In this document: one piece after another, positions 1 through 32,365 of the stretch
Layout: the number at the start of each line of letters is the position of its first letter
How positions within the stretch are numbered: the stretch's first letter is position 1
Origin: an uncultured Alphaproteobacteria bacterium
Lineage (GTDB): Bacteria > Pseudomonadota > Alphaproteobacteria > Caulobacterales > Parvularculaceae
Length of the DNA stretch: 32,365 bases
Assembly: GCA_902826095.1 (NCBI GenBank)
Contig: CADEDN010000037.1
Span: 1 to 32,365 of the forward strand
Reading direction: 5' to 3'
Made by a program: the position numbers and the translations under genes
Notes under the pieces: model-generated
What the model saw: only the letters and a program-made list of their open reading frames with translations
Database searches by the model: none
Told to the model about the DNA's origin: nothing

Positions 1-420
1 ATCCCCCATGTTATCCCCCACCTTATCCCACACCTCGAAACCTCGCTTAGGATCGTCCTCAGTCGGAGCGCGGAGAGGCGACTGAGTGCACCCGTTGCTC
101 GGCGGCTTCGACGATGGCGCGCGGCGCGTATGGGCCAGTTGGGTAGGCTCTTGCGCGTCGACGTGAGACGCCGGGCCTTGAGGCCTATTCAACGCTTTCC
201 GGGGTAACAGCCGGCCGGCGGGGCTGATACGCCCGGCGAACACGACCGAAACGCCATAGCGCCTGAAGCGAGAGCTAAGGGCGCGCCGCGCGGGACGTGA
301 ACCGTCCCCAAAAAAATTAGACTGGATGGTCCGCGTCCCGCGCACCCTCTCCTTTCTATCGGACTAAAGGCGAACTGCCGGGAAGGTGCTTCCGCGGAGG
401 GGGGCGGCGATTTGCGCGGG
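1..420. other. Non-coding stretch upstream of serS
   Basis: No reading frame with plausible coding character covers this stretch on either strand. The first 30 bases hold three closely spaced TTATCCC-like units (the first is cut by the window edge). Around 294-311 there is a short GGGACG...CGTCCC hairpin followed by an A-run rather than a T-run. The segment was compared by eye with the conserved cores of tmRNA, RNase P RNA, SRP RNA and the cobalamin riboswitch, and none was found. It may contain a structured RNA or be a decayed intergenic region; I cannot assign it. Confidence 0.4.
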
Positions 421-469
421 GACTAGGGACTAGGGACTGGGGACTAGGGATTAGGGACTTGGGATTAGG
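421..469. repeat. Tandem heptamer array (GACTAGG type), copy 1
   Basis: Seven head-to-tail 7-bp units run without gaps: GACTAGG twice, GACTGGG, GACTAGG, GATTAGG, GACTTGG, GATTAGG. The units are the same family and orientation as the array at 2124-2157 and inverted relative to the one at 2538-2565. Similar heptamers are known in cyanobacteria as short tandemly repeated repetitive (STRR) sequences. No four-helix-bundle gene accompanies this copy, so it is either a solo array or what remains of a lost cassette. Confidence 0.85.
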
Positions 470-511
470 GAAGAAGGAATTGGAATTCGCGCCGACCACG
501 ACACTGCAGGC

Positions 512-630
512 CCTTCGTGACGCCTTGCGTCGCTGGCGACGCAAGGCTCCTCAGGGCGAGGCGGCGGCGGCCCCAAAAGACCAAGGCCTCATCCTGAGGA
601 GCGATGCGCAGCATCGCGTCGCGAAGGATG
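512..630. repeat. Composite palindromic intergenic element
   Basis: A perfect 12-bp stem (522-533 with 536-547, loop of two bases) is followed by a second imperfect hairpin at about 588-630 that starts CCTCATCCTGAGGAGC and has an internal GCGATGC/GCATCGC stem. The outer edges (CCTTCGTGACGC near 512 and GCGTCGCGAAGG near 617-628) also pair with one mismatch. The second half resembles the palindromic repeats scattered between genes in many Rhizobiales-type genomes. It lies between the heptamer array and serS and is probably a dispersed repeat rather than a terminator, because no T-run follows. Confidence 0.7.
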
Positions 631-729
631 GCGGCGGGGCGCCGGCCTGGATCATCCATTGCTCGCCGGCGGAGATTTGGAATCGGCGCTGCTTTGCCGC
701 GGCGCGAACACTGATTATAGGTGCCCGCC

Positions 730-2142
730 ATGCATGATCTGAAAGACATCCGCGAGAACCCCGACCGCTTTGACGCGGGGCTCGCCCGCCGCGGCCTCGG
801 GCCCCTTGCGGCCGACATTCTGGGTCGCGACGCCAGGGCGCGGGGCCTGACGACGCGCCTCCAGGAATTGCAGACAAAGCGCAACGCCGCCTCCAAGGCG
901 ATCGGCGCCGCCAAGGGCCGGAAAGACGAGGCGGAAGCCGCGCGGCTGATGGCCGAAGTCGAGAGCGTCAAGACGGAAATGCCAAGGCTCGAAGCGGAAG
1001 AGGCGGCGCTGAAGAAAGAGCTCGACGACATCCTCGGCGCGATCCCGAACCTCCCCGCCGCCGATGCGCCGGACGGCAAGGACGAGACGGAAAATGTCGA
1101 AAAGCGGAAATGGGGCGAACCCAAACGCCTCAACAACGCGAAAGAACATTTCGACATCGGCGAGGCGATGGGCCTCATGGACTTCGAAACCGCCGCCAAA
1201 ATGTCCGGCGCGCGCTTCGTGCTCTTGAAAGGCGCCCTCGCGCGGATGGAGCGCGCGATCGCCAATCTCATGCTCGACATCCATACGGGCGAGTTCGGGT
1301 ATCAGGAGTGTTCGCCGCCATTGATGGTCCGTGATGAAGCTGCCTTTGGAACTGGGCAGTTGCCTAAGTTCAAAGATGATTTGTTTACTGCCGCTGATAT
1401 GAGGAAGCGAAAGGAACTGCTCGAAGCTGGGCTCGCCGGCGCCGACCAAAAATATGATTCGGCGAACCCTGGACCAGATCGCGTCATTCGCGCCGTCAAT
1501 GAAACGTTGGAATCGGCGCAGACGAAGGAACAATTCTGGCTCATCCCCACCGCCGAAGTCTCGCTCACCAACATCGTCGCCGAAAAGATCCTCGACGCTG
1601 AAGACCTGCCGTTGCGCTTCACCGCCTGGACGCCGTGCTTCCGGTCGGAGGCGGGCGCCGCCGGCAAGGACACGCGCGGGATGATCCGCATGCACCAGTT
1701 CTCGAAAGTCGAACTCGTCTCGATCACGGCGCCGGAAAAGTCGAACGAAGAACACGAGCGGATGACCGCTTGCGCCGAGACGATTCTGAAAAAGTTGGAG
1801 CTGCCGTTCCGCACGGTCGCGCTTTGCACCGGCGACATGGGCTTTGCGGCGAAGAAGACCTATGACATCGAGGTCTGGCTGCCGGGTCAGAACCGCTATC
1901 GCGAGATTTCCTCCTGCTCGAACTGCGGCGACTTCCAGGCGCGGCGGATGAAGGCGCGCTTCCGGAAGAAGGGCGAGAAGGGAGCCGAGTTCGTTCACAC
2001 ATTGAACGGCTCCGGCCTCGCGGTCGGACGGACGTTGGTCGCCGTGCTCGAGAATTATCAGCAGGAAGACGGATCGGTCGCCGTGCCGGCGGCGCTGGCT
2101 CCGTATATGGGAGGGCTCAAGACGATTGGGACTGGGGACTAG
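730..2142 (+). CDS. serS: Serine--tRNA ligase (class II aminoacyl-tRNA synthetase)
   Basis: Charges tRNA-Ser with serine in the cytoplasm using ATP. The first ~110 residues form the long charged coiled-coil arm that contacts the tRNA. The catalytic core shows the class II motifs: [11 protein letters not shown], motif 2 around [20 protein letters not shown], and motif 3 [19 protein letters not shown] near the C-terminus. I chose the ATG at 730 ([11 protein letters not shown]) over the in-frame GTG at 721 because an AGGTG lies about 7 bases upstream. The protein is 470 residues, longer than the usual ~425-430. The excess is a segment at about residues 221-268, between LPKFKDDLF and FWLIPTAE, where homologues have only a few residues; the DNA there is visibly richer in A/T. 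The stop codon TAG lies inside a heptamer repeat, so the last few residues (TIGTGD) are repeat-encoded. Confidence 0.95.
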
Positions 2143-2157
2143 GGACTGGGGACTGAG
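2124..2157. repeat. Heptamer array, left arm of the four-helix-bundle cassette
   Basis: About 4.7 units of GACTGGG/GACTAGG run from the last codons of serS through its stop codon. The array reads in the opposite orientation to the one at 2538-2565, so the two form an inverted repeat around the small gene 2175-2570. Confidence 0.85.
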
Positions 2158-2174
2158 AATTTGGAAAGCGAGCT

Positions 2175-2570
2175 ATGGGCGTCATCGCTTCACACAAGGA
2201 CCTGGAGGTCTGGCGGCTCTCGATGTCGCTGGCGAAGGGCGTCTACAAATTGACGGCCAAGTTTCCAAAAAGCGAGGAATTCAGAATGACATCCCAGCTG
2301 ATCCGAGCCGCGATTTCGGTCCCGGCAAATATCGCCGAGGGAAATTCGCGCGGGTCGAGAAAAGACTACGCCCATTTTGTCAGCATCGCGCGAGGCTCGA
2401 TCGCGGAAGTTGAAACGCTCTTGCTGTTGTCAATAGATATCGGTCTTGCGCCGGAGTCTGACTTTTCAGAGCTGATGGAGTCGACGGCCAGCGTAGGACG
2501 CATGCTCAGCGCGCTGCGAGCGAAGTTGAGTGCGGCCAGTCCCCAGTCCCCAGTCCCCAGTCCCCAATGA
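2175..2570 (+). CDS. Four-helix-bundle protein (23S rRNA intervening-sequence / S23 family)
   Basis: A 131-residue protein beginning MGVIASHKDLEVWRLSM, with the family signatures FPKSEEFRMTSQLIRAA, SVPANIAEGNSRGS and FVSIARGSIAEVETLL. This family (the group that includes IVS-encoded proteins and is related to DGR Avd proteins) forms a compact basic four-helix bundle; its cellular role is not established. The last ten residues ([10 protein letters not shown]) are encoded by the right-hand heptamer array, and the stop codon TGA overlaps the surE start as ATGA, so surE is probably translationally coupled to it. It sits between serS and surE, which are adjacent in many alphaproteobacteria, and is bracketed by inverted heptamer arrays, suggesting arrival as a small cassette. 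Confidence 0.9.
   Translation: MGVIASHKDLEVWRLSMSLAKGVYKLTAKFPKSEEFRMTSQLIRAAISVPANIAEGNSRGSRKDYAHFVSIARGSIAEVETLLLLSIDIGLAPESDFSELMESTASVGRMLSALRAKLSAASPQSPVPSPQ
2538..2565. repeat. Heptamer array, right arm of the four-helix-bundle cassette
   Basis: Four exact AGTCCCC units followed directly by AATGAGA. The ATG of surE starts two bases after the last unit, and the array also codes for the tail of the upstream protein. Orientation is opposite to the copies at 421-469 and 2124-2157. Confidence 0.85.
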
Positions 2571-3337
2571 GAATTCTTTGCACCAATGACGACGGCGTCC
2601 ACGCGAGAGGGCTCGAAAGCCTCGTCGCGATCGCGCGCGCGCTTTCCGACGACGTCTATGTCGTCGCGCCGCATGAAGAACAGTCGGGCGCGGCGCGGGC
2701 GCTGACGCTCGCCAATCCGATCCGCGTGCGCGAATATGATCCGAGGCGATTTTCCGTGTCCGGAACGCCTTCCGACGCGGTGATGATGGGGGTGCAGAAG
2801 ATCCTCGTCGACAAACGGCCGGATCTCATCCTCTCCGGCGTCAATAACGGGCAGAATCTCGCCGAGGACGTGACGGTGTCGGGAACGATCGCCGGCGCCT
2901 TTCAGGGGATGAGCCTTGGCGTCCCCTCGATCGCCTTGTCGCTAGCGCGGCTCAGCCGGGAAAAGGCGCGGTGGGCGACGCCGGAGAAACACGCGCCGTC
3001 GATCATCCGCAAGCTGCTCGCCGCCGGCTGGCCCTCCGACGTCGTCATCAACATCAATTTCCCGGATCGCGATCCGGACGCCGTCGCCGGCGTCGAGGTG
3101 ACGACGCAGGGCCATCGCGACGATTTCAAGCTCTTCATCGAGGAGCGGCAGGACCCTCGGGGCGGCAAATACTACTGGTACGGGTATGAGGGGACGCTCT
3201 CAAACCCGCCCGAGGGCGTCGATCTCCGGGCGGTTTACGACGGGCGGATCTCGATCACGCCGCTGCATCTCGCGCTGACGCACGAGGATGCGCGAAAACG
3301 CCTCGCGGGCGCGTTTGGAAGTGATAAGAAGGAGTGA
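2567..3337 (+). CDS. surE: 5'/3'-nucleotidase SurE
   Basis: A metal-dependent phosphatase acting on nucleoside 5'- and 3'-monophosphates; surE genes are linked to survival in stationary phase. The 256-residue length is typical. The metal site is visible: NDDG at residues 7-10, the Ser in APHEEQSGAAR near residue 40, and the SGVNNGQNLAEDVTVSGT segment at about 90-107. The start MRILCTNDDG is the standard family start, and its ATG overlaps the TGA of the small upstream gene. The usual ribosome-binding region is replaced by heptamer repeats, so initiation probably depends on coupling with the upstream gene. No pcm gene follows; the next gene is the LysM/M23 lipoprotein. Confidence 0.95.
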   Translation: MRILCTNDDGVHARGLESLVAIARALSDDVYVVAPHEEQSGAARALTLANPIRVREYDPRRFSVSGTPSDAVMMGVQKILVDKRPDLILSGVNNGQNLAEDVTVSGTIAGAFQGMSLGVPSIALSLARLSREKARWATPEKHAPSIIRKLLAAGWPSDVVININFPDRDPDAVAGVEVTTQGHRDDFKLFIEERQDPRGGKYYWYGYEGTLSNPPEGVDLRAVYDGRISITPLHLALTHEDARKRLAGAFGSDKKE

Positions 3338-3346
3338 TTCGGATTC

Positions 3347-3362
3347 TTAACCGCTTGTTAAC
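3347..3362 (+). promoter_or_regulatory. Putative CtrA box upstream of the LysM/M23 lipoprotein
   Basis: The sequence is TTAA, seven bases, then TTAAC, matching the full CtrA recognition pattern TTAA-N7-TTAAC known from Caulobacter and relatives. A further half-site TTAAC lies at 3390-3394. Both are in the short gap between surE and the cell-wall lipoprotein gene, which suggests cell-cycle control of that gene. Assignment is by motif match only. Confidence 0.5.
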
Positions 3363-3411
3363 CGAACGACGCCAATCCTTACCGCAAAGTTAACGACCTA
3401 TGGAGATGAAA

Positions 3412-4638
3412 ATGGCGAGGCTTGGCTGGACGATGGCGCTGGTGACGACGAGCGCGCTCGCCGCCTGCGGCTCCGGCAACCGCGCGCCGGTCGTCTACGG
3501 AACCGCGCCGACGCCCGGGCCGACGGCGCGCATCTACAATTCGCCGGGCGAGATCGCCGCCGAAAGCCGCGTCGCCGCGCAGAACGCCTACGCTTCGCAA
3601 ACGCCGACTTACGGCGGCGCGCCGAATTACAGGAACGGCGTTTCGCCGGCGGTCGGAACGGGCGGCCTAGCGCCGCTGACGCCGGTGACGGAGGCCGGCC
3701 GGCAGGGGCGGTTCGATTACGATGAGGAGCCCGTCTATCTTGCGCAGGCCGACATCGCGCCAATTGATCCGCCTGCGGAGGAAAGCCTTCCGGGGCAGGT
3801 GACGGTGCGACCAGGCGACACGGTCTATGCGATCGCGCGGCGCACCGGCGCGACGCCGCAGGCGATCATCGCGCTCAATCACATGGCGCCGCCCTACGCG
3901 CTTGAGGTCGGGCGGACTGTCCGCGTGCCGGCGAGCGCCGTGCCGCCGTCTAACGCCTCGCAGGGGCCGCGCGCGATGAACGCGTCGGCGATAAAGGCGC
4001 GCGCCGACGGCGCGCATGTCATTCGCCCCGGCGACACGCTCTATTCGATATCGCGCGCGACCGGCGTCAGCGTCGGCGCGCTCGCGGAGGCGAACCGACT
4101 TCGCGCGCCCTATGCGTTGAGCGTCGGCCAGTCGCTGCGGGTTCCGGGCGCCGGCGGCGGCGCGCTCCAGCCCGCGCGCGACCGCGAGGCTTCGGTCAAA
4201 GGCGATGTCGCGGATCTTGCGCGCAATGTTTCCTATGGCGACGCGCCGGTGAAGGCGCCGAGCATGTTCGACTGGCCGGTGCAGGGCGCGATGATCGGCG
4301 CTTACGGCCTCTCAAGCGCCGGCAAGCGCAATGACGGCGTCAATATCGCCGCGCCGGTCGGAACGCCGGTCCGGGCCGCGGCGGACGGCGAAGTCGTCTA
4401 TCGCGGATCGGAACTTGAAGGCTACGGCAATCTCTTGCTGATCAAGCACGAGGACGGATTCGTCACCGCCTACGCGCATAATGACGCGATGCTGGTGAAG
4501 AAAGGCGATCGCGTTCGTCAGGGTCAGGTGATTGCGAAAGTCGGACAAACGGGTTCTGCGACCGAACCGCAGCTCCATTTCGAAATCCGTCAGAATCTGA
4601 AAGCGGTCGATCCTGTCGCGCTGCTCGGGTCCCTGTAA
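3412..4638 (+). CDS. LysM/M23 lipoprotein, NlpD/DipM-like cell-wall amidase activator
   Basis: A 408-residue envelope protein. Residues 1-19 are a lipoprotein signal ending in the lipobox LAAC (Cys19). Two LysM peptidoglycan-binding repeats follow, each starting PGDTVYAI or PGDTLYSI. The C-terminal M23 domain begins near VQGAMIGAYG. The first zinc-ligand motif of active M23 peptidases (HxGxD) reads NDGVNIA here and the later H-x-H reads YAHND, so key ligands are missing although LHFEIR is kept. That pattern is typical of non-catalytic LytM factors (NlpD, EnvC, DipM) that activate cell-separation amidases, which is the role I infer. I chose the ATG at 3412 because GGAG lies about 6 bases upstream and the signal peptide then starts cleanly; an ATG at 3400 is also in frame. 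Confidence 0.85.
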   Translation: MARLGWTMALVTTSALAACGSGNRAPVVYGTAPTPGPTARIYNSPGEIAAESRVAAQNAYASQTPTYGGAPNYRNGVSPAVGTGGLAPLTPVTEAGRQGRFDYDEEPVYLAQADIAPIDPPAEESLPGQVTVRPGDTVYAIARRTGATPQAIIALNHMAPPYALEVGRTVRVPASAVPPSNASQGPRAMNASAIKARADGAHVIRPGDTLYSISRATGVSVGALAEANRLRAPYALSVGQSLRVPGAGGGALQPARDREASVKGDVADLARNVSYGDAPVKAPSMFDWPVQGAMIGAYGLSSAGKRNDGVNIAAPVGTPVRAAADGEVVYRGSELEGYGNLLLIKHEDGFVTAYAHNDAMLVKKGDRVRQGQVIAKVGQTGSATEPQLHFEIRQNLKAVDPVALLGSL

Positions 4639-4710
4639 GATCAGGGGAGGCGCGGCCGGAATTGTCTGAAAAACAATTGTCGCGTCAGACTTGTCGCTTG
4701 TTCTTGCGCA

Positions 4711-4736
4711 GGGGCCCCGGACGGGGCCCCGTTTTT
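4711..4736 (+). terminator. Rho-independent terminator after the LysM/M23 gene
   Basis: GGGGCCCC at 4711-4718 pairs with GGGGCCCC at 4723-4730 (loop GGAC), followed by five T at 4732-4736. It lies about 70 bases after the lipoprotein stop codon and runs into the stop codon of the convergent exchanger gene. Confidence 0.85.
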
Positions 4737-5691
4737 ATGCGTTGATGACGAGCCAGACGACATAAGCGACATAGGCCGCGACCATCACTGCGCCCTCGAG
4801 GCGATCGAGCCGGCTTCGCGTCGTGGCGAAGAGGATCAGCAGCAAGGTCGCGCCGAGCATCACCCAATTGTTGAAAGCGACGATTTCCGGCGGCGCCGTC
4901 ACCGGATGGATCACGGCCGTGACGCCGAGAATGCCGAAGATATTGTAGATGTTCGATCCGACGACATTGCCGAGCGCCAACGCGGACTTGCCGCGCAACG
5001 CGGCCATCACCGAGGTCACAAGCTCCGGCAAAGACGTGCCGACCGCGACGACGGTAAGGCCGATGATCGTTTCGGAAACGCCAAGCGACCCGGCGATATT
5101 GATCGCGCCGGTGACGAGAAATTTCGCGCCGACGATGAGGAGCGCGAGCCCTGCGAGCGCGAAGACGATGTCGAGGAAAGGCGATTTCGGGCCGCGCTTC
5201 GTTTCCGCGCCGATCTCCGCGTGGGCTTCGGCTTTCGGCGAGTCCGGCGCGCGCCGCTCCGTCATGAAGGCGTAGAGAATATAGCCGACGATCGCCGCCA
5301 GGAACGCCCAGCCTGCGGCGCGGGAGAATTCGCCGGTCATCGAAACGCCGATCGCCGCCGCCGTCGCCAGAAGGACGACAACCCCGTCGCGGGCGAAGGA
5401 TTTGCGGTCGACCGCGAAGGGCGCGATCACGACCGACAGGCCGAGAATAAACAGGATGTTGATGATGTTCGATCCGACGACATTGCCGACGGCGACGCCT
5501 GGCGAGCCGAGCATCGCCGCCTGCACGCTTGAGACAAGCTCCGGCATCGATGTGCCGAAGCCGACAAGGGTGAGGCCGATCAGGAGATCCGAAACGCCGA
5601 ACCGGCGCGCAAGTTCGGTCGAGCCGCGGATCAGGAGTTCGGCGCCGGCCGTCAAGATCGCAAGGCCGCCGACGATCGATAGCCAATCCAT
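4735..5691 (-). CDS. Calcium/sodium antiporter of the CaCA family (YrbG-like)
   Basis: A multi-pass inner-membrane cation exchanger of about 318 residues, the usual length. It has the two inverted halves of the family. The first carries GFGTSMPELVSS and GNVVGSNIINI, the second AVGTSLPELVTS and GNVVGSNIYNI; these are the alpha-repeats that bind the cations. A charged cytoplasmic loop of about 40 residues (ERRAPDSPKAEAHAE onward) separates the halves. The reading frame can start at a TTG at 5709, but the ATG at 5691 (MDWLSIVGG) has GGAG about 8 bases upstream and starts directly at the first membrane helix, so I use it. The gene converges on the LysM/M23 gene. Substrate is likely Ca2+ against Na+ (possibly K+-dependent), inferred from family. 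Confidence 0.9.
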   Translation of the reverse strand: MDWLSIVGGLAILTAGAELLIRGSTELARRFGVSDLLIGLTLVGFGTSMPELVSSVQAAMLGSPGVAVGNVVGSNIINILFILGLSVVIAPFAVDRKSFARDGVVVLLATAAAIGVSMTGEFSRAAGWAFLAAIVGYILYAFMTERRAPDSPKAEAHAEIGAETKRGPKSPFLDIVFALAGLALLIVGAKFLVTGAINIAGSLGVSETIIGLTVVAVGTSLPELVTSVMAALRGKSALALGNVVGSNIYNIFGILGVTAVIHPVTAPPEIVAFNNWVMLGATLLLILFATTRSRLDRLEGAVMVAAYVAYVVWLVINA

Positions 5692-5796
5692 TGGATCACG
5701 CTCCGTCAATGACTCTTGCTATCTCGGGAGTGTTCGCGGAATTTGCCAGCGAAAAATGCGGATCTTTCGTTCGATGCGCCAAAAAACCGGCGCTCT

Positions 5797-6225
5797 CTAT
5801 CCGATTCTGAAGCACCCCCTCGCGCTCGCGACCAGGATCGACTCGTCGCCCTGCCAGCCATTCGCCTCAAGGAATGATACGCGACGGCCTTTCCTGAGGA
5901 CCTTGACGCGGCACGCCATATCCGCCGCGCGCGAAGACGACAAATAGTCGATCGAAAGGCTGACGGTCGATACTGGCGCGCCGCATTCCGCGTGCATTTC
6001 CGACTGCATCGCAAACTCGAGGAAGGCGGCGATGACGCCGCCATGGATCGCGCGAATGGCGGGATTGCCGATGTGGGATTCGCTGAAGGAAAGTCGGTGA
6101 ATCAAGTCTTCGCCGGCAAGCGCGACGCTGACGCCGAGCCAGCGCGCGATCGGCGCCGACATTGCGTAAGCGTTTATGCGCGCAATGCGATCGGCGACGG
6201 CGCCGCGAGACGACACTAGGCTCAA
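5797..6225 (-). CDS. PaaI-type hotdog-fold thioesterase (second of a coupled pair)
   Basis: A 142-residue single hotdog-domain protein. The segment NPAIRAIHGGVIAAFLEFAMQ matches the PaaI/YbgC-like family, where HGG lies at the acyl-CoA-binding active site; VSTVSLSIDYLSSSRAADMACRVKVLRKGRRVSF gives the central beta strands. It probably hydrolyses an acyl-CoA, with unknown chain. The TTG at 6225 overlaps the TGA of the upstream thioesterase by four bases (TTGA), which argues for coupled translation; a GTG at 6216 is an alternative start. The gene and its neighbour may form a heteromeric enzyme, since hotdog proteins act as dimers or tetramers. Confidence 0.8.
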   Translation of the reverse strand: MSLVSSRGAVADRIARINAYAMSAPIARWLGVSVALAGEDLIHRLSFSESHIGNPAIRAIHGGVIAAFLEFAMQSEMHAECGAPVSTVSLSIDYLSSSRAADMACRVKVLRKGRRVSFLEANGWQGDESILVASARGCFRIG

Positions 6226-6701
6226 AGGCGCATCCCTTGGATCGGCCCCTTTGATCCGACCATGAAAGACGCCGTTCCCGTCGCCAGCAGGCCGCCGCCC
6301 GTTTCAAGCGTCAGCCGGCCGGTCACAAAGGCGACGTCGTTCCTGACGGCGTCGCATTCCGCGGCGCAAACCGCCCGCGCGCCGGGGGGCGCCGATCCGA
6401 GGCAATTCGTCCGCAGATTGATGGTGGCGATCGGCTTGATGCTTTCAAGCGCGGTGAAAACCGTCAGGCCGAAAATCGAGTCGAGGATGATCGTATAAAA
6501 GCCGCCGTGAACAGCGCCGTCCGCGCCGCTGAATTGTTCGGGCAACGCCATCGAAAAAGTCGCCTTGCCCTTGCCGATCAGCAAGGGCCGCAGGGCCAGG
6601 GAGCGAAAAAGCGACTGTTCGTGGGCGAGGAATTCCCGCGCGGCGCTCAGCATGGCGCCGATGGTCGGGTTGATGTCGGCGCCGGCCGGCTGATCGGTCA
6701 T
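6222..6701 (-). CDS. PaaI-type hotdog-fold thioesterase (first of a coupled pair)
   Basis: A 159-residue hotdog-domain protein. The core FSGADGAVHGGFYTIILDSIFGLTVFTAL carries the HGG active-site motif, followed by IATINLRTNCLGSAPPGARAVCAAEC and VAFVTGRLTLETGGGLLATGTASFMV, the standard strand order of acyl-CoA thioesterases of the PaaI group. It is about the usual length. Its stop codon overlaps the next gene. The two proteins are clearly related in fold but differ a lot in sequence, so this is probably an old duplication or two recruited relatives, not a recent copy. Substrate unknown. Confidence 0.85.
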   Translation of the reverse strand: MTDQPAGADINPTIGAMLSAAREFLAHEQSLFRSLALRPLLIGKGKATFSMALPEQFSGADGAVHGGFYTIILDSIFGLTVFTALESIKPIATINLRTNCLGSAPPGARAVCAAECDAVRNDVAFVTGRLTLETGGGLLATGTASFMVGSKGPIQGMRL

Positions 6702-6812
6702 GCGGAAAGACTAGCGCGCCGGGCGCGAAAGTGGAAACCGGTCTCGCGCGCAAAGGCGCGCCAGATCAACATCAAGCGGCGGTCGCTCGGCTTGAGAACA
6801 GCAGAGGGCAGC

Positions 6813-7109
6813 TCAGGGATCGCGAAGGCGCTCATCTTGATACTGGATGCCCCATCCGATGATCTGACGCCACAGCGCTTCCGCCATTTCGGGGGGAAGG
6901 CCCTTTTCAGCGGCGCGCTCGCGCACTTTGTCGATGACGGCGCGGTTGCGCCATGGCACGTTCGCCTGCGCCGATTCGGCGCGTTTCAAGGCCCACATCC
7001 GGTCGACATAAGCCCATCGCTCCGCAAGCAGATCGACGAGCCCAATGTCGATCCGGTCGATTTCGGCGCGGACCTCATCCATCGAAGCGCAGCCGTCAGG
7101 TTTTTTCAT
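6813..7109 (-). CDS. Chorismate mutase (AroQ/PchB class)
   Basis: A 98-residue all-helical domain with the AroQ pattern: MDEVRAEIDRIDIGLVDLLAERWAYVDRMWALKR, then VPWRNRAVIDKVRERAAEKGLPPEMAEALWRQIIGWGIQYQ. The basic residues of the first long helix and the Arg/Glu of the third are the expected transition-state contacts. It converts chorismate to prephenate for Phe/Tyr synthesis; isochorismate-pyruvate lyase of the PchB type has the same fold, and I cannot exclude it from sequence alone. I chose the ATG at 7109 (MKKPDGCASM) because GGAAGGA precedes it; an upstream GTG at 7139 is in frame but poorly placed. Confidence 0.85.
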   Translation of the reverse strand: MKKPDGCASMDEVRAEIDRIDIGLVDLLAERWAYVDRMWALKRAESAQANVPWRNRAVIDKVRERAAEKGLPPEMAEALWRQIIGWGIQYQDERLRDP

Positions 7110-7166
7110 CGGCCCTTCCTTCCGCCCTCGACATTGCACGAATTTCGGCGCCGACGCGAGCGCCGG

Positions 7167-9050
7167 TCAGCCGGCTGACGCTTTCGACGTTTCGTATTCC
7201 TCAAGCGCGTCCATCCAGCTTTCTTCGGCGGACGTGATGGCGGCGACAAGGGCGGCGCGTTCTTTCTGGAGCTTTGTCGCGCGCGCAATGTCGCGCTCAT
7301 AGAGCCCGGGTTCGGCGAGCGCCGCGTCAAGCCTCGGCAATATGGCGTTGAGCCCCTCCAGCCGCGCCTCGGCCGCTTCCGCCTTCTTTTTCAGGGGCGA
7401 GAGCGCCTCTCGCGCGGCCGCCGAATTTTGTCGGGCCAGCGTTCGCGGATCAATCGCCTCGCGGGCGTTCCTTTGCGGCTCCGTCTTTTGCGCATCGAGC
7501 ACGAGCGCGCGATAATCGTCGAGGTCGCCGTCGAAGGGTTCGACCGCGCCGTTTTTCACCAGCAAAAGCCTGTCGGCGACGCTGCTCGCAAGATGCGCGT
7601 CATGCGTGATCATGATGACCGCGCCGGCATAGTCGTTGAGCGCCTCGGCGAGGCTCGCGCGGGCGTCGATGTCGAGATGATTTGTCGGCTCGTCGAGAAT
7701 GATGATGTGCGGTCCGTTGAACGTGATGAGGCCGAGTAGGAGGCGCGCCTTTTCGCCGCCCGAGAGATTCTCGACCCTCGTGTCAGCCTTGTCCGCGCCA
7801 AAGCCGAGGGCCGCGGTCGCTGATCTGACTTGCGCTTCGGTGCTCTCCGGCGCCAGCGCGCGGACGTGATCATAAGGCGTCTCGTTCGCGCGCAGCTCGT
7901 CCAGCTGATGCTGCGCGAAATAGGCGATGTCGAGCTTCTTGTGTTTGTAGATATCGCCCGCCAGCGGCGCCAGCCGGCCTGCGATCGATTTGACGAGCGT
8001 CGATTTTCCCTCGCCGTTCGGCCCGAGTATGGCGATCCGGTCGTCCTGATCGATGCGAAGATTGACGCGCCTGAGGACCGGGCGGCCTTCCGCATAACCA
8101 AGGTCCGCCTCCACGAGGCGGATAATCGGCGGCGCCATCTCTTTCGGATTCCTGAAGGTGAATCCGACCGAGCGTTCTTCGACCGGCTCGGCGACGAGTT
8201 GCATCTTTTCAAGCGCCTTGATGCGGCTTTGGGCCTGTTTCGCTTTAGTGGCTTTTGCGCGGAAACGGTCGATGAACGCCTGCATGTGGCGGCGCTGCGC
8301 TTCCTGCTTGGCGCGAAAGGCGAGGGCGTTGGCGCGGGCTTCAAGTCGCCTTCGCTCATAGGTGTCGTAATCGCCTGGCGAGACCGTGAGCTTTCTGTTC
8401 TCCAGCGCGAGGATGTGCGTCACCACCCGGTTGAGAAAATCGCGGTCATGGCTGACGATGAGCGACGTATACGGATAGCGGCGCAAGAAGTTCTCAAGCC
8501 AGATCGCGCCTTCAAGATCGAGATAGTTGGTCGGCTCATCCAGAAGGAGGATGTCCGGCGCGGAAAACAGAACGCCCGCAAGCGCGACGCGCATGCGCCA
8601 GCCGCCCGAGAAATCGGACGCCGGGCGTCTTTGGTTGACAGCCGAAAATCCGAGGCCTGAAAGAATCGCCGCCGCCCGCGCTTCCGCCGAATGGGCGTCA
8701 ATGTCGGCGAGGCGCGCATGGATGTCGGCGATACGGTGGGGATCGTCCGCCGCCTCCGCCTCGGCGATGAGGGCGGCCCGCTCCTCGTCAAAGCGAAGGA
8801 CGATGTCGAGCAACGGCTCGCTTGTGCCGGGCGCCTCCTGGTCGACCCCGCCGATCCGCATGCGCTTGCGAATCGAAATGTCGCCGTCGTCCGGGTGCAA
8901 CTCTCCCCTGATGAGCCTCAGGAGGGTCGATTTTCCGGCCCCGTTCCGGCCGATGAATCCGACCTTCCAGCCCTCGGCGATCGCGACTGTCGCCTGTTCG
9001 AAAAGCGGCCGGCCTTCAATCCGGTAGGTTAAGTCATTGATGTGGAGCAT
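7167..9050 (-). CDS. ABC-F family ATPase (Uup/Ettlike translation factor)
   Basis: A 627-residue soluble protein with two ABC ATPase domains and no membrane segment. Domain 1 has Walker A GRNGAGKST (about 35-43), signature SGGWRMRVALAG and Walker B ILLLDEPTNYLDL. A charged linker (KATKAKQAQSRIKALEKM) separates it from domain 2, with Walker A GPNGEGKST, signature LSGGEKARLLLG and IIILDEPTNHLDID. The C-terminal ~90 residues form a charged helical coiled coil ending in ERAALVAAITSAEESWMDALEEYE. This layout is that of ABC-F proteins, which act on ribosomes or, for Uup, also bind DNA. The long C-terminal extension favours the Uup/YheS-like group. It does not resemble the antibiotic-resistance ABC-F proteins specifically. 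Confidence 0.92.
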   Translation of the reverse strand: MLHINDLTYRIEGRPLFEQATVAIAEGWKVGFIGRNGAGKSTLLRLIRGELHPDDGDISIRKRMRIGGVDQEAPGTSEPLLDIVLRFDEERAALIAEAEAADDPHRIADIHARLADIDAHSAEARAAAILSGLGFSAVNQRRPASDFSGGWRMRVALAGVLFSAPDILLLDEPTNYLDLEGAIWLENFLRRYPYTSLIVSHDRDFLNRVVTHILALENRKLTVSPGDYDTYERRRLEARANALAFRAKQEAQRRHMQAFIDRFRAKATKAKQAQSRIKALEKMQLVAEPVEERSVGFTFRNPKEMAPPIIRLVEADLGYAEGRPVLRRVNLRIDQDDRIAILGPNGEGKSTLVKSIAGRLAPLAGDIYKHKKLDIAYFAQHQLDELRANETPYDHVRALAPESTEAQVRSATAALGFGADKADTRVENLSGGEKARLLLGLITFNGPHIIILDEPTNHLDIDARASLAEALNDYAGAVIMITHDAHLASSVADRLLLVKNGAVEPFDGDLDDYRALVLDAQKTEPQRNAREAIDPRTLARQNSAAAREALSPLKKKAEAAEARLEGLNAILPRLDAALAEPGLYERDIARATKLQKERAALVAAITSAEESWMDALEEYETSKASAG

Positions 9051-9218
9051 GGCGCGCGGCGCTTAGCCGGGGCGGCGTTTCGACGCAACCGGCATTGTTG
9101 CCGCCTTTTTTGCGGCAGCTTTCTAAAATTTCATTGCGCGACGCCGCGCGCAATTCCCTGAAGTCGCTATATAGCCGCCGTGCCGCGCCGGATGGGCGAC
9201 GGCCCCATGGAGAAGAAG

Positions 9219-9893
9219 ATGAGACTAACGATGTTGGGCGCGGCCTCGATTGCGGCGATCGCTCTTGTTGCGTGCGCCAAGAAAGACGAAACCAAGACAG
9301 CGGAAGCGCCCGCGGTTGAAGCGACCGCGCCGGCTGAATCGGCTGAAACGGCCGCTGTTGATACGAGCGATCTGTCGGCTGAAGCCGCAGACGTCTATGC
9401 GGCGCCGGCGACTGTCGATCTCGCCACGGTTCGCACGAAGGACGCCCTGACGGCGGCGGCGGACGCCGCCTTCGCGCAGGCCGACACCGACGCGAATGGC
9501 GCGCTGACGCAAACCGAGTTTTATTCGCTCGCAGCGATGCTCGCTCCCGCGGCGGCGACCGACACGGTCGTTGAATCCGCGGCGGACGCGGTCATTGATG
9601 CGGCCGCAGGGGCTGCGACTGACGCCGCCGGCGCGGTTGTCGGCGAAGTCGCCGGCGCGCCGGCAGGCGAAGCTGCGGCTGAAATGGTCGGCGACGTTGT
9701 CGCTGAAGAGCCCGCCGCCGATTCGACAGCGCTTGACGCAAGCTTCACGACGATCGCGGGCGCCGATTCCAGCCTGACTTCGGACGACCTTCGCGCCGCG
9801 TTCCTGTCGCGTTTTGACGCGGCGGACGTGAACCTCGACGGATCGCTCGACGACGCGGAAGCCGCGAGCTTCAAAGCGGCGAAGCTGTTCTAA
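9219..9893 (+). CDS. EF-hand lipoprotein, Ala-rich
   Basis: A 224-residue predicted lipoprotein: residues 1-19 form a signal ending in the lipobox LVAC (Cys19). An Ala/Glu/Thr-rich linker follows. Two EF-hand loops are visible: DTDANGALTQTE at about 89-100 and DVNLDGSLDDAE near the C-terminus (about 203-214), both with acidic residues in the calcium-coordinating positions. Between them lies a low-complexity Ala/Val/Asp segment (TDTVVESAADAVIDAAAG). It is probably a calcium-binding envelope protein; the partner is unknown. I chose the ATG at 9219 because GGAG lies 6 bases before it; an ATG at 9207 would add four residues. A terminator follows. Confidence 0.8.
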   Translation: MRLTMLGAASIAAIALVACAKKDETKTAEAPAVEATAPAESAETAAVDTSDLSAEAADVYAAPATVDLATVRTKDALTAAADAAFAQADTDANGALTQTEFYSLAAMLAPAAATDTVVESAADAVIDAAAGAATDAAGAVVGEVAGAPAGEAAAEMVGDVVAEEPAADSTALDASFTTIAGADSSLTSDDLRAAFLSRFDAADVNLDGSLDDAEAASFKAAKLF

Positions 9894-9919
9894 ACTGCGC
9901 ATTCGTCCATTCTGCCTGG

Positions 9920-9944
9920 AAACGCCGCCTCTTGGGCGGCGTTT
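9920..9944 (+). terminator. Terminator after the EF-hand lipoprotein
   Basis: A perfect 10-bp stem, AAACGCCGCC at 9920-9929 with GGCGGCGTTT at 9935-9944, and a 5-base loop. The run of T is partly within the stem; it lies 27 bases after the stop codon. Confidence 0.8.
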
Positions 9945-10049
9945 CTGTATTGGCGAAGCAATTTCAAGCGAATCTTCGCCGGCGCGCTTGCCCGCGGGCG
10001 GCGTCATTGATAGGGAACGCGGCGAAAAATCCACCAACAGGAGCTGCGA

Positions 10050-10472
10050 ATGGCGCTCGAGCGCACGTTTTCGATCATCAAGCCGGACGCGACCCGCCGC
10101 AATCTGACGGGGAAAATCATTGCGAAATTTGAGGATGGCGGTCTGCGCGTCGTCGCCTCGAAGCGTATCCACATGTCGAGAAAGCAGGCGGAGGGATTTT
10201 ACGCCGTCCACCAGAAGCGTCCCTTCTTCGGCGAGCTTTGCGAATTCATGAGTTCGGCGCCGGTCGTCGTCCAGGTGCTGGAAGGCGAAAATGCGATCGC
10301 CCGCAATCGGGAGATCATGGGTGAGACCGACCCTAAAAAGGCCGCCCCCGGCACGATCCGCGCGGAATATGCGCTGTCGATCGGCGAGAACTCAGTGCAC
10401 GGTTCGGATGCGCCGGAAACAGCGAGGCAGGAGATCGCCTATTTCTTCGCTGAGACCGAAATCCCCGGCTAA
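10050..10472 (+). CDS. ndk: Nucleoside-diphosphate kinase
   Basis: Transfers the gamma-phosphate of ATP to nucleoside diphosphates through a phospho-histidine. The 140-residue length is standard. It starts [17 protein letters not shown] and has the catalytic motif NSVHGSD with His117. AGGAG lies 6-7 bases before the ATG. The downstream reading frame begins 10 bases after the stop, so at least that gene is likely cotranscribed. Confidence 0.97.
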
Positions 10473-10481
10473 GGCCGTCGC

Positions 10482-10895
10482 TTGACCGGCAATCTGATTC
10501 TCGATGCTGGGATCTCCCTCGTAGGGATAATGGTGATCGTCGGGGTGACCTACGCCCTTGGCGCATTCAGGTCAGCGAGCGTGACGGCGACGGCGGCGGC
10601 CGACCGGCTATGCTTTGACGAGCCGGATTTCAGGGTCGGCGAATGGCTGATCGGCGCAGACGGCAAAGCGGCGGCGGCGATTTCGGCGGATGGCGGCGAA
10701 ACCGCCCTGGTGTTTGCGGTCGGCGACGGACTCGCCACGAGGCGCTTTCGACGGGGCGCCGTCGGCCTCGAAAAAGACGCCGCCGCGATCCGCTTCTTGT
10801 TGCGGGAACCTTCGCGCCGCGCCGTGCGGCTCGCCGCCGGCGACGAAAAGGCCGCTGAGCGATGGCTTTCGCGCCTGGCCGGGCCTCGCCTATAA
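10482..10895 (+). CDS. Small membrane-anchored protein of unknown function
   Basis: A 137-residue protein with one N-terminal hydrophobic segment (LILDAGISLVGIMVIVGVTYALGAF) and a soluble Ala/Arg/Asp-rich remainder of about 110 residues (for example FDEPDFRVGEWLIGADGKAA). I recognise no domain. The proposed start is a TTG at 10482, ten bases after the ndk stop, with AAGG just upstream; no better start keeps the membrane segment. The frame ends 7 bases before the next gene, so ndk, this gene and the hydroxylase look like one transcript. Confidence 0.6.
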   Translation: MTGNLILDAGISLVGIMVIVGVTYALGAFRSASVTATAAADRLCFDEPDFRVGEWLIGADGKAAAAISADGGETALVFAVGDGLATRRFRRGAVGLEKDAAAIRFLLREPSRRAVRLAAGDEKAAERWLSRLAGPRL

Positions 10896-10902
10896 TCCGG
10901 GC

Positions 10903-11829
10903 ATGGAATTTCCCGATGTCGTCGCCCTGGCGGTGCCGTTCTTCATACTCCTCGTGCTGATGGAAATCATCGCGTGGAAGGCGACCGGGCGCGGCCGGTT
11001 CGAAACGCGGGACGCCGCGGCGAGCCTCGTGATGGGTCTTGGCAACCAGATCGCCCCGTTGTTCGGCGGCGCCGCGCTGATGAGCGCGGTCTGGACGTCA
11101 GTTTACGAATATCGGCTCTTTGAAATTCCCAACACATGGTGGGCGGTCGCCCTGTGCTTTGTGCTCGACGACTTCCGCTATTACTGGCTGCACCGGATCA
11201 GCCACGAGCGCCGCTATTTCTGGGCGAGCCATGTCGTCCATCATTCATCCCAGCACTACAATCTGACGACCGCGCTGCGGCAGACCTGGACGGGCGACAT
11301 CATGGCCGGGCTGCTTTTCAAGACGCCGCTCGTCTTCATCGGCTTTCATCCGGCGATGCTGGTCTTCGCCTTCGGGCTCAATCTCATCTATCAGTTCTGG
11401 ATCCACACCGAGTTCATCAAGCGGATGGGGCCGTTTGAAACGCTGTTCAACACGCCGAGCCATCACCGCGTCCATCATGCGACGAACCCGAAATATCTCG
11501 ATGCGAATTACGCCGGCGTCTTTATCGTCTGGGACAAAATGTTCGGCACATTCGTCCCGGAAGACGACGCGGAAAAGCCGCGATACGGGATCGTGAAAAA
11601 CCTCGGCTCGTTCAATCCGCTGGTGATCGCCTTCAACGAATGGTTCGGCATCATCAAGGATGTCGCGTCCGCGAGGTCTTTAAGGGAGGTCGCGGGTTAC
11701 GTTCTGGGTCCGCCCGGATGGTCGCCGGACGGTTCGCGAATGACGTCGGCGAAGCTCAAGGAGCGCTGGGCGCTAGTTCACGCCGACGCTGGCGGCGCGC
11801 CGTCGCCTGTTTCATCGCCGGCCGAATAA
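10903..11829 (+). CDS. Sterol desaturase / fatty acid hydroxylase family membrane protein
   Basis: A 308-residue integral membrane di-iron enzyme. The histidine boxes of the superfamily are clear: WLHRISHERR, then HVVHHSSQHYN, HTEFI, and HHRVHHATNPKYLDANY. Together they bind two iron ions and hydroxylate or desaturate a lipid chain or ring using O2. Four or so hydrophobic helices lie between the boxes. The C-terminal 40 residues are soluble. In bacteria this subgroup acts on membrane lipids, carotenoids or sterol-like molecules; the substrate here is not visible. It starts at an ATG 7 bases after the stop of the small membrane-anchored protein. Confidence 0.88.
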   Translation: MEFPDVVALAVPFFILLVLMEIIAWKATGRGRFETRDAAASLVMGLGNQIAPLFGGAALMSAVWTSVYEYRLFEIPNTWWAVALCFVLDDFRYYWLHRISHERRYFWASHVVHHSSQHYNLTTALRQTWTGDIMAGLLFKTPLVFIGFHPAMLVFAFGLNLIYQFWIHTEFIKRMGPFETLFNTPSHHRVHHATNPKYLDANYAGVFIVWDKMFGTFVPEDDAEKPRYGIVKNLGSFNPLVIAFNEWFGIIKDVASARSLREVAGYVLGPPGWSPDGSRMTSAKLKERWALVHADAGGAPSPVSSPAE

Positions 11830-11964
11830 GGCGCCACGGCGGCGGCGATCGTCGGTCGGCCGGCTTTTCGCCCTAATCGCCGCGAGAAGACCCTCATTTC
11901 ATCGTTAATCGGCCAAGGCGCGCGACGACCTTTCCGCCATCGACATGCGTCATGGGAGAGAAAA

Positions 11965-12507
11965 ATGGTCGTTGAAATGTTCCACAAGCTCGCCGCTTCG
12001 GGCGTCGCCGCCGCAATCGCTGCGGGCGTCAGCCTCATCAACAGCGCGGATGTTGATCCGTCGCCCGCTTACGGGGCTGCGGCGACAAGGCTGGAGGCGG
12101 ATGCGGCCGCCCGCCACGCGGCCCAGACCTTCGAACGGGCGGACCTCAACAATGACGGCGCGCTCGACGGCGAGGAATATTCGGTCCTTGCGGTCGTCAC
12201 CGCGGAACTTGCGCGGCTAAACGGCTTTGTCCCGGTTGATCTTAAAGGTGACGTTCGAACTGTCGCGCTTTCGAGCGCGGTCAGGACGCCGCTTGCGGAC
12301 TCGGCGAGGATCGCGATCAGAGCGCGCGCCTTGCGCGAGTTCGCCTATGTCGCCGGTGAAGATGAGAAGCTCACCGCCGATGAGTTCGTCGGTGCGCAGC
12401 TTGAGGCGTTCCTTGCATCCGACGGCGATCGAGACGCCGTGCTCACTGGCGCCGAGCTTGGCGCGTTCGCGCAGCGCCAGGCGAGACTTGAAGGCAATCT
12501 AAGCTAG
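11965..12507 (+). CDS. EF-hand-type exported protein
   Basis: A 180-residue protein preceded by a good ribosome-binding site (GGGAGAG). The first ~28 residues form a signal-like hydrophobic stretch (AASGVAAAIAAGVSLINSA), so it is probably periplasmic. One canonical EF-hand loop, DLNNDGALDGEE, lies at residues 60-71 with Asp60, Asn62, Asp64 and Glu71 in coordinating positions. A second, weaker loop (DGDRDAVLTGAE) lies near the C-terminus and lacks the central Gly. It resembles the 9219-9893 lipoprotein in layout but not in detail. Function unknown beyond likely calcium binding. Confidence 0.75.
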   Translation: MVVEMFHKLAASGVAAAIAAGVSLINSADVDPSPAYGAAATRLEADAAARHAAQTFERADLNNDGALDGEEYSVLAVVTAELARLNGFVPVDLKGDVRTVALSSAVRTPLADSARIAIRARALREFAYVAGEDEKLTADEFVGAQLEAFLASDGDRDAVLTGAELGAFAQRQARLEGNLS

Positions 12508-12524
12508 CGTCGAGCAAATAACCT

Positions 12525-12553
12525 GAATCAAAGTTGTTTGCGGTGAGGACGAA
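12525..12553. repeat. Repeat copy A (matches 32336-32365)
   Basis: The 29 bases starting GAATCAAAGTTGTTTGC match 32336-32365 with one single-base gap and three substitutions. Both copies have the same orientation. Copy A lies just after the last gene of the housekeeping block; copy B lies at the window's right edge and may continue beyond it. Confidence 0.6.
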
Positions 12554-12651
12554 CCGTGATTCTCATGTCCGTTTTCAAGGGGTGGGCTGCGCGCGATCGT
12601 TCGCCTGTTTCAGCGCGAAAGCGCTTTGGCTGTGAATCGGCGCGCAATAAT

Positions 12652-13440
12652 GGCTCTGGCGCAGATTTGATGCGTTAGCGGATCATATTGCGCCGATGAG
12701 CCTTGCTTCGGGCAGGTCGAGCTTGCCGCGCCCGTACATCTGCCGATTGACGAGCTTCAGTTTCGTTGTCTGACGCTCGGTCTGGCGGTTTGACCAGGGC
12801 GTTTCGAGCGGTGCGCGTACGGCGTCGATGTCCTTGACCACTCCGGTGACGAAGGAAGCGATGAGACGGGCTTGTGCGATCCTCAACCATTCGTCCAATG
12901 CGGCGGCGGCGTTCGAGGTCGCACATGATCGTGCCGTAACGTTGGTTGCGCCGCCGCGCCCAATCGTCAATGACGATCACTCGCGGCGGCGAGAACCTTG
13001 GGCTCCCCCGCCGGCGCAATTGGCGAAGCAACGTGTCCTTGCTGACCGGCGCCATCAGCCGTTCGGTCCGGCGCGACCACGGCGCCGCCAGATCGAATCG
13101 CTCCACGAAAATTCGACGCGGGCAGGCCGGCGCATCGCATCGAAACCGGCGCGCCTCCACAAGCAGCCGCACGCGTCGTCCCGATGCCGGCAAGTCGTTC
13201 AGTTTCCGGACATATCGGCTATGAACGCTGTTCGAGACCGCGCCGCAATCCGGGCAGCGACATGACGGACGTGACGGGCGGACCAGCAGTTCGAGCCGTT
13301 CAGCGTCCCCGGCGGAGCGGACAAGCCTGAAGCTGGACGGAATAAGCGCTGTCAGTCCAATATTCGTGCGCATGGCGGCGATCTCCCTCGTGAGACGTCG
13401 CCACGCGAAACTGAATCCGCATCAAAATTGAGTGAGAGCC
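12652..13440 (-). mobile_element. Degenerate ISL3-family insertion sequence
   Basis: Imperfect terminal inverted repeats bound it: 12652-12674 pairs with 13418-13440, 18 of 23 positions matching, both ends starting GGCTCT and ending TTTGATGCG. Inside is the remnant of one transposase gene on the minus strand. At about 0.8 kb the element is much shorter than a complete ISL3 element (about 1.4-1.6 kb), so the middle is deleted. The 8 bases on each side (12644-12651, 13441-13448) are not direct repeats, so no target duplication survives. Confidence 0.8.
12683..13373 (-). pseudogene. ISL3-family transposase, internally deleted and frameshifted
   Basis: The N-terminal part keeps the zinc-ribbon-like CPDCGAVSNSVHSRYVRKL and CDAPACPRRIFVERF, followed by VSKDTLLRQLRRRG and VIVIDDWARRRNQRYGT, which holds a catalytic Asp region. 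After this the frame shifts; the C-terminal part continues in another frame as ARLIASFVTGVVKDIDAVR and TKLKLVNRQMYGRGKLDLPE, the normal end of this transposase type. The bulk of the catalytic domain between them is missing, so it cannot be active. The element separates the housekeeping block from the TetR gene. Confidence 0.88.
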
Positions 13441-13554
13441 CATATTCCATGCCGATTCCCACTCAGCGAGTTCGGGCTGTAAAAAACGCAGCGCGGCGCG
13501 AACTAATCGCGCAGGCGTGATCAGGCGGCGGCAAATTTCTGCTGCCGTGGTATT

Positions 13555-13566
13555 GAACGATCGTTC
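13555..13566. promoter_or_regulatory. Putative TetR operator upstream of the tetR gene
   Basis: A perfect palindrome GAACGATCGTTC, 36 bases before the tetR start codon. The same pattern GAACG-N2-CGTTC, with CA following on the right, is repeated at 14203-14214. Its place in front of the regulator suggests autorepression. Confidence 0.6.
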
Positions 13567-13601
13567 CAGACTGTCTATGTAATGGGGCGAGAGGAATTCG
13601 C

Positions 13602-14183
13602 ATGCCCTGGGAAAAGCAGTTCGATCGCAAGGATGCGCTTGATCGCGCGATGACAGCGTTCTGGGCGCGGGGCTATGAAGCCACGTCGATGCAGGATCTC
13701 GTTGAGTGCACCGGCGTCAATCGCGCCAGCCTTTATGCAACTTTCGGCGATAAGCGCGATCTCTTCCTCGCCGCACTTAAACATTACGACGAAACCCGAC
13801 GTCGGCTGAAGCTTGACGACCTTCAAGCGGGCTATCCGCCACTGGAAGCTATCCGCCAGCTTTTTCTCGGTTTCGCCAGCAGCGCCTCAGAAAAAGGCCG
13901 CAATCCCGGGTGTTTCCTCATCAACACGGCCCTCGAACTTGCGCCGCATGACGCTGAGATCCGCCAGTTTGTCGCCCTGACGCAGAAGGAAATCGAGGCG
14001 TTTTTCGCGCGCATGATCAAAGAGGGCAGGGCGCAAGGCGCCATCCCTCCGAATGTCAGACCGACAGAGACCGCGCGGGGGCTTCTCGCCTCCCTGATCG
14101 GTCTCATCGTGTTGACCCGCAGCCGCCCTGAAAAGCTGCTGCTCGACGGCGTCATCGAAGACGCCATGAAACGGCTGAAGTAA
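13602..14183 (+). CDS. TetR/AcrR-family transcriptional repressor
   Basis: A 193-residue regulator. Residues 1-55 form the TetR DNA-binding domain: DRAMTAFWARGYEATSMQDLVECTGVNRASLYATFGDKRDLFLAAL is the usual three-helix HTH pattern. The rest is an all-helical ligand-binding and dimerisation domain (CFLINTALELAPHDAEIRQFV, LLASLIGLIVLTRS). Its start ATG has GAGAGG upstream. The gene runs in the same direction as the decarboxylase-like/tautomerase pair. Matching palindromes stand before it and before that pair, so it probably represses both itself and them and releases upon binding a small electrophile or aromatic ligand; the ligand is not known. Confidence 0.9.
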   Translation: MPWEKQFDRKDALDRAMTAFWARGYEATSMQDLVECTGVNRASLYATFGDKRDLFLAALKHYDETRRRLKLDDLQAGYPPLEAIRQLFLGFASSASEKGRNPGCFLINTALELAPHDAEIRQFVALTQKEIEAFFARMIKEGRAQGAIPPNVRPTETARGLLASLIGLIVLTRSRPEKLLLDGVIEDAMKRLK

Positions 14184-14202
14184 AAAAATTTGGCCTTGTT
14201 AA

Positions 14203-14214
14203 GAACGAACGTTC
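14203..14214. promoter_or_regulatory. Putative TetR operator upstream of the CMD/tautomerase pair
   Basis: A perfect GAACG-AA-CGTTC palindrome in the 52-base gap between tetR and the next gene, sharing its arms and the following CA with the one at 13555-13566. Confidence 0.6.
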
Positions 14215-14235
14215 CACACAAAGAAGGAGACTTGA

Positions 14236-14787
14236 ATGACCTACGACGTGCACACCACACAATCGGCGCCTGAGGGCGCGAAGACGACGCTTTCAGCCGC
14301 TGAAAAAGCCTACGGCTTCTTGCCCAATCTCCTCGGCGTCATGGCCGAAGCGCCGGCGCTTGTGAAAGGCTATGTGACGCTTTCGAAGATTTTCGAAGAA
14401 ACTAGCTTTTCGCCGGCGGAGCGGCAGGTCATTCTGCTGACTACGAGCTACGAGAACGAGTGCGGCTATTGCATGGCGGCGCATAGCGCCATCGCCGGAA
14501 TGCAGCAGGTGCCACAGGGCGTTATTCAGGCGATACGCAGCGGAAAAGCAATCGCCGACGGGAAACTTGAAGCGCTGCGCCGCTTTACAGCGAACATCGT
14601 CAAGACGCGCGGGTGGCCGACGGAAGCCGAGGTAAACGCCTTCCATGCGGCGGGATACTCGAAGGCGCAGGTGCTCGAAGTCGTGCTCGGCGTCGGTCTC
14701 AAAACCTTGTCGAACTACGCCAACCATGTCGCCGAAACCCCGCTCGATGCAGCGTTCAAACCCCTCGCCTGGTCGAAATCCGTCTGA
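14236..14787 (+). CDS. Carboxymuconolactone decarboxylase / AhpD-like family protein
   Basis: A 183-residue protein with the AhpD-type core: FSPAERQVILLTTSYENECGYCMAAHSAIAG, in which the CxxC and the following His form the redox site of AhpD-like alkylhydroperoxidases. True carboxymuconolactone decarboxylases lack this CxxC, so a thiol peroxidase or reductase role is more likely than decarboxylation. A good ribosome-binding site (AAGGAG) precedes the ATG. It is followed 22 bases later by a tautomerase and preceded by a TetR operator, so the pair is probably induced together in response to a stress compound. Confidence 0.88.
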   Translation: MTYDVHTTQSAPEGAKTTLSAAEKAYGFLPNLLGVMAEAPALVKGYVTLSKIFEETSFSPAERQVILLTTSYENECGYCMAAHSAIAGMQQVPQGVIQAIRSGKAIADGKLEALRRFTANIVKTRGWPTEAEVNAFHAAGYSKAQVLEVVLGVGLKTLSNYANHVAETPLDAAFKPLAWSKSV

Positions 14788-14809
14788 ATTTGAAAATAGG
14801 AGAAAGATT

Positions 14810-15031
14810 ATGCCGCTTGTCCAGATCAAGGGCGTCGGAGGCTATCTGACGCTTGAGCAGAAACAGGAGATCATCCGTAAGGTGACCGACGCCGTCGTCT
14901 CGGTCGAAGGCGAAGGCCTTCGTACGGTGACCTGGGTGACGATCGAGGATGTCGCGCCCGGCGCCTGGGGCGTCGGCGGACAGCCCGTGACGGATGAAGA
15001 TTTGAGGGCCATGGCGCGAAAATCCGCCTGA
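14810..15031 (+). CDS. 4-oxalocrotonate tautomerase family protein
   Basis: A 73-residue protein of the size typical for the tautomerase superfamily. Pro follows the initiator Met (MPLVQIKGVGGYLT), giving the N-terminal catalytic proline after Met removal. The segment LEQKQEIIRKVTDAVVSVEG and VTWVTIEDVAPGAWGVGG match the beta-alpha-beta fold. It interconverts enol and keto forms of small acids or dehalogenates related compounds. AGGAG lies 6-7 bases upstream. It is cotranscribed with the AhpD-like gene and ends before a strong terminator. Confidence 0.87.
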   Translation: MPLVQIKGVGGYLTLEQKQEIIRKVTDAVVSVEGEGLRTVTWVTIEDVAPGAWGVGGQPVTDEDLRAMARKSA

Positions 15032-15047
15032 CCTGCGTCATGCGATA

Positions 15048-15095
15048 GCGAGCGAGGCGCTACGGCGCCTCGCTCGCAGTCAGTATGGCGTTTTT
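15048..15095 (+). terminator. Terminator after the tautomerase gene
   Basis: A perfect 13-bp stem (15048-15060 with 15065-15077) with loop TACG; a T5 run follows at 15091-15095 after a short spacer. Confidence 0.75.
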
Positions 15096-15172
15096 CGAGA
15101 TGACTTTCCTGGTGTCCGCGGCGCCCTTGCAAAGGGTCGAACATCGCCATGCTATGTGGACCAGTACCTGCG

Positions 15173-15514
15173 ATGGAGAGAGGCCCCTTGGCGCCGACTG
15201 AACTGGTAATCGCTTTCTGGATGTGCGTCTATGGAGCAGTGCAAGCCGCTTTCGGCGGTGAGGGGCATCCGCTGTCGCAGGTCCATCGCAACTTTTCCGA
15301 GACTTTCTACCTGTTTGGCGCATCCGTTCTTGGGCTCCTGATCTTGGACGCGTTCGGAAGCTGGTCGATGAAGGGCGCAGTCGCCTATGCCGCGGGGCGG
15401 GCGGCTTATCTCGCGTTCTCCGCCCCGCCCTTGCGATTTCTTCGCAAATGGGCCTGGGCTGTATCCATCGCAGGAATCGTCGGTGTTGCTGCTGAATTGG
15501 CCCGGGCGTTATAG
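15173..15514 (+). CDS. MAPEG-family membrane protein
   Basis: A 113-residue protein with four predicted membrane helices: LVIAFWMCVYGAVQAAFG, FYLFGASVLGLLILDAFG, an AVAYAAGRAAYLAFSA segment, and WAVSIAGIVGVAAELA. The motif QVHRNFSETF matches the MAPEG family (membrane proteins of eicosanoid and glutathione metabolism), where such an Arg-x-x-x-Glu segment contributes to the glutathione-binding site. Its start is uncertain: ATG at 15173, TTG at 15188 (with GAGAGG before it), or ATG at 15149. It is convergent with the GMC oxidoreductase and may be a stand-alone gene after the tautomerase terminator. Confidence 0.72.
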   Translation: MERGPLAPTELVIAFWMCVYGAVQAAFGGEGHPLSQVHRNFSETFYLFGASVLGLLILDAFGSWSMKGAVAYAAGRAAYLAFSAPPLRFLRKWAWAVSIAGIVGVAAELARAL

Positions 15515-15529
15515 GCCTTATATCTTCGA

Positions 15530-17185
15530 TTATTCGATTGGTTGCACGCGGTCCTGGTCCAAGAATGGATAGCCATGGCTTTTGGCTCGCGCGTTCGCGC
15601 CCCGTACGCCGAGGCGCCCTTTGATGATATCGCCGGCCCGCAGTGCATTCGCGATGCAAGTTAGCGCGGGGTTCACTGCCGCGCTCGAAACGAAAACGCT
15701 CGTATCGGCGACATAAAGATTATCGAGGTCATGCGTCCTGCAATCAGGATCGACAACGGAAGATTTCGGGTCGCGCCCCATGCGCAAGGTGCCGCACTGA
15801 TGGGCGGTGCCATAGATTGGCAGAATCCCGTCGAGACGCGCCTCATAGCCGCGCAGGCATCGGCAAATGCGCCCTGACCGCGTCATGTAGTGATGGAAGC
15901 GCCCGATAAGGCGCTTGTGCGCGGTCAGATTGTTGCACCAGTAGTCGACGCGGATCTGCCCGTTTCGCGTCAGCCTGATGCGGTTGCGCTTCTCGGGAAG
16001 ATCCTCCGTCATCACGAGAAAGGCGAGGGCGCGATCGCCGAGGGCGTCTGCAAAGGGCTTCGGGACAAGCCAGGCGGGAACCTGATTGCTGATCTGGCCG
16101 CGCAGCACGTCGCCATGGAGATATTCTAGCAGCTGCACGTGACCCATTGGGTAGTCGAACCCGCCGTCTGGATCGCCCCAATACCAGTCATTCAGCGCCA
16201 TCGTTTTCGGAAAATCGGTTTCCACCTTCGCCGGCGAGAATGTGAGCGACGCGGACGCGGTGTGGAACATGTAGTTGCGTCCCACCTGGTCGGAACTATT
16301 AGCGAGCCCGGTTGAGTGGCGCCCCTCGGCGGAAGCAAGCAGCAGCGCGGCCGAGTTTATGGCGCCCGCGGCCAGAACGACGATATCGCCCTTCACGCGC
16401 CGCTCGCCATCGACGCTTTCATATACGACCGCCGAGACGCTGCGGCCGCCGCGATCGGTTTCCAGCCGCTTCACACGCGCATTGGCGAGGAGTTCGACAT
16501 TCGAATTGGCCTCAGCCTGGGCGACGATTTTTCTGCCGTCGGATTTCGCCTCGCGCAGGCACGGATAACCGCCGCAGGTGCGGCAGCGGATGCACCGGCT
16601 CGTCGCCGGGCGATCCTCGTCGCGCTCGACCGCGACCGGCATTTCGAAGGGCTTGAGGCCCATGCCTGTCAGCTGGGCCTTCAGGCGCGCAATCGTCGGG
16701 TCATGTTTGAGCGCCGGGAAGGGATAGGGCGGCGCGTCGGCATCATCGGTCGGATCGGCCCCACGCGCCCCGTGAACGCCCCACAGCGCTTCGGCCTCGG
16801 CGTAGTAGGGCGCAAGGTCGTCATAGCTGATCGGCCAGGCCGGCGACACGCCGCCGCCATGATGCTCGACGCGCTCGAAATCACGTTTGCGAAACCGATA
16901 GAGCGCCGCGCCATAAAAGATCGTGTTGCCGCCGACCCAGTAGTGAATGTTCGGCGTGAACGATCGGCCGCTGCGGTCCCGCCATTTCTCACCGGATTTG
17001 TAGCGTTGATGGATGAAGACGGCTTTCGGGTCCCAGTTCTCCGGCTCGATCGGCAGGCGCGCGCCGCGCTCGAGGATCAGGATCGATTTTCCTGTCGGCG
17101 CCAAACGCTGCGCGATGCTGGCGCCGCCGGCGCCCGATCCGATGATGATGATGTCATAGCTGTCGTCCGCCCGCACATGCGCCAT
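15530..17185 (-). CDS. GMC-family FAD-dependent oxidoreductase
   Basis: A flavoprotein of about 551 residues that oxidises alcohols or sugars. It has the N-terminal FAD-binding motif YDIIIIGSGAGGASIAQRL and the FAD-contact WVGGNTIFYGAAL. The C-terminal catalytic part shows GTAHQCGTLRMG and AAVNPALTCIANALRAGD, with the expected His and Asn of the active site. A Cys cluster, CIRCRTCGGYPC, lies in the middle and is found in some bacterial GMC enzymes. I chose the ATG at 17185 (MAHVRADDS), although a TTG at 17197 is also possible. The next gene upstream on the same strand, an SDR, ends just before it, so both likely form an operon. The substrate is unknown. Confidence 0.87.
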   Translation of the reverse strand: MAHVRADDSYDIIIIGSGAGGASIAQRLAPTGKSILILERGARLPIEPENWDPKAVFIHQRYKSGEKWRDRSGRSFTPNIHYWVGGNTIFYGAALYRFRKRDFERVEHHGGGVSPAWPISYDDLAPYYAEAEALWGVHGARGADPTDDADAPPYPFPALKHDPTIARLKAQLTGMGLKPFEMPVAVERDEDRPATSRCIRCRTCGGYPCLREAKSDGRKIVAQAEANSNVELLANARVKRLETDRGGRSVSAVVYESVDGERRVKGDIVVLAAGAINSAALLLASAEGRHSTGLANSSDQVGRNYMFHTASASLTFSPAKVETDFPKTMALNDWYWGDPDGGFDYPMGHVQLLEYLHGDVLRGQISNQVPAWLVPKPFADALGDRALAFLVMTEDLPEKRNRIRLTRNGQIRVDYWCNNLTAHKRLIGRFHHYMTRSGRICRCLRGYEARLDGILPIYGTAHQCGTLRMGRDPKSSVVDPDCRTHDLDNLYVADTSVFVSSAAVNPALTCIANALRAGDIIKGRLGVRGANARAKSHGYPFLDQDRVQPIE

Positions 17186-17205
17186 CGCAGCCCCCAATTC
17201 CTGAC

Positions 17206-18033
17206 CTAATCGCCGACGTAATATTTCTCGGCCGCCGACCGTGTAATCGGCGTGACAATCTGCTCCGGCACCAGCTTCAGCGTCGCCGCGGCGATTTTCG
17301 GCAACAGGCCGGGGACTACGACTTCGACGCCGCGATCGTTGCGCTCCCAGGCTTCCTTTGCGACTTCCTCCGCCGTCTGTTTAAGAAATTTCGGCGTCGA
17401 GGTCATCTTGTCGGCCATATTATTCGCCTGCTGAAACTCCGTATCGACAAAACCGGGACAGACGGCCGTCACGAAGACGCCTTTTGCAGCGACTTCGGCG
17501 TTTAGCGACTGCGAAAACTTGACGATGAAACTCTTGCTCGCCGGATAGAGCGTGTGTCCCTTGCCGCCGCTCGAGAAGGCGGTGATCGATGAAATGTTGA
17601 TGATCCGCCCAAAGCCGCGCGCGATCATGTCGGGCAATACATGGCGCGAAAGCGCGACCGGGCCGGTCACCGATAATTCAATATAGTTCAGCTGCCTTTC
17701 GAGCGGCGTTGCGGCGAAAGGCTGCGGGATCGAATAGCCGGCGTTGTTAATGAGAATGTCGACGCCCCGGCTGGCGGATTTGAGCCAGTTGCAAACCGCA
17801 TTCGGCGCCTCGGGGTCACAAAGATCGGTTGATCGAAATCGCGCCGTAATGTCGTATTTGGCGGCAAGCTCTCGCGCCAGCTGTTCAAGTCGTTCTTCAC
17901 GCCGCGCAACCAGCGCAACATCAAAGCCTTTGGCGGCCGCGAGGCGCGCGAAAGCGGCCCCGATGCCCGACGACGCGCCGGTGATCAGCGCAAGACGCCG
18001 CTCGCCGCTCGATCGATTTCGCGCGTCAGTCAA
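17206..18033 (-). CDS. Short-chain dehydrogenase/reductase
   Basis: A 275-residue NAD(P)-dependent oxidoreductase with the classical Rossmann signature TGASSGIG at about 18-25, the NNAG motif, and the catalytic Ser (NISSITAF) with YPASK. Residues LVARREERLEQLA suggest an NADP preference. The C-terminal region after the substrate loop (KMTSTPKFLKQTAEEVAKE and VVPGLLPKIAAATLKLVP) resembles SDRs acting on lipids or ketones. The start is a TTG at 18033 with GGAGA about 8 bases upstream; this frame has no closer ATG that keeps the Rossmann motif. It precedes the GMC gene in the same direction. Confidence 0.9.
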   Translation of the reverse strand: MTDARNRSSGERRLALITGASSGIGAAFARLAAAKGFDVALVARREERLEQLARELAAKYDITARFRSTDLCDPEAPNAVCNWLKSASRGVDILINNAGYSIPQPFAATPLERQLNYIELSVTGPVALSRHVLPDMIARGFGRIINISSITAFSSGGKGHTLYPASKSFIVKFSQSLNAEVAAKGVFVTAVCPGFVDTEFQQANNMADKMTSTPKFLKQTAEEVAKEAWERNDRGVEVVVPGLLPKIAAATLKLVPEQIVTPITRSAAEKYYVGD

Positions 18034-18079
18034 TTTATCGGTCTCCTGTTCTTGAGCCGCCTATACAGAGACGAGTTTA

Positions 18080-18637
18080 TCATTCGATCCCGATCATCTT
18101 TCCGAAGTCGGTATACGTGCGGGTCCGACGGAACTCACGCTCCTCGGACGTCGGCGGGTGAGCATCGAAATCGAAGGAGACGCCGGTCCCTTCGATAATC
18201 CGGTTCATGTAATTGAAGAGGGCCGAGACCTCGATCGTGTCGAACAAGGCGCGTTCCGACCAGCCGGCGTCATAAACCGCCTGCGCGTCCGCCGGCGTTA
18301 TATTCGGCGGCAAGCTCTTCAGCTTGGCCGCATAGCGCAGCAACGGCTTCAGCTTTTCATCGATCGGCGCCGCGTCAAGGTCGGCGACCATCGCTTCGAC
18401 GATATTTGCATCGAATCCGAAGATGTCGGCGTAGAGCTTGTGCGCGCCGTAGCAGAAGCCGCAGGCGTTGAGCCCTGACACATAAGCGGCGATCAGTTCC
18501 CGCTCGCCGACGGTGAGCGGGCTTTCGCCGCGAAGCAGACGGTCATGATATTCGAGAAGCGGCTTCACATGCTCCGGAAAGCGCCGATAGACATCGGCGA
18601 GATGCGGCGTTTCCGGTAGGGACGGAAAAAGTCTCAT
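18080..18637 (-). CDS. AhpD-like / carboxymuconolactone decarboxylase family protein
   Basis: A 185-residue protein of the peroxidase-related AhpD-like group. It carries GERELIAAYVSGLNACGFCYGAHKLYADIFG, where CxxC plus the following His form the redox centre. It is unlike the 14236-14787 protein outside this motif, so the two are not recent duplicates. It lies upstream of the SDR and GMC genes on the same strand, about 45 bases from the SDR start, and may be in one operon with them. It probably reduces or detoxifies peroxides or other electrophiles. Confidence 0.85.
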   Translation of the reverse strand: MRLFPSLPETPHLADVYRRFPEHVKPLLEYHDRLLRGESPLTVGERELIAAYVSGLNACGFCYGAHKLYADIFGFDANIVEAMVADLDAAPIDEKLKPLLRYAAKLKSLPPNITPADAQAVYDAGWSERALFDTIEVSALFNYMNRIIEGTGVSFDFDAHPPTSEEREFRRTRTYTDFGKMIGIE

Positions 18638-18669
18638 AGGGCCTCTTTATGGAAGGATGTCGCGTGCGC

Positions 18670-19065
18670 TTAGCGCCCCGGCCGGCGCGCTTGCATCAAA
18701 ACGAAGGCCGAAAGCGCGAAAAAGACGACCGCCATGATGAACAGCATGGGCGACGGCGCTGCGCCCGGCGCCATCGCGACGCTCATGCCCAGCCACGGCG
18801 ACAGGTGAAAGCCGATCGCGCCGCCAATGATCGCCAGCGCGCCAAGAGCGCCGAAAAAACGCAGGCTCGGCAAGATGAGCAGAACTGCTGTCAGGATTTC
18901 GCCGGCGCCCGTCGCCATGCGGATCGTCGGTTCAAAAAGAGCAATGCCAGAGCGCTCCGCAATGGTCGCGAAGATGACATTCTCCGCGCCGAATTTCTGA
19001 ACCCCCATGAACACCAGGAACGCCGACAATAAATAAGCTGGCGCTTGCTGAAGAATTTTTGACAC
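18670..19065 (-). CDS. DoxX-like small membrane protein
   Basis: A 131-residue protein with four hydrophobic helices: APAYLLSAFLVFMGVQKFG, the ATGAGEILTAVLLILPSL segment, FFGALGALAIIGGAIGFHL, and MLFIMAVVFFALSAFVLM. MGVQKFG at the end of helix 1 and GAGEILTAVLL are typical of DoxX-like proteins, which occur with redox and thiol-stress genes. It lies upstream of the AhpD-like gene on the same strand and probably belongs to its transcript. Role unknown. Confidence 0.75.
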   Translation of the reverse strand: MSKILQQAPAYLLSAFLVFMGVQKFGAENVIFATIAERSGIALFEPTIRMATGAGEILTAVLLILPSLRFFGALGALAIIGGAIGFHLSPWLGMSVAMAPGAAPSPMLFIMAVVFFALSAFVLMQARRPGR

Positions 19066-19154
19066 TGTCCCACCTCTTGCGTTTCAATTGTGTAAAACTC
19101 ACAAGCCTACGGCAAATCACAATTCGACGGCCGGGTCGCAAAGGAGAACGGCGC

Positions 19155-20075
19155 ATGTACGCAAAGCTCTGGCTCATCACCGTAGGTATCATTGTCGTCT
19201 CGACGGCGCCTGCAACCGCCAAATGCCCAGGGCGCTTTGCGGTGGAAGTTCTGGGTTCCGGCGGTCCGCTCGCGGACGATGCGCGCGCGAGCGTCGGCTA
19301 CCTCGTCTGGGTCGACGGGGAGGCGCGGCTTCTCGTCGACGCCGGCGGCGGCGTATTCCAGCGGTTCGGCGCGGCCGGCGCGAAGATGACGTCGCTCGAC
19401 GCCGTGCTGATCAGTCATCTGCATGTTGACCATGTCAGCGATCTTGTCGCCCTGCTGAAGAGCGCATCGTTTGACGAAGCGCCGGCGCCGCTGCCTCTGG
19501 TCGGCCCCTCCGCGGGCGCCGCTTTCCCCGGCCTGTCGGAATTCCTGTCGGCGCATTTCGACGCCAGGACCGGCGCCTATCGCTATCTCGCCAGACTGCT
19601 CAACGCTGACGGCGATGCATTCCGCGTCTCGGCGGTCGAAATTGACGCTGGCGGCGAAGGCGCCGATGTTGCGATTGATGATGAGGAAATCCGCGTCAAG
19701 GCGATCCCGGTCAATCACGGCGACGTCCCGGCGCTTGCCTTCTCTGTTTCGATCAACGGCGCGTCGGTCGTGTTTGCAGGCGATCAGAGCATTGCCAGCG
19801 AGGCGTTCGAGCGCGCGCTTACAGGATCGCAGTCCGATCTCCTGATTGCGCATCACGCCATATCGGGCGCGAAGGGGCAGCCGCGCGGCCTTCATCGCGA
19901 TCCGGCCGCCATCGGCGACATGGCGGCGGTGTTGGGCGCCAAGCGCCTCGTTCTGTCGCACAACATGAAGCGTGCGCTCGATGACTGGCGCGTCGGGCGC
20001 AAAGCCATACGCGCCGCTTATAAAGGTCCGGTCGATCTCGCTGAAGACGGCATGTGCCTCACGCTCAGGCGTTAG
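19155..20075 (+). CDS. Secreted metallo-beta-lactamase-fold hydrolase
   Basis: A 306-residue protein with a signal peptide (LWLITVGIIVVSTAPATA, cleavage after ATA). The core has the zinc motif HLHVDH (in ISHLHVDHVSD), the following FAGDQS and the AHHAISG segment, so it binds two metal ions. It resembles the ribonuclease Z/arylsulfatase-like branch of the fold more than beta-lactamases. AAGGAGA precedes the ATG at 19155. It converges on the bufferin operon and is divergent from the DoxX-like gene at 19065. The substrate is not visible; periplasmic location is expected. Confidence 0.82.
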   Translation: MYAKLWLITVGIIVVSTAPATAKCPGRFAVEVLGSGGPLADDARASVGYLVWVDGEARLLVDAGGGVFQRFGAAGAKMTSLDAVLISHLHVDHVSDLVALLKSASFDEAPAPLPLVGPSAGAAFPGLSEFLSAHFDARTGAYRYLARLLNADGDAFRVSAVEIDAGGEGADVAIDDEEIRVKAIPVNHGDVPALAFSVSINGASVVFAGDQSIASEAFERALTGSQSDLLIAHHAISGAKGQPRGLHRDPAAIGDMAAVLGAKRLVLSHNMKRALDDWRVGRKAIRAAYKGPVDLAEDGMCLTLRR

Positions 20076-20116
20076 GACTGTGGCCAGATTCAGGTGCAGT
20101 TCCGTTCGGGCGCTGC

Positions 20117-20605
20117 TCATTTGCGCTTTCCGAACAGGCCGTCGAAGGAGATCGCGCCGGGGCCGCGCTGCAGGACGACCATCAGCGGCGCCGCCCATTG
20201 CAGATGCATCGCCCAGTTGCCGTCGGCTTTCGGCAATTCCTCCGGAAAGACATAAAACTGTATGACGGCGGTCATGATGAGAAGACCCAGCGCGCCAAAG
20301 CGCGTCAACAACCCGAGCACGAGAAGTGGCGGCAGAAGATTCTCGCCAAGCGCCGCCATCTGCGCCGCAGCAGGGGCAATCGCTTCGTGAAAGCCGAACT
20401 CTTCCTGAAAGAGATAGACCTTGGACGCTTTCAGAGAAAACAGCTCGTATTTGACGCCGAAAATCTCGGCCCCTTCGAGTTTTGATTGACCTGAGCGCCA
20501 GAACGGAATCGCCGCCGCGATGCGGCAGGCGAGCGCGACCAGCGCATAAGGGATTTTGCCGCACAGGGCGGCGAACGAGGAATAAAGTCTTGTGATCTGA
20601 AGCAT
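20117..20605 (-). CDS. DoxX-family membrane protein, last gene of the bufferin operon (BufD position)
   Basis: A 162-residue inner-membrane protein. The N-terminus (CRIAAAIPFWRSGQSKLEG) and the central VKYELFSLKASKVYLFQEEFG region, followed by PPLLVLGLLTRFGALGLLIMTAVIQFYVFP, are typical of the DoxX proteins encoded in bufferin gene clusters. It lies 12 bases downstream of bufC, with the strong Shine-Dalgarno GGGAGAGG. In Caulobacter the equivalent gene is called bufD; its function is not established. It shares the transcription direction and probably the mRNA of bufA-bufB-bufC. Confidence 0.85.
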   Translation of the reverse strand: MLQITRLYSSFAALCGKIPYALVALACRIAAAIPFWRSGQSKLEGAEIFGVKYELFSLKASKVYLFQEEFGFHEAIAPAAAQMAALGENLLPPLLVLGLLTRFGALGLLIMTAVIQFYVFPEELPKADGNWAMHLQWAAPLMVVLQRGPGAISFDGLFGKRK

Positions 20606-20617
20606 GGAAACCTCTCC

Positions 20618-21403
20618 CTAATCGACGATGCTTGCCGCCGTCACGACGCCGGATGTTGCGATGAGCTGCACGAACTCGCTGACCGAGGCGCCGGGACGCT
20701 GGTCGATCGCCGCCTCGATCGCCGCGCCGAGGCGCGCGCCGTCGGCAAGCGCCTCAATGACCAGAAAAGTCGCCACATTGATCGGCTCGACCTTTACCTC
20801 GCCATATGGGCGCACGATCAGAACGCGTTCACCGCCCGGCGCAAGCTGGAGGGGCTTTTCGTTCTCTTCGCGATTATGGCGCCAGATTGCGTGGATCGGG
20901 TGAGGCGAAGCGAGGAGGCGCGCCGAAGGGTGGAGGACGAGTCGCGCGCGATCCGGATCGTCGCCCACAAGGTCGAACAGCTCGTCCGGCCGAAGAGGCG
21001 CGGCCTCCGCGGCATGATAGGCCTCCAGCCACGCGATCTCGAGGTGGGCGATGTCGGGCAGATAGGGGAGGCTTTTTGCAGGTTCGAACTGTTCGAGAAA
21101 CTCGGGCAAATCGGCGCCATAGCGCGCAACGAGCGGCGATTTTGGCGGGTGCGCATGGAAATATTCATGCGCCATGAACCGGAAGAAGCCGTCGCCAACG
21201 AGGCGAGCCACGACGGGAAACGCGTCCTTCAGCACACGCAGATAGGCGGCGCGCACATTGTTCCGATAGACCGCGACGCCGGCGGCGATGCGCGCCTCGC
21301 TTCCGCGCGGGGAAGCGAGCGCGCCAACATCGACGACCGACAGGAGCGCGCGCGAAAATCCGCCATAGACGCGCATGACTTCCTCGTCTTCAGTTTGCAG
21401 CAT
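20618..21403 (-). CDS. bufC: BufC-type (DUF2063/HvfC) partner of the MNIO enzyme
   Basis: A 261-residue protein whose N-terminal half (GVAVYRNNVRAAYLRVLKDAFPVVARLVGDGFF) is the DUF2063 domain that binds the RiPP precursor and presents it to the MNIO enzyme. The C-terminal half (PSARLLASPHPIHAIW) is the usual second domain. It overlaps bufB by 14 bases: the bufC ATG at 21403 has AAGGAGG about 6 bases upstream within the end of bufB, so the two proteins are produced together. An internal ATG at 21376 is less likely. bufB and bufC act as a complex that modifies the precursor cysteines. Confidence 0.9.
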   Translation of the reverse strand: MLQTEDEEVMRVYGGFSRALLSVVDVGALASPRGSEARIAAGVAVYRNNVRAAYLRVLKDAFPVVARLVGDGFFRFMAHEYFHAHPPKSPLVARYGADLPEFLEQFEPAKSLPYLPDIAHLEIAWLEAYHAAEAAPLRPDELFDLVGDDPDRARLVLHPSARLLASPHPIHAIWRHNREENEKPLQLAPGGERVLIVRPYGEVKVEPINVATFLVIEALADGARLGAAIEAAIDQRPGASVSEFVQLIATSGVVTAASIVD

Positions 21404-22259
21404 GAAGCGCCTCCTTCAGATCGGCCGGCGTCATGAAAGTTGCAGCCTTTGCGGCTTCGCATGCGAGAATGTCGAGCGGCGGCGTGTTCGTGTCCCATTC
21501 GACGAGCGTTGGCCGCGCGCCGGCCCGCTGCACAAACCGCTCATAGAGCGACCAGACTCCGTCGCAAACGTGATCGCCGTGATTGTCGACGAGCAGCGTT
21601 ACATTCTGAAGCGTATCAACGCTGTGGCCCGCAAGATGGATTTCACCGACCGAGTCGGCGTTGATTTCGTCAACGTATGACTCTGCATCGAATCCGATGT
21701 TAGCGGCGCTGACAAACACATTGTTGATGTCGAGAAGCAGACCGCAGCCTGTCCGCTGCGCAATTTCATTCAGAAAAGCCGCCTCCGGAATATCGTTGCA
21801 GGCCCAGTCCAGATAGGACGAGGGATTTTCGATCAGGATACGGCGCTTAAGGCGCGTCTGTATCTGATCGATGTGCTCCGAAATGCGCGCCAGCGTCTGC
21901 TTCGTCAAAGGCGGCGGCAAAAGATCGTTGAGGAAGAAGCCGTCATCCGCGCTCCAGGCGAGATGTTCAGAGATCAGCGCGGGCTCCACGCGTTCAACCA
22001 ATGCAGCGAGCCGCTCGAGATGAGCCTCGTCGAGCGGGTCGCGGCCGCCGACCGAAAGACACACGCCATGCAGCGAAATGGGGTACCGCTCGCGGACCGC
22101 ATCAAGCCAGCGCAGCGGCGGCCCGCCCGCGCCCATGAAATTCTCCGCATGGATTTCGAAAAAGGCGAGCCCGTGCGGCCGTGAGAGCGCGTCTTGGTTA
22201 TGGGCGGCCTTGAGACCGACGCCAACCGATGCAGGAGATATTTGAAGGGCGCCGGTCAT
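21390..22259 (-). CDS. bufB: MNIO-family enzyme BufB (DUF692)
   Basis: A 289-residue multinuclear non-heme iron oxidative enzyme. Metal-binding motifs of DUF692 are present: FFEIHAENFMG (near 33-43), ISLHGV (His64), ISEHLAWS, LIENPSSYL, LLDINNV, EIHLAGH, DNHGDH, and LVEWDTNTP. In characterised bufferin systems this enzyme modifies Cys residues of the precursor, forming copper-binding heterocycles. I chose the ATG at 22259 (MTGALQISP); the open frame extends further but the extension shows no family similarity. It lies after the NrtS-like gene and overlaps bufC. Confidence 0.92.
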   Translation of the reverse strand: MTGALQISPASVGVGLKAAHNQDALSRPHGLAFFEIHAENFMGAGGPPLRWLDAVRERYPISLHGVCLSVGGRDPLDEAHLERLAALVERVEPALISEHLAWSADDGFFLNDLLPPPLTKQTLARISEHIDQIQTRLKRRILIENPSSYLDWACNDIPEAAFLNEIAQRTGCGLLLDINNVFVSAANIGFDAESYVDEINADSVGEIHLAGHSVDTLQNVTLLVDNHGDHVCDGVWSLYERFVQRAGARPTLVEWDTNTPPLDILACEAAKAATFMTPADLKEALHAAN

Positions 22260-22299
22260 CGGCGCCGGTCGCACGCGCCACGGGCGCAGGGCCGCAGCG

Positions 22300-22521
22300 C
22301 TAACTTTGCTGGCGCGAGCGGGTCTGCGATGACAGCGCGCCATGGACGCTGACCAGAAAGGGCACGCTGTAGGTCAGCGCGACTTTCCACAAAATGATCG
22401 GGTCGCCTGTGAGAAATGCGTCGCCCTGATTGATGCAGTTGAGCGCCGTTCCGACCAGCAGCGCGACCACGGCGCCGCGCTTGCAGATGCGCGGGGTCAA
22501 TCCCTGTAACGACATGCTCAA
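22300..22521 (-). CDS. Small NrtS-like membrane protein inside the bufferin operon
   Basis: A 73-residue protein with two membrane helices (VVALLVGTALNCINQGDAFL and WKVALTYSVPFLVSVHGALS). NCINQGDAFLTGD followed by the Tyr-Ser-Val-Pro-Phe segment matches the nitrate/nitrite-transporter NrtS type of small proteins. Its start is uncertain: a TTG at 22521 has GGAG 5 bases upstream; an ATG follows two codons later at 22515. It stands between bufA and bufB on the same strand, where described bufferin operons usually have bufB next to bufA. A transport role (nitrate/nitrite or another anion) is from family only. Confidence 0.7.
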   Translation of the reverse strand: MSMSLQGLTPRICKRGAVVALLVGTALNCINQGDAFLTGDPIILWKVALTYSVPFLVSVHGALSSQTRSRQQS

Positions 22522-22706
22522 ATCCGCTCCGCGCTGCGCTCGTTGGCCTGCGGATTTCTAACGAATAGGCGGCGCCCTTCAAGAGCGGCGGAGTCGCTTC
22601 GCTCTCGAAGGCGCAAGACCGGCTGATGCGATGGGGCAAGCGTTCACAGCCTGTCATGCGCTCTCTCTCGCTGAATTACGCCCGACAAATTTACACATTA
22701 AAGCGG

Positions 22707-22746
22707 GCCGACTCCGGCTCCTGGGGGAGAGAAAGCCGGAGTCGGC
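22707..22746 (-). terminator. Hairpin downstream of bufA
   Basis: A perfect 13-bp stem (22707-22719 with 22734-22746) and a 14-base loop, about 24 bases after the bufA stop on the minus strand. The sequence after the stem on that strand has only a short T-run, so it may be a partial terminator or an mRNA 3'-stabilising structure. Either would make more precursor message than enzyme message. Confidence 0.6.
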
Positions 22747-22769
22747 TGCGCATGACGAAGGGGAGGCCC

Positions 22770-23066
22770 CTACGCCAGGTCGCGATCGAGGGGCTCAAGG
22801 CTGCCTTCGCGGCCGCCGGGCAACGAGATCGACTCGCAAGTGCCGGCCGGGACGAGCGACCAGGCGTTGCCCTGATAATCGACAGTCGAGGTTCCCTCGC
22901 ACGATGTGCCCGGCCCAGCCGCGCAATCATTTTCGCCGGCAAGCGAGACGCCGTAGCATTTGTCCATTTTGTCTTTCGCGAGCGCCGGGCTCGCGGTCAG
23001 CGCGGCGGCGGCGGCGAGGGCGAGCGCGGAGGTCAATGCGGCTCCGGTCTTGGCGTTCATCATCAT
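22770..23066 (-). CDS. bufA: BufA-type bufferin precursor peptide (DUF2282)
   Basis: A 98-residue secreted RiPP precursor. The first ~30 residues are a signal peptide ([22 protein letters not shown]). The core holds four Cys in the family pattern: [16 protein letters not shown], then GPGTSC and VPAGTC, including [18 protein letters not shown], which is near-identical in BufA1-type peptides. In the known system the cysteines are modified by BufB/BufC, and the exported product binds excess copper. Three Met codons begin the frame; AAGG lies before the first. The mature peptide ends in a Leu/Gly/Arg/Glu/Asp tail ([17 protein letters not shown]), which is longer than I expect. The tail needs comparison with related peptides. 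Confidence 0.92.
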
Positions 23067-23122
23067 TGAGGCCTTTCTTGAGAGTGGATATTTGCGATGG
23101 TGCGCATCAGCGCATCCAGTCC

Positions 23123-23148
23123 TTCGCAGCCATACCCCTCCGCGTTAC
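23123..23148 (-). promoter_or_regulatory. Putative SigF-dependent promoter of the bufferin operon
   Basis: On the minus strand GTAAC (rc of 23144-23148) is followed after exactly 17 bases by CGAA (rc of 23123-23126), 57 bases before the bufA ATG. The pattern matches the GTAAC...CGAA promoter element described for SigF of Caulobacter (from memory) and is the same, with the same spacing, as the element upstream of sigF at 24361-24386. Confidence 0.65.
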
Positions 23149-23163
23149 ATCCAGAATGCGTTC

Positions 23164-23805
23164 TCACCAGCGAAGAAGGCGCGGTCCCAGTAACATTCCC
23201 GCGATCCCGACCAGCGCAATCGCCGCCGTGTACCAGAGCGCGATGAAGCAGGCGGCGGATTCAACGCAGTGAAACGAGTAGAGCATCGCGGCTAGACCGC
23301 CCGCCGCAAGTCCGATCGCGCCGCCGGCGGCCTTGAGGTTCGTCGGCGCAAAGGCGCGAGCCGCCCAGAACAAAGCGACCAGCAAAGGCAGCGCCAAAAT
23401 GGCGATGCGGGCGAGACAGGCCGTAATGCTTTGCCCGAGGATCAGGGCAGGCCATGACGAAGCAGGAGAGGCCGCAAGTTCGATGCCGGCGAACAAAGTC
23501 GCGGCCGCTATAGGCGCGGCGAGCCAGATGGCGCGCTTCGCGCCAGACACGCCCGGCCGCAATAATGCAAGCGCGACAAAGATGGACAATACGGCAAGCG
23601 CGGCAGTGTAAATCGACTTGAATAGAAACGGCGCCGTGCCCGCCGCCTGCGCGAGATCCGGCCGCGCGCCAAGCCAATAAGCAAGCCCCGCCGCGCTTGC
23701 CAGAAATCCCGCCGCGCCTGCGGACGCAAGTCTTTTCTGCAAAGCATGGCGGCTGACGGGCGTGACGTGACGCGCCAATTCCGAAATGAGATCGTCCGTC
23801 TTCAT
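23164..23805 (-). CDS. nrsF: NrsF-type membrane anti-sigma factor (DUF1109)
   Basis: A 213-residue protein with six hydrophobic helices (for example LASAGAAGFLASAAGLAYWLGA, FLFKSIYTAALAVLSIFVALALL, and IALVGIAGMLLG) and a short cytoplasmic N-terminus (MKTDDLISELARHVTPV). NrsF proteins hold SigF at the membrane until a signal, such as excess metal or oxidative stress, releases it. The start codon overlaps the sigF stop (ATGA), so the pair is co-translated. The next gene downstream is bufA, which carries its own promoter. The two short transmembrane cysteines (FHCVESAACF) are candidates for the sensing site. Confidence 0.88.
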   Translation of the reverse strand: MKTDDLISELARHVTPVSRHALQKRLASAGAAGFLASAAGLAYWLGARPDLAQAAGTAPFLFKSIYTAALAVLSIFVALALLRPGVSGAKRAIWLAAPIAAATLFAGIELAASPASSWPALILGQSITACLARIAILALPLLVALFWAARAFAPTNLKAAGGAIGLAAGGLAAMLYSFHCVESAACFIALWYTAAIALVGIAGMLLGPRLLRW

Positions 23806-24341
23806 GGGCGCAAGCTCGAAAATCGTGCGCGCAGCGCCTTCATGCCGCGATGCGCGGAGACTTTGGCGTCGCTTTCTGTCCAGCCATGGCGCGCCGCAAC
23901 TTCAGCGGCGCTCTGCCCTTCGATCTGCATCATGCGGATGGCTTGCGCCTGCTTCTTGGGCAGACTCGCGAGTATCGAATCCAGATCAAGGCGTGCGCAA
24001 GCGGCGCTTTCAAACTCGACCGGCCTTACCTCATCGGTCAGGTCCACCACCTCGCCGGCAGCCTTGCGTCGGCGCAACAGGTCGATGAGCTTGTATTTTG
24101 CGATAGCGTAAACCCAGGCAAGAAGCGGCCGAGAGGGCTCATAGGTCGAACGACGCGTATGAATGGCGATCAATGTTTCCTGCACAAGGTCTTCCACATC
24201 CGCAGGTCGGCTCCGGAGCCGACCAAAGAAATAAGACCGCAGCAGCGACGCCAGGCTCCGGAGAAGCGATTCATGCGCGCGCGCGTCGCCGGTTAGGCTG
24301 CGCCGCATGAGTGCTTTGAGTTCGTCTTCAGTCGCCGTCAA
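23802..24341 (-). CDS. sigF: ECF sigma factor, SigF type
   Basis: A 179-residue ECF sigma factor. Region 2 (about 35-90) includes SRPADVEDLVQETLIAIHTRR and PLLAWVYAIAKYKLIDLLRRR, which bind core polymerase and the -10 element. Region 4 (LPKKQAQAIRMMQIEGQSAAEVAARHGWTESDAKVSAHRGMKALR) contains the HTH that reads the -35. Position next to a DUF1109 anti-sigma marks it as the SigF/NrsF pair of Caulobacter. Proposed start TTG at 24341 keeps the conserved N-terminus (TEDELKALMRR); ATG at 24308 is an alternative. A matching GTAAC-N17-CGAA promoter stands 20 bases upstream, consistent with autoregulation. Confidence 0.9.
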   Translation of the reverse strand: MTATEDELKALMRRSLTGDARAHESLLRSLASLLRSYFFGRLRSRPADVEDLVQETLIAIHTRRSTYEPSRPLLAWVYAIAKYKLIDLLRRRKAAGEVVDLTDEVRPVEFESAACARLDLDSILASLPKKQAQAIRMMQIEGQSAAEVAARHGWTESDAKVSAHRGMKALRARFSSLRP

Positions 24342-24360
24342 TTGCGCTCTCGATCTCTAC

Positions 24361-24386
24361 TTCGCTTGATCCTTGGCAAAAGTTAC
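24361..24386 (-). promoter_or_regulatory. Putative autoregulated SigF promoter
   Basis: GTAAC (rc of 24382-24386), 17 bases, then CGAA (rc of 24361-24364), on the minus strand and 20 bases before the sigF start. It is the second copy of the element found at 23123-23148, so I infer that SigF directs transcription of its own operon and of bufA. Confidence 0.65.
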
Positions 24387-24654
24387 ATGGAGCCCGGCCG
24401 GGCAGCCATCCGGGAACGCAACTGCATCACAAGATTAGTGGAAGCGCCTCTCGGGAGCTGCTCACGATTGAGACGAGCGGATCACAAAAAAGGGATCGCC
24501 AATCAGCCTAACCGTCTTCGACTTAACGCCAGCGCCGTATTCGAGGCTCAATGACGGGCCGGCGTCTTTCCTGGCTCGTCCCGCTGCGGTCTGCCGATCA
24601 TCCTCGCACAAGTGCGCCTCAACGCTGCGCCGCTCGCCACTTTCGGCGCTCTAG
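24387..24654. other. Non-coding stretch between sigF and the MerT-like remnant
   Basis: No gene with convincing coding character. Short frames run on both strands but change frame and lack ribosome-binding sites. The right half (from about 24550) may be the decayed 5' end of the MerT-like gene that continues at 24655; an in-frame TAG at 24652 closes that frame. Confidence 0.4.
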
Positions 24655-24843
24655 CTCGCGCGCTCGATCCTTCTGTGGCGGCGAAACGGCTGGCTTATTC
24701 TGATTGCGAGGAGCTTCCGGAGAGGGCGGCGCCCGCGACCTCGCGCCGCTATCCTCCTCGCCGTTGCCGCGCTGCTGACGGTCGGCGCCTATGTCATGCC
24801 GCATTATGAGCGGGAAATCCTTGATTGGTTGAACCCTCGATGA
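24655..24843 (+). pseudogene. Remnant of a small membrane protein, MerT-like
   Basis: An open frame of about 62 codons without a usable start, closed upstream by TAG and with no intact N-terminus. It encodes a membrane helix (AAILLAVAALLTVGAYVMP) followed by HYEREILDWLNPR, resembling the C-terminus of mercuric transporter MerT. The stop TGA overlaps the ATG of the next gene (ATGA), the usual sign of a translationally coupled pair. The upstream sequence is too changed to show the MerT Cys pair. The identification rests on one helix and context, so it is tentative. Confidence 0.35.
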
Positions 24844-25043
24844 CCGTCATTCTCGATGCGACCCTGACTTGCCCGGAATGCGGCAAGCCCAGTCGCGAAC
24901 GCATGCCGACAAACGCATGTCTCTATTTATTCGACTACCCTCACTGCCGCGCCTTGCTACGCCCGAAGCCCGGCGATTGCGTCTTCTGCAACTATAGCGA
25001 TGTGAAATGTCCGCCGATGCAAGATGGCGGTTGCGGTCGCTGA
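24840..25043 (+). CDS. GDCCVxC-type small Cys-rich protein
   Basis: A 67-residue protein with TCPECGKPSRERMPTNAC at the N-terminus and RPKPGDCVFCNYSDVKCPPMQDGGC at the end. This is the GDCCVxC family (in some bacteria a selenoprotein), usually found near mercury or heavy-metal transporter genes. Here the namesake motif reads GDC-VFC, one Cys short, so the protein may have lost its full metal-binding or redox site. The ATG overlaps the stop of the MerT-like remnant. The function of the family is not established. Confidence 0.6.
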   Translation: MTVILDATLTCPECGKPSRERMPTNACLYLFDYPHCRALLRPKPGDCVFCNYSDVKCPPMQDGGCGR

Positions 25044-25151
25044 ATTCGGAGAGCGCGGTCCGCCGCCAATGAGAAAGCAAGGCGGATTTCTTCGTGACGG
25101 GTTTTACGGGTCGAGAGAGAGTCTTTCGACCGCCCGTCGCGGAGAATTCCC

Positions 25152-26093
25152 ATGTCCCTTCAGGTTATGGATGCCCGTTCCGATGCGTCGGGCGGCTATA
25201 AAGTCGATGTTTCGCGCGGCTCGCGAATCGGGCGCGTGTCGTCCGAGTGGTTTTCGCGGCCCGACGATGAGCGGTTCCTGTCGTTGTCCGATTTGCAGGC
25301 GTCGGTGCGCGCGCGCGCCGAGCGCAGCCGGACGCGCGTCGTCGAGAGCGCCGCTATCCGAGTCGAGGCCTCCCGCGACAATGCCGAGCGGCTTGAACTC
25401 CTCCTGCCGGAGAGCGACGCGCCCGTCGCGCCGACGCACTGGTCTTTCGGCCAGCTGAGCTCGCTGGTCGGCGCGCCAGCGTCCTATTTGCGTCAGCTGC
25501 CGGAACCGCTCGCCGCGATCAATCTGCAATACGGGCTGACGACGCATCGCGCCGAGCAGGTGAAGACACTGGAGACGGAAGACGGCCGCACCGAGCTCCG
25601 CGCCGTCACCGGTCCCGACTATGGCCGCATCTATGACCATGAGCTGGTCTCGGCCGTCATGAAGATCGCCGGCGACGGCGTCGGCGACACGCGCTGGAAA
25701 ATCCCCGGCGTGCTCGACTGGCGCACGGGCATCTATAATCCGAATGCGGCGGTGAGCCGGGAGTCAACGACGCTCTACGCTTCCGACCGCGACGTCTTCC
25801 TGTTCCTGGTCGATGATTTGAATCCGATCGAGGCGGGGAGGCTCCCCGACGGCTCACCCGATCTCTTCTTCCGCGGCTTTTACTGCTGGAACTCGGAAGT
25901 CGGCGCGAAGACGCTGGGGCTCGCCTCCTTCTATCTCCGCCTATGTCCCGCACGACATAGGCGGAGCTATGTCCGGTACCGGACTATGTCCCGACGCGGC
26001 TTAAAAACCAGGCAAAGCCGGCATGAGTCAGGACATAGTCGTGCGGCCTACAGCGCCTTGAGGAACGCGAGCAGCGTGTCTTCGGGCTTGTAA
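25152..26093 (+). pseudogene. DUF932-family plasmid/phage gene, 3'-truncated
   Basis: The first ~263 codons encode a DUF932 protein: GYKVDVSRGSRIGRVSSEWFSR, THWSFGQLSSLVGAPASYLRQL, LRAVTGPDYGRIYDHELVSAVMKI, TLYASDRDVFLFLVDD and FFRGFYCWNSEVGAKTLGLASFYLR. Such proteins occur on plasmids, ICEs and phages; their role is unknown. After FYLR the sequence diverges (LCPARHRRSYVRYRT) and runs through a palindrome-rich segment to an accidental stop at 26093. The real end (about 60-100 residues of C-terminus) is missing, so a mobile element cut it near 25938. GGAGAATTCCC precedes the ATG. Confidence 0.82.
25935..26040. repeat. Cluster of CTATGTC palindromes at a mobile-element end
   Basis: Three palindromes stand in about 105 bases: a perfect 13-bp stem (25935-25947 with 25954-25966), a perfect 14-bp palindrome GTCCGGTACCGGAC at 25971-25984, and a cruciform with an outer 10-bp arm (25982-25991 with 26031-26040) and an inner CGGCTT/AAGCCG arm. 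All include copies of CTATGTC, three forward and two inverted. The cluster is bounded by a truncated DUF932 gene on the left and the 3' end of a tyrosine-recombinase gene on the right, as expected for recombination sites at the end of a recombinase-in-trio (RIT) type element; this assignment is inference. Confidence 0.65.
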
Positions 26094-26310
26094 CGGCCGG
26101 GGACGCCGGTCGGCGGCACGGTTTTTTCCAGGATCTTCTTTTTCATCGCGAGGTTGGCTTCGATGTAGATCTGGGTGGTCTCGATCGATTCATGCCCGAG
26201 CCAGAGGGCGATGACCGACTGCTCTACGCCTTCGTGCAACAGGTCCATCGCCGTGGTGTGTCGCAGCACATGAGGGGTAACGCGCTTGTCACCCAGAGAT
26301 GGGCATGCCT
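26048..26310 (-). pseudogene. Tyrosine recombinase/integrase, C-terminal fragment
   Basis: The minus strand codes about 85 residues with no start: VTPHVLRHTTAMDLLHEG contains the catalytic HxxR box, and ALWLGHESIETTQIYIEA the second His and catalytic Tyr of tyrosine recombinases. The end, GRYKPEDTLLAFLKAL, is typical of the recombinases of RIT-type three-gene elements. The frame is open up to 26310 and stops there because the IS256-family element begins at 26311. The N-terminal two-thirds of the gene is not found on the other side of the IS, so it was lost in a deletion. Confidence 0.85.
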
Positions 26311-26368
26311 GGGACTGTCAGGAATCTTGTGCGGGGGGCCATAGAGGTGGGAAGAAAGGAACCCAACT

Positions 26369-27614
26369 ATGGCGATCGAGAAGGATATTCTGGACCAGCT
26401 TCTTTCGGGGCGCGACCCGAAGGAGATTTTCAGCCGCGACGGGCTTGTCGATGAGCTGAAGAAGGCGCTGTCGGAACGCATTCTGAACGCCGAGATCGAC
26501 GAGCATCTCGATGAAGAACGCGGCGAAGGCAAGCCGAACCGGCGTAACGGGACGTCGAAGAAGACCGTGCTGACGGGGACCTCGCAGGTGACGATCGAGG
26601 TTCCGCGCGACCGGGCGGGCACGTTCGACCCGAAGCTGATCGCCCGCTATCAGCGGCGGTTTCCGGACTTCGACGACAACATCATCTCGATGTATGCGCG
26701 CGGCATGAGCGTGCGCGAGATCCGCGGCCATCTCGACGAGATGTACGGGATCGACGTGTCGCCCGACCTCATTTCGGCGGTCACCAACGCCGTGCTCGAA
26801 GAGGTCGCCGAATGGCAGAACCGTCCGCTCGACGCCTGCTACGCCGTTCGTCGGCGGGAAAACGATCCACTGGATCGTTTTCTGGTCCGCCTCCGTCTTT
26901 GACGCCATCCGGGTGAAGATTCGCGACGAGGGCTTCGTCCGGAACAAGGCCGTCTACATCGCGCTCGGCATAAGGCCCGACGGAACGCGCGAGATTCTCG
27001 GCCTCTGGATCGAGCAGACGGAAGGCGCGAAGTTCTGGCTGCGGGTCATGAACGAACTGAAGACAAGAGGTCTCGCCGATATTCTCATCGCCGTCGTCGA
27101 CGGGCTCAAGGGTTTTCCCGATGCGATCACGGCCGTGTTTCCGCAAACGATCGTGCAGACTTGCATCGTGCACCTAATCCGCAACTCGCTCGAGTTCGTG
27201 TCCTGGAAAGATCGCAAAACGCTCGTCCCGGCGCTGCGGGCGATTTACCGGGCGAAGGACGCCGACGCGGGCGCCAAGGCCCTCGACGATTTCGAGAAAG
27301 GCCCCTGGGGCCAGCGATATCCGGCGATCGCGCAAATCTGGCGCCGGCAATGGGCCCAGGTCGTCCCGTTCTTCGCCTTCCCGGAAAATGTCCGGCGCAT
27401 CATTTACACGACAAACGCGATCGAGGCGCTCAATTCGAAGCTGCGCCGGGCGATCAGGGCGCGCGGGCATTTCCCCAATGATGACGCGGCGACGAAATTG
27501 CTGTATCTCGTCCTCAATCGCGCGGCCGAAGACTGGAAGCGGCCGCCGCGGGAATGGTGCGAGGCGAAGACCCAATTCGCCGTCATGTTCGGCGAGCGGT
27601 TCGTGAACGGATGA
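26369..27614 (+). pseudogene. IS256-family transposase, disrupted by a 46-bp palindromic insert
   Basis: The N-terminal part (to 26847) is a normal IS256 transposase: EHLDEERGEGKPNRRNGTSKKTV, VPRDRAGTFDPKLIARYQRRFPDFD, ISMYARGMSVREIRGHLDEMYG. The downstream part continues in another frame (FDAIRVKIRDEG, DGLKGFPDAITAVFPQTIVQTC, YTTNAIEALNSKLRRA), and ends in the usual way. The two halves join at 26848-26893, a 46-base insert (46 = 3x15+1, giving the frame change) that contains a perfect 10-bp stem and a stop codon. It interrupts the protein just before the first catalytic Asp (in FDAIRV). The gene is not active unless it is corrected by frameshifting, which I see no signal for. Confidence 0.88.
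26848..26893. repeat. 46-bp palindromic insertion in the transposase
   Basis: AAAACGATCC at 26859-26868 pairs with GGATCGTTTT at 26872-26881 (loop ACT), flanked by GGCGG and CCGCC. Removing exactly these 46 bases restores the reading frame between the two transposase halves. It looks like a small mobile repeat that landed in the gene. I found no second copy in this window. Confidence 0.7.
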
Positions 27615-27650
27615 TCAACACGCCCCCCGCACAAGATTCCTGACAGTCCC

Positions 27651-27804
27651 CCGGATCGGCCTCGAACGCCTTCACCCAGAGCCGCAAAGGATTCGGATGA
27701 ACCCCGAGGTCCCGCGACGCCTGCGCAGTCGTCACCCCGCGCTCCCGTATCAGCCTCACCGCTTCGCGCTTGAACTCCTCGCTGTGCGTCCTTCGTCTTC
27801 CCAT
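27651..27804 (-). pseudogene. IS3-family OrfA, N-terminal fragment
   Basis: The start MGRRRTHSEEFKREAVRL and the helix-turn-helix RGVTTAQASRDLGVHPNPLRLW are typical for OrfA of the IS3 family (HTH_Tnp_1). Only about 51 codons remain; the frame runs into the IS256 end and then closes by chance. It cannot produce a transposase. Confidence 0.85.
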
Positions 27805-27865
27805 GATAGCCTCCGGTTCGAGTGAAACACCTTATCTCGGTGTCCTTCAAACCGGGGACAGGCCA
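27651..27865 (-). mobile_element. 5' fragment of an IS3-family insertion sequence
   Basis: The remaining end carries the terminal repeat on the minus strand, starting TGGCCTGTCCCCGGTTTG at 27865, then about 60 bases of leader and the start of orfA. The rest is cut off by the IS256 element at 27650. orfB (the DDE transposase) is missing. Confidence 0.8.
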
Positions 27866-27938
27866 TACATCAAACGAGCCACGCAACTCAAAAGCCTGAA
27901 CGAGCCGCTGATCTCGCCTCAGGGGGCCGGCGATCCAT

Positions 27939-28253
27939 TTATCGGCATTCGAGGAGCCGCTCGTGTATCTGTCGCCAGAGAGCATACCGAAGGCCCGGCG
28001 CCGACTGGCGACAGAACGCCATTCTTCCTCTGCAATGCGCTTTCGCTCCTTCGATGCCAAATCGATCAGCCAAACGCCTCGCGTGGAACACGATCAGTGC
28101 GTGAAGGCGTCGGCGCAGATCGACGCGCCTCGATGTCGGTACGTCTGCAAGCATTGCTGTTATCGATGCCGCCTGAAATCTGACGACGAGAGCATCGCAT
28201 TGGGCCGGTTCGTCAGAAGGGGCGCTTTCGAATTCATCCACAGGAGCTGTCAT
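27939..28253 (-). CDS. Hypothetical protein
   Basis: A 104-residue frame (MTAPVDEFESAPSDEP at the start) with no domain I recognise. The middle (SRRVDLRRRLHALIVFHARRLADRFGIE) is Arg-rich and helical. It has no clear ribosome-binding site, but its amino-acid make-up looks like a real small protein, with a balanced set of charges, and the overlapping plus-strand frame is worse. It lies between the IS3 fragment and the LysR gene and may be truncated. Confidence 0.4.
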   Translation of the reverse strand: MTAPVDEFESAPSDEPAQCDALVVRFQAASITAMLADVPTSRRVDLRRRLHALIVFHARRLADRFGIEGAKAHCRGRMAFCRQSAPGLRYALWRQIHERLLECR

Positions 28254-28381
28254 TTTCTGCTTATGGAGGTTGCGCAGTTGACAAAGCGTGAATGAGTTAG
28301 GCCGCTGAATTTGAATGCGCTGAAACGCCAAGCCGCGGCGGCTCCGCACAGCCGTTTATGAAAATGGTTGCCGACCCGTAC

Positions 28382-29308
28382 TCAATTGACGGGTTGCTGC
28401 GCGCCCAGGCGGAAGTCCGCGTTATTAGAAGCCAAAGAGCCGATGGTCTCGAGGACGGCTCGTGTCCCAGCGGCCCGTCTTATGTCCTCATGGAAGACCA
28501 GCCAGAGATCAACGTCGAGAGTCGGGGCAATCCATTCCGGCAGACTGACGATGTCCGCTGACCCCAACGAATCCAGCACTGGGAGAGGAGTGAGGGCGTT
28601 CATCGACCTCAGGATGCTCAATCTGCACATGGCGGAATCAAGGCGCAAAGATGCGTGGGCTATAGGGCTTGACCAATTTTCAGACGTCGAGAGAAACTGA
28701 ACATATGGATGACGGTTTTCCGGCATTATGACAGGGGCATTGCCGATCGACTTTCCATCGCCAGCTCGGTCGATTCCGGTTTCAGCTTGGCGCTGCGTAA
28801 ACATGCCGTAGCGGAGAGCGCCGATTTTCCGGCAAATGAGATCGGCGTTTCTCGGCTTTTCGAACAGAAGCGCAATATCTGTCCTTGTCCAATCGGGTTG
28901 CGCGCCCGGCAAATGAAAGTCGCATTCAATGACGCAGCGGGATGACGCGATCATCGCCCGATGCAGCGCCGGCGCCAGCCATAGGAAGCCGAGGTCTTCT
29001 GGCGCTGAAATACGAAGGGTGCGCCGCGACTTGCTTGCGTCCGCGCCGGCCATCCGCGAAATCGATAGAACCGCCTCTCTCGCTCGCTGGGCTTCGCCGA
29101 GAATCTCCTCGCCTGCTTGGGTGATCGTAAGGCCGTGCGCCGTCCGACGGAAAAGTCGCTCGCCAAGAGAGACTTCAAGCGCGTTGATGCGACGCCGAAC
29201 GGTTTCGACGCTTTGCCCGCATTGCGATGCCGTTTGACGAATGCTCCGAAATTCCGCCAACAGGCAGAATATCTCGATATCGTCCCAACGCAGCCGATTG
29301 TCCCCCAT
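28382..29308 (-). CDS. LysR-family transcriptional regulator
   Basis: A 308-residue regulator of normal length. Residues 1-65 form the winged-helix HTH: DDIEIFCLLAEFRSIRQTASQCGQSVETVRRRINALEVSLGERLFRR. After a linker helix the effector-binding part runs through LRISAPEDLGFLWLAPALH. The C-terminal region is rich in Trp/Ser and less like the standard LysR fold, so the effector is unknown. LysR regulators usually sit next to the gene they control; the divergent gene downstream of its start is the hypothetical protein at 29422. Its third-position base content is lower in GC than the housekeeping block. Confidence 0.85.
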   Translation of the reverse strand: MGDNRLRWDDIEIFCLLAEFRSIRQTASQCGQSVETVRRRINALEVSLGERLFRRTAHGLTITQAGEEILGEAQRAREAVLSISRMAGADASKSRRTLRISAPEDLGFLWLAPALHRAMIASSRCVIECDFHLPGAQPDWTRTDIALLFEKPRNADLICRKIGALRYGMFTQRQAETGIDRAGDGKSIGNAPVIMPENRHPYVQFLSTSENWSSPIAHASLRLDSAMCRLSILRSMNALTPLPVLDSLGSADIVSLPEWIAPTLDVDLWLVFHEDIRRAAGTRAVLETIGSLASNNADFRLGAQQPVN

Positions 29309-29421
29309 CTGTTCCGAAATTCCGCTCCGTCAGAAATCTGAGACATGGCGTCTCATTCGGGCAGCTACCCGCCGAATCCCGAACGCCGACACTGAGAGAA
29401 TGCAGGCAAAACGAGTTCGCC

Positions 29422-30138
29422 ATGACCGTCAAGCGCCAAGGGAGCAGCGGCGTCGCTAAACGCCATCGCACCGATCGGACCCGGGCTTCCGTCAAGAAGA
29501 TCGAGTACACAGTTTCAGCGGATGTTCTCGGCCGCGCCGCCGACCTCCTCTACGAACCGTCGGATGGCTGTTGCGCCACTCGCGGCCTGTCTGAGGCTCC
29601 GCTTAGCGCTATTGGTCCACTTCGCCGCCATGGAGCCGCACGCCAAGACAAAGTGAAGGAAAAGGCGATTAACGCCGTCTATCGCCGATCACGGACCCTC
29701 GCGCGATCGTCACCCCCGCTCCGGATGCGCTGGAGCATCCTCGGCGAGGAGAAGCTGGCGACGGTGTTTGGGTCTTATCTCCGGGGCGATGACGTCTTCA
29801 AGATCGACCTTTCCGCCATCGTAAACGTTGATGAGTGGCTTGAGCGCGACGCCGCCCTGGCTATCGCCGAGGCGGCGAAGGACGACGTGGAAATCGAGGA
29901 CCATCGGCAGCAGATCGACTGGATCGAATCGCAGATGGCAGACTATCCGGCTCACTCGATATTCGGCGTCATCTGCAAATTGATGATCTGGCGACGCAAG
30001 AACAAGGATCTGCTGTCCTCAACCGGCGCAGAGGCTGAAATGCATCGGCTTGCTTATGCCGCTTACGCCGATCTCATCCGCTTGACCGGATTCCTGTCGG
30101 TCGCGTGCGCGGAGGATCGAGACGACGGCATTCTCTAG
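29422..30138 (+). CDS. Hypothetical protein, divergent from the LysR gene
   Basis: A 238-residue frame. The N-terminal ~60 residues are basic (VKRQGSSGVAKRHRTDRTR). The central part (WSILGEEKLATVFGSYLRGDD, VNVDEWLERDAALAIAEAAKDDVEIE) and the helical C-terminus (HSIFGVICKLMIWRRKNKDLL and AYAAYADLIRLTGFL) look like a mostly helical protein of the kind often encoded near mobile or phage genes in alphaproteobacteria. No domain recognised. The start at 29422 (MTVKRQGSS) is preferred because the frame upstream runs over the LysR 5' region; the true start may be later. Target of the LysR regulator is possible. Confidence 0.55.
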   Translation: MTVKRQGSSGVAKRHRTDRTRASVKKIEYTVSADVLGRAADLLYEPSDGCCATRGLSEAPLSAIGPLRRHGAARQDKVKEKAINAVYRRSRTLARSSPPLRMRWSILGEEKLATVFGSYLRGDDVFKIDLSAIVNVDEWLERDAALAIAEAAKDDVEIEDHRQQIDWIESQMADYPAHSIFGVICKLMIWRRKNKDLLSSTGAEAEMHRLAYAAYADLIRLTGFLSVACAEDRDDGIL

Positions 30139-30214
30139 AATGATGGCGACGCCGGCCTTGCCTTTCCGGACAACTGCCGCATTCTACGGATGACGCGGTT
30201 GGGAGGCGGCTTGC

Positions 30215-30637
30215 GTGAAAACGATGACCGGCACGTTCTTGAAGGAATGGCGCGTTTCGCAGGCATTCTCCGTCGAAGACTTGGCGCTGCGGTCAGGCGT
30301 TGCCGCATCGCTCATATCAGCGATGGAAACCGGATCCCCTGACTACACAGGCGGCCAGCTAAACGCTGTCGCCGAATCGCTCGGCTGCGAGCCTTGGCGA
30401 ATTCTTGCGGGCCCGCCCTCCCCGGCAGAGTTTCGCACAAAACTCGTCGCGCAGATCCTCCGCGACATTTGCGTCGAAGCGGTGACGACCTTCGAAGATA
30501 TGGGTCGCCTCGACGATCTCAGAGAAAATGTGGATGCGGAGGAATTCTGGCTTCAGGTGGCGGAGCACTTCGAAGGCGCCATTGAGACTATATGTCTTGC
30601 TTCGTCGACCGATCTTTCTGCTCTTTCAGAAAAATAG
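30215..30637 (+). CDS. XRE-type helix-turn-helix protein
   Basis: A 140-residue protein whose first ~65 residues are a Cro/CI-type HTH: LKEWRVSQAFSVEDLALRSGVAASLISAMETGSPDYTGGQLNAVAESLGCEPWRIL. The C-terminal half (FRTKLVAQILRDICVEAVTTFEDMGRLDDLRENVDAEEF) is helical and acidic and may mediate dimer or partner contacts. GGGAGG lies 8 bases before a GTG start. Such proteins often act as repressors within mobile islands or as antitoxin-like regulators; no toxin gene is evident next to it. Confidence 0.75.
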   Translation: MKTMTGTFLKEWRVSQAFSVEDLALRSGVAASLISAMETGSPDYTGGQLNAVAESLGCEPWRILAGPPSPAEFRTKLVAQILRDICVEAVTTFEDMGRLDDLRENVDAEEFWLQVAEHFEGAIETICLASSTDLSALSEK

Positions 30638-30788
30638 AAGACAGCCTTCTCAGAAACGCCGCATAGGCGAGGGCGGTCGGATTGTCTTCAAGCGGAACAT
30701 CTTTGCGACCGCCTGACAACCAGCGCGGCGCCGTCTCCTTCGCGATTGCGGCGACGTTGTCATCGTGAGGTGAAGGCGGTTTATCCAT
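30588..30788 (-). CDS. Small hypothetical protein
   Basis: A 66-residue minus-strand frame (MDKPPSPHDDNVAAIAKETAPRW) overlapping the 3' end of the XRE gene. The composition is reasonable (LEDNPTALAYAAFLRRLSSIFLKE), but there is no strong ribosome-binding site and part of it lies over the end of another gene, so it may not be expressed. Confidence 0.3.
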   Translation of the reverse strand: MDKPPSPHDDNVAAIAKETAPRWLSGGRKDVPLEDNPTALAYAAFLRRLSSIFLKEQKDRSTKQDI

Positions 30789-30972
30789 ACTGATCGCTAC
30801 TTACGCTGGATTACGGCAATTCAACGACAGTTAATTTGACCTAGCGAACTCTGCGCATTTCGTCGGAGTTTTGAACTAAATTTTTAGCCAATTTTCTCAA
30901 CATTGAATTAAAATGCGTCCTTTACCCCTGATAGCGCCACGGCGGGTGGCGGTTTGTTCAAGGGTGTTAGTG

Positions 30973-31365
30973 ATGAGTAACTCGGCTAAAAGCAAGCTTT
31001 ATGCGTTCGAACGGGCGCTTTTCCTGAAATCGCGGAGCATGAAAACGGCGGGTGCGCTCGCGGCGGTCGGCGCCTTGTCGTCGATTCTCGACGATCTTGG
31101 CGCAGAGGATTTGGTCAAGACCAATTCAATCGCTGGCGCGGTCCACGCCAAACTCGACGCGGACATTGCAGGCGTCACCGCAGCGCTGCAGGCAGGCGCA
31201 AACGATGTTGCGCTGCAACTTTACGGCTCCCTCATCAACGCTATCCCGACCGTCCATGCGCTGGCGGTTCAAGCGTTGCCGATAGAGGCAAGGGGCAGCG
31301 GTCCGACAAAACCGGAGGCTCTGATTGATGCGGCACAGCGGGCCATGGCGATCTTGAATTTCTAA
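30973..31365 (+). CDS. Hypothetical protein
   Basis: A 130-residue Ala/Leu-rich protein (MSNSAKSKLYAFERALFL at the start; AGVTAALQAGANDVALQLYGSLINAIPTVHALAVQAL later). It is helical and has no recognised domain or signal peptide. The ATG at 30973 is the best start; upstream in-frame starts run through an A/T-rich leader with a CGCCAC/GTGGCG hairpin at 30935-30951. A terminator follows at 31435-31466. Function unknown. Confidence 0.5.
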   Translation: MSNSAKSKLYAFERALFLKSRSMKTAGALAAVGALSSILDDLGAEDLVKTNSIAGAVHAKLDADIAGVTAALQAGANDVALQLYGSLINAIPTVHALAVQALPIEARGSGPTKPEALIDAAQRAMAILNF

Positions 31366-31434
31366 ACGCTTCGGGTCGCCAAGCGCTTCCGACAGTGTTG
31401 GACACTTAGGTCCGGCTGAAATTGAATTGTGCGG

Positions 31435-31466
31435 GGCGGCCGTCGAATTGCGGCCGCCTCATTTTT
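31435..31466 (+). terminator. Terminator after the 30973 gene
   Basis: Stem GGCGGCCG (31435-31442) with CGGCCGCC (31451-31458), 8-base loop, then T5 at 31462-31466. It lies 70 bases after the stop codon. Confidence 0.75.
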
Positions 31467-31603
31467 GTCCGCAACTTAAGGTTGCATATAGCGCCGCTAG
31501 AATATTAGAGACTGCTCACGCATGTCACTTGTTGCCTCGACAAAAAAGCGGACTCATTCTCTTATCGATCTGCCACTTGATTTTTTCTGCGCTGAGGGGC
31601 GCC

Positions 31604-32050
31604 TTGTTCAACACTTTCGTCTTGACGTTTTTTCTCGCCTTTATGGCGCTCAACGCATTCTTTGCGTGGACGTCAGGCGACTGGCGATTAAAGTGGGTCG
31701 CTCTGCTCTATTGGGCAATTTGGGCAATAACTTACTACCTTCCGTATACAGAGATCATTGTCAGCCCGATTTTTTTCATAGTTTTGTCGAGGCTGCAAAT
31801 CCGTAAACGGAGAGAAGCGCAGCTCGCTTGGTGGATCGTGCCGATCATTGCGGCGGAAGCGGGGCTCTTCCTTTCGCATATTGCGTATTTCGCGATCGAC
31901 TACATTGCCTACTGGGTTCTCGTTCAGGTCTTTTTCATCGTTCAACTTACAGCATCGACCATGGCCGGCTGGCGCAAAAGTAGGATCAGATGGAATGACG
32001 CCGACAGACGGAAGCGCCCCGCTGGGGCGATTAGGGTCGCCATCGGCTGA
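31604..32050 (+). CDS. Multi-pass membrane protein of unknown function
   Basis: A 148-residue protein with four hydrophobic helices: FVLTFFLAFMALNAFFAW, WVALLYWAIWAITYYLPY (continuing into IIVSPIFFIVLS), WWIVPIIAAEAGLFLSHIAYFAIDYIAYW, and VLVQVFFIVQLTASTMAG. A basic tail follows (GWRKSRIRWNDADRRKR). The start is uncertain: TTG at 31604 has GAGGGG a few bases before it and begins at the first helix. Longer versions of the frame up to 31427 exist but add a non-membrane leader with no support. No family recognised. Confidence 0.55.
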   Translation: MFNTFVLTFFLAFMALNAFFAWTSGDWRLKWVALLYWAIWAITYYLPYTEIIVSPIFFIVLSRLQIRKRREAQLAWWIVPIIAAEAGLFLSHIAYFAIDYIAYWVLVQVFFIVQLTASTMAGWRKSRIRWNDADRRKRPAGAIRVAIG

Positions 32051-32335
32051 AAACTAATGCTATGCTCTGCCTCCAAGTGGCGTGAGCGAGGCCGTCGCAC
32101 AGGTCAGTTGAGTATACTTACGTTTGAAGCCTGTTCGAAAGAGCCTGCGCCGCCGTGAAATCTTAGACGCGTGCGACGCGCTCCGAAACGTGTGCGATCT
32201 AAGACGCTTAAAGCGTTTACCGACGATTTCTTTAGCCATCACGGGCGGTGACCTCAATTCATGGCGCGTCGTACCTGTGCAAATTCGACGCCGCATTCAT
32301 CTCCGGCGCGGCCTAGAGCTTCGGGCGATTGAAGC
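32051..32335. other. Non-coding right end of the window
   Basis: No convincing gene. A minus-strand frame at 32060-32296 is rich in Arg and Lys, has no ribosome-binding site and looks like a shadow. Copy B of the repeat follows at the end. Confidence 0.4.
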
Positions 32336-32365
32336 GAATCAAAAGTTGTTTGCTGTGATGTCGAA
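32336..32365. repeat. Repeat copy B (matches 12525-12553)
   Basis: Thirty bases starting GAATCAAAAGTTGTTTGC; same orientation as copy A with one extra A and three substitutions. It stops at the window edge, so its full length is not visible. The bases just before it (CCTAGAGCTTCGG) look like other dispersed intergenic repeats of alphaproteobacteria. Confidence 0.6.

Follow-up and report, generated by a model that had tools for sequence, protein, structure and literature searches.

A small gene bracketed by mutually inverted arrays of a 7-nucleotide repeat lies between serS and surE in the stretch of DNA that we analysed (the window, 32,365 nucleotides), and the resulting cassette appears to be a DNA element of a kind not described before, one that spreads between adjacent genes. 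In the loci we compared, the arms bracket the gene, their 7- or 8-nucleotide unit tracks the lineage of the encoded protein, and related species differ in whether a clean junction holds the element. We favour, with moderate confidence, the reading that a G-rich array, a small gene and an inverted C-rich array together make up a self-spreading DNA element of minimal form, served by a cognate protein that is not itself an enzyme. This brings together two old orphans: the S23/23S rRNA intervening sequence/four helix bundle family, a widespread one whose function is not known, and the plentiful heptamer repeats of bacterial genomes, for which years of observation had given no cause.

Table 1 Features at and near the serS–surE junction of the window
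Feature	Position	Strand	Description
serS	721..2142	+	last codons (GTGD) and stop TAG inside left array
left arm	2127..2154	+	four heptamers GGGACT(G/A), G-rich strand on top
small gene, 131 aa	2175..2570	+	PF05635/TIGR02436 four-helix bundle protein
right arm	2538..2565	+	four heptamers AGTCCCC, reverse complement of left arm
surE	2567..3337	+	ATG overlaps small-gene stop (ATGA)
solitary heptamer array GGGACTA	418..483	+	within dispersed repeat; not part of cassette

The earlier note on this DNA had described two inverted arrays around one gene of the 23S-IVS family, and indeed the best ungapped inverted match between the arms scored 25, compared to a maximum of 12 among 5000 random window pairs of similar spacing (starts beyond base 3000). 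TRF placed the left array at 2128–2155 and the right array at 2536–2566. The left array does provide the serS stop (TAG at 2140–2142), the right array encodes the last ten residues of the small protein, and the small-gene TGA and the surE ATG overlap, all as first proposed; the gap between the right array and this ATG, however, is one base rather than two. The placement between serS and surE is not, as had been thought, without damage, because the last SerS residues are encoded by the array and the host gene is thus slightly altered.

The small protein belongs to the PF05635/TIGR02436 family by curated cut-offs as well as by fold. It scored 128.6 bits against PF05635 (23S_rRNA_IVP, cut-off 33.8), the sole Pfam match on the gene, and 121 bits against TIGR02436 ('four helix bundle protein', cut-off 24), while two hypothetical-protein models and the Avd model of NCBIfam (the latter with 21.6 bits, cut-off 80) remained below cut-off. 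An AF2 model (AlphaFold, 13 genus sequences; mean pLDDT 93.3) predicted four helices at residues 7–27, 38–59, 62–88 and 98–120. This model resembled 2gsc (TM-score 0.74–0.80 by query length) and 2rld, and structures of Avd, a protein that forms a five-bundle assembly, were more distant matches (4dwl and 8ub7; TM-score 0.59–0.72 by query length, Foldseek E 0.04–0.25). The best solved relative, 2gsc (XCC0516), is a Xanthomonas campestris protein, and the title of its paper describes five assembled bundles. The description of the protein as basic holds for the window (predicted pI 9.1) and is common yet not universal among relatives, 87 of 139 of which have a pI above 8.

To see how far the arrangement extends, we scanned for relatives with a 13-sequence alignment and took the best 80 of at least 569 as named loci. 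Period-7 arrays scoring at least 9 were found in 105 of the 160 flanks of these best 80 of at least 569 relatives, compared to 6 of 150 control windows placed ~700 nt away, and arrays of period 7 or 14 lay on both sides at 52 of the 80 loci versus 1 of 70 control pairs. Other periods between 3 and 21 showed a clear rise in the flanks only at 8, 16 and multiples of 7. Within the same best 80 of at least 569, left arms matched their own right arms with a mean inverted score of 17.2, compared to 8.0 for foreign arms, and the loci with both arms came from 12 named phyla; both archaeal loci and the single loci of Balneolota, Deinococcota and Kaiseribacteriota were below the arm threshold. When the set was widened to 139 distinct loci, leaving out the window and any duplicates, both arms were above threshold at 89, one arm at 34 and none at 16; some of these 16 have degenerate arms by eye, and L089, L142, L180 and L181 have none. 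In general the polarity is shared, with a G-rich left arm in 90 of 95 loci and a C-rich right arm in 84 of 90, and the left units are diverse (64 different among 95 loci). Because 7 is not a multiple of 3, an array whose unit holds a stop codon stops all frames; this stop-codon idea proved weak, since 53 of 95 left units hold one and shuffling would give 42.8.

The family is also found on plasmids, with matches in 30 plasmid records. We examined 11 copies, two of them near-identical (L160 and L161); among the ten distinct copies, arrays pass the threshold on both sides in nine and on the right only in L169. Their insertion sites include one between two ribonucleotide reductase genes. At three loci on cyanobacterial plasmids (L162, L166 and L169) the element lies inside CRISPR-Cas operons, twice between cas6 and cas4 and once between cmr2 and cmr3. 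The idea of phage cargo was rejected, as the family had no match in 50,697 phage records; IMG/VR gave 11 loci. Separately, in three loci from three phyla (L071, L123 and L128) the element apparently splits one and the same protein-coding gene, which we take to be methylase-like.

All five family genes of the window genome adjoin heptamer arrays, each with its own heptamer (GGTTAGT, GGGACTG, CAATGGG, GCAGGTT and GGGAATC). The other four thus do not show the lack of arrays that, by the earlier note, would have spoken against the cassette; three of them have both arms at threshold, and the fourth (L004) has a right arm above threshold and a degenerate left one. Similarly, each of the 13 other family genes in the six gene-bearing genomes of the genus is flanked by one arm or two, eight of them by both (L001, L003, L005, L027, L028, L029, L033 and L034). 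Within the genus, all 6 gene-bearing genomes and none of the 3 gene-free ones had arrays of the pattern GGGAHTN; in the whole family including the genus, 10 of 22 gene-bearing genomes had them, compared to 5 of 40 gene-free genomes. The reversed control pattern gave 18 matches versus 119 for GGGAHTN in G000, 7 versus 32 in G003 and 5 versus 0 in G031, and at most 2 in the remaining genomes.

Empty serS–surE junctions, which the earlier note had looked to relatives for, do exist. In the closest relative (L036, SurE 88% identical) the serS stop overlaps the surE start with nothing between, and a tblastn search with the window protein (E 1e-5) found no family gene at the junction in 27 SurE loci from 26 other genomes, six of these loci being ones in which serS was not seen upstream. 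A congener (G002) has a short gene-less inverted pair of GGCAGTA heptamers directly before the surE ATG (L039, 59–178), on a contig that ends on the serS side. Furthermore, at a Hyphomicrobiaceae locus (L066) a family gene that has another unit lies immediately before a surE-like start, and the gene upstream is, by eye, apparently serS; the junction may have been hit twice, in the window and in L066.

Occupied and empty sites could be compared in larger numbers at one Mesorhizobium junction, where the small gene lies between genes that we take to encode an acyl-CoA dehydrogenase and, downstream, a hydroxyisobutyrate dehydrogenase. A 1401-base stretch of one such locus was queried against 146 genomes; 33 matched over the full length, and the others, among the matches listed, mostly matched with the two flanks alone. 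The 69 junctions that we compared (30 + 39) comprised 27 clean empty sites with 30–34 nt between the aligned gene ends, 33 full-size elements, eight shortened, N-gapped or short-pair copies, and one other palindrome. This last, L255, is an unrelated palindromic insert in place of the cassette, with 86 nt between the genes. The insertion position is after the upstream stop and before the downstream ribosome-binding site, and no target-site duplication was evident at this junction, where the flanks have diverged and the arms erode into them. Occupancy required 13 changes on a quick flank tree, 7 of them forced by the starred branches, with L262 scored as shortened though its gene is complete and L280 as empty though it has a short array pair; the near-sister pairs L212/L242, L264/L277 and L215/L255 differ at the junction. 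Thirty-one of the 33 full elements have reading frames of 120–122 codons, and the median dN/dS of these 31 frames was 0.078 (454 pairs, after 11 outside the dS range were dropped) compared to 0.055 for the flanking gene. The small protein is under purifying selection. Homologous exchange of flanks together with loss can also produce the patchy pattern in Mesorhizobium. Together, the occupied, empty and gene-deleted junctions make up a Mesorhizobium data set.

Both the sequence and the register of the unit go with protein lineage. With one threshold applied to periods 4 to 13, clear arms were found in 139 of 167 loci, with a unit of 7 nt in 116, 8 nt in 22 and 9 nt in one (L211, in which periods 7, 8 and 14 gave no clear array). 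On a tree of the 131 proteins with at least 95 residues, a tree with few columns and many weak forks, the 7/8 register changed 7 times, compared to 16.3 after shuffling. Mesorhizobium genomes contain several gene lineages, each bearing its own unit: the 7-mers TAGGCAG, TAGCGAA and GTGAATA, and the 8-mers GGGCAGTA, GGGGAGTA and GAATTGAG, with some mixing of two G-rich 8-mers within elements. Among pairs at different sites, which are mutually non-independent, the mean heptamer similarity was 3.56/7 below 35% protein identity (n=119), 4.84/7 at 60–70% (n=209) and 5.36/7 at 70% or more (n=11). Three pairs of proteins that are 76–83% identical and lie at non-homologous sites have the same or a similar unit, sharing 7/7 letters in L192/L203, 6 in L170/L193 and 5 by script in L164/L208 (by eye the same array). 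Because 23 of the protein pairs at least 70% identical have a common flank and 11 do not, movement would be rare or old; of these 11, a fraction of 0.45 agree in at least 6 of the 7 unit letters, and in L163/L166 the agreement falls to 4. The stricter idea that the gene imposes 7-mers was rejected, since intact genes with 8-mer arms exist.

Copies that have lost the gene bear on the same question. L257, L258, L259 and L261 have a common internal deletion in a gene of the TAGGCAG lineage, as judged by eye and by blastn. Among the deleted copies, L257 and L260 keep 7-mers, both arms of L258 consist of GGGCAGTA 8-mers, both arms of L261 of GGGGAGTA 8-mers, and the left arm of L259 is a 6-mer run; L256 has assembly gaps only. 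In the L258 genome (G177) the right arm of a resident family gene contains GGGCAGTA units, and in the L261 genome (G126) the left arm of one contains GGGGAGTA units, a match that is not very telling because both 8-mers are common in Mesorhizobium (each in 16 of 19 genomes, and both in G177 and in G126). Two short pairs from distant species, L279 (7-mer) and L280 (8-mer), by eye resemble the unit of a resident gene; both were counted as putative derivatives of this Mesorhizobium element. Non-7 left arms were found in 4 of 8 disrupted or short copies (including L256, L279 and L280) versus 0 of 33 full elements (Fisher 0.0007), or in 3 of 6 versus 0 of 33 when L279 and L280 are left out (0.002), and these p-values are optimistic because the gene-deleted copies are related, four of them having one deletion. 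Alternatively, the arrays could have been rewritten by recombination between dispersed arrays, or by slippage in the G run after gene loss.

Gene-less pairs also occur elsewhere in the window genome: of five inverted period-7 pairs in 400 kb, one encloses the gene, and the other four are gene-less with spacers of 15–57 nt; inverted pairs of periods 5, 6, 8, 9, 10, 11 and 13 were absent from the same 400 kb. No inverted pairs were found in 596.7 kb from four gene-free genomes, or in 200 kb of G036 around a gene-bearing locus with weak arms. G101, a genome with no detectable family gene, yet gave 7 and 19 matches to arrays of two 8-mers (GGGCAGTA and GGGGAGTA), so the idea that arrays need a resident gene was rejected in its strict form. 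Across 19 genomes the enrichment of units in those with the cognate lineage was borderline (p 0.057 and 0.052).

The arms can also enclose more than the small gene. At L026 (1391–2504), between two sulfate adenylyltransferase genes, presumably cysD and cysN, they hold the small gene and a second gene of 214 aa, the tail of which is encoded by the distal inverted arm; by eye L030 has the same layout. The second protein of L026 had no Pfam or PADLOC match and the window protein likewise had none in PADLOC, which led us to reject membership in a defence system.

The proposal that this is a mobile or self-spreading cassette, and neither an insertion sequence nor a MITE, is therefore supported, with movement read from patchy occupancy and clean empty sites. 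A self-spreading unit further fits related genes that have the same or a similar heptamer at non-homologous sites, the gene-less inverted pairs in the same genome, and the two-gene cassette within the arms. We hypothesize that the four-helix-bundle protein recognises the unit cognate to it when the arms are folded into a DNA hairpin or an RNA stem, that it might keep the unit in register, and that it might help host replication or repair enzymes to copy arm-framed DNA into the gaps between genes. Cutting and joining would be best assigned to host replication or repair acting on the hairpin-forming arms; the gene-less pairs could be non-autonomous derivatives that rely on the protein in trans, and any gene trapped between the arms would travel with them. 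The idea can be tested directly, in that each protein should bind its own unit. Several observations weaken the self-spreading reading. We know of no catalytic domain in the PF05635 family, and in the loci examined we saw no transposition event, no nuclease or other enzyme and no target-site duplication, nor is there an RVT_1 partner (below). G101 has arrays without a detectable gene and the cognate enrichment is borderline, 34 of the 139 loci have one clear arm and 16 have none, and the archaeal, Balneolota and Deinococcota loci miss the arm threshold. The evidence from loss of register is weakened by the non-independence of the four deleted copies and by L257 and L260, which keep 7-mers.

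A broader proposal, which we advance tentatively as a possibility, is that these cassettes form a pan-bacterial class of self-spreading elements in which a non-enzymatic four-helix-bundle protein sets the sequence of the arrays and their 7- or 8-nucleotide register. It would do so both in cis and in trans, and an array could then be converted where it stands to the unit that belongs to a different protein of the same genome. If true, this would name a source for many unexplained heptamer repeats in bacteria.

An immobile alternative is that the gene is a vertically inherited resident whose arms act as a regulatory RNA stem in cis (in mRNA processing, protection or autoregulation), and that it became patchy by loss and homologous recombination. 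The strong purifying selection would be expected of such a gene, as would the flank common to most of the closest pairs, and in the folded RNA of strand 2100–2590 the paired arms form the closing stem of a stable structure that contains the gene (z -4.99); in the window and in Mesorhizobium they abut the upstream stop codon and sit just before the downstream start. We nevertheless regard this alternative as unlikely, because the same or a similar unit accompanies related genes at sites that are not homologous, four gene-less inverted pairs lie in 400 kb of the window genome, the unit changed in both arms together in two gene-less copies, and a second gene can be enclosed by the arms.

It seems to us quite improbable that the element instead works at the level of RNA, like the intervening sequences of 23S rRNA, with arms that pair, cleavage by RNase III, and insertion of the RNA followed by reverse transcription. 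The protein family is the one found in rRNA intervening sequences, for which the accessible text of PMC4990558 reports excision by RNase III, and its fold recurs in Avd, a retroelement component. However, the RVT_1 domain was found in none of nine genus genomes, six of them gene-bearing, which led us to reject a reverse-transcriptase partner there, and Rfam, rRNA included, had no match in 20 other, hand-picked loci (9 of the 16 without clear arms among them), on which ground we rejected rRNA insertion for these loci. We give still less weight to slippage as the maker of the arrays and quasi-palindrome correction as the cause of their inversion, with the gene merely present in the same tolerant intergenic sites; this strikes us as very improbable. 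Template switching would fit the joint change of both arms, and, in the accessible parts of PMC4692102 and PMC4679880, heptamers are over-represented in many bacterial genomes with no known protein. Against slippage stand the matching of arms to their own partners, register and unit following the protein lineage, the strong association with the gene, and the lack of inverted pairs of the other periods in the 400 kb.

Among known systems, insertion sequences encode a transposase, whereas Pfam and NCBIfam gave four-helix bundle matches for the cassette, and a MITE would not carry the intact gene that the cassette does; only the short gene-less pairs are MITE-like. Diversity-generating retroelements combine Avd with a reverse transcriptase, and despite the common fold the small protein differs in its low score on the Avd model and in the lack of RVT_1 in genus genomes. 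The 23S rRNA intervening sequences with an S23 ORF (PMC4990558) share the family by name (S23/PF05635) and resemble the cassette as elements of ~430 nt with the gene inside; the window cassette, in contrast, lies between two protein genes and has tandem arrays as arms. Nearest in its working is REPIN/RAYT, which in the accessible text of PMC3116915 likewise has a protein gene that is single-copy and lineage-specific and lies next to a short-repeat family of its own, a repeat class for each gene, and inverted pairs dispersed as miniature elements. There, however, the RAYTs are tyrosine (HUH-type) transposases and the REPs are palindromes (PMC3116915), whereas the cassette has an all-helical four-helix bundle without a known active site and tandem 7- or 8-mers, and so we do not count it as a member; dispersed inverted pairs do exist, and the enrichment of units with their cognate gene is borderline. 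Conceivably, the rRNA intervening sequences and the Avd proteins are particular forms of one broader class of elements.

Heptamer repeats themselves have a longer history, as in the STRR of cyanobacteria. The accessible text of PMC4692102 describes GGGAATC in Xanthomonas and GGGGA(C/T)T in Nostoc, with 186 GGGAATC repeats and 70 inverted pairs in Xanthomonas campestris, and that of PMC4679880 describes TAACTGA in Beggiatoaceae. These are of the same heptamer kind as our arms, down to the convergent inverted pairs of Xanthomonas, and differ in that the accessible parts of both reports (PMC4692102, PMC4679880) draw no link to the PF05635 family. According to the same partial texts, heptamer repeats were generally not seen in association with mobile elements (PMC4692102), and a repeat-binding protein might itself be the mobile element, a speculation in which none is named (PMC4679880). 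In the open-licence PMC literature we found no text that joins the PF05635 family with heptamer repeats.

Finally, the stretch of the window at 25–638, which contains the solitary GGGACTA array, recurs in part with 94–97% identity at the starts of two other contigs, C48 (L015) and C46 (L014), and is probably a dispersed repeat that breaks the assembly.
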